A DNA stretch of 44,460 nt, taken from assembly GCA_010028495.1 (NCBI GenBank), contig RHCX01000004.1, positions 1-44,460 of the forward strand. Direction: 5' to 3'. The notes under the pieces are model-generated. The model was not told the DNA's origin and searched no databases. It worked only from the letters and a program-made list of their open reading frames with translations. The translations under genes were made by a program, and so were the position numbers. This DNA is from Nitrososphaeria archaeon (lineage in GTDB: Archaea; Thermoproteota; Nitrososphaeria; Nitrososphaerales; Nitrosopumilaceae). This document shows positions 1 through 44,460 of the stretch, one piece after another; position 1 is the first letter of the stretch; every line of letters starts with the position of its first letter.

Positions 1-18
1 TCTAAATTCGAATTTAGA
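1..18. repeat. Perfect 18-base palindrome, copy 1
   Basis: TCTAAATTCGAATTTAGA reads the same on both strands. It lies about 30 bases beyond the stop of the minus-strand Nudix gene. A copy with one changed base sits at 1990-2007. It could be an operator, a 3'-end hairpin or a recombination site; the sequence does not decide. It may continue upstream of the window edge. Confidence 0.7.
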
Positions 19-47
19 AACACTCAAAATCTAGCCTGTAAAACATG

Positions 48-479
48 TCACAGTGTCTTTAGCGCATCTTTGATCATAAGTCGGTGGTGCGGAATGGTCT
101 TTTTTGGCATAGTCTTGAAAAACCCATAGTCGTTGCTTTGAAAGTCTATCCTCATCTTGCCTTTTTTGATAGTTGCTACAAATCCATGGGAAACATCATG
201 TCGGAATCTATCAAGGCTTTCATAGACTCCAACGAATTTTTCAATTTTCACATCCAGCCCTAACTCTTCTTTTGCAGATCTTTTTGCAGCAGTTTTCATG
301 GATTCGTTCTTGTGAATCATGCTTCCTGGTAGATGCCAGTATCCCTTGTAGGGATTTCTGGTTCTTTTTGTCAAAAGAACTGATTTGCCATCAAATATCA
401 CCAAGTCAACACATGAAAAGGCGAAGTATTGTCTGAAGTTGTCGTATTCTTTTTGTGGTGCTTTTTTCACTTTTTTCAT
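48..479 (-). CDS. Nudix hydrolase, GDP-mannose mannosyl hydrolase-like
   Basis: A 143-residue single-domain Nudix protein, predicted to hydrolyse a nucleoside diphosphate linked to another group. The Nudix region begins at the GYWHLPG segment (about residue 46) and ends at KEELGL. It departs from the consensus G-x5-E-x7-R-E-U-x-E-E-x-G-U: the first spacer is six residues and the Glu after Arg is Ser (RSAKEELGL). Similar deviations occur in GDP-mannose mannosyl hydrolases, which also carry the N-terminal pattern of a YW-LPGG-type strand, so a nucleotide-sugar substrate is plausible but inferred. The start is an ATG with a TATA-like box 20-26 bases upstream (499-505), which fits a leaderless transcript. 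No neighbour suggests the substrate. Confidence 0.85.
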   Translation of the reverse strand: MKKVKKAPQKEYDNFRQYFAFSCVDLVIFDGKSVLLTKRTRNPYKGYWHLPGSMIHKNESMKTAAKRSAKEELGLDVKIEKFVGVYESLDRFRHDVSHGFVATIKKGKMRIDFQSNDYGFFKTMPKKTIPHHRLMIKDALKTL

Positions 480-498
480 ATTATATACAACATCTCCT

Positions 499-505
499 AT
501 ATTTT
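499..505 (-). promoter_or_regulatory. TATA-like box of the Nudix gene
   Basis: AAATATAG on the minus strand, 20-26 bases upstream of the ATG at 479, the usual distance for a leaderless archaeal transcript. Confidence 0.45.
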
Positions 506-996
506 TGACATGAATTTTTTGCTAAATTAAACAATTCCAAAAATCAACCAGACAAAATATCAAAAATGTCGGTTTTTCTAATTCATTCGTAAATGCTCAA
601 CCCCCTCCCACGCCATATCGGTTTACTCGTATAGTGATTTTTTCAAAAATGCCCAAAAACGCTGGGGGTTTAACGTTTGTGCGTAACTAATGCGGCCAAG
701 CCCCAAAACACCCCCATTACCCAGATAGACATATCAAAACAATTTTGCTCACGAAGAAAAGCTAAACCCCTCTATTTTGCAAAAAACTCGCTGGAAAATA
801 CCAAATGACTGGTTTTTCTTTATATGTTAAAATGGAAAATAATGGTAAATTTTTGGTAAGAATACTGTCTAAACTAGGCAAAACTAGGTAGTTTTTTGGT
901 CTAAGGCCCCCACCATTTTGATGCCAAACTAAGATAACCTGATGATTTTTGGAATTTTTCTAATGCTAGTTTAACACGAAAAATACCAGTGTCAAA
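506..996. other. Gene-free AT-rich spacer
   Basis: No coding frame of credible length or composition is seen on either strand. It has several C-runs and G-runs (CCCCCTCCC near 601, GCTGGGGG near 661, CCCCCA near 712) and two loosely similar segments containing GGTTTTTCT (near 572 and 811). No convincing tRNA-like or hairpin structure was found. Confidence 0.6.
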
Positions 997-1539
997 CTAG
1001 TCCAAAACCGGAGATTTTTTTAAGTACGATACTGCATAAGCCAAGCCTCCGCAAAGCACTCCAATTGCCAAAATCCCAATAAAGGTAGCAATCGGCGGAA
1101 TAAACGAGTCCATGACTGCAAGATTTGCCTTGCCTATCTGTCCAGTGTTGAGTAGGTCCATTGCGCCAGATCCTATCAAACCTGCAAATATCATGGATAG
1201 AGTAGTGCCTAATCCGCCAATATTCATTCCAATAAGGTGAATCCATACCAAAAGGTTGGTTTTACCCGTGATTTTTTTGCGCATATTTACCTCTAAATGA
1301 TTGTAAAATACCGCAGTAACTGCAATTGCTACTGTGATAATCAGGTACAACATCAGGCCGATAAAGAACCATTTCGCAGGACCTTCAAAAGACAACGATA
1401 GAAATTGTATCATGTTTACATCTTTTGCAAAGATCATCTGAATTCCTACCATAGATAATGACAAAAATGTGATAATTCCGCCCTGGGCAATTGCAGATAT
1501 GATGAATCGGCTTCCCCAAGTGCTGTTTACATTGTCCAC
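997..1539 (-). CDS. Four-helix membrane protein of unknown function
   Basis: A 180-residue integral membrane protein with four clear hydrophobic segments at roughly residues 12-37, 58-82, 97-124 and 143-172. A basic loop between helices 2 and 3 carries RKKITGK. Histidines stand at the start of the loop after helix 2 (NHLE) and early in helix 3 (WIHLIGMN); conserved His in this position can bind haem or metal, but nothing here proves it. The start is GTG at 1539; the nearby ATG is out of frame. No family was recognised. It is probably a lineage-specific thaumarchaeal membrane protein. Confidence 0.7.
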   Translation of the reverse strand: MDNVNSTWGSRFIISAIAQGGIITFLSLSMVGIQMIFAKDVNMIQFLSLSFEGPAKWFFIGLMLYLIITVAIAVTAVFYNHLEVNMRKKITGKTNLLVWIHLIGMNIGGLGTTLSMIFAGLIGSGAMDLLNTGQIGKANLAVMDSFIPPIATFIGILAIGVLCGGLAYAVSYLKKSPVLD

Positions 1540-1594
1540 GGTTTAATACAAAATATCATGCCATAAAGTGATTTTTGTGAAGAATATCTCACTG

Positions 1595-1843
1595 TTAGTT
1601 GGTTAATGTGACCTTTTCTCGGTTTTCTACTATTTCAATTTCTATTGTTTCCAAGGGGTCTTCTACTTGATTACGCCTAATTGACAGTAGTTTTGGTTTT
1701 TCAAAGTCCACAGTACAGTCTGGGCATGCATACACCAAAACTCGATGTTCGTTTGGCGCCTTGGGGTTGGAAAGGCGCGGATAATATGTGAGTCTACCAC
1801 CGCAATCAATGCAATAACGGTTGGCCCTTCTAGTTCTGGCCAT
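1595..1843 (-). CDS. Small zinc-ribbon protein
   Basis: An 82-residue protein with two Cys pairs, CIDC near residue 12 and CPDC near residue 40, which is a rubredoxin-like or zinc-ribbon arrangement that should bind one Zn. The N-terminus is basic (ARTRRANR) and the C-terminal third is acidic and beta-rich (ETIEIEIVENREKV). A purine-rich AGGAG lies about 8 bases before the ATG, so the message probably has a short leader. The role is unknown; nucleic-acid or protein contacts are typical of such ribbons, but that is inference. Confidence 0.7.
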   Translation of the reverse strand: MARTRRANRYCIDCGGRLTYYPRLSNPKAPNEHRVLVYACPDCTVDFEKPKLLSIRRNQVEDPLETIEIEIVENREKVTLTN

Positions 1844-1989
1844 TGTAAATCTCCTGCATTATACGGTATCATGGATCAGATATTAGATCGGTTTGGTCTA
1901 ATTGTGTGAACTTGTATGGTTGCAACGATCAATATTTCTAAACGTATAAAATTATACATCTGATGTCTGCAAGTAAAATTATTAATATT

Positions 1990-2007
1990 TCTAAATTCGA
2001 GTTTAGA
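1990..2007. repeat. Palindrome copy 2 (one mismatch), next to tRNA-Asn
   Basis: TCTAAATTCGAGTTTAGA differs at one base from the perfect palindrome at 1-18. It begins 11 bases beyond the 3' end of tRNA-Asn. As RNA on the minus strand it would fold into a short hairpin just after the tRNA. The two copies enclose the three-gene block 48-1843. Confidence 0.7.
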
Positions 2008-2017
2008 AAGATTTAGG

Positions 2018-2091
2018 CGCCGCCCGTCAGACTTGAACTGACGACCCCCTGATTAACAGTCAGGCGCTCTACCACGCTGAGCTAGGGCGGC
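2018..2091 (-). tRNA. tRNA-Asn (GTT anticodon)
   Basis: A 74-base cloverleaf on the minus strand. The acceptor stem is GCCGCCC (2091-2085) paired with GGGCGGC (2025-2019), followed by discriminator G at 2018. The anticodon loop in CTGACTGTTAATCAG gives GTT, and the T-arm has GTTCAAGTC. CCA is not fully encoded: the tRNA is followed by CCT. There is no intron. It lies between the L6 gene and the Nudix block, on the same strand. Confidence 0.96.
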
Positions 2092-2115
2092 TCTGATGTT
2101 GTGCTTGGCGTATGC

Positions 2116-2124
2116 GATTTAATT
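2116..2124 (-). promoter_or_regulatory. TATA box of tRNA-Asn
   Basis: GAATTAAAT on the minus strand, 25-33 bases upstream of the first tRNA base, the expected archaeal promoter distance. It suggests the tRNA is transcribed separately from the ribosomal operon. Confidence 0.5.
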
Positions 2125-2152
2125 CTTTAGTTTAGAGTTTTGGAAAACTTGG

Positions 2153-2158
2153 AAAAAA
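2153..2158 (-). terminator. Oligo-T tract after the ribosomal operon
   Basis: Six consecutive T on the minus strand immediately after the L6 stop codon, a typical archaeal termination signal. It marks the likely 3' end of the ribosomal operon. Confidence 0.45.
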
Positions 2159-2716
2159 TTATTTTTCTATTCCTTTTGCCTTGTGGTATTGGTATACTCC
2201 GTCAAGGAAGACACGGTGATCTTTGTTTTTGACTTTGGTAACTGCCTCGATTTCCGCTGCAGTTTGTGTGACGTCATTTAGGACTGGACCTGTGACTGTT
2301 ATGTCATCTCCCTTTGATACCACCTTTGTTGCGCCGTGGATTTTTGCAATGCGTGGTGCTCGCTCGCCTTGAAAGTTTTCCACCAAGACTAGTTTGTCCT
2401 TGGTTTTTACTGTGATTGGAAAGTGAGCATAAACAATCTTCATTTTTATTGTATAGCCGTTGATTACTCCATCACATAGATTTCTGATCAGCGATAGTGC
2501 AGTGTTTGCTATGGCATAGTATTTTTTTCTGGAATTGATTGCCTTGATTGATACTTTATTGTCGTTTACTGCTAGTTCTACTGGGATTTTTTTGAAATTT
2601 TTGTAGACTTTGCCTAGTGGGCCTTCAATTAGCATCATGTGTTTGTTTAATGTGACCTTAACTTTTTGAGGAACATCAAATGTTGTCTCAAAGATTTCGG
2701 CTTGCTTAGTAGACAT
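2159..2716 (-). CDS. rpl6: 50S ribosomal protein L6
   Basis: A 185-residue archaeal L6 (uL6), a large-subunit protein near the factor-binding site. The protein has the two repeated L6 domains. The first includes EGPLGKVYKNF and the second TGPVLNDVTQTAAEIE, and the archaeal-type ending is FLDGVYQY. The ATG lies inside the end of the S8 gene (11-base overlap), showing translational coupling. It is the last gene of the operon here: the usual archaeal followers L32e, L19e, L18, S5, L30 and L15 are absent, and a T-tract and tRNA-Asn come next. Confidence 0.97.
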   Translation of the reverse strand: MSTKQAEIFETTFDVPQKVKVTLNKHMMLIEGPLGKVYKNFKKIPVELAVNDNKVSIKAINSRKKYYAIANTALSLIRNLCDGVINGYTIKMKIVYAHFPITVKTKDKLVLVENFQGERAPRIAKIHGATKVVSKGDDITVTGPVLNDVTQTAAEIEAVTKVKNKDHRVFLDGVYQYHKAKGIEK

Positions 2717-3098
2717 ATCCTATCAAGAATCCTCCAATTCCCTTGTTTTGTGCATCATGGTGCGACATTATTCCCTGGTTTGTAGTAACAACTAGCATGC
2801 CTCGATTGTATGCTGGCAGGTATTGTTGCTCCCAATCATTGAACTCACCTTTTTTTACCTTGAATCTTGGTGTGATTGCACCGCACTTTGTGATGTGTGC
2901 TAATAGTTGAATCTTGAATTTTCCTCCACGTTTGTCTTCTACGTGCTCAAATTCTCCAATATAGTTGTGCTTTTGTAAGGTTTTGAGTACTTCGATTGCA
3001 AGTTTTGATGTTGGTAAAATAACGCACTCGGTTCTTCTTCTTGCCTCGTTGTTATACAGAGTATTGAACATGTTTGAGAGAATATTTGTTGCTGGCAT
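2706..3098 (-). CDS. rps8: 30S ribosomal protein S8
   Basis: A 130-residue uS8, a primary binder of the central domain of 16S rRNA. It begins MPATNILSNMFNTLYNNEARRR and ends with the family's C-terminal signature region (TTNQGIMSHHDAQNKGIGG). The archaeal C-terminus ends GYVY. It follows S14 after 6 bases and overlaps L6 by 11 bases. Length and order are normal for archaea. Confidence 0.97.
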   Translation of the reverse strand: MPATNILSNMFNTLYNNEARRRTECVILPTSKLAIEVLKTLQKHNYIGEFEHVEDKRGGKFKIQLLAHITKCGAITPRFKVKKGEFNDWEQQYLPAYNRGMLVVTTNQGIMSHHDAQNKGIGGFLIGYVY

Positions 3099-3104
3099 GA
3101 TTAT

Positions 3105-3281
3105 TCACCGATATTTGTAAAATCCTAACGAGTTTGCTACTTCTCTAAAGCATCGTCTGCAGATCATCAGATTATATTTTTGGATAACTGCTGTGTAATC
3201 ACCGCAACGTTTGCACCATCGAGAGCCTTTGCCAAATTCGTGCTTGTGTCTACCAGTGTATTCATATGATCTGTCCTTCAT
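3105..3281 (-). CDS. rps14: 30S ribosomal protein S14, zinc-binding form
   Basis: A 58-residue S14 (uS14). It starts MKDRSYEYTGRHKHEFGKGS and contains two Cys pairs, WCKRC and ICRRC, that form the zinc site of the archaeal S14 type. It ends GFYKYR. Its ATG overlaps the L5 stop in an ATGA arrangement, so translation is coupled, and S8 follows after 6 bases. S14 contacts the head of the 30S subunit. Length and position between L5 and S8 match archaeal operons. Confidence 0.95.
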   Translation of the reverse strand: MKDRSYEYTGRHKHEFGKGSRWCKRCGDYTAVIQKYNLMICRRCFREVANSLGFYKYR

Positions 3282-3796
3282 ATGATGGTCACTCCAAACT
3301 CCCTAGTTAAGAATTCTTGGGCTTCCTCTCTTGTGATTCTGTGTTCGTGGCCAACAGATGCCTTGTGTCTGCTTCTGAGTCTGACGCTAAAGCCAGGTCT
3401 TGTTAGTGTGATTGCTGCTTCCATTCCCAAAATTCCTATTTGTGGATCGTATTTGATTCCCGGAATGTCGATGTGCTCTTTGATTCCAAATGATACATTT
3501 CCAAAATTGTCAAATGATCTTCCCTTTAGTCTGTTTCCTACTGCTTCTAGCAGTCGTTTTAGCAAAACGGCGGCATCTTCGTCACGTATTGTGACTGCCA
3601 CTCCGATTGGCTCGCCCTTTCTCACGCCCCAGTCTCTTTGTGTACCTTTTGCATCACGTGCGCATGATTTTTTGCCAGAGATTTGGTCTAGTGCTTTTTT
3701 TGCCACTTCGATTGCATCGCCGGATTTTCCTACACCCATGTTAAGGACTATTTTTTCTAATCGTATAGTTTTCATTTCGTTTTGAGTTGCCGACAT
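3278..3796 (-). CDS. rpl5: 50S ribosomal protein L5
   Basis: A uL5 of 172 residues from the ATG at 3796. An in-frame GTG at 3805 overlaps the S4e stop and is an alternative start. The recognisable core is KIVLNMGVGKSGDAIEVAKK, then SGKKSCARDAKGTQRDWGVRKG and the archaeal loop GIKYDPQIGILGM. L5 binds 5S rRNA and the P-site tRNA. Order S4e-L5-S14 is the normal archaeal one. Confidence 0.96.
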   Translation of the reverse strand: MSATQNEMKTIRLEKIVLNMGVGKSGDAIEVAKKALDQISGKKSCARDAKGTQRDWGVRKGEPIGVAVTIRDEDAAVLLKRLLEAVGNRLKGRSFDNFGNVSFGIKEHIDIPGIKYDPQIGILGMEAAITLTRPGFSVRLRSRHKASVGHEHRITREEAQEFLTREFGVTII

Positions 3797-3801
3797 TTTT
3801 C

Positions 3802-4518
3802 TCACGCTACTTGGATTATTGGCTCCTTTTTGCCAACCACCATGACTAGGTCTGATGGAATTTCGATTTCACGTTTGCCTAATGATAATAGTGCTCTTTT
3901 TGGAAGAACAAATGTTCCTTCTTTGATTTCCTTGACATCTGCAATTTGTCCTGCGTTTACTCCTTTTGTTACTAGTACTTTGGAGCCTTTTTCTAGTGGT
4001 AAGACTTCGTTGATCTTTTGTTCTGGGACTTGCATTAAACAAGTATCTCCAACATTTGCTTTGGTGTCAGAGATTAATGAGCGTCCGTCGTGGAATCCTA
4101 GCTGTGTTTTACCTTTTTTGATTGTTGTTTTGCTTGTTACTTTAACTAGTTTTACTGCTTTTTCTGCGCTTTTGATCTTGATTGGTTCTAGTAGGTGTCC
4201 TTGTTTTGGAACCAGTCTATATACATCAGATACTCCTTCTAGCTCTACAACATCCATCAATCCGATTCCGTGGTGAATTGATTTTCTTTTTACACCGTCA
4301 ACTTTTACTTTGCCATTATACACTGCATATTCTGCTTCTCTTGCAGTAGTCACCATCTTTAGTGTGTCTCTCAAAAATACAAGACTTGGAATTGAGAAAT
4401 TCTTAGAGTGTGGCCCTGGTCGTACTGTAGTTACAAATCTCGGGCTCTTTCTTGATATACCCCAGAACATTGGAGCCATTTGTCTTTTGAGTTTCTTGCT
4501 TCCTGCTATTCGTGGCAT
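3802..4518 (-). CDS. rps4e: 30S ribosomal protein S4e
   Basis: A 238-residue eS4, present only in archaea and eukaryotes. It has the N-terminal basic region MPRIAGSKKLKRQMAPMFWG, an S4-like RNA-binding segment (RDTLKMVTTAREAEYAVYNG followed by KVDGV), and a C-terminal KOW-type segment (EKGSKVLVTKGVNAGQIADV). It starts directly after the L24 stop with no spacer. Its presence in the operon is a firm archaeal marker. Confidence 0.97.
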   Translation of the reverse strand: MPRIAGSKKLKRQMAPMFWGISRKSPRFVTTVRPGPHSKNFSIPSLVFLRDTLKMVTTAREAEYAVYNGKVKVDGVKRKSIHHGIGLMDVVELEGVSDVYRLVPKQGHLLEPIKIKSAEKAVKLVKVTSKTTIKKGKTQLGFHDGRSLISDTKANVGDTCLMQVPEQKINEVLPLEKGSKVLVTKGVNAGQIADVKEIKEGTFVLPKRALLSLGKREIEIPSDLVMVVGKKEPIIQVA

Positions 4519-4980
4519 TTACTTACTCTCCTTTCTTGGTTTGGCTGCTTTTGTTTCTTTGCTAGCTTCTTTTTTAGCCTCTTTCTTTGCCGGTTTTGGT
4601 GCAGCCGGCTTTGCCTCTTTAGCTGGTTTTGTGGATTTGCCTTCAAGCTTTGATGCTCTCCACTTGTCAGAGGTGTTTAGATCAGTTACTATAACATTTG
4701 ATGTGTGAACAAAGACATCTACATTTCCGCCCTTTAGTTTTTCTTTTTTGATTCCTTCTATTGTGATTCCGTTTTTCAGAGAAGATACAGATGTGATTTT
4801 GCCAGTGACTCCCTTGAATTCTCCTCTGACCACTTTGACTGTATCACCTTCGGTTACACGGATGCTTCTTTTGTGGTACTTGTTTTTGAGGTCTTTAGAT
4901 AGATGACTGCAGAGTAGTTTTGATCTTGTTGATAATGACGCTTGGTAGATTGTTCTGTTGCGGATAATTGTTGGCTTCAT
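4519..4980 (-). CDS. rpl24: 50S ribosomal protein L24 with Lys/Ala-rich tail
   Basis: A uL24 of 153 residues. The core (about 1-112) has the KOW motif in EGDTVKVVRGEFKGVTGKI and archaeal features such as HLSKDLKNKYHKRSIRV. Beyond it is a tail of about 40 residues made almost wholly of Lys, Ala, Pro and Glu (AKEAKPAAPKPAKKEAKKEA). This tail resembles low-complexity extensions that wrap rRNA, but its role is not known. The gene abuts S4e and follows L14 after 4 bases. Confidence 0.95.
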   Translation of the reverse strand: MKPTIIRNRTIYQASLSTRSKLLCSHLSKDLKNKYHKRSIRVTEGDTVKVVRGEFKGVTGKITSVSSLKNGITIEGIKKEKLKGGNVDVFVHTSNVIVTDLNTSDKWRASKLEGKSTKPAKEAKPAAPKPAKKEAKKEASKETKAAKPRKESK

Positions 4981-4984
4981 TTTT

Positions 4985-5422
4985 CTATACCACCATTGAT
5001 GCCAGATTTGCTACTCTTGGCCATTTCTCCGACGCTTCTGCTGCTACTGGTCCTTTGATGTCAGTTCCTTTGATTTCTCCTTCTGGAGTGACAAGCACTG
5101 CAGCATTGTCTTCAAATGTGACACGGACTCCGTTTAGTCTTCTAATTGGATATTTTTGTCTAATAATTACTGCGCCAAAGATCTGTTTTCTGAGTTCAGC
5201 TGGTCCTTTCTTCACCACTACATTTACGAAATCGCCAACTGCTGCAGATGGATATCGTGAAGTTCTTGTTTTTGCTCTCTTTACCATTATAATTTCTAGT
5301 TCCTTTGCACCGGTATTGTCTGCGCATGTTACTCTAGCTCCTAGCGGTAATGCACGAGTTACATATGGGCGGAATTCCTGTACACCTTTTGCAGATACTG
5401 CACGAGACTTACCTGTTGACAT
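4985..5422 (-). CDS. rpl14: 50S ribosomal protein L14
   Basis: A 145-residue uL14. The family signature region is visible in CADNTGAKELEIIMVK and the C-terminal GPVAAEASEKWPRVANLASM. It has a slightly long N-terminus (MSTGKSRAVSAKGVQEFRPY) relative to the usual archaeal protein of about 132 residues. L14 lies at the subunit interface. One base separates it from the S17 stop. Confidence 0.96.
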   Translation of the reverse strand: MSTGKSRAVSAKGVQEFRPYVTRALPLGARVTCADNTGAKELEIIMVKRAKTRTSRYPSAAVGDFVNVVVKKGPAELRKQIFGAVIIRQKYPIRRLNGVRVTFEDNAAVLVTPEGEIKGTDIKGPVAAEASEKWPRVANLASMVV

Positions 5423-5423
5423 T

Positions 5424-5720
5424 TTATGCCTTGACCTCCACCACTACAAATGAAACTGACTTTGCAATTGGTCTGCATTCTGCAGCAACTACAACATCAC
5501 CTTCTTTGATTTCTTGTTTTGCTGATTTGTAAGCGTGAATTGTACTGGTGCTTCTTGCATATCGTTTTGTCTTGGTGATGTATAGAGGATTTTCTCTTTG
5601 GATTACGACCGTGTTTTTGTTCTTTGCGCTGACTACTTTGCCCTCGAAAAGCTTTCCTCGAACGCTTAGGTGTTCTCCATTATCCATTACAATTCCTTTG
5701 TAGATTTTATTTTCTGTCAT
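5424..5720 (-). CDS. rps17: 30S ribosomal protein S17
   Basis: A 98-residue uS17, an OB-fold primary binder of 16S rRNA. Diagnostic segments are VRGKLFEGKVVSAKNKNTVV, TKTKRYARSTSTIHAYK and the C-terminal AECRPIAKSVSFVVVEV. Its start overlaps the Rpp29 stop by 4 bases (ATGA), and L14 follows after one base. Confidence 0.96.
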   Translation of the reverse strand: MTENKIYKGIVMDNGEHLSVRGKLFEGKVVSAKNKNTVVIQRENPLYITKTKRYARSTSTIHAYKSAKQEIKEGDVVVAAECRPIAKSVSFVVVEVKA

Positions 5721-5962
5721 GCTTTCACCTTTATTCTATCCTCTGGTCTTTTTGCTATCAAATCACCATTAATGACTTGTTCGTTTGCAAATTTCCAAGA
5801 AGAATGTCGCTTTGGAATCATTTTTGCTCCATTGTTTGTGTTAATTGTAAACATTGACTGGGTTTCATTTACGATTTTGCCATTTAAGCCCACCAGTTGC
5901 TTGTTTGTAGAATCTATGATTTGTGCGTGGATTCCGATAAACTCAGAGTTTAGTGATATCAT
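5717..5962 (-). CDS. rnp1: RNase P protein component 1 (Rpp29/Pop4)
   Basis: An 81-residue Sm-like protein of the archaeal/eukaryotic Rpp29 family, which with Rpp21 supports RNase P RNA in 5' maturation of tRNA. The pattern is GIHAQIIDSTNKQLVGLNGKIVNET then TINTNNGAKMIPKRHSSWKF and a closing basic RPEDRIKVK. Its place between L29 and S17, with 4-base overlaps on both sides, is the standard archaeal position. No RNase P RNA is seen in the window. Confidence 0.93.
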   Translation of the reverse strand: MISLNSEFIGIHAQIIDSTNKQLVGLNGKIVNETQSMFTINTNNGAKMIPKRHSSWKFANEQVINGDLIAKRPEDRIKVKA

Positions 5963-6162
5963 TGGTTTTTCATCTCATTTAGTCTTGTGAGCATTCTTGC
6001 TATTTCTTTGCGCAGTGCACGGATTTTGCCGCTTTCCTTTCGGAGTGTGCCTTTTGCTGAATCTGTTCGCATTTTTGCAAGCTCGACTCGTGATTGCTCT
6101 AGTCTCGATTTGAGATCCGTCTCATTTAACTCTCTAATTGATTTCATTTTTAATTGGGCCAT
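5959..6162 (-). CDS. rpl29: 50S ribosomal protein L29
   Basis: A 67-residue uL29, a helical hairpin near the exit tunnel. The sequence runs MAQLKMKSIRELNETDLKSR and later ESGKIRALRKEIARMLTRLN, the family core. It abuts the S3 stop (none between 6162 and 6163) and overlaps the Rpp29 start by 4 bases. Confidence 0.95.
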   Translation of the reverse strand: MAQLKMKSIRELNETDLKSRLEQSRVELAKMRTDSAKGTLRKESGKIRALRKEIARMLTRLNEMKNQ

Positions 6163-6900
6163 TTACTTTAGTTTCTCCTCAACTTCATCCATAGTATCCA
6201 TTTGCTCAATCTTTTCTTGGTCTAGTTTTACTTGTTCGCTTTCCGTTCTTGCTACTCGCTCTGATTCTTCTTTTGCCAATCGGATTTCTCTTTCTTCCTT
6301 GGTTTCTTTTTTGCCCTTTAGTTCGAATTCTGGAATGTATCTCTCTTTTCTTGCGATTCTGATTCTTACTCCGATGTATCCCATTGGTGTTGGGATGTGA
6401 GTGGTATCTTCATCTACAATAACGCTTGCACTATGACCTGCGCGTGGCAAGATTCCCAAGGAATGCTTCTCAAATGAGGAACGATCTCCTCTTAATTTTC
6501 CTGATACAGTGATTTGAACGCCCATTGCGCCAGCATTCATTATTTGCTGTAGCGTCCACATGGTTGCTCGTCTAAATGCTGTTCCTCGCTCAATTAACTG
6601 TGCTAATCTGTTGCACATGACGCTAGAGGTAAGCTCTGGTTGTGAGATTTCGTTTACTGCTATTTGTGGACTTTTGAGTCCGAAGCTTTTCTCTAGTTTT
6701 TCTGTTAGCTCTCTAATACCCGTTCCTTTTCTGCCGATAACGATTCCTGGTCTTGTTACGTGTAATACTACTCTTGTACCAGTTGGTGTTTTTGAGATTT
6801 CAACGTGTGAGAATCCTGATTCTTTGATTGCTTCTCGCAGATAATCTTTGAGTAGCATCATGTTGTAGTTGTCTTTGATTACATTTTTGACTGCAGACAT
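6163..6900 (-). CDS. rps3: 30S ribosomal protein S3 with charged tail
   Basis: A 245-residue uS3. The KH domain is near residues 45-110 ([20 protein letters not shown] carries the GxxG loop), followed by the C-terminal domain with [20 protein letters not shown] and [12 protein letters not shown]. The last 50 or so residues are a highly charged helical tail ([20 protein letters not shown] onward), longer than in many archaea. S3 lines the mRNA entry channel. It follows L22 after 2 bases. Confidence 0.96.
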
Positions 6901-6902
6901 GC

Positions 6903-7361
6903 CTATACCTCTTGAGCCACCAGCTCGACATGTGTTAGTACGTTATTCTTTGGAGTTGCTCTGCCCTGTGCTCTTGGAGTGAATCGCTTTATGAGAACAC
7001 CTTTGTGAGCGTTTGCGGAAATAATTTTGAGTCTGTCCAAGTCCATTCCTTTGTATTCTGCATTTGCCTCCAAGTTGTCCAATAGTTTAATGAATTCGGT
7101 TGCTGCCTTTTTTGGATAACGGCCAGACATTACTCCGGTGTCAGAGCGGTGACCAACTTCGTTGTTGTATCTTCTAAACGGAACTGCACGTTTTAATGAA
7201 ACTACTTCTTGTAGCGCATCGCGTGCTTTTTCAATTGACATGCCTTTGATCATTTTGGCTACCTCTCTTGCGTGCTTGTGTGAGATGTCTTTTTCTCGCA
7301 GGGATGCTCGAACGTGTTTTGTCGCATCAAAGTTTTGGAAAGCGTAACCATAATCCGGCAT
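6903..7361 (-). CDS. rpl22: 50S ribosomal protein L22
   Basis: A uL22 of 152 residues from the ATG at 7361 ([20 protein letters not shown]). An in-frame GTG at 7370 overlaps the S19 stop and would add three residues. The archaeal N-terminus and the RNA-binding beta hairpin region ([20 protein letters not shown]) are clear. L22 lines the exit tunnel. It sits between S19 and S3 as expected. Confidence 0.95.
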
Positions 7362-7366
7362 GTTAA

Positions 7367-7762
7367 TCACTTCAATGGCACATACAAGCTGGATCTTGAT
7401 GCTCCGACACCTGGTGCACCGTGAACAACTCGCTTGTTTGTTCTAACATATTCGCCAAGATAATGGCCAATCATTTGTGGTACGATTGCAACTGGAACAA
7501 ATTCTTTTCCAGAAAATACGTTAACTGTGACTCCAACCATGTATGGTAGAACTATTAGGTCTCGAATGTGTGTCTTGATCGGGTTTTTGGATTTACCTGC
7601 CTTGTCCAGCTTGATTTCTTCGATTAACTTTCTTTTTCCATCAGTGATTCCTCTGGTCAGAGAACGTCTTGCTCGTGCTGGAAATATCTCGAATAGCTTT
7701 TCCAGTGACATATTCTGGAGTTGGTCCAGTGGAATACCTCTATAATCAAATTCCTTAACCAT
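7367..7762 (-). CDS. rps19: 30S ribosomal protein S19
   Basis: A 131-residue uS19, which with S13 binds the head of the 30S subunit. Signature segments: KTHIRDLIVLPYMVGVTVNV, VPQMIGHYLGEYVRTNKRV and the ending GASRSSLYVPLK. It starts 38 bases after the L23 stop. In most archaea L2 occupies this gap; here it is missing. Confidence 0.96.
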   Translation of the reverse strand: MVKEFDYRGIPLDQLQNMSLEKLFEIFPARARRSLTRGITDGKRKLIEEIKLDKAGKSKNPIKTHIRDLIVLPYMVGVTVNVFSGKEFVPVAIVPQMIGHYLGEYVRTNKRVVHGAPGVGASRSSLYVPLK

Positions 7763-7800
7763 GTATTGACACCTTTAGAGTTGAATTTTGTCGGTCCATA

Positions 7801-8067
7801 TTATAGCATTCCTATCTTTGTTGCCAAGTCTCTAGCTTTTTCAACGGTCTCAAATTTGACAAACGCCTTTTTGCCAGAAATTGTTTTTGCAGTATTGACG
7901 TCGATTGCATTTTCTTCGTATAGTGTTTTGATTGCTTCTTTGATCGAGGTCTTGGTTGCATCTCTATCAACAATAAAGCAGATTCTGTTGTCTTTTTCGA
8001 TTAACGAGAATGTTTTTTCTGTAATGTATGGTCTGAGGATTATTTTTGTTGCTTGTGTGGTATTCAT
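7801..8067 (-). CDS. rpl23: 50S ribosomal protein L23
   Basis: An 88-residue uL23, the docking site for SRP and other factors at the exit tunnel. The family pattern is visible in IILRPYITEKTFSLIEKDNR, FIVDRDATKTSIKEAIKTLY and the ISGKKAFVKFE segment. Its ATG overlaps the L4 stop by 4 bases. L2 does not follow. Confidence 0.95.
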   Translation of the reverse strand: MNTTQATKIILRPYITEKTFSLIEKDNRICFIVDRDATKTSIKEAIKTLYEENAIDVNTAKTISGKKAFVKFETVEKARDLATKIGML

Positions 8068-8873
8068 TGTAGTACCTCCATTAGCTCTAGGTGTCTTGAT
8101 TTGATTTCTCCAATTGCTGCAATTGCGCTCTTGGAATATACTGTCAATCTAATCATTGATGAACCTGGTGCTAAATCCAATACAGACAAATCACTTACGG
8201 ATCTCACATCAACTCCTGGAAACGCACCGCATGCTTGTGTCAAGGACTTTGAGTCTTTGGTTACAAACAAGACAGACTTTCCAATCTTTGTCTTTCTGCC
8301 TCTGATTGATGCTCTGCCGGATCGTGCCTTTCTGCTTTCCAGTCTTGCAATATCTGCAGATAGTTTTAGTGAGTCAAGGACCTTAGAGATCTCTTTTGCT
8401 TTAGATATCTTTTCAATATCGTCTGATACGATAACTGGGAATGATTGTATTCCATCTATGATGTGTCCTCTTGCAGAGACTAGATCCTTTGATGCAGTAG
8501 CCGCGATTGCAGAGCACAGAGCCAGTGTTTTTTCTTGCTTGTTTAGCTTCTTGTAGACTACTTTTTCAGATGTTGGTGGGTGTGCTTGTCTTCCGCCTCG
8601 AACCATTGCAACTTTGGCTGCCTGTCCTCTTCTTGGACCGCCGCCTCTGATTCTTGCAACTCTTGCTTGTCCATGACCTGTTGGTGGATCGTTAGATGCT
8701 GCTACTGTGTTTTGACCAGCTGATGGCATTCTTCCTTGTCTTTGATAATGATGAGAATCTAGATTTACAAATGCTCTATGAATCAAATCGCGGTTAACCG
8801 GAGTTGAAAATACTTTTGGTAATTCTACTTCATCTTGTTTTGAGCCAGTAAGAGAGAATGTTTGAGCTTTCAT
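8064..8873 (-). CDS. rpl4: 50S ribosomal protein L4
   Basis: A 269-residue archaeal-type uL4. The tunnel loop is GQARVARIRGGGPRRGQAAK, flanked by VAASNDPPTGHG upstream and VRGGRQAHPPTSEKVVYKKL downstream. The C-terminal domain includes KSVLFVTKDSKSLTQACGAF. It overlaps L3 and L23 by 4 bases at each end, indicating coupled translation. Confidence 0.96.
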   Translation of the reverse strand: MKAQTFSLTGSKQDEVELPKVFSTPVNRDLIHRAFVNLDSHHYQRQGRMPSAGQNTVAASNDPPTGHGQARVARIRGGGPRRGQAAKVAMVRGGRQAHPPTSEKVVYKKLNKQEKTLALCSAIAATASKDLVSARGHIIDGIQSFPVIVSDDIEKISKAKEISKVLDSLKLSADIARLESRKARSGRASIRGRKTKIGKSVLFVTKDSKSLTQACGAFPGVDVRSVSDLSVLDLAPGSSMIRLTVYSKSAIAAIGEIKSRHLELMEVLQ

Positions 8874-9862
8874 ACCACAATCTCCAATATGTTTGGCTTG
8901 AGAACTTTGTTTGGAACATTTCTGACTTGGGTTCTAAGCTTTACCAGTCTTCTGTATGTTCCTGGAACTGAGCCTTTTAGCACGACAAAGTCGCCATCAA
9001 CAAATCCATAGTGTTTGTATCCACCACTTGGATTTATTTTGAAATCATCTTTGTCGGTGTTGCTCATGATCATGATTCGTTTATTGTATTCAACTCTTTG
9101 ATGGAAACCACGTTGACCTGCACGTGGTACAGTGTACATGATGCTTGCTGGCGAAATTGGACCCAATGTACCAACTGCTCTAACTGATTTTCTGGATTTG
9201 TGCTGCTTTTTCTTTACACCCCATCTTGTGATCGGGCCTTCCCAGCCTTTTCCTTTGGTGATTGATGCAACGTCAACACTTGAACCAAGCTCAAAGACTT
9301 CTTCTATTTTGACTTGTTTTCCAAATAATCCTTTAAGGAAATCAAATTGTTTTTTGAGGTCTCCTCCTTTCACTGCAACTTCGAAGACATATGGTTTCTT
9401 TTGTGCAACACCTGCATTGTTTGGCAGAACTGCAACTACTGCAAATAATTCACTTGTGCGGTTTAGCATTTTTTCTGCCTTCTCTAGTGTTCCTTCTTTT
9501 GGTTTTAGTGTGAATAATCTAGAAACTTCTTTTGGCATGTCGTTAGAATAAACATCAAACAGTGCATGTGAACCGTTAACATCTTCATAATATCCACGAA
9601 TTCCGATTACTGAAATTGGTGGTGTTGCAACAACTGTACCAAGACTGACTAGCTGTTTTCCATGGTTTGGTGTTTTCTCTCGGTCATCAATGCTGACGAT
9701 TTGGATGCAGCCAACTTTGAATCCGGCATAACCCAAAAGTTTTGGCTGCTCGGATGTGATATCTGGCCATGTTCTGATTCTTGCTTCCATGCTTTTGGCA
9801 CGTCCTCTAGGAAGGTATGCAAGACTACCACGACGTGGCTGACTGTGTTTTCTATGACCCAT
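8870..9862 (-). CDS. rpl3: 50S ribosomal protein L3, first gene of the operon
   Basis: A 330-residue archaeal uL3, an early assembly protein reaching the peptidyl transferase centre. It begins MGHRKHSQPRRGSLAYLPRG, has the archaeal W-finger region (KGWEGPITRWGVKKKQHKSR) and the GTLGPISPASIMYTVPRAGQ segment. A strong TATA box (TATATAAT) lies about 29-36 bases before the ATG, so the operon's main promoter is here. It overlaps L4 by 4 bases. Confidence 0.97.
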   Translation of the reverse strand: MGHRKHSQPRRGSLAYLPRGRAKSMEARIRTWPDITSEQPKLLGYAGFKVGCIQIVSIDDREKTPNHGKQLVSLGTVVATPPISVIGIRGYYEDVNGSHALFDVYSNDMPKEVSRLFTLKPKEGTLEKAEKMLNRTSELFAVVAVLPNNAGVAQKKPYVFEVAVKGGDLKKQFDFLKGLFGKQVKIEEVFELGSSVDVASITKGKGWEGPITRWGVKKKQHKSRKSVRAVGTLGPISPASIMYTVPRAGQRGFHQRVEYNKRIMIMSNTDKDDFKINPSGGYKHYGFVDGDFVVLKGSVPGTYRRLVKLRTQVRNVPNKVLKPNILEIVV

Positions 9863-9890
9863 GGATAATCGAAAACAATTGTTAACCCCA

Positions 9891-9898
9891 TTATATAC
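9891..9898 (-). promoter_or_regulatory. TATA box of the ribosomal operon
   Basis: GGTATATAATGG on the minus strand, core at 9891-9898, about 29-36 bases upstream of the L3 start. The close match to the archaeal TATA consensus fits a highly expressed operon with a very short leader. Confidence 0.65.
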
Positions 9899-9914
9899 CT
9901 AAAGATAACGAATC

Positions 9915-10022
9915 TTACGGATTTGTAATGCTATTGATCGAAGACAGAATCGAAATGGCGCCAATTATGACACCTGTGATTCCAAGTCCGATTGCCAGCA
10001 AAAGAAAATTCTTCTTTGCCAC
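9915..10022 (-). CDS. 35-residue single-helix membrane protein (candidate)
   Basis: A small frame with a GTG start: (M/V)AKKNFLLLAIGLGITGVI and then IGAISILSSINSITNP. After a basic AKKN there is one uninterrupted hydrophobic helix (about residues 6-27), as in single-pass microproteins. It lies 19 bases beyond the SPOUT gene stop, on the same strand, and before the ribosomal promoter. There is no Shine-Dalgarno sequence, so it is a candidate rather than a certain gene. Function is unknown. Confidence 0.5.
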   Translation of the reverse strand: MAKKNFLLLAIGLGITGVIIGAISILSSINSITNP

Positions 10023-10041
10023 AACTAGAAAACATCCAGAC

Positions 10042-10854
10042 TTAATTTGAATGTGCCATGTTCAGAATGGACAAAATTCCGATCATCGACTCTTCCATAC
10101 GAACAGTATCAGTTGCCTGATTTGGGAAAAAGTTGAAGGTTTTTGCATTTTGGAATTGGTTTATCTTGTTTCCCAATATATCAAACAATCCTCGATCTGG
10201 AGCACCGAAAACTACCAGTAATGGCTTGTCGGTACTGCCGTATTCTTGAAGCTGTTTTTGTGTTATTTCTTTGCCTTTTCTTGAGGTCATTATTATGGCA
10301 CCATTCCATTCTTCTAGAATTTTGATCAGGCTTGGTCGTTCTTTTACTTTGTAACCCCAGTATTGTTTTATTTCATGTTCGGATATTTCTTTGAATGTTA
10401 TCGGATCGATGCTTTTGATTTGTATGGTGGTTCTTTTTTTATCCCATTCTTTACCAAAGTATGGGAGCATTTGATGAATTCCAATATCGATGAATTTTTT
10501 TCCTTTGTAAAATACAATTGCGCCTTCTCTTATGTCCCCCGGCTTGACATGTTTTGGATTAGATGATAATGAGTGGTGAGGAATTTGTAACGGATGCATT
10601 ACTCCAGCATACCTAAGATCATCCATCATTGGAAAGATAGTTTTTCTCAGATATTGTGGGGTTTCCAAGTATCGCAGAATTGTAGACAGTAAGAACCTGT
10701 CAGATGTATTGCCTGGACTTTCATCATAAATGAAAATCGTTTGTACGCCAAAAATGGCACACGCCCTTGCAATAATTGAAATTTTGCGAGACTTGTCTAG
10801 TTTGGTGGATTCGTCTTTAAGACAAGAATCTGGAATCGCGACGGAAATGTTCAA
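10042..10854 (-). CDS. SPOUT-family RNA methyltransferase (DUF171/SPOUT1-like)
   Basis: A 270-residue protein of the archaeal/eukaryotic C9orf114-like SPOUT family, predicted to use S-adenosylmethionine to methylate RNA. An OB-like insert lies mid-protein (about residues 85-170, GDIREGAIVFYKGKKFIDIG). The C-terminal knot has LLVVFGAPDRGLFDIL and then NFFPNQATDTVRMEESMIGI, the family's cofactor-binding end. The start is TTG, 6 bases after the psmA stop, so the two form an operon. Location next to L3 is common in archaea and suggests an rRNA or ribosome-related target, which is inferred. Confidence 0.85.
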   Translation of the reverse strand: MNISVAIPDSCLKDESTKLDKSRKISIIARACAIFGVQTIFIYDESPGNTSDRFLLSTILRYLETPQYLRKTIFPMMDDLRYAGVMHPLQIPHHSLSSNPKHVKPGDIREGAIVFYKGKKFIDIGIHQMLPYFGKEWDKKRTTIQIKSIDPITFKEISEHEIKQYWGYKVKERPSLIKILEEWNGAIIMTSRKGKEITQKQLQEYGSTDKPLLVVFGAPDRGLFDILGNKINQFQNAKTFNFFPNQATDTVRMEESMIGILSILNMAHSN

Positions 10855-10860
10855 AAAATT

Positions 10861-11598
10861 CTACGCACTTGGGACTGGGTATTTTTGTTTACCAAGGTTT
10901 GCATAATTTGCAACTTGATCTTGAGTTACTTTTTCAAATTGTTTTGTTGATGTTTTGATAACTGACATTTTGATGTGATCAGTTCCTTCTTTTTGGTCAC
11001 TTGCCATATAGATACAAGCAGTAGCCAAAGCAGATGCGTCATCCAATGACAAATCATGTTTGAAGTTTTTCTCCAAAAAGTCATTTGCCTGTTCAGAACC
11101 AGAACCAATTGATACTGCATCGTATGCGATGTAGGTTCCACTTGGATCAGTCAGATACAATGAGTTTCCACTAGAGTCAACACCTCCGATGATTAAAGCA
11201 ACTCCAAATGGACGTGCTCCACCAAACTGTGTGTATTGTTGACATTGGTCTGCAAGATGTTTTGCGACAGTTTCAACATCTACTGGTTCGTCATAGATTA
11301 TTCGATTACTTTGAGAAAAGAATCTTGCATTGTCAGCTTGGCTTCTTGCATCTGGAATGTAGCCAGCAGCTGCAAACCCAATATGCTCATCAATTTGGAA
11401 GATTTTATGAGCTGATTCAGAGATTTGTAATTTTCTTGGCTTTTCTTCTACGGCCATTACAATTCCATCTTTGCTTTTGATTCCGACTGCGATAGCACCA
11501 CGTCGAACTGTTTCAATGGCATATTCTACTTGGTACAGTCTGCCATCTGGAGAAAATATCGTAATAGCTCTGTCATAACCTTGTTGAGAAGGAAGCAA
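10861..11598 (-). CDS. psmA: Proteasome alpha subunit
   Basis: A 245-residue alpha-type subunit of the 20S proteasome, forming the outer gating rings. It has the alpha-ring signature YDRAITIFSPDGRLYQVEYA, the basic VRRGAIAVGIKSKDGIVMAV, and keeps the extended N-terminus rather than a catalytic Thr. The start is TTG at 11598. A TATA-like box (11621-11631) sits 23-33 bases upstream and is shared with the divergent DUF371 gene. The SPOUT gene follows after 6 bases. Confidence 0.96.
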   Translation of the reverse strand: MLPSQQGYDRAITIFSPDGRLYQVEYAIETVRRGAIAVGIKSKDGIVMAVEEKPRKLQISESAHKIFQIDEHIGFAAAGYIPDARSQADNARFFSQSNRIIYDEPVDVETVAKHLADQCQQYTQFGGARPFGVALIIGGVDSSGNSLYLTDPSGTYIAYDAVSIGSGSEQANDFLEKNFKHDLSLDDASALATACIYMASDQKEGTDHIKMSVIKTSTKQFEKVTQDQVANYANLGKQKYPVPSA

Positions 11599-11620
11599 AT
11601 CTGTTTTCAGATCTTTGAAA

Positions 11621-11631
11621 GTTTAATTTAA
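11621..11631. promoter_or_regulatory. Shared TATA-like box between psmA and the DUF371 gene
   Basis: GTTTAATTTAA contains a nearly self-complementary TTTAATTTAA. Its centre is about 28 bases from the psmA TTG and about 25 from the DUF371 GTG. No second AT box is evident in the 52-base gap, so one element probably serves both directions with leaderless transcripts. Confidence 0.5.
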
Positions 11632-11650
11632 GTCTAGTCATGCGTGATTC

Positions 11651-12067
11651 GTGCGATTTGAGATTCCATTTTTCGGACACGCAAATGTACGAGCATTTCA
11701 TCCAAGAACAATAGAAATCACAACAGAACCCGATCTGACATTACAGGGAGATTGCATAGTTGGAGTAAGCTCGAATTGTGGCTGCAGAGAGATCCCAGTC
11801 GATCTAAAAGAAAAACTTCGTCGATCAGAGTCTAAAATTACAATTACAATTCAAGTTGAAGATGAAAAATTTATGATTGAAGGTCGAGGCCACGAAGATC
11901 TGAAGCTGGAAAACCCCCACGACATAGTAATTAGAAAAAGCAGTTTTTTGTGTCCAAGGACATTGGCGATCAAATGCGATAAAGCATCTGAGGATATGCC
12001 AAGAGAAATGATAAAGAAATTACAAAATCCAAAAACAAAAGGATTGTTTGTAATAGAAGTTATTTGA
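11651..12067 (+). CDS. DUF371 family protein
   Basis: A 138-residue protein matching the archaeal DUF371 family of unknown function. Typical features are GHANVRAFHPRTIEITTEPD near the start, GDCIVGVSSNCG, and a GRGHEDL segment. Two Cys pairs (NCGC and LC) and several His might bind a metal, but this is speculation. The start is GTG; the ATG at 11640 is in another frame. It is divergent from psmA and its end overlaps the convergent ArsR-type gene by 8 bases. Confidence 0.8.
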   Translation: MRFEIPFFGHANVRAFHPRTIEITTEPDLTLQGDCIVGVSSNCGCREIPVDLKEKLRRSESKITITIQVEDEKFMIEGRGHEDLKLENPHDIVIRKSSFLCPRTLAIKCDKASEDMPREMIKKLQNPKTKGLFVIEVI

Positions 12068-12578
12068 TTTTTTTCTGTGTTGTGAAATCTTTACTTTCCA
12101 AGACATTTGCCATTGCGCGATTTACAATTTCTGTCAAGACAAATTCGTTGTAAGCCGATTCAGATTTTTTTTGTAGTGCCGGTTTTTTAGCAATGCCTTC
12201 CAGAATTTTTTCTATTTTTGCAGATGTTGTTTTTATCATCGAAGAATATTTCGAATCAAAATCTTTTGATGATTGATTTGAGATCAGCTTGATTGATGTG
12301 CCATAGAATTTTGCAATGGCACCCCTCACCTCTTCAATTTTTACTATCTCAATTAGACCCGCATCTTTTAGAATTTCCAAATGATGTCGTATTGTTGTGA
12401 TTGCTTTGTTGTGTCCATTTTTTTGGAGTTCTTTTGCAATTTGTTCTGCTGTGAGTTGTTTGTGATACAACATTCCCACAATTTTTGCTCGTGCTGGATC
12501 TTCTAGGGCTTTTGCATGTTCAATCGAGATACTTACTACTCGGTTGACCCTGATTGGTTTTTCTAATAATGTTGACAT
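12060..12578 (-). CDS. ArsR-type winged-helix transcription regulator
   Basis: A 172-residue DNA-binding protein. The winged helix spans about residues 18-95: ALEDPARAKIVGMLYHKQLT, the recognition region NKAITTIRHHLEILKDAGLI, and a wing at EEVRGAIAKFYGTS. The remaining 75 residues are helical, probably for dimerisation, and have no metal-binding Cys pair, so metal sensing is not indicated. Upstream on the same strand (12704-12756) are three direct repeats with a 20-bp period that could be its operators. Confidence 0.8.
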   Translation of the reverse strand: MSTLLEKPIRVNRVVSISIEHAKALEDPARAKIVGMLYHKQLTAEQIAKELQKNGHNKAITTIRHHLEILKDAGLIEIVKIEEVRGAIAKFYGTSIKLISNQSSKDFDSKYSSMIKTTSAKIEKILEGIAKKPALQKKSESAYNEFVLTEIVNRAMANVLESKDFTTQKKIK

Positions 12579-12882
12579 GTTACTTGCATCTTAGTCATTA
12601 AGCTAAAAGATCCGCTAATCATATTTTTTTGTCCAATCGCATTAACTTTTTTACACTACAATAATTTTCGTAACAAAATCATATTGAACTCTTTTACTAC
12701 TACTAATTTAGTTGTGATTGCATAAATTTAGTAGCATGATGATAAACTTAGTAGCAAAACTAGTAATTTTAAAAATCCGAAATTTTGGCAGCTTTGAAAA
12801 CTTTGGTTCCAAAATAGGTGTAAAGACAGATGATAACAGGTCAGCTCAACTCGCAATTCGAGTTGGAAATTGTATTTTATGC
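12579..12882. other. Intergenic region upstream of the ArsR-type gene
   Basis: About 300 bases without a convincing gene. It contains the ArsR-type gene's promoter area (a CTTTTAGCTTAATG stretch near 12600-12613, minus strand), the phased repeats at 12704-12756, and short A/T runs. A 62-codon plus-strand frame (12718-12906) runs into the end of purC and has no family features. Confidence 0.5.
12704..12756. repeat. Three direct repeats at 20-bp spacing
   Basis: TAATTTAGTTG, TAAATTTAGTAGCA and TAAACTTAGTAGCA have their (C/T)TTAG cores at 12707, 12727 and 12747, exactly 20 bp apart, or about two helical turns. A weaker fourth match (TAATTTTA) falls in the same phase at 12767. They stand 130-180 bases upstream of the ArsR-type gene. 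Helically phased repeats are typical of binding sites for a regulator, possibly that gene's own product. Confidence 0.5.
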
Positions 12883-13707
12883 CTAAAGAGATTTTCCAGA
12901 GATTAGTTTGTAAGAATCAACGTATCTGCTTGACATCTTGTTGATTATTTCAGAAGGAATGGTAGGTGCTTTTGGCTCTTGCCCATTCTTTCTTGCATCT
13001 TCAAATTGTTTTTGATAGCCATTTGCAGTCAGCCAATCGCGGAGAATTTGTTTGTCGTAGGATTCCTGTATTTTTCCGACCGCATAGGTTTCTTTTGGCC
13101 ACATTCTGTATTCGTCAGGGCCAATTGAATCGCCCAGAGTGATTTGCCCATCTAATTTTCCAAATTCTAATTTCAAGTCAGCCAGAATGAATCCAGCCTC
13201 ATCTGCAATTTTATACATCTGATCATAGATTTCTAGGGATTTAGATTCCAGAAAATTGTACTCGTCTTCAGTGACTAGATTTTTTTCCAGTGCAATTTGC
13301 TTGTTTATTGGTTCATCGTGTTCTGACTTTGTAGTAGGATCAAAAATCGGCCTTGGGAGTTTTGCGGCGATTTCTGTTTGACTTCCTTCTGGAATTTGGA
13401 CTTCTCCTGCCTTCCACCTACCAATTAAACTACCATAGAAATAACCTCGAACTACGCACTCTACTGGAATCATTTGCATTTTTTTGACAATGATTTCATT
13501 TTTAGAAATAGATTTTACAAAATGGTTTTTGACAGGTAATTTTCCAAACCAAAACTCTGCAAATTTTGTTAACACCTCACCTTTGTATGGAATTGGATCA
13601 TGAAACTTGACATCATATGCAGATACTCGATCGCTGAACTTGAAAAGTAGCGTTCCATCCTCCATGTCATAGACATCTTTGACCTTGCCAGAACCTATGA
13701 ACTTCAT
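12883..13707 (-). CDS. purC: SAICAR synthetase
   Basis: A 274-residue PurC, which joins aspartate to CAIR using ATP in purine synthesis. The start is the ATG at 13707, giving MKFIGSGKVKDVYDMEDGTL; a GAGGGT ribosome site precedes it by 5 bases, which is clearer than the upstream in-frame start at 13746. Key regions: FSDRVSAYDVKF, PVECVVRGYFYGSLIGRWKA and the aspartate-site segment GQITLGDSIGPDEYRMW. It is divergent from the PQQ-type dehydrogenase with a shared AT box between. Confidence 0.96.
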   Translation of the reverse strand: MKFIGSGKVKDVYDMEDGTLLFKFSDRVSAYDVKFHDPIPYKGEVLTKFAEFWFGKLPVKNHFVKSISKNEIIVKKMQMIPVECVVRGYFYGSLIGRWKAGEVQIPEGSQTEIAAKLPRPIFDPTTKSEHDEPINKQIALEKNLVTEDEYNFLESKSLEIYDQMYKIADEAGFILADLKLEFGKLDGQITLGDSIGPDEYRMWPKETYAVGKIQESYDKQILRDWLTANGYQKQFEDARKNGQEPKAPTIPSEIINKMSSRYVDSYKLISGKSL

Positions 13708-13732
13708 GTTACCCTCAATTTTGAAGCCAAAG

Positions 13733-13742
13733 AGCCGATATA
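13733..13742. promoter_or_regulatory. Shared TATA-like box, purC / dehydrogenase
   Basis: CCGATATAAC reads GTTATATCGG on the other strand. It is 26-35 bases from the plus-strand ATG at 13768 and about 26-35 from the purC ATG. It is the only good AT box in the 60-base divergent gap. Confidence 0.45.
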
Positions 13743-13767
13743 ACAATTTTTGAATGAATTTTTAATT

Positions 13768-15033
13768 ATGTATTACCAGTCAGCAAATGTGAGGGCATTT
13801 CTTCTGATCCTATGTATTTCCATGTCATTTCTGCCCGCATTTGCCAACCATACTGGAGGAAATAATTCTGGTCCAACCATAACCGACCCGAGCCTCAAAG
13901 TAGATACCTTTGTCTCAGGAATACCAAACAGTCCAACTACAATGGCATTTGTTGGAGATGACATTTTAGTTTTGGAAAGATATACAGGGTTTGTCAGGCT
14001 AGTTCATAATGGGCAGTTACAGCCAGAGCCAGCGCTTGATGTCTCAGTAGCTCGTGACGGAGAAAGAGGAATGCTCGGAATCACATCTGTTGGAAATACG
14101 GTTTATGTTTATTTTACAGCTGCCGAGGTAGATGAAGGAAAGGCAATTGAAAATAGAATTTACAAGTATGAATGGAATGGACTCAAACTAGTCAATCCCA
14201 TTTTGATTAAGACGCTTCCCAGTGACAATTTTTACCATAACGGAGGAGCAATGACTAATTTTGATGGTCAAGTATACGCCGTGATCGGCGACAACGGTAA
14301 CTATGGACGATTGCAAAACAGAGATGTTGACGGATGGAGAAACGATACCAGCGTGATACACAGAATCGACCCTCCAGGATCATACTATGCGATGGGAATC
14401 AGAAACAGCTTTGGAATTACTTTTGATCCTGTAACAAAAAATCTATGGGATACTGAGAATGGACCAGATGAATATGATGAGGTGAACTTGGTTCCAGAAA
14501 ACTTCAACAGTGGTTGGATTGAGATCATGGGTCCTACTGATAATCAAACGAAAATCGACTCGTTACCAAAATATGGAAACTTTGTTTACAAAAATCCAGA
14601 GTTTAGCTGGAAAAGAACCGTGGCGCCCACAGGAATTGCGTTTGGAACAAAGCAGCTGGGCCAAGAAGATAAGGTCTTTGTTGTTGACTGTAACAACGGA
14701 AATCTGTATAGATTCACATTAAATTCGGAAAGAACTGGATTTGTGTTCAAAACACCTGAATTGCAAGACCTAGTTTTGAATGAAGGTGACCCAACGGATG
14801 AAATCATACTTGGGACTGGATTTGGTTGTGCCACAGATATAGAGCAAGGACCAGACGGTTTTCTCTATATTGTATCGTTGTCTAATGGAGCGATATACCG
14901 ACTATCTTCGGCACCCATAGAACCAACGTCACCCCCAACACAGAGTATTTCTGTCGAATATGCCGCCATCATGATTGCAGCTATTGGATTAGCAATCATA
15001 GTCATAGTGTTAAAGAAACGTAAGTCATTCTAG
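13768..15033 (+). CDS. Secreted PQQ-type sugar dehydrogenase (GSDH-like), membrane-anchored
   Basis: A 421-residue protein from the ATG at 13768 (MYYQSANVRAFLLILCISMS). It has an N-terminal signal segment and a six-bladed propeller of the glucose/sorbosone dehydrogenase family. Visible family parts: ILVLERYTGFVRLV, EDGERGMLGI-type segment (RDGERGMLGITSVGN), YHNGGAM, and the FGITFDPVTKNLWDTENGPD-EYDEVN cofactor/Ca region. A hydrophobic helix near residues 392-413 followed by KKRKSF anchors the C-terminus. It probably oxidises a sugar or aldose outside the membrane, with PQQ or as a PQQ-free relative; the substrate cannot be told. Confidence 0.85.
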   Translation: MYYQSANVRAFLLILCISMSFLPAFANHTGGNNSGPTITDPSLKVDTFVSGIPNSPTTMAFVGDDILVLERYTGFVRLVHNGQLQPEPALDVSVARDGERGMLGITSVGNTVYVYFTAAEVDEGKAIENRIYKYEWNGLKLVNPILIKTLPSDNFYHNGGAMTNFDGQVYAVIGDNGNYGRLQNRDVDGWRNDTSVIHRIDPPGSYYAMGIRNSFGITFDPVTKNLWDTENGPDEYDEVNLVPENFNSGWIEIMGPTDNQTKIDSLPKYGNFVYKNPEFSWKRTVAPTGIAFGTKQLGQEDKVFVVDCNNGNLYRFTLNSERTGFVFKTPELQDLVLNEGDPTDEIILGTGFGCATDIEQGPDGFLYIVSLSNGAIYRLSSAPIEPTSPPTQSISVEYAAIMIAAIGLAIIVIVLKKRKSF

Positions 15034-16469
15034 TTGTTTTTTGTTGCCTTGACTCGGATTAATCCGGCATCGTGATCATAATTCAGATTAGAATATGGAT
15101 ACGAGTTCAAATCATATCGAGTTTTTGGATCAGCAAACTCGGTGATTGTGTTAGTTAATGCATCCGCCCGTGATAATTGTGGCCCACGAGCAAAATCTCG
15201 TTGAAGATGAGGATCAGATAGTATAATCATTTGTTGTGGTGTTTTTTTGTATAAAATATCCACATAGTCTTTTGTATTTTGTAAACCAAGCACGTCGTGT
15301 AATACCCACTCATATGTTGGACTAGCGAATACAGGAATGGTTGGATTTTCTTTTGCTAGATTTGCAGTAAATATCATTGCTTCAAACTGAGTATTTGTCA
15401 AATTTGTTGAAACGACTACGATTGTGCAAACTAGACCAAACATCGCAATCCCGAAAAATGGCATTAACATCAGATTTGGTTTTTTAATTCTCTTACTGAT
15501 CTGATCAACAAAATTAGCCAAGCCAAGTGAGAATACTGGAAGAAGCATCATCCAGTGAAAATACTGGACAAATCCAATCAGTCCAAGAAATACCACATAT
15601 GGAGCAAACCAGAGTAAAACAAGCCTGTCGCGTTTAATTACAAGTAATCCAATTCCTACCAATCCCAAAACAAACAGAACAGGATCCATTGCCAAGAATG
15701 CTTTCGTCACCTCAAACAATCCGGTACGATTCCTTTGTGTCTGCCAGAGCACATCATGAATCCAATGATTTGTAAAGCTTCCAGTCATCAGGCTTTGAGC
15801 AGGCCAGATCAATGGCAAAAGCAGGACTGGGACTAGCCACAACCCAATCATCTTTTTGCTTTTTGTGCCAGAATAAATCAAATAAACAATCATCGGGATC
15901 ATTGTAAATGCTGGAATTTTTGTAAAGATTGCAAGTCCCATACAAACTCCAGATGCCATGACAAACTTGCGATTATCTTTAGAATACATTGCAAATAAAA
16001 TTGCCAGTAATAAAAAAGGCAAAAGAATTGAATCCAGCAAGATTCTCCTCATAATCCACGTAATCGGCATTACAGCAAAGAATGCAGATGTAAAAACTGC
16101 GATTTTTGTATCATATCTTTTTTGAATTATTTTGTATACAAGAAATGTATCAAAAACAACAATTAATCCCATCATTAATCGAGGTATTGCAAACAAGGAT
16201 TCTATAGAATCAAGATTTGATTGCGGATTTACTGAATTCGGATATCCAGCTATGAAGAAAAATCCACTAAGGAAAAACTGCCCAAAATATGGATGATCGT
16301 AATAAACGCCTTCTTGTGGCCCTTTGCCTTCCAAGATATCAGATGCTCGTCGGAGATAGACTCCTTCATCGTAAAAGATCTCAGGATACCCAGTAAGATT
16401 CCAAATATGAGTAAATGCTGCAAGTGTTAAAATTGCGCAAATAATCAAAATCGATTTTTTTGAAGCCAA
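15030..16469 (-). CDS. GT39-like membrane glycosyltransferase
   Basis: A 479-residue polytopic protein with about 10 membrane helices, resembling the PMT/ArnT GT-C superfamily that transfers sugars from a polyprenyl-phosphate donor to a protein or lipid. The first loop has the acidic catalytic motif in EIFYDEGVYLRRASDILEGK, followed by YYDHPYFGQFFLSG, both GT39 hallmarks. The C-terminal 100 residues face outward. The start is TTG. It converges on the dehydrogenase gene with a 4-base overlap. Acceptor is unknown; S-layer or surface protein glycosylation is plausible. Confidence 0.8.
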   Translation of the reverse strand: MASKKSILIICAILTLAAFTHIWNLTGYPEIFYDEGVYLRRASDILEGKGPQEGVYYDHPYFGQFFLSGFFFIAGYPNSVNPQSNLDSIESLFAIPRLMMGLIVVFDTFLVYKIIQKRYDTKIAVFTSAFFAVMPITWIMRRILLDSILLPFLLLAILFAMYSKDNRKFVMASGVCMGLAIFTKIPAFTMIPMIVYLIYSGTKSKKMIGLWLVPVLLLPLIWPAQSLMTGSFTNHWIHDVLWQTQRNRTGLFEVTKAFLAMDPVLFVLGLVGIGLLVIKRDRLVLLWFAPYVVFLGLIGFVQYFHWMMLLPVFSLGLANFVDQISKRIKKPNLMLMPFFGIAMFGLVCTIVVVSTNLTNTQFEAMIFTANLAKENPTIPVFASPTYEWVLHDVLGLQNTKDYVDILYKKTPQQMIILSDPHLQRDFARGPQLSRADALTNTITEFADPKTRYDLNSYPYSNLNYDHDAGLIRVKATKNN

Positions 16470-16520
16470 GGCCTATCACAAAGAAGAACAGTTAATTTGG
16501 CTTTCTCAGGATTTTGGAAC

Positions 16521-16534
16521 AAAAATTTATCAAT
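16521..16534 (+). promoter_or_regulatory. TATA-like box of the gene at 16555
   Basis: AAAAATTTATCAAT, 21-34 bases upstream of the ATG at 16555. Confidence 0.4.
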
Positions 16535-16554
16535 AGATTTTGCAAAGATGTGTC

Positions 16555-16761
16555 ATGCGTGACATAAATGACATCATGCCAAAGATCCCAGACATGAAAT
16601 GGGGCGCTCTAACTAACAAATACCCAACAAACAAGAATGTCAAAGAACTAGACAAGATGCTCCCACATGACAAAAAATGGCACACTGTGTTTGATTTTGA
16701 AGACCACGTTTATGTTGACGATGTACAAGTCTGGAAAAAAGACAAAAAAGCCTGGACTTAG
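16555..16761 (+). CDS. Small conserved-looking protein of unknown function
   Basis: A 68-residue soluble protein starting MRDINDIMPKIPDMKWGALT and ending in a Lys/Trp-rich stretch (VQVWKKDKKAWT). It is a coherent coding frame with its own TATA box and ATG; an in-frame TTG at 16540 is less likely. No domain was recognised. Its end overlaps the convergent gene at 16758 by 4 bases. Confidence 0.65.
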   Translation: MRDINDIMPKIPDMKWGALTNKYPTNKNVKELDKMLPHDKKWHTVFDFEDHVYVDDVQVWKKDKKAWT

Positions 16762-17144
16762 CTTCCCATCATCCCAACCATTTTGGGTGGAATTCTATAC
16801 TCTTTGGTAACTGAAATTCCGTTATCCGCAGTCACCAACACCAGATGTAAAGAGTTGTGTTCTGGTGGAGATAAGATTATTTTTTGTCCCGGAGCCAATA
16901 CTCCAAGCGATTGTACATCACCATCACCAAAATTCACCAATACATTCGTTAGTGGTTTTGAGCCGGTGTTTTGAATCATCACTCTGGCAGTGACAAAGAG
17001 GTTTTGCGGGTCCTTGAACGGGTCAACGTCAATCTGATATTCTGTTGTAGTGATTATCCCTTTTGATAATGACAACGTGATTAACACTCCAATTATTGCA
17101 ATTCCAGCAATACCTCCAATAATCAAAAATTTGTATGAGCCCAC
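16758..17144 (-). CDS. Membrane-anchored extracytoplasmic protein
   Basis: A 128-residue protein with a single N-terminal helix (about 5-27, FLIIGGIAGIAIIGVLITLS) and a beta-rich outer domain. The pattern of TARVMIQNTGSKPLTNVLVN and FGDGDVQSLGVLAPGQKIIL resembles CARDB/DUF11-like immunoglobulin folds. No enzymatic motif is visible. It may be a small surface or complex subunit. It lies 34 bases beyond the RAM-domain gene, and could be part of that operon. Confidence 0.65.
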   Translation of the reverse strand: MGSYKFLIIGGIAGIAIIGVLITLSLSKGIITTTEYQIDVDPFKDPQNLFVTARVMIQNTGSKPLTNVLVNFGDGDVQSLGVLAPGQKIILSPPEHNSLHLVLVTADNGISVTKEYRIPPKMVGMMGS

Positions 17145-17178
17145 GACACACTAAATTTGGCGAATCTAACTATTAAGA

Positions 17179-17424
17179 TTATTTTCCGCCTTGCTCAGGA
17201 ATAGTAGACAGTGTTGTAGTAGACACTACATTTTTTGTCTTGCGGATTTGCTTCGTTATGATATCAGATACTACTTTATGGTTTGCGCCCACTACTTTGA
17301 GGAACAGATCATACATGCCGTATGTTCCGTGTGCTTCTTTTACTCCATCAATTTTTAGCAATTCTCGCATGACATCCATTTCATGCGCCGTTTCACATTT
17401 TACTAAAACAAAGGCGATTTCCAT
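17179..17424 (-). CDS. Stand-alone Lrp/AsnC ligand-binding (RAM) domain
   Basis: An 81-residue protein that is only the effector-binding domain of Lrp/AsnC regulators and lacks the HTH. The pattern is AFVLVKCETAHEMDVMRELL, then GVKEAHGTYGMYDLFLKVVG and the final beta strand. Such stand-alone RAM proteins bind small ligands and oligomerise. It begins 2 bases after the purF stop, so it is part of the purine operon; a role in sensing an amino acid such as glutamine is conceivable but inferred. Confidence 0.85.
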   Translation of the reverse strand: MEIAFVLVKCETAHEMDVMRELLKIDGVKEAHGTYGMYDLFLKVVGANHKVVSDIITKQIRKTKNVVSTTTLSTIPEQGGK

Positions 17425-17426
17425 AA

Positions 17427-18863
17427 TTATTCTCCTTTCATCTCTTCACGGGTTTTAAACTGTGGTTTTATTCCTAGAGTTTCATAATTACCAGTAGTGC
17501 AAGTAAAACACATTGAATCATGCGGAATTCCTACAGCATTTGCCAAGTTTTGAGCATCATTATATCCTAAAAAGTCAGCACCAATGTCGCTTTTGATTTT
17601 GTCAATTATCTGTTCTTCCGTTCCGCCTTGATTTGCTCCAGTAGCAAGTTCTTCTTGAGATGGGAAATCAATTCCAGCATAACAAGGATACTTGATCGGA
17701 GGATATGTAATCAACATGCTGATTTTTTTAGCGCCCGCACGTCGTAATGCCTTGATGATTGCCTTTGAGCTTGTACCACGCACCAAGCTGTCATCAATTA
17801 CTATAACATGTTTGCCGTTTATGATTTCGCTAATTGGTATTATCCATCGGTTGATTTCCACCCTGTCAGATTGATGCGGTTCGATAAAGCTGCGCAGTGG
17901 GCCTTTCTTACTGTATCTGTCTTTTAGTAATCCTTCATCAAATGTCAAACCCAATTCTTGTGCATATCCAAGTGCTGCAGGTCTTGCAGAGTCTGGTACT
18001 GGAATTACTAGATCAGCATCTTTGATTGGGAATTTTCTCGCTAGAAATTGTCCGATGCGTTTTCTTGCAACATAGATGTTTGTTCCCTCCATCTTCGATG
18101 TCGGATGAGCAAAATATGTGAACTCAAATGAGCAGTGTGATCGTTGTTTTGCCTCTGAGAACATTTCAGTCTCCATTCCGTCTTTACTGAACTTGAGCAG
18201 CTCGCCTGGAACTACGTCTCTGACTAGCTTTGCACCAATTGCAGATAGCGCAGATGACTCTGATGCGACGATTGATACCTGCCCATCTTCTTTTGAGCCC
18301 AAAACCATCGGTCTGAAGCCTCGTGGGTCGCGTGCCGCATAAACTGCGTTATCATCAGATACAAATGTAAAGCAATACGAACCCGCCATCTCATTTTTGA
18401 GAATCGATAGTGCAGCTCCAAGTTTTCCATTAGTAGACATTAGTGAGACAAGTCGTTGAGCTGCAATCATAGTATCACTAGAGCTTTGCGGGGTAAATGT
18501 GCATCCTCCAACCATGTTTGCTAGCTCTGCAACATTTGCTATGGTACCATTATGAGCAATGCAAAGATCTTTGACTTTGAGTGGTTGAGCATTTTCCAAG
18601 CTGCTCCTTCCAACAGTGGAATATCGTACATGCCCTATTGCTGCAGGCGAAGCATATTCCTCAGTTATCTTTTGAAATTCAGATGATGCTGAAGAGACTA
18701 GACCTAATCGTTTTACAGGGGTTTTGTTTGGAACTGCGATTCCCCAAGCTTCTTGACCCCTGTGCTGTAATGCACGTAGTGCATCAATTACCATTGGGAT
18801 TACATTAGAGCCGTCTTTGCTGAAAATCCCAACCACACCGCAGTTTTCTTTTACTTTAGGCAT
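17427..18863 (-). CDS. purF: Amidophosphoribosyltransferase
   Basis: A 478-residue PurF, which makes phosphoribosylamine from PRPP and glutamine, the first step of purine synthesis. The class-II glutaminase starts at Cys8 (after MPKVKEN), implying removal of a 7-residue propeptide. The PRTase motif VIVIDDSLVRGTSSKAIIKA is intact. Cys in SHCSFEF, YPCYAGID and CFTCTTGNYETLG correspond to the four [4Fe-4S] ligands of the Bacillus-type enzyme, so it should be an iron-sulfur PurF. It overlaps purL by 8 bases. Confidence 0.96.
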   Translation of the reverse strand: MPKVKENCGVVGIFSKDGSNVIPMVIDALRALQHRGQEAWGIAVPNKTPVKRLGLVSSASSEFQKITEEYASPAAIGHVRYSTVGRSSLENAQPLKVKDLCIAHNGTIANVAELANMVGGCTFTPQSSSDTMIAAQRLVSLMSTNGKLGAALSILKNEMAGSYCFTFVSDDNAVYAARDPRGFRPMVLGSKEDGQVSIVASESSALSAIGAKLVRDVVPGELLKFSKDGMETEMFSEAKQRSHCSFEFTYFAHPTSKMEGTNIYVARKRIGQFLARKFPIKDADLVIPVPDSARPAALGYAQELGLTFDEGLLKDRYSKKGPLRSFIEPHQSDRVEINRWIIPISEIINGKHVIVIDDSLVRGTSSKAIIKALRRAGAKKISMLITYPPIKYPCYAGIDFPSQEELATGANQGGTEEQIIDKIKSDIGADFLGYNDAQNLANAVGIPHDSMCFTCTTGNYETLGIKPQFKTREEMKGE

Positions 18864-21021
18864 GTAGCACCAGATCCCTCAATGAATTAAACCACTTTTC
18901 ATGTGCCTTATCAACTCTTAGTTTGGCAACAAGTTTTTTCTTGTTGGAAAATATGATTTCGTTTCCTTGGAATGTGCCGATCTCTGAATGTGACACATTT
19001 TTCTTCTTTAACTCAGATAGCACAACGTGTAGTTTTGATTTTTCCACTACTAGTAAATATCTCGAATGACTTTCAGAGAAGAGTAGTTTTGCAGAATCTA
19101 ATTTTTCTTTTGGTACTTTGTCTAATGATATTGCACACCCAACATTGCTAGTCATCGATAGTTCTGAAACGGCAATTGCGAGACCCCCCTTTGCACAATC
19201 ATGAGCTGCCTTCACATGACCATTTTGTATTATCTTCAGCACGGAATCCATGTTTTTCTTGGATTCTGCCAGATTGATTTTTGGAGCTCTACCGCCAATG
19301 AAATCATGGATATATTCGTAATATTCAGAGCCGCCAAGTTCGTCTTTTGTTATACCAACCATAACAAGTACGTCTCCCAATTCTATTTTCTGAGGCTTGA
19401 GCGGGGTTTTGTCAATCAATCCCAACACGCCAATTAACGGAGTAGGCTTGATTGGACCATGAGGAGTTTCATTGTATAGGCTGACTTTGCCCCCAACACA
19501 AGGAATCTCAAAATGTTTGCAAAATTCTGTTATTCCTTTTAATGATTCAAGAAAAGTCCAAAAGATTTCTGGATTTTCAGGATTTCCAAATTGTAAATGA
19601 TCAACCATCCCAATCGGAGTTGCGCCAGTGCAGACTACGTTTCTACATGCTTCTTCAAAGCATCCCATCGCACCGTTTTTTGGATCCAAATAGCAATGCT
19701 TTGGATTGCCATCGATTTTGACTGATAGATATTTTCCATTATCCAATCTCAGCACAGCTGCGTCTGAGCCAGGCTTTACCACTGTTCTAATTCCTACCTC
19801 GTGATCATATTGCCCATAAACCCAAATTTTGCTTGCAATGTTTGGGCTAGCAAGTAGAGATAGAATCGTTTTTGAGAGATCTTTTGGTTGAGATGGTTGT
19901 CTTTTGTTTTCTAACTGTTTTAGATATGCAGGTTGTTTAGAAGGTCGATTCAGTAGTGGCGCATTTGCCACAATTTCTGCAGGCATTGATGCGAGCACAT
20001 TTTTGTTATCGGTTACTTTCATGATCTTGTTTCCAGTCACTTTGCCAATTACGGAGCAACTGACTCGGAATTTTTTGCAGATTTGTTGCAGTTTTGCCAG
20101 CTTCTTTTTGTCAGTAATTACAAGCATTCTCTCCTGTGATTCAGATGTCATTATTTCAGATGGCTTCATGTTTGGCTCTCTTGTGTGAACCTTGGTTACA
20201 TCAAGCTCGATTCCTACACCCATTGCATCAGCAGTCTCTGAAATAGCGCACGACAACCCTCCGCCTCCCAAGTCCTTGATTGCCTTGATCAATCCCTGAT
20301 TTCGTGCCTCCAGGGTAGCCTCTATGATTAATTTTTCAATGAATGGGTCTGGGATTTGCACTGCAGAGCGGTCTTCTGTTTCCAGAGAATCAGATGCAAA
20401 CTGTGCGCCGCCTATTCCGTCGCGGCCTGTAGAGCCGCCCATCAACACGACCACGTCACCAGCTTTTGCGTGATTTTTGATTAGTCGCTCTTTTTTGCCA
20501 AACCCAACAGATGCAACGTCCACCAAAGCATAATTAGAATAACATTTGTCAAACTCTACTTCACCACCAACAGTAGGTATACCCAAACAGTTTCCATAAT
20601 CAGCAATTCCAGTTACTGCATTTTTGAAAAGCCATTTTGCGTGAGAGTCTTTTTGTATATCACCAAATCTCAAACCATCAAGTAATGCGATTGGTCTTGT
20701 CCCAGCAGACAAGATATCACGTATCACACCGCCCACGCCAGTGGCTGCACCTCCATACGGTTCCACAGCCGACGGGTGATTATGAGATTCAATGTGAACT
20801 GTGACCACATAACCACCCCCAACATCAAGAACACCAGAATCATAGCCTTTTTCGTGTATAACTCGTGCTCCTTTGGTCGGTAACATTTTGAGATGAATCT
20901 TAGATGACTTGTATGAGCAGTGCTCTGACCATTCAGCTGCAACAATATGTCGTTCAGTATCGTTTGGCTCTCTGCCGATTTTTTTGGTCAGATAATCCAG
21001 TTCCTCTTTTTGAAGACTCAT
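18856..21021 (-). CDS. purL: FGAM synthase subunit II, small type
   Basis: A 721-residue small PurL, which turns FGAR into FGAM using ATP and ammonia from PurQ, with PurS as a bridge. Family segments are EWSEHCSYKSSKIHLKMLPT, DVGGGYVVTVHIESHNHPSA, GTRPIALLDGLRFGD, GGSTGRDGIGGAQFAS and AHDCAKGGLAIAVSELSM. It is coupled to purQ through a 4-base overlap and to purF by an 8-base overlap, one minus-strand operon. Confidence 0.97.
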   Translation of the reverse strand: MSLQKEELDYLTKKIGREPNDTERHIVAAEWSEHCSYKSSKIHLKMLPTKGARVIHEKGYDSGVLDVGGGYVVTVHIESHNHPSAVEPYGGAATGVGGVIRDILSAGTRPIALLDGLRFGDIQKDSHAKWLFKNAVTGIADYGNCLGIPTVGGEVEFDKCYSNYALVDVASVGFGKKERLIKNHAKAGDVVVLMGGSTGRDGIGGAQFASDSLETEDRSAVQIPDPFIEKLIIEATLEARNQGLIKAIKDLGGGGLSCAISETADAMGVGIELDVTKVHTREPNMKPSEIMTSESQERMLVITDKKKLAKLQQICKKFRVSCSVIGKVTGNKIMKVTDNKNVLASMPAEIVANAPLLNRPSKQPAYLKQLENKRQPSQPKDLSKTILSLLASPNIASKIWVYGQYDHEVGIRTVVKPGSDAAVLRLDNGKYLSVKIDGNPKHCYLDPKNGAMGCFEEACRNVVCTGATPIGMVDHLQFGNPENPEIFWTFLESLKGITEFCKHFEIPCVGGKVSLYNETPHGPIKPTPLIGVLGLIDKTPLKPQKIELGDVLVMVGITKDELGGSEYYEYIHDFIGGRAPKINLAESKKNMDSVLKIIQNGHVKAAHDCAKGGLAIAVSELSMTSNVGCAISLDKVPKEKLDSAKLLFSESHSRYLLVVEKSKLHVVLSELKKKNVSHSEIGTFQGNEIIFSNKKKLVAKLRVDKAHEKWFNSLRDLVLHA

Positions 21022-21698
21022 TTTCTAGCACCAATTGTTGCAATCAACGATTGGAATATCATGTTGGACGGAGTACAGTCTTTTGGGTTGATTTCAGGCT
21101 CAACTGCACGTTCTGGATGAGGCATCATGCCTACGACGTTTCCTTCCTTGTTACATATTCCCGCAATATCAAAAACAGAATCATTGATGTTACTTCCATA
21201 CTGAAAGACGATCTGGTTGTTTTTCTTTAGCTTGTCCAAATTCTCCTTGTCAATGTAATAACGGCCTTCTCCATTTGCAATCGGAATTGGGATTTTTTGC
21301 CCTATCTTGAATTTTGATGTGAATGGTGTCTTGTTGTTTTTTACAATCAATTCAGTCCATTGGCACATGAAGTTCAGTGAGGTGTTTTTGAGTAAAACCC
21401 CAGGAAGTAACTCGGATTCTACCAGAATTTGAAAGCCATTACAAACACCCAAAACAGGTAGTCCTTTGTCTGCCATTTTTTTGACATCTGAAATAACAGG
21501 ACTGTGTGCCGCAATTACGCCTGCACGTAATCTATCGCCATACGAAAATCCACCTGGCAAAACCACGGCATCGAGATTTTTTGGTAGCTTGTCTTCGTGC
21601 CAGAAATACTTTACATCCAGTTTGAAGACATCGCCTAAAACATGGTACATGTCTCGATCGCAGTTGCTTCCCGGAAATACGACTACGCCGACCTTCAC
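21018..21698 (-). CDS. purQ: FGAM synthase glutaminase subunit
   Basis: A PurQ of 226 residues, class-I amidotransferase feeding ammonia to PurL. The start is taken as GTG at 21698 (MKVGVVVFPGSNCDRDMYHV), because a TATA box lies 23-32 bases upstream; longer in-frame extensions upstream have no family match. The active site is PVLGVCNGFQILVE (nucleophile Cys) and the His/Glu pair is in MMPHPERAVEPEIN. First gene of the operon purQ-purL-purF-RAM gene. Confidence 0.95.
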   Translation of the reverse strand: MKVGVVVFPGSNCDRDMYHVLGDVFKLDVKYFWHEDKLPKNLDAVVLPGGFSYGDRLRAGVIAAHSPVISDVKKMADKGLPVLGVCNGFQILVESELLPGVLLKNTSLNFMCQWTELIVKNNKTPFTSKFKIGQKIPIPIANGEGRYYIDKENLDKLKKNNQIVFQYGSNINDSVFDIAGICNKEGNVVGMMPHPERAVEPEINPKDCTPSNMIFQSLIATIGARK

Positions 21699-21720
21699 AT
21701 TTACACGATATTGTTTGTGA

Positions 21721-21730
21721 TTATTAAACC
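21721..21730 (-). promoter_or_regulatory. TATA box of the purQLF operon
   Basis: GGTTTAATAA on the minus strand, 23-32 bases upstream of the purQ GTG, consistent with a leaderless message. Confidence 0.5.
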
Positions 21731-21813
21731 AAATCCAGCGATTCAAAGACTTGAACAGTTGTAAACAAACTCACCACAAATGTTTTTTATCTAGAATTTT
21801 TTCATCCACAAAT

Positions 21814-22230
21814 ATGGCCTACATTCGTGACATCATGAACAAACAGGTAGTCACAATATCCAAGGAAAAATCATGTCTAGAGGCAGCAAAGCTCCTCCAA
21901 GAAAAAGACATCTCATTCCTAGTAGTGACTGAGGGTCAGAATCCTGTCGGCATACTATCAGAAGCAGATTATGTTAGAAAACTGATAATCAATGACAAAC
22001 GTGCCTCCGAGGTAACTGTAGGCGAGATAATGTCGCCCAAGTTTCGCTGGGTGGAGCCAACCACGACAATAGAAGACGCCGTCCAAAAAATGCTAAACAA
22101 CAAAATCCGAAGACTGGTTGTATTGGAAGGCCAAAAACTTGCGGGAGTCATAACCCAGACAGACCTGGCGGCTCATCTAAGAAGCAAACTGCTCATCGAA
22201 GAGACCGTAAAATCAATCAAAACAGACTAG
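21814..22230 (+). CDS. CBS-domain pair protein
   Basis: A 138-residue protein from the ATG at 21814 (MAYIRDIMNKQVVTISKEKS) made of two CBS domains. The halves are marked by the repeated D(I)MN/MSPK elements and the GILSEADYVRKLI and GVITQTDLAAHLR signature ends. Such pairs bind adenine nucleotides such as AMP or ATP, or SAM, and regulate partners; no partner domain is fused. It lies between purQ and purS, convergent with purS (4-base overlap), which hints at nucleotide sensing, though this is inference. Confidence 0.88.
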   Translation: MAYIRDIMNKQVVTISKEKSCLEAAKLLQEKDISFLVVTEGQNPVGILSEADYVRKLIINDKRASEVTVGEIMSPKFRWVEPTTTIEDAVQKMLNNKIRRLVVLEGQKLAGVITQTDLAAHLRSKLLIEETVKSIKTD

Positions 22231-22487
22231 ATAGATTTTGCAGAAAAGGTAACCTTGCTTACCATCGGATTGTAGATTCTCAAGTCATCGCAGATCTTTT
22301 TGACTGCACTTTCTGCTGCTTGCTTTGTTGTCGAGTTTATCTGAAACTTGAGCATCTTGGCTGAGCGAATCTTTTTGACCGCACCGTGGTGTCCCTTTAG
22401 AACCAGGTCATTTAGTATGGTATCGCCTTCAGGATCATTCATACCCGCTTTGTTTTCAATCATGACTTGGACTTCAAACAGTGACAT
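22227..22487 (-). CDS. purS: FGAM synthase subunit PurS
   Basis: An 86-residue PurS, the small bridging subunit that docks PurQ to PurL and channels ammonia. The pattern is FEVQVMIENKAGMNDPEGDT, then VKKIRSAKMLKFQINST and a C-terminal CDDLRIYNPMVSKVTF. It stands apart from purQLF, with the CBS gene between and its own TATA box 24-33 bases upstream. Confidence 0.93.
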   Translation of the reverse strand: MSLFEVQVMIENKAGMNDPEGDTILNDLVLKGHHGAVKKIRSAKMLKFQINSTTKQAAESAVKKICDDLRIYNPMVSKVTFSAKSI

Positions 22488-22510
22488 CGTTTTTTGTGGC
22501 GGTTTGCTGT

Positions 22511-22520
22511 AATATAATGA
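22511..22520 (-). promoter_or_regulatory. TATA box of purS
   Basis: TCATTATATT on the minus strand, 24-33 bases upstream of the purS ATG. Confidence 0.5.
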
Positions 22521-22538
22521 ATTGTGTAATCAGTAGTA

Positions 22539-22547
22539 ATTTTATAG
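22539..22547 (+). promoter_or_regulatory. TATA box of the gene at 22570
   Basis: AATTTTATAG, 23-31 bases upstream of the ATG at 22570, giving a leaderless transcript divergent from purS. Confidence 0.5.
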
Positions 22548-22569
22548 TACATCATCAGACAAAATCCAA

Positions 22570-23040
22570 ATGGTTGTTCGCTCTAGATACTGGAAGATAA
22601 CCTCCGATGAAATGGAAAAAGCAGAATTTGATCCAGCAAAGGTTCTAAATTGGGAGATCAAGGGAATTCAAGAGCCAGAAGAAGATGCCAAATTTATCGG
22701 CGTGTTTAGCTATAGAAACGGCACCCCATGGGATTATGATTCCATCAAAGGAATTGTAATGTATCATAACAACATCAAAAAAGATACCGTCAATGAGGCA
22801 GTGAAATTCCTCAAAGACAGATTTGGTGGGGAGCAAAAGGAGAAAGGTGAGCGAATATTCTTGGTCGATTCCAAGGAAATCTATTCTGCAAAAGATGTTG
22901 GAGGCCTGGCAAAGCAGTTAGAATCCAAATTTTCACTGAAGGCATCAATTTCTGTCGAGTTTGCCGATATTTCCGAAGAAGAACGAAAGAAATCAGGCCT
23001 TGCAGACGCAAAACTATTACCAATTCCAGGCAAGCACTAG
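22570..23040 (+). CDS. Protein of unknown function
   Basis: A 156-residue soluble protein with no recognised domain. It begins MVVRSRYWKITSDEMEKAEF and looks alpha/beta: NWEIKGIQEPEEDAKFIGVF, then EAVKFLKDRFGG and a C-terminal half with VDSKEIYSAKDVGGLAKQLE. There are no Cys pairs, signal peptide or membrane segment. It is divergent from purS and stands 39 bases before tatC, with its own TATA box. Position near Tat and purine genes does not show its role. Confidence 0.7.
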   Translation: MVVRSRYWKITSDEMEKAEFDPAKVLNWEIKGIQEPEEDAKFIGVFSYRNGTPWDYDSIKGIVMYHNNIKKDTVNEAVKFLKDRFGGEQKEKGERIFLVDSKEIYSAKDVGGLAKQLESKFSLKASISVEFADISEEERKKSGLADAKLLPIPGKH

Positions 23041-23047
23041 ACGCAAC

Positions 23048-23055
23048 CTAAATAG
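23048..23055 (+). promoter_or_regulatory. TATA box of tatCA
   Basis: CTAAATAG, 25-32 bases upstream of the tatC ATG. Confidence 0.45.
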
Positions 23056-23079
23056 CGTTTTGTTTAGTATCATAACGTA

Positions 23080-23898
23080 ATGTCAGAGCTGCAGGGAATC
23101 TATGCACATCTAATTGAACTAAAGTCACGAATGATACGCATAGCCATTGCGGTAGGCGCATCAATCATTTTCCTGTTATCGTTCAGAGCAATCCCATTTT
23201 GGTACAATGGTGTAAAACTATACTATCCATTTCCAGAGCCAATACACAACATTGCGGCACAGATTACAAACTACATGAGAGTCACTTTGGTTCCAGAAAA
23301 TGTCCAGCTGATACAAACCGCTCCAGGCCAGGCATTTTATGCACAGACATATGTCGCAGCGTTGATTGGGATTGTGATATCAATGCCGATAATAGTAAGA
23401 GAACTGACCAAGTTCATCGCTCCGGCATTTTCAGACAAGGAAATCCACGCTGTTAAAAAAGTGGCCATTCCAGCCATTGTACTCTTTGTGGCGGGCGCCA
23501 CATTTGCATATTTTACCGTAATACCATTCATGCTTGACTTTTTGTACCAATATGGCGAATCGGCAGGCCTTGTGACATTTCTCAATGTTATGGACTTTGT
23601 CACGTTTGTGTTACAGTTTTTGCTTGCATTTGGCGTCGCATTTCAGCTTCCACTGATAATGTATGCTGCCACGGCATCAGGTATTACAGATGCCAAATTC
23701 TGGCGCAATAACATCAGATATGCAATAGTCGTTCTTGTGATAATCGGTGCGGTGGTAACTCCAGACGGCAGCGGTGTCACCATGTGGTTCATCTCAGGCC
23801 CGATGATTGGATTGTACTTGGCAGGCATGATTGCCATAGAAAGTAGAGAGCACAAAATTAAAAGACTTAAATCCAATTCGTCCCCTAAGGAAGACTAG
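23080..23898 (+). CDS. tatC: Sec-independent translocase protein TatC
   Basis: A 272-residue TatC, the twin-arginine signal receptor in the membrane. It has six membrane helices; the N-terminal cytoplasmic part carries the HLIELKSRMIRIAIAVGASI element, and the third segment has PAFSDKEIHAVKKVAIPAIV and FAYFTVIPFMLDFL. A periplasmic loop of about 80 residues contains the VQLIQTAPGQAFYAQ region. The C-terminal helix ends before a basic tail. tatA starts one base after the stop. Confidence 0.95.
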   Translation: MSELQGIYAHLIELKSRMIRIAIAVGASIIFLLSFRAIPFWYNGVKLYYPFPEPIHNIAAQITNYMRVTLVPENVQLIQTAPGQAFYAQTYVAALIGIVISMPIIVRELTKFIAPAFSDKEIHAVKKVAIPAIVLFVAGATFAYFTVIPFMLDFLYQYGESAGLVTFLNVMDFVTFVLQFLLAFGVAFQLPLIMYAATASGITDAKFWRNNIRYAIVVLVIIGAVVTPDGSGVTMWFISGPMIGLYLAGMIAIESREHKIKRLKSNSSPKED

Positions 23899-23899
23899 A

Positions 23900-24100
23900 A
23901 TGACATTAGAGAATCTCGCATTAATAGGAATTGGAATGCAGGAGATAGTCATCATTGCTATTGCTGCAGGAGTCTTGTTGTTTGGTGCAAAAAAGATTCC
24001 AGACTTGGCAAGAACAATTGGCAGATCCCGTGTCGAATATGAAAAAGGTAAATTCGAGGCAGAAAAAGAGCTCAAAGACCTAAAAGAAAAGAAAGATTAG
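23900..24100 (+). CDS. tatA: Sec-independent translocase protein TatA
   Basis: A 66-residue TatA/E. It has a short N-terminal helix (EIVIIAIAAGVLLFGAKKIP, with the FGxxKIP hinge) followed by an amphipathic helix (DLARTIGRSRVEYEKGKFE) and a charged tail. It forms the pore with TatC. The ATG is one base beyond tatC's stop, so the two are translated as an operon. Confidence 0.94.
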   Translation: MTLENLALIGIGMQEIVIIAIAAGVLLFGAKKIPDLARTIGRSRVEYEKGKFEAEKELKDLKEKKD

Positions 24101-24519
24101 AGAATTTTACAAAAATCGTCAATCATTGTATTATAATCAGATTCAAGTCTTGATTTTCCTATCACTCCAGACAGTTTTGCTATTGTGCCCAGCTTGATGT
24201 CAGCAGTTATGGTAAGCTTGGTTCCTTGATCTGTTTTTTCATATACCTCTGAAATGTGAGAACCCTTCGCATCCCCACCCAAAACAAACACGTCATGTGA
24301 TTCTGGATATTTGGAGATATGTTTCGTAGTCATCACCAATTCCTTGCCCCCTATGTTCAGATGCTCTTCTACAATTGCAACATTATCACGTACAGAGCGG
24401 ACTCGTACTGATGGATAATATTTTGGCATTATTTGTTGTAGATTTTCATAGTTTGCAATAACATCAAATACATGTTGTCGTTCTGCTGAGAGCAGTTTTG
24501 TAATGACAATCCTTGGCAA
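24097..24519 (-). CDS. START/SRPBCC-like lipid-binding protein (COQ10-like)
   Basis: A 140-residue SRPBCC-fold protein. Features are IVITKLLSAERQHVFDVIAN, YENLQQIMPKYYPSVRVRSV and the long C-terminal helix. It most resembles the polyketide cyclase/COQ10 group, which carries a hydrophobic ligand such as a quinone. It begins with TTG 6 bases beyond the UbiX stop, so the two form an operon and may share a quinone or other prenyl substrate; this link is inferred. Its end overlaps tatA by 4 bases (convergent). Confidence 0.75.
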   Translation of the reverse strand: MPRIVITKLLSAERQHVFDVIANYENLQQIMPKYYPSVRVRSVRDNVAIVEEHLNIGGKELVMTTKHISKYPESHDVFVLGGDAKGSHISEVYEKTDQGTKLTITADIKLGTIAKLSGVIGKSRLESDYNTMIDDFCKIL

Positions 24520-24525
24520 TAAAAC

Positions 24526-25080
24526 CTAGGTTCCCCATCTTTTGTATAAATCATGTTCGATGTTGAACTGATCTAGACATTTTCCAACTGTGTGATCTAC
24601 GATTTGATCAATCGACTTTGGCTTTGTGTAAAATCCTGGAACAGGGGGCAGTATAATCACGCCAAGTCTTGCAAGTTTTAGCATGTTTTCCAGATTAATT
24701 GCTGTAAGCGGAGTTTCCCTTGTCACTAGAACTAGTTTTCTTGATTCTTTTAGAGTTACTCCGGCCGCTCTTGTAACAAGCGTCTCATCATATCCATTTG
24801 CTATGCCAGAAAGAGTTTTCATTGAACATGGTATTACAATCATGCCATCCGTTTTGTACGTGCCAGATGATACGCCGGATGCGAGGTTGGAATCATCCGA
24901 ATATTCTGTTGCCAGTGACTTTAGCTGTTCAGGTTTGTAGCTAGTCTCCATTGTGAGACATTTTTTTGCCCATTCGGTTATGACCAGATGAGTTTGGATT
25001 CCGAGGTGATTTAGGACCTCCAATATTCTGACTCCATAAATTACACCGGTACTGCCAGTGATTCCAATTACTAACTTCAT
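24526..25080 (-). CDS. ubiX: UbiX-like flavin prenyltransferase
   Basis: A 184-residue flavoprotein of the UbiX/Pad1 family, which prenylates FMN to supply UbiD decarboxylases. The N-terminus GITGSTGVIYGVRILEVLNH holds the FMN-binding loop, followed by PCSMKTLSGIANGYDETLVT and LVTRETPLTAINLENMLKLA and the ending loop ILPPVPGFYTKPKSIDQIVD. No UbiD is in the window. TATA-like sequence AGCTTAAAATAATC sits about 28 bases upstream. Confidence 0.92.
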   Translation of the reverse strand: MKLVIGITGSTGVIYGVRILEVLNHLGIQTHLVITEWAKKCLTMETSYKPEQLKSLATEYSDDSNLASGVSSGTYKTDGMIVIPCSMKTLSGIANGYDETLVTRAAGVTLKESRKLVLVTRETPLTAINLENMLKLARLGVIILPPVPGFYTKPKSIDQIVDHTVGKCLDQFNIEHDLYKRWGT

Positions 25081-25143
25081 GATATGTTTGAGGGGTTTTG
25101 ATTATTTTAAGCTGTAATTGTTGATTGATGACTTAGCACGAGA

Positions 25144-27600
25144 TTATGGCAATGATGTTTCGCAGCTAAAGTCAGCAATGTCATTACCTGCTTCACCACT
25201 GCAGTAATCATTGCCTGCCCCTCCAGACAGGGAATCGTCGTCTTCTCTGCCAAGTACAATATCGTCACCATTATCACCATATACAGAGTCGTTTCCTAAG
25301 CCTCCAGACAAGACATCATTTCCCAAGCCGCCAAATATCATATCAAATCCTGCTCTGCCAGTAACATGATCATTTCCTGCGCCGGCATAGATTTGATCAT
25401 CGCCGAGACCTCCAGAGATGACATCTTTTGATGCACCGCCGATTATGCAATCATTGCCATCTTTTGCCTGTACATGATTTCCAGTATCAGATAGTAAGAT
25501 TAGATCATTTCCTGACGTTCCGCTGATTCTCGTACCAAATACGCCAGATCGATTATCTATCAAATTGTAAACGTTTTCAGTGATTAATTGAGAGATTGTT
25601 TTTCCATCACAGTACGTATTAAGATCTTCAGGGAATAGATCATCATTTTGTATTGTGCCAATACCAATTCCAGCCGTTAGGCTGAGAGCGGCATTTGTCG
25701 GATTTGTCAATACTATTGTGAATGTCTCGTCAGATTCAAGAGCATAATCGCCATGAATCGGTATTAGGATAGTCTTGATGGTTTGACCTGGAGAAAATGT
25801 GATCGTCCCAACAGACACACTGTAATCTGTGCCAGATATTGCACTGCCATCGACAGTATTGAAATCCACAGTGACCGTACTAGTAGACGGCTTTGATAGT
25901 GATGCTTGGAAAACCATGTTGGTTGTGCCAGAATTACCTTCTAGCATTGATGCATTATTGATAGACACAATAGGTAACGGTATTGCCGGCGCCCCAGGAT
26001 CAGAAATCACACCCAGTGTCGGGTTTGAATCAAATGGTCCATTGTCCAAGATATTCAAAGTCAAAATACTGTCTCCGTTATTATCGCCAAGAATCGAAGT
26101 AGCGTTAACCCATGTTGTGCCAATAACTTTCCAATACTGAACACCGGCCGGAATCGGAGTGGAGTAGTTCAGCGTAATAACTGTGATTCCTCCAGGAGTC
26201 ACACCATTAACTGTAAAGCCCACAAACCCATTGGGGAACGACATTGCAGGTTTTCCAAAAATTGGCAAGCTAGATTCAAGTATTGAAGAAGATGATGCGA
26301 TACCTCCAGAATTAGTGCCAATTGTCACAGAACCAGTAGGTGTGGACACAGTACTGGAATCTGGAAGAACGCTGTTTACCGAGTTTATTGCTTGGATTCT
26401 TCCATTTCCATATATCGTGTCAAAGCCAGATACGCCAAGATCAAGCGCATTATTCAAAATAGCATTTCTTACTTGTACTTGATTCAGATTCGAATTTTTA
26501 TCTAAAATTAAAGATGCCAAGCCTGCAACATGCGGGGTTGCCATGGATGTTCCAGTGAGTGAAACAAATCCTCCGCCCTTGAATGGCGCGTTAAGAGATT
26601 TGATTGACACTCCTGGCGCTACAACTGCTAGCTGAGTACCTTCATTTGAAAATGCAGTCCTTGCATCAGAATTATCTACTGCGCCGACTGCTATTGCCCC
26701 AGATGCACATGCCGGAGATGAAACCTGACTGAGAGTTCCGCTATTCCCAGACGCCACAAGAACCGTTACGCCAGCTGCAACTGCACTGTTTACAGCCATT
26801 GCGTCGATATTACCATCACAGGTTCCAGTGTAAAGACCACCGCCAAGACTAAGATTGATCACTTTGGCTCCGTTTGCAACACACCAGTTTATTCCGGATG
26901 CAACATCGGATGAGAATCCGCTTCCAGTAGAATCAAGAACTTTGGCCGCCATCAGTGAAGAACCAGGAGCGACGCCACGATATGTTGCGTCTTTTGACGC
27001 AATTATTCCTGCAACGTGAGTTCCATGCCCATGATCGTCAGTTGCATTATTTGTGGGTTTACCGCCAACTAGCTTCACATAATTAATTTCAGCTACCAGC
27101 GGGTTTAATGCAGGATGAGTGTCATCTACTCCTGTATCCACAATGCAAACTTTGGTTCCCTTGCCGGTTATTCCAGAAGCCTGAACAATATTTGCTCCAA
27201 TATGAGGAACGCTAACGCTTAGATCCGCAGTTACAATTTGATCATCTACCACTCGTGCCACATTTGGATCCGTTAGAATGTCTTTGAGTTTTGTAGAATC
27301 GACGTGCGCTACAACTGCCCTCATTTTATCAAATTTTGATTTTACACTAGCGCCTTTTTGTGACAGAGAGGATACATCGGAATCCTTGATATTATTTTTA
27401 TAAAATACAATAACTCGTTTTTCGTTCGCCTTTAGTCCTTTAACTGACTCTATTGAGGATTTTGAGATTTGATTCATCGGTTTTTTGTCCTTGTCTGCAA
27501 CCGCTGCAAAGGCCGATTGAGTTGACAAGGCCAACATGCCAGTGAGTAATGATATAGAAAGTAAAATACCATAAAACACAAAACGATTCGAATGCATCAT
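25144..27600 (-). CDS. Secreted subtilase with Calx-beta domain and RTX repeats
   Basis: An 818-residue exported protease. In order: a signal segment (about 8-34), an I9-like inhibitory propeptide (ANEKRVIVFYKNNIKDSDVS), the S8 catalytic domain with Asp (CIVDTGVDDTHP, near 155), His (HGHGTHVAG, near 192), oxyanion Asn (VASGNSG) and Ser (GTSMATPHVAG, near 350), a linker, one Calx-beta domain (about 545-650), and about nine RTX nonapeptides of the GGxGNDxxx type ending in a Cys-containing tail. Triad is complete, so it should be active. The start is the ATG at 27600 with AGGAG at 27610-27614; a TTG lies 3 bases earlier. RTX repeats bind calcium outside the cell. Confidence 0.93.
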   Translation of the reverse strand: MMHSNRFVFYGILLSISLLTGMLALSTQSAFAAVADKDKKPMNQISKSSIESVKGLKANEKRVIVFYKNNIKDSDVSSLSQKGASVKSKFDKMRAVVAHVDSTKLKDILTDPNVARVVDDQIVTADLSVSVPHIGANIVQASGITGKGTKVCIVDTGVDDTHPALNPLVAEINYVKLVGGKPTNNATDDHGHGTHVAGIIASKDATYRGVAPGSSLMAAKVLDSTGSGFSSDVASGINWCVANGAKVINLSLGGGLYTGTCDGNIDAMAVNSAVAAGVTVLVASGNSGTLSQVSSPACASGAIAVGAVDNSDARTAFSNEGTQLAVVAPGVSIKSLNAPFKGGGFVSLTGTSMATPHVAGLASLILDKNSNLNQVQVRNAILNNALDLGVSGFDTIYGNGRIQAINSVNSVLPDSSTVSTPTGSVTIGTNSGGIASSSSILESSLPIFGKPAMSFPNGFVGFTVNGVTPGGITVITLNYSTPIPAGVQYWKVIGTTWVNATSILGDNNGDSILTLNILDNGPFDSNPTLGVISDPGAPAIPLPIVSINNASMLEGNSGTTNMVFQASLSKPSTSTVTVDFNTVDGSAISGTDYSVSVGTITFSPGQTIKTILIPIHGDYALESDETFTIVLTNPTNAALSLTAGIGIGTIQNDDLFPEDLNTYCDGKTISQLITENVYNLIDNRSGVFGTRISGTSGNDLILLSDTGNHVQAKDGNDCIIGGASKDVISGGLGDDQIYAGAGNDHVTGRAGFDMIFGGLGNDVLSGGLGNDSVYGDNGDDIVLGREDDDSLSGGAGNDYCSGEAGNDIADFSCETSLP

Positions 27601-27609
27601 CAAACCATA

Positions 27610-27614
27610 CTCCT
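27610..27614 (-). promoter_or_regulatory. Ribosome binding site of the subtilase gene
   Basis: AGGAG on the minus strand, 9 bases before the ATG at 27600 and 6 before the TTG at 27603. Confidence 0.5.
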
Positions 27615-27650
27615 ATGAATATGTGCAGTATGCATGTTCAACAGTTTCGA

Positions 27651-27670
27651 ATATTTTTTTATATTTAAAG
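27651..27670 (-). promoter_or_regulatory. TATA region of the subtilase gene
   Basis: CTTTAAATATAAAAAAATAT on the minus strand lies about 50-70 bases upstream of the ATG. With a start near 27630 this gives a leader of about 30 bases holding the AGGAG ribosome site, unlike the leaderless genes around it. Confidence 0.5.
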
Positions 27671-27729
27671 CAGATCATGTGTGATTTGCAAAAATCAATA
27701 CCGCAGATCCTCAGTATTAGATAGAGATG

Positions 27730-27737
27730 TTATATTA
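27730..27737 (+). promoter_or_regulatory. TATA box of purP
   Basis: TTATATTA, 23-30 bases upstream of the purP TTG, indicating a leaderless message. Confidence 0.5.
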
Positions 27738-27759
27738 CCAGTATTTGTAAAAAATATCG

Positions 27760-28854
27760 TTGGCAGTAAAGCAGACAGAGATTGCAAGAATAATTAAGAA
27801 TTATTCTAACTTTAGAATCGGTGTTCTTGGAAGCCACTCTGCTTTAGAAATAATGGATGGCGCCAAAGATGAAGGAATTCAAACCGTTGTAATTTGCCAA
27901 AAAGGCAGAGACATTCCATATAGAAGATTCAAGCGAATTGCGGATGAGATAATCGTGGTTGATAAATTCTCAGACATGGCGTCGCCAAAAATGCAAAAAA
28001 TGTTTGTAGAAACAAACACCATCATTGTTCCCCACAGAGCACTTACTGCGTATTTGGGATATGAAACCATAGAAAAAAAATTCAAGGTGCCAATGTTTGG
28101 CAACAGAACACTATTCCAAGCAGAGGAACGTAGTTTTGCAAAAAACCAGTACTATTTGCTGGAAAAATCCAAAATCAGGCTACCAAAGTTATTCAAGGAT
28201 CCAAAGAAAATCGACAGACCGGTAATCGTAAAGGTACAGGAAAAGAAAAGAAAAATGGAGCGGGCATTTTTCACGGCATCAAACTATCAGGACTTTATAA
28301 CAAAATCCCAAGACAAAATCAAAAAAAGAATTATCGACCAAAAAGACCTCAAAAAGGCAAGTATCGAGGAGCTAGTCCTTGGCACATACATGAATTTCAA
28401 TTATTTTCACACTCCAATTTCCGACCAGGTCGATTTCATTGGAATAGAAAGAAGACTGCAGACAAACATTCATGATTTCAATGCATTACCAGCAAAACAA
28501 CAGCTTGACATCAATGTTGATACGCAAAACATCGAGGTAGGCCACACGCCTGCGAGCATCAGAGAATCACTATTAGAAAAGGTGATTGAAATGGGCGACA
28601 AGTTCGTTGCAGGTGTCAAAAAAGTCTACCCGCCTGGAATCATAGGACCATTCTCGCTCCAGTCAGTAATCACAAAAGACTTGGAGCTTGTAGTGTATGA
28701 TGTGTCGTTGCGAGTCCCAGGCAATCCAATTGTTGCAACCACATCCCCATACACAAAATACCAATATGGTGAAACCTTTGGAGTGGGTCGAAGAATTGCA
28801 ATGGAAATAAAGCGGGCCCACCAAGAAGGCAGGCTTGCTGAAGTTTTAACTTAG
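27760..28854 (+). CDS. purP: FAICAR synthetase (formate-dependent), PurP
   Basis: A 364-residue ATP-grasp enzyme of the archaeal PurP family, which makes FAICAR from AICAR and formate without folate. N-terminal Rossmann-like part: FRIGVLGSHSALEIMDGAKD; then DIPYRRFKRIADEIIVVDKF; ATP-grasp part: IDRPVIVKVQEKKRKMERAF, and the closing VYPPGIIGPFSLQSVITKDL with YDVSLRVPGNP. The start is TTG (27760). It complements PurC, PurF and PurLQS in the window, completing most of archaeal IMP synthesis. Its end overlaps the convergent DUF151 gene by 9 bases. Confidence 0.95.
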   Translation: MAVKQTEIARIIKNYSNFRIGVLGSHSALEIMDGAKDEGIQTVVICQKGRDIPYRRFKRIADEIIVVDKFSDMASPKMQKMFVETNTIIVPHRALTAYLGYETIEKKFKVPMFGNRTLFQAEERSFAKNQYYLLEKSKIRLPKLFKDPKKIDRPVIVKVQEKKRKMERAFFTASNYQDFITKSQDKIKKRIIDQKDLKKASIEELVLGTYMNFNYFHTPISDQVDFIGIERRLQTNIHDFNALPAKQQLDINVDTQNIEVGHTPASIRESLLEKVIEMGDKFVAGVKKVYPPGIIGPFSLQSVITKDLELVVYDVSLRVPGNPIVATTSPYTKYQYGETFGVGRRIAMEIKRAHQEGRLAEVLT

Positions 28855-29379
28855 GTTTTCCATTTTCTCTTTGAATAGAGTCTTTCTTACCAGAATCGGA
28901 ATGTTGTAAAATGCCGCAAGCGCTACAGCGTCAGATGCCCTATAATTTCGCAATACAATGTCCTTTTTGCCCGTAAAGTATAGGTTTGCTCGAAGAACGC
29001 TTCCGCTCTCATAGACTTTGACTTTGACTAGAAGCATCTCGTTTTCCTCACAAATCTCCTCAATCATGTTGTAAATTGTGGGCAGTGCATCGCGCCTTCC
29101 CTCCAAAAACGACTTGATGTGTCGCGCAACTTCACCGGAAAATGCTCGCATGTGAAATTCCTTTTTGTCATCGGCTTGTAAAATTACGATTCCTTCCATT
29201 GCATATGGATCGATGAAACCAACGTGTGTTATTTTTGCAGTTGAATAGTCTGGTTCTTGTTTTTGAGAAATGTCCAACGGATTCCATTGCGTAATAGTTT
29301 CTATTAAAGAGTGACCATGATCGTATGGACAACTTATCAGTCCTACGCGGCTCTTAAATGTAAAATCAACTAAACACAA
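28846..29379 (-). CDS. Bifunctional-nuclease (BFN/DUF151) domain protein
   Basis: A protein of up to 177 residues. The DUF151 domain, whose plant member has RNase/DNase activity, covers about residues 48-160: THVGFIDPYAMEGIVILQAD, KKEFHMRAFSGEVARHI, and a C-terminal RASDAVALAAFYNIPILVRK. The first ~45 residues lack a family match and the frame opens with a TTG, so the true start may be internal. Its 5' end lies 3 bases from the divergent zinc-ribbon gene. Nuclease activity is inferred from family only. Confidence 0.8.
   Translation of the reverse strand: MCLVDFTFKSRVGLISCPYDHGHSLIETITQWNPLDISQKQEPDYSTAKITHVGFIDPYAMEGIVILQADDKKEFHMRAFSGEVARHIKSFLEGRRDALPTIYNMIEEICEENEMLLVKVKVYESGSVLRANLYFTGKKDIVLRNYRASDAVALAAFYNIPILVRKTLFKEKMENLS
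29353..29360 (+). promoter_or_regulatory. TATA box of the zinc-ribbon gene at 29383
   Basis: CTTAAATG, 23-30 bases upstream of the ATG at 29383. It lies inside the 5' part of the divergent DUF151 gene. Confidence 0.5.
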
Positions 29380-29382
29380 TCA

Positions 29383-29550
29383 ATGAAAATAGACATACCA
29401 CTACCATGTCCGGCATGTGGAGGAAAAATGTATTCAGTTGGTTATGAAGCCACTCTGAAGATCCTAAAACCCAGAACTTGGCAAGTCTGCAAAGAATGCA
29501 AGTTCTCAAGAAGCGTAGAAGACTTCAAAAAATCTCTCTGCTGTGCATAG
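29383..29550 (+). CDS. 55-residue zinc-ribbon protein
   Basis: Translates as MKIDIPLPCPACGGKMYSVG then YEATLKILKPRTWQVCKECK and ending DFKKSLCCA. The Cys pairs CPAC and CKEC, 27 residues apart, should form one zinc site; two more Cys close the C-terminus. Leaderless-type TATA box upstream. Too short for most gene callers, but the composition, start and promoter fit a real gene. Function unknown. Confidence 0.75.
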   Translation: MKIDIPLPCPACGGKMYSVGYEATLKILKPRTWQVCKECKFSRSVEDFKKSLCCA

Positions 29551-29593
29551 CGGTGGGCCAGTCTTCTATTTTTCATTTTTTTATAGATATGAT

Positions 29594-29602
29594 TTAATTT
29601 TG
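29594..29602 (+). promoter_or_regulatory. TATA box of the gene at 29624
   Basis: TTTAATTTT, 22-30 bases upstream of the ATG at 29624. Confidence 0.4.
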
Positions 29603-29623
29603 TCATATTTTGCCAAACTGTGA

Positions 29624-30421
29624 ATGGCAAAAGACGGCAGGACGCTAATCACGCTAGGGTTTGTATCCATCGGTATTTTGTTTTTGATTTACGCCAAAAT
29701 AGGTAATGCTGAGGTGACCCCAAATGCCCTGCAATCAATAGAAAGGCTAGGTGTTGCGTTTTACGGCATGATGATCTTGGCGCTTGGCGCAATAGCGTAT
29801 GGATTCTACCAGTACCACAGATACAAGGTGGAGAAAAACCAGACCGATGTGTTTTCTATAATAGCCCAAGTGATTTTGAATCCAAAATCGCGCAAAGTAT
29901 TTGTGACAACATCAATAGGATACGGAATATTCTTCGCCTTGACGTCAGGAATACTGGTGTACCAGCCAGATGTCGTGTTTTCATATCATTATGGAGTACA
30001 GGTCCCATCCGCACAGATTGCCCCGTGTTGTGGAGAAATAGGCTATGTGCCAAAATTCATCTTTTATGTTACAGAGCACATTGGAATGCAGATAATTCCA
30101 ATAAACCTGATTTTGCAAATCACAGTATCGTATCTGGTAGGACTAAACGCCGCAATAGCAGTAAGCGCGTTTAGCATTCTAAGAAAAGGTGCCGGAATTG
30201 GAAGTGTGGCAGCAGCTACTGGATTGTTCATTGCATGCCCTACTTGTGCGGGGACATTTTTGTCACTGTTTGTGTCGGCATCAGGTGCTTTGGCATTTAC
30301 AATAGCTTTGACTCAGATGCAGACAATACTAATTGGAATATCCATACCGTTGTTGATTATAACACCCGTAATAATGGCAAAAAAGATTCGCTCCAGTGGA
30401 TGGAGCTGCAAAATTAGCTGA
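29624..30421 (+). CDS. Polytopic membrane protein with Cys motifs
   Basis: A 265-residue integral membrane protein with about six helices (starting near residues 10, 43, 94, 156, 193 and 233). The outer loop holds APCCGEIGYVP and helix five begins with ACPTCAGTFLSLF; a CxxC-like pair in a membrane segment and CC in the loop may bind metal or act in redox. A His (TEHIGMQ) lies near. No family was recognised. It may be a lineage-specific thaumarchaeal protein. It ends over the convergent gene at 30414 by 8 bases. Confidence 0.75.
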   Translation: MAKDGRTLITLGFVSIGILFLIYAKIGNAEVTPNALQSIERLGVAFYGMMILALGAIAYGFYQYHRYKVEKNQTDVFSIIAQVILNPKSRKVFVTTSIGYGIFFALTSGILVYQPDVVFSYHYGVQVPSAQIAPCCGEIGYVPKFIFYVTEHIGMQIIPINLILQITVSYLVGLNAAIAVSAFSILRKGAGIGSVAAATGLFIACPTCAGTFLSLFVSASGALAFTIALTQMQTILIGISIPLLIITPVIMAKKIRSSGWSCKIS

Positions 30422-30665
30422 ATTTTTTGACTTCGGGAATCTGCCAGTTTCCTATATCATAGCCGTCTCGTCTTAGAAACTTGAGTGTCAGCTTGTACAC
30501 TATTTCATCATGGTCTACTTTGTCCAGAATTTCTGACCAGAGAACCTTGCCGTTATACTCTATGATGTTTTTGAATTCAGGGTTGAGCGCTTCTGCAATG
30601 TCTCTGCACTGATCAAATGTTCTTCCGTTTCTGTACGCTCGAACTCGCCTGTCGCAGCTTTCCAT
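30414..30665 (-). CDS. 83-residue protein of unknown function
   Basis: A soluble frame starting MESCDRRVRAYRNGRTFDQC and ending PEVKKFS. It is charged and mainly alpha/beta, with no zinc motif or membrane segment and no family recognised. Its ATG lies 26 bases beyond the stop of the LEA-like gene on the same strand, so the two may be cotranscribed. Confidence 0.6.
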   Translation of the reverse strand: MESCDRRVRAYRNGRTFDQCRDIAEALNPEFKNIIEYNGKVLWSEILDKVDHDEIVYKLTLKFLRRDGYDIGNWQIPEVKKFS

Positions 30666-30691
30666 GGCTCTAGTAGCACAATGTAAGATAA

Positions 30692-30859
30692 TTACTTGTC
30701 TTGTCTGGCTTTGTCTCTGCCTTTTTCTGCTGCCTCTTTTGATGCATCGTATGCCTTGGTTCCAAGCTCTGCTCCCTTTTCAATTCCTTTTTTGCCAAGC
30801 TCGCTTCCCTTTTCGACTCCTTTTTCAGCTGTCTCTTTTAGTTTTTTTAGAAACCCCAT
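30692..30859 (-). CDS. 55-residue LEA-like amphipathic protein
   Basis: Translates as MGFLKKLKETAEKGVEKGSE, LGKKGIEKGAELGTKAYDAS, KEAAEKGRDKARQDK. It has imperfect repeats EKGxELGKKG/EKGxELGTKA, Lys/Glu/Gly/Ala-rich and without Cys, Pro or Trp. This resembles late-embryogenesis-abundant or YtxH-type protective proteins that are disordered until they coat membranes or proteins. The ATG and composition are convincing; the role is inferred. Confidence 0.7.
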   Translation of the reverse strand: MGFLKKLKETAEKGVEKGSELGKKGIEKGAELGTKAYDASKEAAEKGRDKARQDK

Positions 30860-30893
30860 GACATAACAAGGTAGAATTTGTTATTAAGTAATT

Positions 30894-31166
30894 CTAGAAT
30901 TTTTTGAGTTTTTCGACAATGATTTTAAAGATTTCATTATTGTCAATCAAGATACACGGCAGGTTGTTTTCTGCACACGCCTGTCCGCTTTCCGTATCGC
31001 GTGTAATGAGTATCATCCCATTTTCTTTGGCATAATTAATCACGGAATAGTCGGTGTGGAGCTTTTTTCCTTCTAGAATTAATTTTTTGACAGAATATGC
31101 GTCATACCCAAGACTTTTGAGTTTATCATCCCATCCATCATCCATTTCATCTACTAGAATCTTCAT
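30894..31166 (-). CDS. PIN-like (DUF5615/Mut7-C type) protein
   Basis: A 90-residue protein from the ATG at 31166 (MKILVDEMDDGWDDKLKSLG). The acidic N-terminal LVDEM, the YAKENGMILITRDTE segment and the LPCILIDNN strand match the small PIN-like fold group found in some toxin-antitoxin systems. The acidic residues would form a metal-dependent nuclease site. No antitoxin is evident next to it, so a toxin role is not supported. AAATAAATAC lies about 25 bases upstream as a TATA box. Confidence 0.75.
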   Translation of the reverse strand: MKILVDEMDDGWDDKLKSLGYDAYSVKKLILEGKKLHTDYSVINYAKENGMILITRDTESGQACAENNLPCILIDNNEIFKIIVEKLKKF

Positions 31167-31205
31167 TATGTACAATGACAGAAATTGCGTATTTATTTTA
31201 AGACA

Positions 31206-31586
31206 CTATAGTCGTGCGGTTATCTTTTTGACCTTGTTTACCAAGTTGAGTTTTTTTGTGATGCTGACTTCGGGCTCTAGTGTGAAATAGACTGTTTTTC
31301 GCTTTGGATAGATGACTATCTGGGTTACCTTTTCCCGTTCTACTTGGACATATCTGACTTTACCCAGAGTTTTGTTGAATTCCTGCCGCATTTTGCGCCT
31401 TTGAGCAACTTGCTTGCAAAAATGCTCCTCTTCTTTTTGGGTCTTGAGTGAGGTCTTGCCTTGCTTCATGATAGATTCTAAAATGTTTCCCTTTAGATCT
31501 ATGATAGCTGCAAATCTCATTGAAGAATCTAGGCCGATTATTCCTTCAACTATTTTCATGTGGTTTACGGTTTTAGTGCTCAACAT
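31206..31586 (-). CDS. Roadblock-like protein of thaumarchaeal type (possibly DUF6659)
   Basis: A 126-residue protein from the ATG at 31586 (MLSTKTVNHMKIVEGIIGLD). The pattern RFAAIIDLKGNILESIMKQG followed by VTQIVIYPKRKTVYFTLEPE and a closing strand/helix suggests a profilin/roadblock-type fold. I associate it with the thaumarchaeal family labelled DUF6659, from memory only. Members may sense or regulate, but no function is shown. The gap of 57 bases to the divergent O-methyltransferase carries a single AT-rich box. Confidence 0.6.
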   Translation of the reverse strand: MLSTKTVNHMKIVEGIIGLDSSMRFAAIIDLKGNILESIMKQGKTSLKTQKEEEHFCKQVAQRRKMRQEFNKTLGKVRYVQVEREKVTQIVIYPKRKTVYFTLEPEVSITKKLNLVNKVKKITARL

Positions 31587-31643
31587 TTTTTGTTTTGAAT
31601 TGGCCAAATATAATTGAAGTTTCAAAAATTATAATCCAGTTAT

Positions 31644-32267
31644 TTGGCATCAAAGGCATTGAGGGAGATCAAATCAGTCTTATCCAAGCTTGAAAAACAG
31701 TCGATTCTTGAAAAGACCAGACAGGCAGACATCACACCAGAAAAAAGGATGCTTGCAATTACTCCGCAAACAGCTCGATTCTATCACAAATTATTGATCA
31801 GCATCAAGGCTCAAAACATCCTGGAATTAGGCACGTCAAGCGGATATTCCGCATTATGGTTTGCTGATGCTATACTATCCAATGGAAATATCCCAAAGAT
31901 AACCACCATAGAGGCAAGTCCAATCAAAATTCAGATGGCGCGTGTCAACTTTGAGCAGGCTGGTGTGTCAGATTTTATCAAAATTATTCCAGGACAGATC
32001 CTCGATGTATTGTATGCAATGCCAAAAAAGCCAAGATACGATTTCATACTAATCGATGCCGACAAGGAAAATGTGGTCAGGTATTTTGATCTGGTCCTGC
32101 CCATGTTAAAGATAGGTGGGATCATTGGAACGGACAATGTGTTATTGCCAGAAAAATACAAAAAATTCATGCAAAGATATAGCAGACATATTTCTAAAAA
32201 CAAACACATAGTCACTGGAACCATACCGTTAGGATACGGTCAAGAAATCACCATGCGGATAAGTTAG
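31644..32267 (+). CDS. Class I SAM-dependent O-methyltransferase (CCoAOMT-like)
   Basis: A 207-residue methyltransferase with TTG start. Motif I is NILELGTSSGYSALWFADAI, the acidic post-I segment TTIEASPIKIQMARVNFEQA, then FILIDADKENVVRYFDLVLP, resembling the caffeoyl-CoA/catechol O-methyltransferase family, where that Asp binds a metal. Substrate is unknown. Its end overlaps the coiled-coil gene by 4 bases (convergent). Confidence 0.85.
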   Translation: MASKALREIKSVLSKLEKQSILEKTRQADITPEKRMLAITPQTARFYHKLLISIKAQNILELGTSSGYSALWFADAILSNGNIPKITTIEASPIKIQMARVNFEQAGVSDFIKIIPGQILDVLYAMPKKPRYDFILIDADKENVVRYFDLVLPMLKIGGIIGTDNVLLPEKYKKFMQRYSRHISKNKHIVTGTIPLGYGQEITMRIS

Positions 32268-33688
32268 TTTTTTGCCAGTTTTTTTATTTTCTCGGATTCA
32301 GACGTTATTGATTTTGATACGAGTTTTTTCTTTTGCTCCAGTTTTTTTATCTTGGATTCTTCCTTTTTCTTTTCTCTGGCGATTCCTAATTTTTGAGATT
32401 TTAGTTGCTTTTCTACTATTGTCTTTTCCTTTTTGATTAACTTGAGATCAGCACTTGCCGTCTTTACTTGGGATTCAAGTGCAGCTCGCTCTGCAAGTAT
32501 TTTGTTTAGCAATTCCTGGTCGGATTTGAGCTGCGATATGGACGGAGATGCAGATGCGAGTTTTTTCTTTTGCTCTATGATTTGCAATGATATCTCTGCC
32601 TGCTTTTGCTTTGCATCAGCGAGGAATTTTTCATGAGAAGATATGGTTTTGAGTATCTTTGCCTGCGATGCAAGTTTTTCTTTTTCCTGTCTCACTTGTT
32701 CTTCTAGTAATTTTTCCTGCTGCTTTGTTTCTTGGATAATTTTCTGGTTTTCTAATCTAATGTGCTCAAGCTGTTCTTTTTTCTGTTGAATTTGCTTTGC
32801 TACCAGTGCCTGCTCTGCAAGTTTGGCGCGTTCGGATTCCGCCTGAATTGCTATGTCAGCCTGTTCTTTTTGTAATTGTGATATTATGCCGTCGCGCTCG
32901 CGTCTTGCGGTTTCCAGCTGTGCCTCTTGAGCCTTTATCTGCTCGACTAGGCGGTTCTGGGTTTCCATATTTTGTCGTTCTTGCTCTATTTGCGTTTTGA
33001 TGTTTTCTTTTTCCATTGCAACCTGTTTTTCAAATTCCTTTCTGTCCAGAATAATCTGTGTAAGCTTGGACTGTTCAATCTTGATTCTTTCTGCTTCTGT
33101 TTTTTCTCTGCTCAGATTTGCCTCTTCTTGCGCAAGTTCTCGTTGTATCTGATCCAGGCTTTGTGTGGTGTGTCCCTTTGGTAATGTCCCCTGAGGCTTG
33201 TGTGCAGATTGCAGCTGGACCATCTTTTCTTGTATTACTGATTCCAAGCTTGCTATCTTTTGGTTGGCCCAAGAAACTTGGGATTTTAAAACATCAATTG
33301 TCTTGTCGGAATCGTGTTTGGCAGACAATATTGTATCATAGTTTATCTTTTGTCCTAACTTGGATTCCAAGTATTGCTCATCGGATTTGTATAATGTCTT
33401 TCCTTTTTTGAGCGATTCCAAAATAAATTGTAGTCTGCCGGTGTCACCTGCTCCAGATGTTATGAGTTTTTGAGTTTTTGTTATGACATCTTCGTCTACT
33501 TTGAGCTGCTCCTGTAATCCTATTTCTTGTGAGAATTTTTCATCGAGATATCTTTTATCAGAATTGTACAGCTGACGTCCCTCACGCAATATAGTAAGAA
33601 TGTGAGCTAGTCTGCCCGGATCGCCTTTACCTGATGCCATCAGTTTTTCCACAAATGCCCTAGTTTCCTGTACAGTAAGGCTCGCCAT
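32264..33688 (-). CDS. Long coiled-coil protein with duplicated N-terminal motif
   Basis: About 474 residues from the ATG at 33688 (MASLTVQETRAFVEKLMASG); another ATG is at 33700. The first 115 residues hold two repeats, each of the form xGDxGRLxxILxxLxxGxxLYxSDxxYLxxK(L/F), separated by about 63 residues. The rest (about 120-474) is an almost continuous coiled coil rich in Gln, Lys and Glu without membrane segment. It may be an architectural or SMC-like scaffold. A TATA box (GGTTTTAAGA) is 24-33 bases from 33688, which supports that start. Confidence 0.75.
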   Translation of the reverse strand: MASLTVQETRAFVEKLMASGKGDPGRLAHILTILREGRQLYNSDKRYLDEKFSQEIGLQEQLKVDEDVITKTQKLITSGAGDTGRLQFILESLKKGKTLYKSDEQYLESKLGQKINYDTILSAKHDSDKTIDVLKSQVSWANQKIASLESVIQEKMVQLQSAHKPQGTLPKGHTTQSLDQIQRELAQEEANLSREKTEAERIKIEQSKLTQIILDRKEFEKQVAMEKENIKTQIEQERQNMETQNRLVEQIKAQEAQLETARRERDGIISQLQKEQADIAIQAESERAKLAEQALVAKQIQQKKEQLEHIRLENQKIIQETKQQEKLLEEQVRQEKEKLASQAKILKTISSHEKFLADAKQKQAEISLQIIEQKKKLASASPSISQLKSDQELLNKILAERAALESQVKTASADLKLIKKEKTIVEKQLKSQKLGIAREKKKEESKIKKLEQKKKLVSKSITSESEKIKKLAKN

Positions 33689-33748
33689 ACCTAGTTTCAT
33701 TTTTGTGGCGCGGTTTTAAGACCAAAGAGATTTACTAAATTTTACAAA

Positions 33749-34246
33749 TCAGGCACGTCTAGTCGCATCTAGCCGTAGAGAGTACAGTTTTTGCCATTTT
33801 TTGACATTCTTTGAGGACCGGATTATCACCAATCTATCAAAGGTATAGAAGGGTTTGGCCTTTATGCCAGACTTGATTTTGGCCTTTTCGTCCTTGTCCA
33901 GATTTTTGTAGACAAGACTCACATGAGGACAAAACGAATACCTGTTTGAAAGAGAGTCATCAAGTGTTTTGTATATTTTTGCAATGGTGCTGTCTTTTTT
34001 TATTTGAAAAAATAATGTCTTCCAGATATTACCGGATGTGCCAATGCCTACGACTTTTGCCTTTATTGGTCTTGAGCAAACAAGCCGTACTGCAGATTTT
34101 GCCTCATTCAGATTTTTTATTCCGCTAAATAGAGTGATGTGAGCTGAGAATCCTGGTGCAGCGTATTGTCTTGCCAGCTTTTGTATTATGATACCAAGAT
34201 GTTTTGCGTCGGCATATTTTGGTACAAGCCAAATAGAATATGTCAT
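33749..34246 (-). CDS. 2H phosphoesterase-like protein
   Basis: A 165-residue protein with the two HxT/S motifs of the 2H superfamily: SAHITLFSG near residue 35 and CPHVSLVYKN near residue 105. This group includes 2'-5' RNA ligases and cyclic phosphodiesterases that open 2',3'-cyclic phosphates. The substrate cannot be inferred from the sequence. Its start overlaps the cupin stop by 4 bases (ATGA), so the two are translated together. Confidence 0.8.
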   Translation of the reverse strand: MTYSIWLVPKYADAKHLGIIIQKLARQYAAPGFSAHITLFSGIKNLNEAKSAVRLVCSRPIKAKVVGIGTSGNIWKTLFFQIKKDSTIAKIYKTLDDSLSNRYSFCPHVSLVYKNLDKDEKAKIKSGIKAKPFYTFDRLVIIRSSKNVKKWQKLYSLRLDATRRA

Positions 34247-34605
34247 GACATTTTTTGCTTTACTGTATCTCGGTATCTTGGATATTCGGTTGCAGAATAA
34301 TCATTGCCAAACTCTTCTGCAAATATTGTATCTTCTAATGCTATCAAAAGATGCGCAGCCATTGGTGGAACAGATATTATTGCGGGGGCAGAAATTGTTT
34401 TTATTGTTTCCTGATTTGTCTGGATATCAGTTTCATGATATTGTATAACACCGGATATCAAGTGGTGTACACTGGGAAAATTGTGATAATGCCCTCCCCT
34501 GGCAAATCCCTTTTTGATTTGAACTATATTGATGCTTTTTTCTTTGTATTTCAAAAACAGTATTGTACCGCGAACATCGGTTGCATCTTTTTCAAACTGT
34601 AACAT
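34243..34605 (-). CDS. Cupin-fold protein
   Basis: A 120-residue single-domain cupin from the ATG at 34605; a TTG lies 6 bases earlier. Cupin motif 1 is seen in GFARGGHYHNFPSVHHLISG with His residues able to hold a metal; the second motif (IISVPPMAAHLLIALED) is present. Many related cupins act on sugars or nucleotide sugars, and this one may do so, but the substrate is unknown. Coupled to the 2H phosphoesterase. Confidence 0.75.
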   Translation of the reverse strand: MLQFEKDATDVRGTILFLKYKEKSINIVQIKKGFARGGHYHNFPSVHHLISGVIQYHETDIQTNQETIKTISAPAIISVPPMAAHLLIALEDTIFAEEFGNDYSATEYPRYRDTVKQKMS

Positions 34606-34612
34606 ATGCAAA

Positions 34613-35041
34613 TCAGGCTGCCTGACCTACATTTATTTTCAGAGATAGTGTAGGTGACAATGCCGACGGATTATCAATACTCTCCCAGACAAAGATTGTT
34701 GCAGTGTACTGGCCTGCTTCATTTGGAGTCCATGATAACGATGGCGAAAACGACTGGGCTGCAGTGAGCGTTCCAGTAATCCATGACAAAGATACAGTAA
34801 TTCCATTTTCATCCTGAATTTGCACAATATAGGCAAAGTCCTGCTCAAAGTCCTGCGCATTTCTCAGATCCGCGGTTATCTGCACCTGTTTTCCCACCTC
34901 GACGGTCTTGGTATTACTGCTTCCCACGGTCAAGCCCTGTGCATGAGCAATACCAAACATTCCAAATATCACTATGGCAAAAATGGCGTACCTGTACAAC
35001 AATGCAGTTTTTTTGATTCCAGTTGATAAACTAATCTTCAT
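34613..35041 (-). CDS. Secreted Ig-like protein
   Basis: A 142-residue exported protein from the ATG at 35041 (MKISLSTGIKKTALLYRYAI). A signal helix (about 14-34, ending AHA) is followed by a beta-rich domain: VGSSNTKTVEVGKQVQITAD, then YIVQIQDENGITVSLSWITG and SPSLSWTPNEAGQYTATIFV, similar to immunoglobulin/CARDB folds. No enzymatic residues stand out. It starts inside the zinc-finger gene that precedes it. Probably a surface protein. Confidence 0.75.
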   Translation of the reverse strand: MKISLSTGIKKTALLYRYAIFAIVIFGMFGIAHAQGLTVGSSNTKTVEVGKQVQITADLRNAQDFEQDFAYIVQIQDENGITVSLSWITGTLTAAQSFSPSLSWTPNEAGQYTATIFVWESIDNPSALSPTLSLKINVGQAA

Positions 35042-35129
35042 GCTTTTCAATGTGCTCTACTGCACATATAGTGGAGCAATAATTGGACGCCCTGTTTTTG
35101 AACTCTTTGCCACAGTTTTTGCACTGCAT
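35031..35129 (-). CDS. 32-residue zinc-finger microprotein (candidate)
   Basis: Translates as MQCKNCGKEFKNRASNYCST then ICAVEHIEKHED. Cys at 3, 6, 18 and 22 make a C-x2-C-x11-C-x3-C zinc site. A TATA-like box (GTTTTATC, about 24 bases upstream of the ATG) supports a leaderless start. Its stop overlaps the start of the secreted protein gene by 11 bases, so it could also serve as a leader peptide coupled to that gene. Confidence 0.55.
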   Translation of the reverse strand: MQCKNCGKEFKNRASNYCSTICAVEHIEKHED

Positions 35130-35321
35130 ATCTTCTGATTTAGGTAGTGGTTAAGATAAAACTAACCATGGAATACCAAAAAAGGAAATGATGCTAGTAT
35201 AGTACGACACTATGAATATTTGTAATTAAGATAGACGGGCTGGCGCACACGCCAGAGTCCGGCATTAATCCCGTCTACAATACCAACATAGCAATTTTTG
35301 TATTAAAAAGACGCGTAGGAA
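35130..35321. other. Spacer between the small zinc-finger gene and msrA
   Basis: About 190 bases without a gene. It contains the structured element at 35232-35277 and AT-rich flanks. No other feature was seen. Confidence 0.6.
35232..35277. ncRNA. Compact structured element, candidate RNA
   Basis: TAGACGGG (35232-35239) pairs with CCCGTCTA (35270-35277), 8 bp with no mismatch. Inside, CTGGCG (35240-35245) pairs with CGCCAG (35250-35255) around a CACA loop, and 14 bases (AGTCCGGCATTAAT) remain on one side. GCCAG could alternatively pair with CCGGC just after it. The strand is unknown. No T-run follows on either strand, so a simple terminator is unlikely. GC content far exceeds the flanks. Confidence 0.4.
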
Positions 35322-35783
35322 TCATCTAGAGATGCCGCATTTGACATAGTATTTTTGGTGATATTCCTCTGCCTTGTAGAATTCCGGCGCAGGTTTGATC
35401 TCTGTTGTAATTTTTTTGCCTAACTTGCCAGAGTCGTCTAGTTTTTGCTTGGACTCTTGGGCTATTTTTTGCTGCTCCAAGTCATGGCAGAATATCACAG
35501 AGCGGTACTGGGTTCCAATGTCCGGTCCTTGTCTGTTCAGCTGTGTCGGATCGTGTGCATTCCAAAATACATCAAGCAGTTTTTCATATGGTAAAACGTT
35601 TGGATCGTATTCCACCTGGACCAATTCCGCATGTCCAGTCATGTCGGTGCAAACCTCCTCGTATGTCGGGTTTTTTGTGTGACCCCCACCATAGCCCACC
35701 GTTGTGGATTTTACTCCAGGTGTTGTTCGAAATATGTCCTCAACGCACCAAAAGCATCCTGCTCCAAATGTTGCTTTCATCAT
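35322..35783 (-). CDS. msrA: Peptide methionine-S-sulfoxide reductase
   Basis: A 153-residue MsrA, which repairs oxidised methionine. The catalytic segment is [20 protein letters not shown]; downstream are [40 protein letters not shown] and YRSVIF. A resolving Cys is near the end (YVKCGISR). Length is normal for a compact MsrA. Two ATGs start the frame; the first is used. No MsrB is nearby. Confidence 0.95.
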
Positions 35784-35813
35784 ATTACATATGACACACC
35801 GGAATTAAAATTA

Positions 35814-36587
35814 TTATCCAGATTTTTCGTACAGCCAGACTTCTACTTTGGTCAGGGGTAGATTCATTGTATCTGGGAGTATTATTAGAAGGCCCGATTC
35901 CTTTCCAACATCATTACACGTGCCAGAGAAACGCTCATAATTTTTGCCAGAGCATTCGCCATTTTGATAGTACTCAAAGTTATCATCTAAATAATTTTGT
36001 TTTATTGATGGCACAAAATACACATCAAAGCCGACGTTTTTGTCGTTGATTTTTACCGTATAATCAAATGAGGTATTGTCTTTGGATGCACAAACAGGAA
36101 TGAACTGTGCATATCCTGTCTTTATTTCCGATTCGTGTACAAGTCGGTCTTGCCTGCTGTATTGTAAAGTGTACAGAGTGATGTTCGGATCTGGGTTTTT
36201 TTGTAGCCCCCCAACATATTCTATATAATGCCGCAGAGTATCTGCTCCAAATCGTGCATAGTGTGGCTCCCACGAATCCCGACAGTTGGAATTGCTGTTA
36301 TGGACCAAAATGTACTGCTTGCCATGCTGTGACTGTACTTCATCGACATTATTCTGCTTGGATAACTCCAGTCTTTCTTTTGAGCTGAGAGGTATTTTTT
36401 GTTGCTGCGACCATACATTTGTTATTTCATATTCTATATTCCCCGGATAACTCTTCCAGTCCTGCTGCAAGTGTACGTAAATAGACTGCTTGTTTACCGC
36501 TTGTTGCTGTAAAACAAACGCAGTTACAATATAATACGATATTATGATTCCAATTATTGTCAATACAACATAATGGATTTTTCTCAC
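35814..36587 (-). CDS. Membrane-anchored extracytoplasmic protein of unknown function
   Basis: A 257-residue protein: one N-terminal helix (about 5-26, YYIVTAFVL at its end), then an outer domain. Regions: SIYVHLQQDWKSYPGNIEYE, GKQYILVHNSNSNCRDSWEP, and a Cys-containing tail (YYQNGECSGKNYERFSGTCN). The three Cys could form a disulfide. No family or catalytic motif recognised. It follows the 50-residue gene on the same strand after 26 bases. Confidence 0.65.
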   Translation of the reverse strand: MRKIHYVVLTIIGIIISYYIVTAFVLQQQAVNKQSIYVHLQQDWKSYPGNIEYEITNVWSQQQKIPLSSKERLELSKQNNVDEVQSQHGKQYILVHNSNSNCRDSWEPHYARFGADTLRHYIEYVGGLQKNPDPNITLYTLQYSRQDRLVHESEIKTGYAQFIPVCASKDNTSFDYTVKINDKNVGFDVYFVPSIKQNYLDDNFEYYQNGECSGKNYERFSGTCNDVGKESGLLIILPDTMNLPLTKVEVWLYEKSG

Positions 36588-36613
36588 TAGACCATGCTAA
36601 AATACAGGGTTTT

Positions 36614-36766
36614 TTATTTTTGGTGCAGATTGTAGCCTGTTTCGTGATAGTATTTGTGTTCTAGTTCTTTGAGTTTTTCAAATAATTTGTGATTATATGA
36701 TTTCTCTAGTTTTGCCTTTATGGTGGTGTGATCTTGGATTAGTTTGTTTAATTCGGATTTTTTCAT
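36614..36766 (-). CDS. 50-residue helical protein, coupled to the metzincin-like gene
   Basis: Translates as MKKSELNKLIQDHTTIKAKL, EKSYNHKLFEKLKELEHKYY, HETGYNLHQK. It is Lys/Glu/Leu-rich and almost all helical, without Cys or a membrane segment. Its ATG overlaps the stop of the metzincin-like gene in an ATGA, which strongly suggests it is translated from that message. Role unknown. Confidence 0.7.
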   Translation of the reverse strand: MKKSELNKLIQDHTTIKAKLEKSYNHKLFEKLKELEHKYYHETGYNLHQK

Positions 36767-37620
36767 TTTGGCGATTCTAGCGATATTGCCTTGTTGAACA
36801 TCTTTTTGATTTCTGTGATTTTTGCATCAAGGCTTTTGATTCTGTTCATTGAATCAAGATACTTGTAGTATGCATCAGAATATTTGGCCTGTGATAGCAG
36901 ATCGTCGCCATCTACTTTGAAGGATTCTGCATCGGAGACAAGTTTTCTTCCAACAAATATTATGTTCTGAGCTTTTTTCATCTCCGCTTCTGATGCCTTG
37001 TTTGTAGTCCAAGTTGAGTTGATGGATGGTATTAATGCAGAGAATTTGGCCTCTGATGCATCAATCTTTTTGCCTAGCTGTGCTTGGAGTTTTTCTGCCT
37101 TTGGTTTCCAGTCACCGGTGGTGTTTTTTGGCGACACCTTTGTGTTTACCTTCATCCATGACTCGTAGTTTTCTATTTGGGGATACATGATATCTTTGGG
37201 GTCATCGCTGTGAGACAGACCCATAGCGTGTCCCAAGTTATGCTTGGCAATCTCTGTGGCAAACTCCGGAGATACTGTTTTGAGCTTGCCAGCCTTTAGG
37301 TAGGCAAGTGGTACTGTGAACTTCGGTTTGTCGTAATAGTTTTCAGTGTCTGAGCTATAGTGTCCTGTTTTGCTCTCATCAAACTGGCTCGACCACTCTA
37401 TGACAAAGTCCGATGGGTCTGGATATTTTGTAAGCTCAAACGATACGTCTGGATTTTTTTGCTTCCAGTATTGGAATGCGTTTGGTAGTACTTGATCAAA
37501 TGTCTTTTTCCACATTTGTGGTATTTGTTGTACGTATATTTTGTAGGTCTGAGCCTCGGCATTTGTCATAGTACCAGACAATAAGATAAAAGATGCAAGT
37601 ATCCCGTAGAACAGTTTCAT
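36763..37620 (-). CDS. Secreted metzincin-like protein with altered zinc motif (HNLGHAMGLSH)
   Basis: A 285-residue exported protein from the ATG at 37620 (MKLFYGILASFILLSGTMTN); an in-frame ATG at 37644 adds 8 residues. After a signal peptide ending near AEA comes a matrixin-like domain. The zinc motif is HNLGHAMGLSH (about residues 127-137) followed by an IMYP Met-turn. Metzincins have HExxHxxGxxH; here the catalytic Glu is Asn, while all three His remain. It should bind Zn but is probably weak or inactive as a protease. The C-terminal 130 residues are helical. It is coupled to the 50-residue gene and follows the FN3 gene. Confidence 0.75.
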   Translation of the reverse strand: MKLFYGILASFILLSGTMTNAEAQTYKIYVQQIPQMWKKTFDQVLPNAFQYWKQKNPDVSFELTKYPDPSDFVIEWSSQFDESKTGHYSSDTENYYDKPKFTVPLAYLKAGKLKTVSPEFATEIAKHNLGHAMGLSHSDDPKDIMYPQIENYESWMKVNTKVSPKNTTGDWKPKAEKLQAQLGKKIDASEAKFSALIPSINSTWTTNKASEAEMKKAQNIIFVGRKLVSDAESFKVDGDDLLSQAKYSDAYYKYLDSMNRIKSLDAKITEIKKMFNKAISLESPK

Positions 37621-37670
37621 GATTCTAGTTATTTTTACTCCCAAATAAGCAAAGTGTTATGTGTTCAGAA

Positions 37671-40600
37671 TTAATCATGTTTGATCTTGTTTCTGATCAT
37701 GACAATCAAAAATGCAGGGACGGCGAAGTACATGCCAATGTTTAGCAGTATTACTCCAATTCCATAACCCAACATTTGCTGCTCAGAATGAATATCGGCA
37801 TAGTTGAGTATTGACATTGTAGACAGCATTGGGGTTATCACAGTCTTTACTGCCTCTTTGAATAGCGGGTTTTGCCTTTCCCAGTCAGCAACTGTTGGGC
37901 TGAATGCATAATAGAATTCGTTGAATTGTACCATGAATGTAGTGCCTGAATCGGTGCTGAACAATACGTTGTCTCTAACTTCTCTGAGTAGTTGTACTTG
38001 TGGTGCTAGTTCTGAGCCAAATGCAGCGGTTGCAATTGCGCATTGGCCTCCTAGTGGACCAGAACTTTTGTCTGGAATGCAGACATTGTTTTCAACATGA
38101 GTTCCAGTTCCGCACAACACAACTGGTTGTGGCTCAGGCTCCGGCGCACCTACCACTTCGTAAATGGTCTTGCCTGGAAAGTTTCTATCAAACCATGACT
38201 TGAATTCAGCCTCTGAGTTGTATCGCTCCACATATGATTGTGGGTCTTTTGTCGGGTCGGGGAACCCAGGGATGTGTGTTATTGGAGTTTGCTGTTCCTG
38301 ATCTGGTTCTGGTTCGGTTTCTACTATGCAGGTTTGTGTGTTTTCATCAAATGCTGTTCCTGCTCCACAGATAGTAGGATCTATTGTTGATTCATCTGGT
38401 TCCTCAATTGGCTGTGGTTGATCTGCTGTTTTTATCGATACTTCATTTGATGCAAGACTATTTCCTGCCGGATTTATTGCGTAAATTCTATACGAATAGG
38501 TGTTTGCAAGCAAGCCCGTATGAGAATATGTTGTTGCAGTAGTTTTGCTAGTCAGTACACGATATGAATCTGCACCTATTTTGTATTCTATTTTGTATCC
38601 GGTGACGGTCGCACCTCCGGTGTTAGAGGGGGTGGTCCAGTACAGATTGATCTGTGTTGGCGATACAAGATTTGCTGAGAGCGTTGGTGGCGATGGTGGT
38701 TTTGCAGTTATCGGCGACGGTGGAGGAGTTGTCGATAGAGTTGCAGTGGCAGTTGCTTCTGTTGATGCCAAGCTAGTGCCGGATGCAGTTATTGTGTATA
38801 CTCGGTATGTGTATTGAGTTCCAGTTGCAACATTAGTATGCGAATATTTTGTAGTAGAATTAAGAGTGCTTGGGGTAAGAGTTTCAAATTGTGCCTGGCC
38901 TCGCTTTGCCTCGATTTTGTATCCAGAGATAGTTCCAGACGATGTCGGTGCAGTCCATGACAGATTGATTTGTGTTGGAGAGTACGGTGTAGCAACTAGA
39001 TTTGTTGGTGGATTTACATTTACAGTATTAGTTGATTGTGATGGAGGCGATGCATTTGATGTCGGCAGTGGTGTTGCAGTCGCATCTGCCGACTGGGGGC
39101 TGGCTCCAAGTGAGAAATATGCCGAGACCACGTACGTGTAGGTGTTGCCAGTAGTAAGACCGGATATTGTATAGCTGGTTTTAGTTCCTACATTGTCTTG
39201 TATTACTACAAAAGTGTCAGGTGCAATTTTTTGCTCTATTTTGTATCCTGTGATCGACTGTTTGTAGGTCTGTGATGGTGGAACCCAGGTTAATGTGATT
39301 GATGTTGGAGATACTGCTGTTGCAGTGACGGTTGGCGCTGTCGTCTCTTTCGGTGTTGCAGAGACTTCGCTTTGAGTTCCTGCACCGACAGAGTTTACTG
39401 CCGAGACTCTATAGTAATAGGTGGTTCCAGTTGTAAGTCCAGTGTGTGAGAATGAAGTGGATGTACTTTGCGAGTTTGAGATCAATACTTCGTATGCGCC
39501 TCCCGACTTTTTGACCTCTATTTTGTAGCCAGATATTGCAGAGCCGCCATTGTTTGATGGTGCGCCCCAAGAGAGGTTTACTTGTGTTGGCGAAGCCGCA
39601 GTTGCAGAAAGTGCCGTGACTGATCCCGGCACTCCTGCAGAAGATGTTCCGGATGGAGTTGCAGACGATTCACCAGATGGAGAACCTGTGCCAATCGAAT
39701 TGATTGCAGAGACACGGTACACATATGTCGTTCCAGAGGAAAGCCCGGTGTGGGAATAGATGGTAGATGTACTTGCGGTGTTTGCAACAAGAGTAGAATA
39801 GCTGCCAGAGCCAGTCTTGAATTCTATTTTGTAGCCAGAAATAGCAAATCCTCCGTTACTTGATGGTGCGCCCCATGAAAGATTGATTTGCGAGCTTGAC
39901 GATGCAGTTGCGACAAGGTTTGTTGGTGCACTTGGAACTCCAGATGTGGATGAAGATGTCGGAGTAGCTGATGTCTCAGAGGAAGGTGAGCTTGTGCCAA
40001 TCGAATTGATTGCAGAAATTCTATACGTATATGTTGTTCCAGTCGATAATCCCGTGTGAGAATAGCTGGTTGCAGTGTTGCCGGTGTTGGACACTAGATT
40101 AGAAAAAGAGCCAGAGCCGGACTTTACTTCTATTTTGTAGCTGGTAATTGATGAGCCACCATTGTTTGAAGGTGCAGTCCAGGAGAGATTCACTTGTGTT
40201 GGAGAGATAGGAGTTGCCGATAATCCAGTAGGCGGATTTGGTGCAGTTAATGCAGATGTTGAAGCAGGTTGTACCACTACCTCGTTTGACGCTTGTGTAC
40301 TTGTGCCAAACGATGTAATTGAATACACTCTATACACATAGACCTGATTTGTAGTAAGGCCCGTATGGGAATAAGTTGTGATGGTTCCTCCAGTATTTTC
40401 TACCAAAGTAGAATAGCTGCCAGAGCCGATTCGGTATTCAATTTTGTAACCCGAGATTGGATATCCTCCAGTATTTGATGGTGCAGTCCAGGAGAGATTT
40501 GCCTGAGTCGGCGAAGCTGCAACCCCAACCAGATTTGTTGGCGCATTTGGAAGCGAACCTGTTGATGTAGATGTTGGTGTTGCCGTGACTTCGGCAGATG

Positions 40601-40934
40601 TTGCACTAGTTCCTGCAGAATTGATTGCAGAGATTTTGTAATAATATGATGTGTTTGTTGTCAGCCCGCTATGAGAATAATATGTGGTGGAAGGAGAGGC
40701 AGTATTTGCAACTAAGGTGGAGTAGCTACCAGAGCCGATTTTGTATTCTATTTTGTATCCGGTTATTGATGCTCCGCCGTCACTTGTCGGAGTATTCCAA
40801 AAGATGTTCACCTGAGTAGACGATATTGCAGTCGCACTCGGATTCGTTGGTGCGTCTGGAACAGTTACCGCAAATGCCGGATTGTATGAAATGATTACTA
40901 TTATACCAAGTAATGCCCACGCTAGACTCTTCAA
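37671..40934 (-). CDS. Very large secreted protein with eight fibronectin-III repeats
   Basis: A 1087-residue exported protein. Signal helix (about 2-22, LAWALLGIIVIISYNPAFA), then eight fibronectin type III domains of about 95-105 residues each with the repeated SPTQVNLSW, GYKIE, YSHTGL and YRVSAINS elements. A Glu/Pro/Gln-rich linker with Cys pairs (CGAGTAFDENTQTC, CGTGTHVENNVC) leads to a conserved C-terminal domain (CAIATAAFGSELAPQVQLLR), like the CFI-box type of archaeal and bacterial surface proteins, and a final membrane helix ending in RNKIKHD. Probably a cell-surface adhesin or matrix protein. The start is TTG. Confidence 0.85.
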   Translation of the reverse strand: MKSLAWALLGIIVIISYNPAFAVTVPDAPTNPSATAISSTQVNIFWNTPTSDGGASITGYKIEYKIGSGSYSTLVANTASPSTTYYSHSGLTTNTSYYYKISAINSAGTSATSAEVTATPTSTSTGSLPNAPTNLVGVAASPTQANLSWTAPSNTGGYPISGYKIEYRIGSGSYSTLVENTGGTITTYSHTGLTTNQVYVYRVYSITSFGTSTQASNEVVVQPASTSALTAPNPPTGLSATPISPTQVNLSWTAPSNNGGSSITSYKIEVKSGSGSFSNLVSNTGNTATSYSHTGLSTGTTYTYRISAINSIGTSSPSSETSATPTSSSTSGVPSAPTNLVATASSSSQINLSWGAPSSNGGFAISGYKIEFKTGSGSYSTLVANTASTSTIYSHTGLSSGTTYVYRVSAINSIGTGSPSGESSATPSGTSSAGVPGSVTALSATAASPTQVNLSWGAPSNNGGSAISGYKIEVKKSGGAYEVLISNSQSTSTSFSHTGLTTGTTYYYRVSAVNSVGAGTQSEVSATPKETTAPTVTATAVSPTSITLTWVPPSQTYKQSITGYKIEQKIAPDTFVVIQDNVGTKTSYTISGLTTGNTYTYVVSAYFSLGASPQSADATATPLPTSNASPPSQSTNTVNVNPPTNLVATPYSPTQINLSWTAPTSSGTISGYKIEAKRGQAQFETLTPSTLNSTTKYSHTNVATGTQYTYRVYTITASGTSLASTEATATATLSTTPPPSPITAKPPSPPTLSANLVSPTQINLYWTTPSNTGGATVTGYKIEYKIGADSYRVLTSKTTATTYSHTGLLANTYSYRIYAINPAGNSLASNEVSIKTADQPQPIEEPDESTIDPTICGAGTAFDENTQTCIVETEPEPDQEQQTPITHIPGFPDPTKDPQSYVERYNSEAEFKSWFDRNFPGKTIYEVVGAPEPEPQPVVLCGTGTHVENNVCIPDKSSGPLGGQCAIATAAFGSELAPQVQLLREVRDNVLFSTDSGTTFMVQFNEFYYAFSPTVADWERQNPLFKEAVKTVITPMLSTMSILNYADIHSEQQMLGYGIGVILLNIGMYFAVPAFLIVMIRNKIKHD

Positions 40935-40984
40935 AGCCAGACAGATTCTGCACTTGCAGATTGATAAACACTTGGAATGAATTG

Positions 40985-41440
40985 TTAGTGGATCAGTGTA
41001 GTTGCCACGGTTTTAAAATCAGACTCGTACCAAGCAGTTTTGAATTGCGTTTTCTTTGATGGAAGGATGTTGATCGCAATATGTGAGAAGAGTTTCTTGC
41101 TTGATGAGCCATGAGTGTGAAGAATTCCTTTTGGAATGTATGCTATATCACCCGGATTTAGAGGAGTCGATTCTGTTCTTTTTATTTTGAAATCTTCTTT
41201 TTTATTGCCTGATTTTTTGAAGAACTCTAGCTTGCCTCTTCCTTGGATAACAATCAGAACTTGATTTCCATTGTGGGAATGCAACTTGGTTTTTGAGCCT
41301 CCTTTGAAATAAACGTGATAGATGTCCTGCTCTTTGGATTGGATTGCGCCAGAGATATCCTTCATGAAGGTTATGCCGGTAAACCAATCCGGGTTTATCT
41401 TGCGTCGATTGCCTGGAGTGTAAATGTTTGATTTTCTCAT
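40985..41440 (-). CDS. Cupin-domain protein
   Basis: A 151-residue single-domain cupin. Motif 1: KTKLHSHNGNQVLIVIQGRG; motif 2: NPGDIAYIPKGILHTHGSSS. The His set in both motifs can hold a metal. The N-terminal KSNIYTPGNRRKINPDWFTG has no match known to me. Many such proteins are dioxygenases, isomerases or sensors; the substrate is unknown. It is the gene before the FN3 protein on the same strand, 50 bases apart. Confidence 0.8.
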   Translation of the reverse strand: MRKSNIYTPGNRRKINPDWFTGITFMKDISGAIQSKEQDIYHVYFKGGSKTKLHSHNGNQVLIVIQGRGKLEFFKKSGNKKEDFKIKRTESTPLNPGDIAYIPKGILHTHGSSSKKLFSHIAINILPSKKTQFKTAWYESDFKTVATTLIH

Positions 41441-41470
41441 GATTTTATTTTAGATAATATCGATATAATG

Positions 41471-41686
41471 CTATTTTATTGACTCAAATTCATCAAGTGA
41501 TATTTTTTGATAGTGTATGATGCAGGATTCACAAAATGAGTCCCATTCTCCAATGTTTTGTTTTGCAAAAAACTCTACTGTCCATTGGTATGGCGGGGTT
41601 TTTCTGTACTGGAACTGCTGTATTGTGTAAATGTACTTTATCTCAAATTTCTGTTGGCATCTTTTGCACATGGCTTGCTTTGCCAT
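41471..41686 (-). CDS. 71-residue zinc-ribbon-like protein
   Basis: From the ATG at 41686, one base beyond the stop of the preceding gene, it reads MAKQAMCKRCQQKFEIKYIY and ends IHYQKISLDEFESIK. The Cys pairs CKRC and CESC lie about 45 residues apart and should form a zinc site. Longer in-frame starts run into the preceding gene and are unlikely. It is in a minus-strand gene train; function unknown. Confidence 0.65.
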   Translation of the reverse strand: MAKQAMCKRCQQKFEIKYIYTIQQFQYRKTPPYQWTVEFFAKQNIGEWDSFCESCIIHYQKISLDEFESIK

Positions 41687-41687
41687 A

Positions 41688-42098
41688 TCAACAGTATGAG
41701 CCGATTTTGTCCAGAGCAGACTGAATTTTGCCAAGATCTGCATTTGCAACATCTTTGTCAGCAACCAGATCTGAATAGAATTTGTCCGAGTCTATTTTTT
41801 TGATATCTGTTTGATAACAGACTAATGCTTTTTGGATTGTTGATAATTCTGGCTCCAAGTCCTTGAGCGACTCGGAATTTTGCAGCCCTTCGTTTATTTT
41901 TGTTATGATTAATGACACTGTTTTGTATGCTTTCATTGCTTCTTGTTCTATTATTTGTGCAAACATTGGCGTGTCTTTGATTTCAGGCGAGTTTCTGATG
42001 TTTCTTAGTCGTTTTTTGTAATATTGTAAAGAGCGCAAGACCAGCTCATATCCTCCTTCTTCTTTTAGATAGATTCCTCCAAGCCAAACTTTGTCCAT
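41688..42098 (-). CDS. 136-residue helical protein of unknown function
   Basis: It begins MDKVWLGGIYLKEEGGYELV and is almost wholly alpha-helical, rich in Leu, Lys and Asp, with no Cys cluster, signal or membrane segment. It ends SALDKIGSYC. The next gene starts one base beyond its stop, so the two are coupled. No family recognised. Confidence 0.65.
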   Translation of the reverse strand: MDKVWLGGIYLKEEGGYELVLRSLQYYKKRLRNIRNSPEIKDTPMFAQIIEQEAMKAYKTVSLIITKINEGLQNSESLKDLEPELSTIQKALVCYQTDIKKIDSDKFYSDLVADKDVANADLGKIQSALDKIGSYC

Positions 42099-42131
42099 GT
42101 TTTGGTTTTGTCGTACTGCTATTTGTAAATG

Positions 42132-42383
42132 TCACGCGTAATCCAGAACACTTGACACCACATCCAATACATGCTGATATTCTGGAGTGGCCGCATCTCC
42201 CCTTATCACCAAAGTGTTGTTTTTGAAAAACGTACCTTTGATGTCTTTGATTCGATTATGGATTTTGAACGATTCCATTACTGATGGCTCTTCTGCATTG
42301 TAAAATACAACATTAAAGTCTGCTTTTAGGCGGTTTGTTATTATTACAAAATCATCATGGGTTATCTTTCTTACAAATTCCAT
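42132..42383 (-). CDS. 83-residue protein of unknown function
   Basis: An alpha/beta soluble protein: MEFVRKITHDDFVIITNRLK, then FNVVFYNAEEPSVMESFKIH and a C-terminal QHVLDVVSSVLDYA. No recognised motif. It lies between the helical protein and the C2H2 microprotein on the minus strand. Confidence 0.6.
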   Translation of the reverse strand: MEFVRKITHDDFVIITNRLKADFNVVFYNAEEPSVMESFKIHNRIKDIKGTFFKNNTLVIRGDAATPEYQHVLDVVSSVLDYA

Positions 42384-42416
42384 GGAATGGTTTGAGAATA
42401 ATCGCTATTATGTTGT

Positions 42417-42581
42417 TTACCAAAGTCCGCCCCCGCCATCTTGAGGATCCATTTTTTTGGCAGGCAGGTGACCGTGAGCCTTGTCCATATGACGCTTGAG
42501 TCGTTCTGGTTCATGTAGCTCCAGGCCGCAGGTCTTGCATTTGGTTTGAGTTACATCTTCTTTCTTTTTGAACAACCCCAT
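42417..42581 (-). CDS. 54-residue C2H2 zinc-finger microprotein
   Basis: Translates as MGLFKKKEDVTQTKCKTCGL, ELHEPERLKRHMDKAHGHLP, AKKMDPQDGGGGLW. The finger is C-x2-C-x12-H-x4-H (CKTC with HMDKAH), a classic C2H2 spacing. A Gly-rich, Trp-ended tail follows. Single C2H2 fingers do occur in archaea, usually with unknown roles. The 13 bases around its start are identical to those of the LEA-like gene at 30859. Confidence 0.75.
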   Translation of the reverse strand: MGLFKKKEDVTQTKCKTCGLELHEPERLKRHMDKAHGHLPAKKMDPQDGGGGLW

Positions 42582-42614
42582 GACATCCAGTATGAAAAAT
42601 ACACTATAAAATTT

Positions 42615-42839
42615 TTAAGAAATTCTCGGTTGTCCTAGTTCTGGCTTTATGCCCCATCTGATTTTGTCCCACATTTTCTCATGAAGGAAATACGCAATTG
42701 TTGCCAGAACATTGAATGTTACAGTGATGACAGTGGTATCTGTGATATTTCCAGTGAATATCCAACTCACTGCAAACAAAATAGCGGTCACAATTCCTCT
42801 GTATAGTACAGTTTTTGCAAGGATTCTTTTGTTGTTCAC
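42615..42839 (-). CDS. DUF2061-like small membrane protein
   Basis: A 74-residue protein with two membrane helices (GIVTAILFAVSWIFTGN and VITVTFNVLATIAYFLHEKM), then a WDKIRWG segment, as in the DUF2061 family. The start is GTG at 42839. Function unknown. It is divergent from the small Cys-rich gene at 42934. Confidence 0.75.
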   Translation of the reverse strand: MNNKRILAKTVLYRGIVTAILFAVSWIFTGNITDTTVITVTFNVLATIAYFLHEKMWDKIRWGIKPELGQPRIS

Positions 42840-42933
42840 AAGGATATTTGTGATGGTATTAGATATTGAAGGAAAGGATGTTCAAAAACTCAACATCGAT
42901 TATGCTTTTTAGTCTGTTTTTACTCAAAAATGC

Positions 42934-43107
42934 ATGAAATGTCATTGCGATTGTTCGTGTCAAGAAGAATTTCAACCCGTAACTGGCGAGAAGCTGCTCA
43001 ACACCATACAGCATGGCAGATTAGATAAGAAACAGATAGAATTTGCTATGAAAAGACTAGACAGTAAAATTTGTGAAAATTGTTTTACTGGAAAACACTT
43101 TGGATAA
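42934..43107 (+). CDS. 57-residue Cys-rich microprotein
   Basis: Translates as MKCHCDCSCQEEFQPVTGEK, LLNTIQHGRLDKKQIEFAMK, RLDSKICENCFTGKHFG. The N-terminus has Cys at 3, 5, 7 and 9 with a His at 4, and the end has CENC. This could bind zinc or other metal, perhaps as a storage or ribbon protein. The start is an ATG; no clear TATA box was picked. Function unknown. Confidence 0.65.
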   Translation: MKCHCDCSCQEEFQPVTGEKLLNTIQHGRLDKKQIEFAMKRLDSKICENCFTGKHFG

Positions 43108-43122
43108 ATCCATGTCAAAAAG

Positions 43123-43452
43123 TTATTTTTCCTGTTTTTCTATTACAGAGTCAATTTTTTTGCTTAGATTCAATATTGCATCTAATGTTATTTGGTGCTT
43201 TTCCTCTGATTTTTCTAATCGCTTGAGCAGTTTATCGTGATTTTCATCTAAATCTTGTATGTGTTGCAGTATTGCGTCTTGGTTTTCAGATGTCTTCTTT
43301 TGACGATTATAAATCCACAAACTAATCAACCCGCCAATTATGACTCCAACTATTATGCTAAAATATGTGCTAGAGGAATTTGTCATGTCTATGCAGCCAT
43401 TAGTTAGTTCTGGAATACAGCCCCAATCAGACATGAGCAGCATAGACAACAT
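43123..43452 (-). CDS. Membrane-anchored coiled-coil protein
   Basis: A frame of up to 109 residues; other in-frame ATGs lie at 43443 and 43434. A helix (about 30-47, YFSIIVGVIIGGLISLWI) is followed by basic residues (YNRQKK) and a C-terminal coiled coil (HIQDLDENHDKLLKRLEKSE). The region before the helix contains two Cys (WGCIPELTNGCID), which would face outside. It resembles small t-SNARE-like or tether proteins only in layout; no family recognised. Confidence 0.6.
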   Translation of the reverse strand: MLSMLLMSDWGCIPELTNGCIDMTNSSSTYFSIIVGVIIGGLISLWIYNRQKKTSENQDAILQHIQDLDENHDKLLKRLEKSEEKHQITLDAILNLSKKIDSVIEKQEK

Positions 43453-43544
43453 AAAGTCGTGATCATATTATTGTGTAATAATGTACCAGTCAGAATCTAT
43501 TGACTAACAAAAACCTTAACTTTTGATTCATCAGATACTTCCTA

Positions 43545-44460
43545 ATGTTCTGTAAGCATAATTATCGATATACTCAAGGACATTTCTATTGCACAAAATG
43601 TGGTCGCAAGTCATACAAAAAGTACAGATCTGGTAGAAAAAATAATAACACCGCATATGTGGCTGCTGCTGGAATAGGAATTGCAATTGTGGTAATTGCG
43701 GTCGTATTGTTTCAAAATTACAATGTGACGATAGGAAATCAAAAAATTGATGCTACAATTCCAGTTAAAACGTTAGAGGATAAATTTGATGAGATTTACA
43801 ATACAATTCCTGCAGAGAAAATTCAAGAGGCGTTTAACGATATGCAGGAAAAATTTCCAATAAAAATAGAACCAAAAGAAGGGAATAATCAAGCAAAGTT
43901 GATGGATTGTACATCGTATAAACGAGAGTACCTAAGATCACATGAAAATTCACCTAGAACAGAAGACGACTCGGTCGCTATGCTGACAGACGCATTTAAT
44001 GCGGTTCAGAAAACAAAGGCGTGTGAAAAATATAATAAAATGATTGAGATGCAACAAAAATCGCAAGCCTCAGTCACGTCAACTCCGGTTAGTAATGTGT
44101 TTCTTCATGGCATGATGGTTCCAGCTTGGACTGGCCCTGATGGCGTACTTCATGACAAGCCAGCTATAACAGGAACGTTTACCATTGAAAAAATAATCGT
44201 GTCTGAAAAAGAACACTACAAGACGTTGTCTGTTGCTCTAAACATTAAAGCAGAAAACCTCGAACTAGATGACATTGTATTTATTTCTCCTAATAGCATT
44301 ACATTAAAAAATCAAAACGGTAAGATCTATAGTAATCAGCCGCGTGAGTGCAGTTCTCCGCTATCTTATCAGATTTATGGGAAAACAGGTCCAGATTTGA
44401 GAGCAACAGTTTGTTATGATGTAGAAAAACAATTTGACAAGTTTGATGTGCTCTTCTCAA
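43545..44460 (+). CDS. Zinc-ribbon protein with one membrane helix, cut at the window end
   Basis: The open frame begins at an ATG and runs off the window after 305 codons. The N-terminus MFCKHNYRYTQGHFYCTKCG has a C-x12-C-x2-C-like zinc-binding head (CKHN...CTKC), then a basic stretch, then a single hydrophobic helix (about 49-66, AAGIGIAIVVIAVVLF). The outer part has a helical segment and then a beta-rich domain (ITGTFTIEKIIVSEKEHYKT, VALNIKAENLELDDIVF) like DUF4352-type telokin-like folds. Cytosolic zinc ribbon plus outer domain suggests a sensor or anchor. The 3' end is missing. Confidence 0.7.
   Translation, partial: MFCKHNYRYTQGHFYCTKCGRKSYKKYRSGRKNNNTAYVAAAGIGIAIVVIAVVLFQNYNVTIGNQKIDATIPVKTLEDKFDEIYNTIPAEKIQEAFNDMQEKFPIKIEPKEGNNQAKLMDCTSYKREYLRSHENSPRTEDDSVAMLTDAFNAVQKTKACEKYNKMIEMQQKSQASVTSTPVSNVFLHGMMVPAWTGPDGVLHDKPAITGTFTIEKIIVSEKEHYKTLSVALNIKAENLELDDIVFISPNSITLKNQNGKIYSNQPRECSSPLSYQIYGKTGPDLRATVCYDVEKQFDKFDVLFS

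Follow-up and report, generated by a model that had tools for sequence, protein, structure and literature searches.

A matrixin-like protein without the catalytic glutamate in an archaeal relative of Ca. Nitrosotenuis is probably a maintained pseudoprotease

Pseudo-metzincins have so far been documented mainly in animal ADAMs. In the pseudopeptidases ADAM7 (HQLGHNLGMQHD) and ADAM29 (HHLGHNLGMNHD) of family M12, only the general-base glutamate has been lost, and the three histidines and the Met-turn are kept (PMC11266112). Archaea are unmentioned in the review of inactive metallopeptidase homologues (PMC11266112), and no paper on Nitrosotenuis metzincins or archaeal pseudo-metzincins was found in the literature searched. 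The window, which is the whole stretch of 44,460 nucleotides analysed here, is contig G000:C127 from a draft assembly of 1.63 Mb in 203 contigs (93% complete), and the nearest named relatives of this genome are the ammonia-oxidising archaea of Ca. Nitrosotenuis. It encodes a metzincin-like protein with the same pattern of loss and retention as ADAM7 and ADAM29; however, these two belong to another metzincin family and are animal membrane proteins with disintegrin domains, whereas the window protein is archaeal, M10-like and putatively secreted. The archaeal protein most likely adds an M10-like case to the pseudoproteases in which the glutamate alone is lost.

The listed open reading frame of the metzincin (36763-37644, minus strand) begins with TTG at 37644, 24 nt upstream of an in-frame ATG at 37620. 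The ATG gives a typical signal peptide and is therefore the likely start, so that the gene would occupy 36763-37620 (-). The hydrophobic N-terminus ending in NAEAQ (37552-37620, -) reads as this signal peptide, and residues 2-23 form a helix in the predicted model. The matrixin-like catalytic domain (residues 32-165; 37150-37551, -) matched Pfam Peptidase_M10 (PF00413) over residues 31-160 at 47.3 bits (cut-off 24; E 2.7e-12), so the metzincin motif did not arise as a chance hit. When the family was searched as a sequence profile, it matched MMP-10, MMP-1 and karilysin; the predicted model, which was built from a shallow alignment (mean pLDDT 80, pTM 0.51), resembled MMP-9 and karilysin in Foldseek (E about 1e-4). 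The motif HNLGHAMGLSH (residues 135-145; 37210-37242, -) keeps all three zinc histidines, and the codon alignment places AAC (Asn136; 37237-37239, -) at the position of the catalytic glutamate codon, as the earlier note had reported within a few bases. The Met-turn methionine (Met153 of IMYP; 37186-37188, -) is invariant in alignment A1, and a C-terminal helical domain follows (36775-37110, -; helices 179-202, 216-251 and 255-290, pLDDT mostly 76-91). The profile match, the three histidines in HxxxHxxGxxH and the Met-turn make the protein a matrixin (M10/PF00413) by descent, whereas the HExxH glutamate of an active matrixin is absent. Compared with the MMP-like peptidases of MEROPS M10A, it shares the catalytic-domain fold and these motifs; however, it has Asn for the catalytic Glu, a C-terminal helical domain instead of hemopexin, and no pro-domain cysteine switch seen in its sequence. 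A viral origin was also considered and rejected, since there were just two distant motif-level relatives in viral contigs and the PHROGs match was weak (E 0.019).

Homologues were surveyed for HN versus HE in a family set of 15 full-length or near full-length copies, 14 from 13 genomes of the genus (the window genome and 12 others) and one from a related genus. The full HExxHxxGxxH motif was present in 11 of the 15, and the glutamate was lost in two, namely the window copy and G009 (HMIGHLLSLPH). The other two non-canonical motifs, HELGHAIGLPD in G002 and HELGHAIGLPY in G007, keep HE. A wider survey drew on 17 genomes of the genus, and 72 of their 74 PF00413 matches were inspected: the third zinc ligand was changed in six, whereas the catalytic glutamate was replaced only in the window and G009, so its loss is exceptional. 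The window genome itself has three other intact matrixins, all with HE. The orthologues of Ca. Nitrosotenuis (e.g., G001, G013 and G012; locus L053 in Ca. N. chungbukensis MY2) have the same domain layout, are full length and share 37-50% identity with the window copy; however, they carry an intact HE (e.g., HELGHAIG) and are presumably active proteases. A catalytic residue is therefore lost that active relatives keep, as in a pseudoenzyme, and the loss is specific to the window lineage. With presumably active orthologues at the corresponding locus of sister species, the gene offers a clean natural comparison for how a secreted protease becomes a non-catalytic protein.

The window metzincin has also evolved faster than its orthologues. 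For most neighbouring genes, G000 and its sister G001 show similar distances to G012 and to G016; the metzincin is the clearest exception, with identities of 45% (G000) versus 66% (G001) to G012 and 38% versus 52% to G016. In the metzincin tree, the branch of the window copy has a length of 1.23, whereas the median is 0.23. A branch model of the metzincin alone gave an omega of 0.109 but was uninformative on acceleration, as the branch length was saturated at 8; the neutral time was therefore shared with the neighbours, in a codon model where the metzincin and six neighbouring genes had common neutral branch lengths and each gene its own omega. Omega was then 0.226 on the window branch and 0.087 elsewhere (2dlnL 36.5), and the nonsynonymous rate, calibrated on the neighbouring genes, was about 2.6 times that of the orthologues; two control neighbour genes showed little or no change in the same test. 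Neutral evolution (omega = 1) was rejected for the window branch (2dlnL 79), and the value of 0.226 indicates purifying selection as in a maintained pseudoenzyme, although it averages over a long branch with several neutral changes per codon site. Given nearly saturated branch lengths and a simple, home-made model, the ratios of omega weigh more than the absolute values.

The acceleration falls mainly on the catalytic domain, where omega rose from 0.056 to 0.214 on the window branch (2dlnL 38.2), whereas the C-terminal domain changed from 0.127 to 0.201 (2dlnL 4.8); neutrality was rejected for each (2dlnL 42-54). When G012 served as the control branch, omega of the catalytic domain was unchanged (2dlnL 0.3) and that of the C-terminal domain was slightly lower (0.093 against 0.152; 2dlnL 4.1). 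Moreover, 16 of the 55 catalytic-domain columns that are invariant in the other copies were changed in the window copy, versus 0-6 in Glu-bearing copies. The His ligands and the Met-turn are among the 27 columns of alignment A1 that are invariant with the window included; however, as about 71% of the once-invariant columns of the catalytic domain are conserved in the window copy, the retention of the three histidines is not significant on its own. It appears that the catalytic domain lost the extra constraint of catalysis and that the whole protein is still held.

The reading we favour is that the metzincin (36763-37620, -) is probably a maintained pseudoprotease, in which export and fold are kept, hydrolysis is lost and a binding or structural role remains. 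With the general-base glutamate replaced by Asn in this lineage, peptide hydrolysis would almost certainly be lost; the exported matrixin-like domain and the C-terminal helical bundle would be retained, the constraint on the catalytic domain would have relaxed to the level of the helical domain, and the protein would most likely persist in folded form outside the cell, with a binding or structural function. Its maintenance is indicated by the intact reading frame (293 codons) together with the rejection of neutral evolution. As the zinc ligands are kept, zinc binding is also plausible. The earlier note had proposed a Glu-less and probably non-proteolytic metzincin, and this part of its proposal agrees with the AAC codon and the HE relatives. 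A counterpoint to a maintained pseudoprotease is the slight acceleration that the C-terminal domain shows as well. The main rival is a pseudogene in the making, in which this lineage no longer needed the protease, the glutamate was lost and the frame is still unbroken. The long terminal branch, the many changed sites that were formerly invariant and the possible redundancy with the three intact HE matrixins fit such a decay, the independent motif losses in G009, G002 and G007 suggest that the family is often dispensable, and a branch-average omega would be compatible with recent decay after long constraint. However, the frame is intact, omega is about 0.2 in both domains with neutrality rejected, and the Met-turn and His ligands are kept like the rest of the 27 invariant columns, so this rival seems rather unlikely.

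Two other rivals would leave the enzyme active. Metzincins with the general-base glutamate replaced are essentially inactive. The kept zinc ligands and Met-turn might allow another residue or a shifted water to serve as general base; however, the motif contains no compensating acidic residue, the structural matches include inactive or active-site mutants of MMP-9 (1gkd, 2ow2 and 4jij), and a catalytic enzyme is highly improbable. A sequencing or assembly error in a normal active enzyme, which the earlier note had named as a possible refutation, could be suspected in a draft genome of 203 contigs. Every other copy in the codon alignment has GAG at the catalytic codon except G009 (Met); the change from GAG to AAC requires two wrong bases in one codon, so a single miscalled base is no explanation. 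The whole catalytic domain has also diverged to match, and an error is extremely unlikely.

The remaining rival concerns the neighbouring genes. The minus-strand gene order is an FN3 protein (37671-40934), the metzincin, a 50-aa ORF (36614-36766), a 257-aa protein with a hydrophobic N-terminus and no Pfam match (35814-36587; family unassigned) and an MsrA-like protein (35322-35783; assigned by its GCFWC motif). The earlier note had read the first three as an undescribed surface system, in which a zinc-binding-only metzincin acts with a small helical partner and an FN3 adhesin. Its placement of the three open reading frames on the minus strand is correct, as are the ATGA overlap between the metzincin and the 50-aa ORF (36763-36766, -) and the position of the metzincin after the FN3 gene; 'huge adhesin' was that note's own interpretation. 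The FN3 protein has eight FN3 stretches (PF00041, E 1e-98), a CFI-box-CTERM domain (NCBIfam NF041770, E 1.7e-19) and a C-terminal membrane segment. It thus resembles the CFI-box-CTERM proteins, on which the literature search turned up no paper; however, this domain belongs to the neighbour and not to the metzincin. Everywhere in the genus, the 257-aa gene adjoins the 50-aa ORF and the MsrA-like gene. A promoter and terminator scan built for bacteria gave only background-level signals.

The distribution of these genes argues against such a system. The 50-aa protein, which contains YYHETG and was matched by no entry of Pfam, NCBIfam or PHROGs, is spread family-wide: 29 of the 121 related genomes, from several genera of the archaeal family, have a single copy each. 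It is present in G011, G014 and G015, all without a full-length metzincin of the family, and in G008, G010, G006, G007, G004 and G047 it lies far from the metzincin or the two are on separate contigs. A block of the FN3 gene, the small protein, the 257-aa protein, the MsrA-like gene and further genes is common to much of the genus, and the whole 31-42 kb region is syntenic. For example, the FN3 gene and the small ORF of G014 (99% complete, without a metzincin orthologue) are just 2 nt apart; the same order without an intervening metzincin occurs in G008, G010, G006 and G004, and no metzincin remnants were seen between the two genes there. The metzincin occupies this slot only in G000, G001, G013, G012 and G016, and partial layouts were found in G003 (FN3-metzincin) and G009 (metzincin-small protein). 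It lies at other chromosomal places in about half of the genus, and it adjoins other genes in G006, G008, G010, G002, G007 and G004 (in G002 and G007 a probable protoheme IX farnesyltransferase gene, so named from its sequence reading). The shared strand and adjacency, the 4-nt ATGA overlap kept in G001 and G013, and the order repeated in G012, G016 and, for FN3 and metzincin, G003 are in favour of a system; however, the gap is about 5-20 nt in G012, G009 and G016, and in a compact archaeal genome neither adjacency nor an ATGA overlap does much to support a functional cassette. The prevalence of HE, also in most orthologues at the same locus, and the lack of a conserved neighbourhood were named by the earlier note as a refutation; they count against the system and not against the lost glutamate. 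The adjacency that a conserved operon would show is confined to one part of the genus, and a two- or three-component surface system is very unlikely. Because the block is found without the metzincin, an ordinary syntenic region into which the metzincin was inserted, or in which it was retained, accounts for the adjacency. The FN3 and 50-aa proteins belong to an older syntenic block independent of the metzincin, and the 'cassette' is the metzincin lodged in this synteny in one subclade.

The other Glu-less copy, at locus L009 (G009:C33), lies at the same chromosomal site and adjoins a homologue of the 50-aa ORF and the 257-aa protein. A single loss shared by the two copies was considered, and a clade of the window and G009 was rejected (AU p = 0.004, lnL 32 worse), although both rows are long and the choice of this pair followed inspection of the data, so some caution is needed. 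The glutamate was therefore probably lost twice independently at the same chromosomal site, being replaced by Asn in the window and by Met in G009. Formerly invariant sites changed in both copies are 85, 88, 93, 95, 121, 123, 267, 269 and 271; this excess of the same released sites (P 0.06 for the catalytic domain, 0.014 for all columns) is suggestive but weak. It is a tentative and rather doubtful proposal that proteases of this family were repeatedly converted to pseudoproteases, with Glu losses in the window and G009 and third-ligand losses in G002 and G007, and that the products are non-cleaving binders or decoys by which active matrixins at the same cell surface are regulated.

In a separate matrixin paralogue, HEFGH is intact, whereas the third zinc ligand (HEFGHALGLYP, or ending in LPE or LYS) and the usual Met-turn are lost. 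It was found at L157 (G008:C1:1161000-1163000), L158 (G006:C50:4300-6300), and L159 and L160 (G007), and represents a degenerate metzincin group common to several species. The window also contains, in this archaeal genome, a secreted-type subtilase (PF00082; 25144-27603, -) with Calx-beta and RTX-like calcium-binding repeats.
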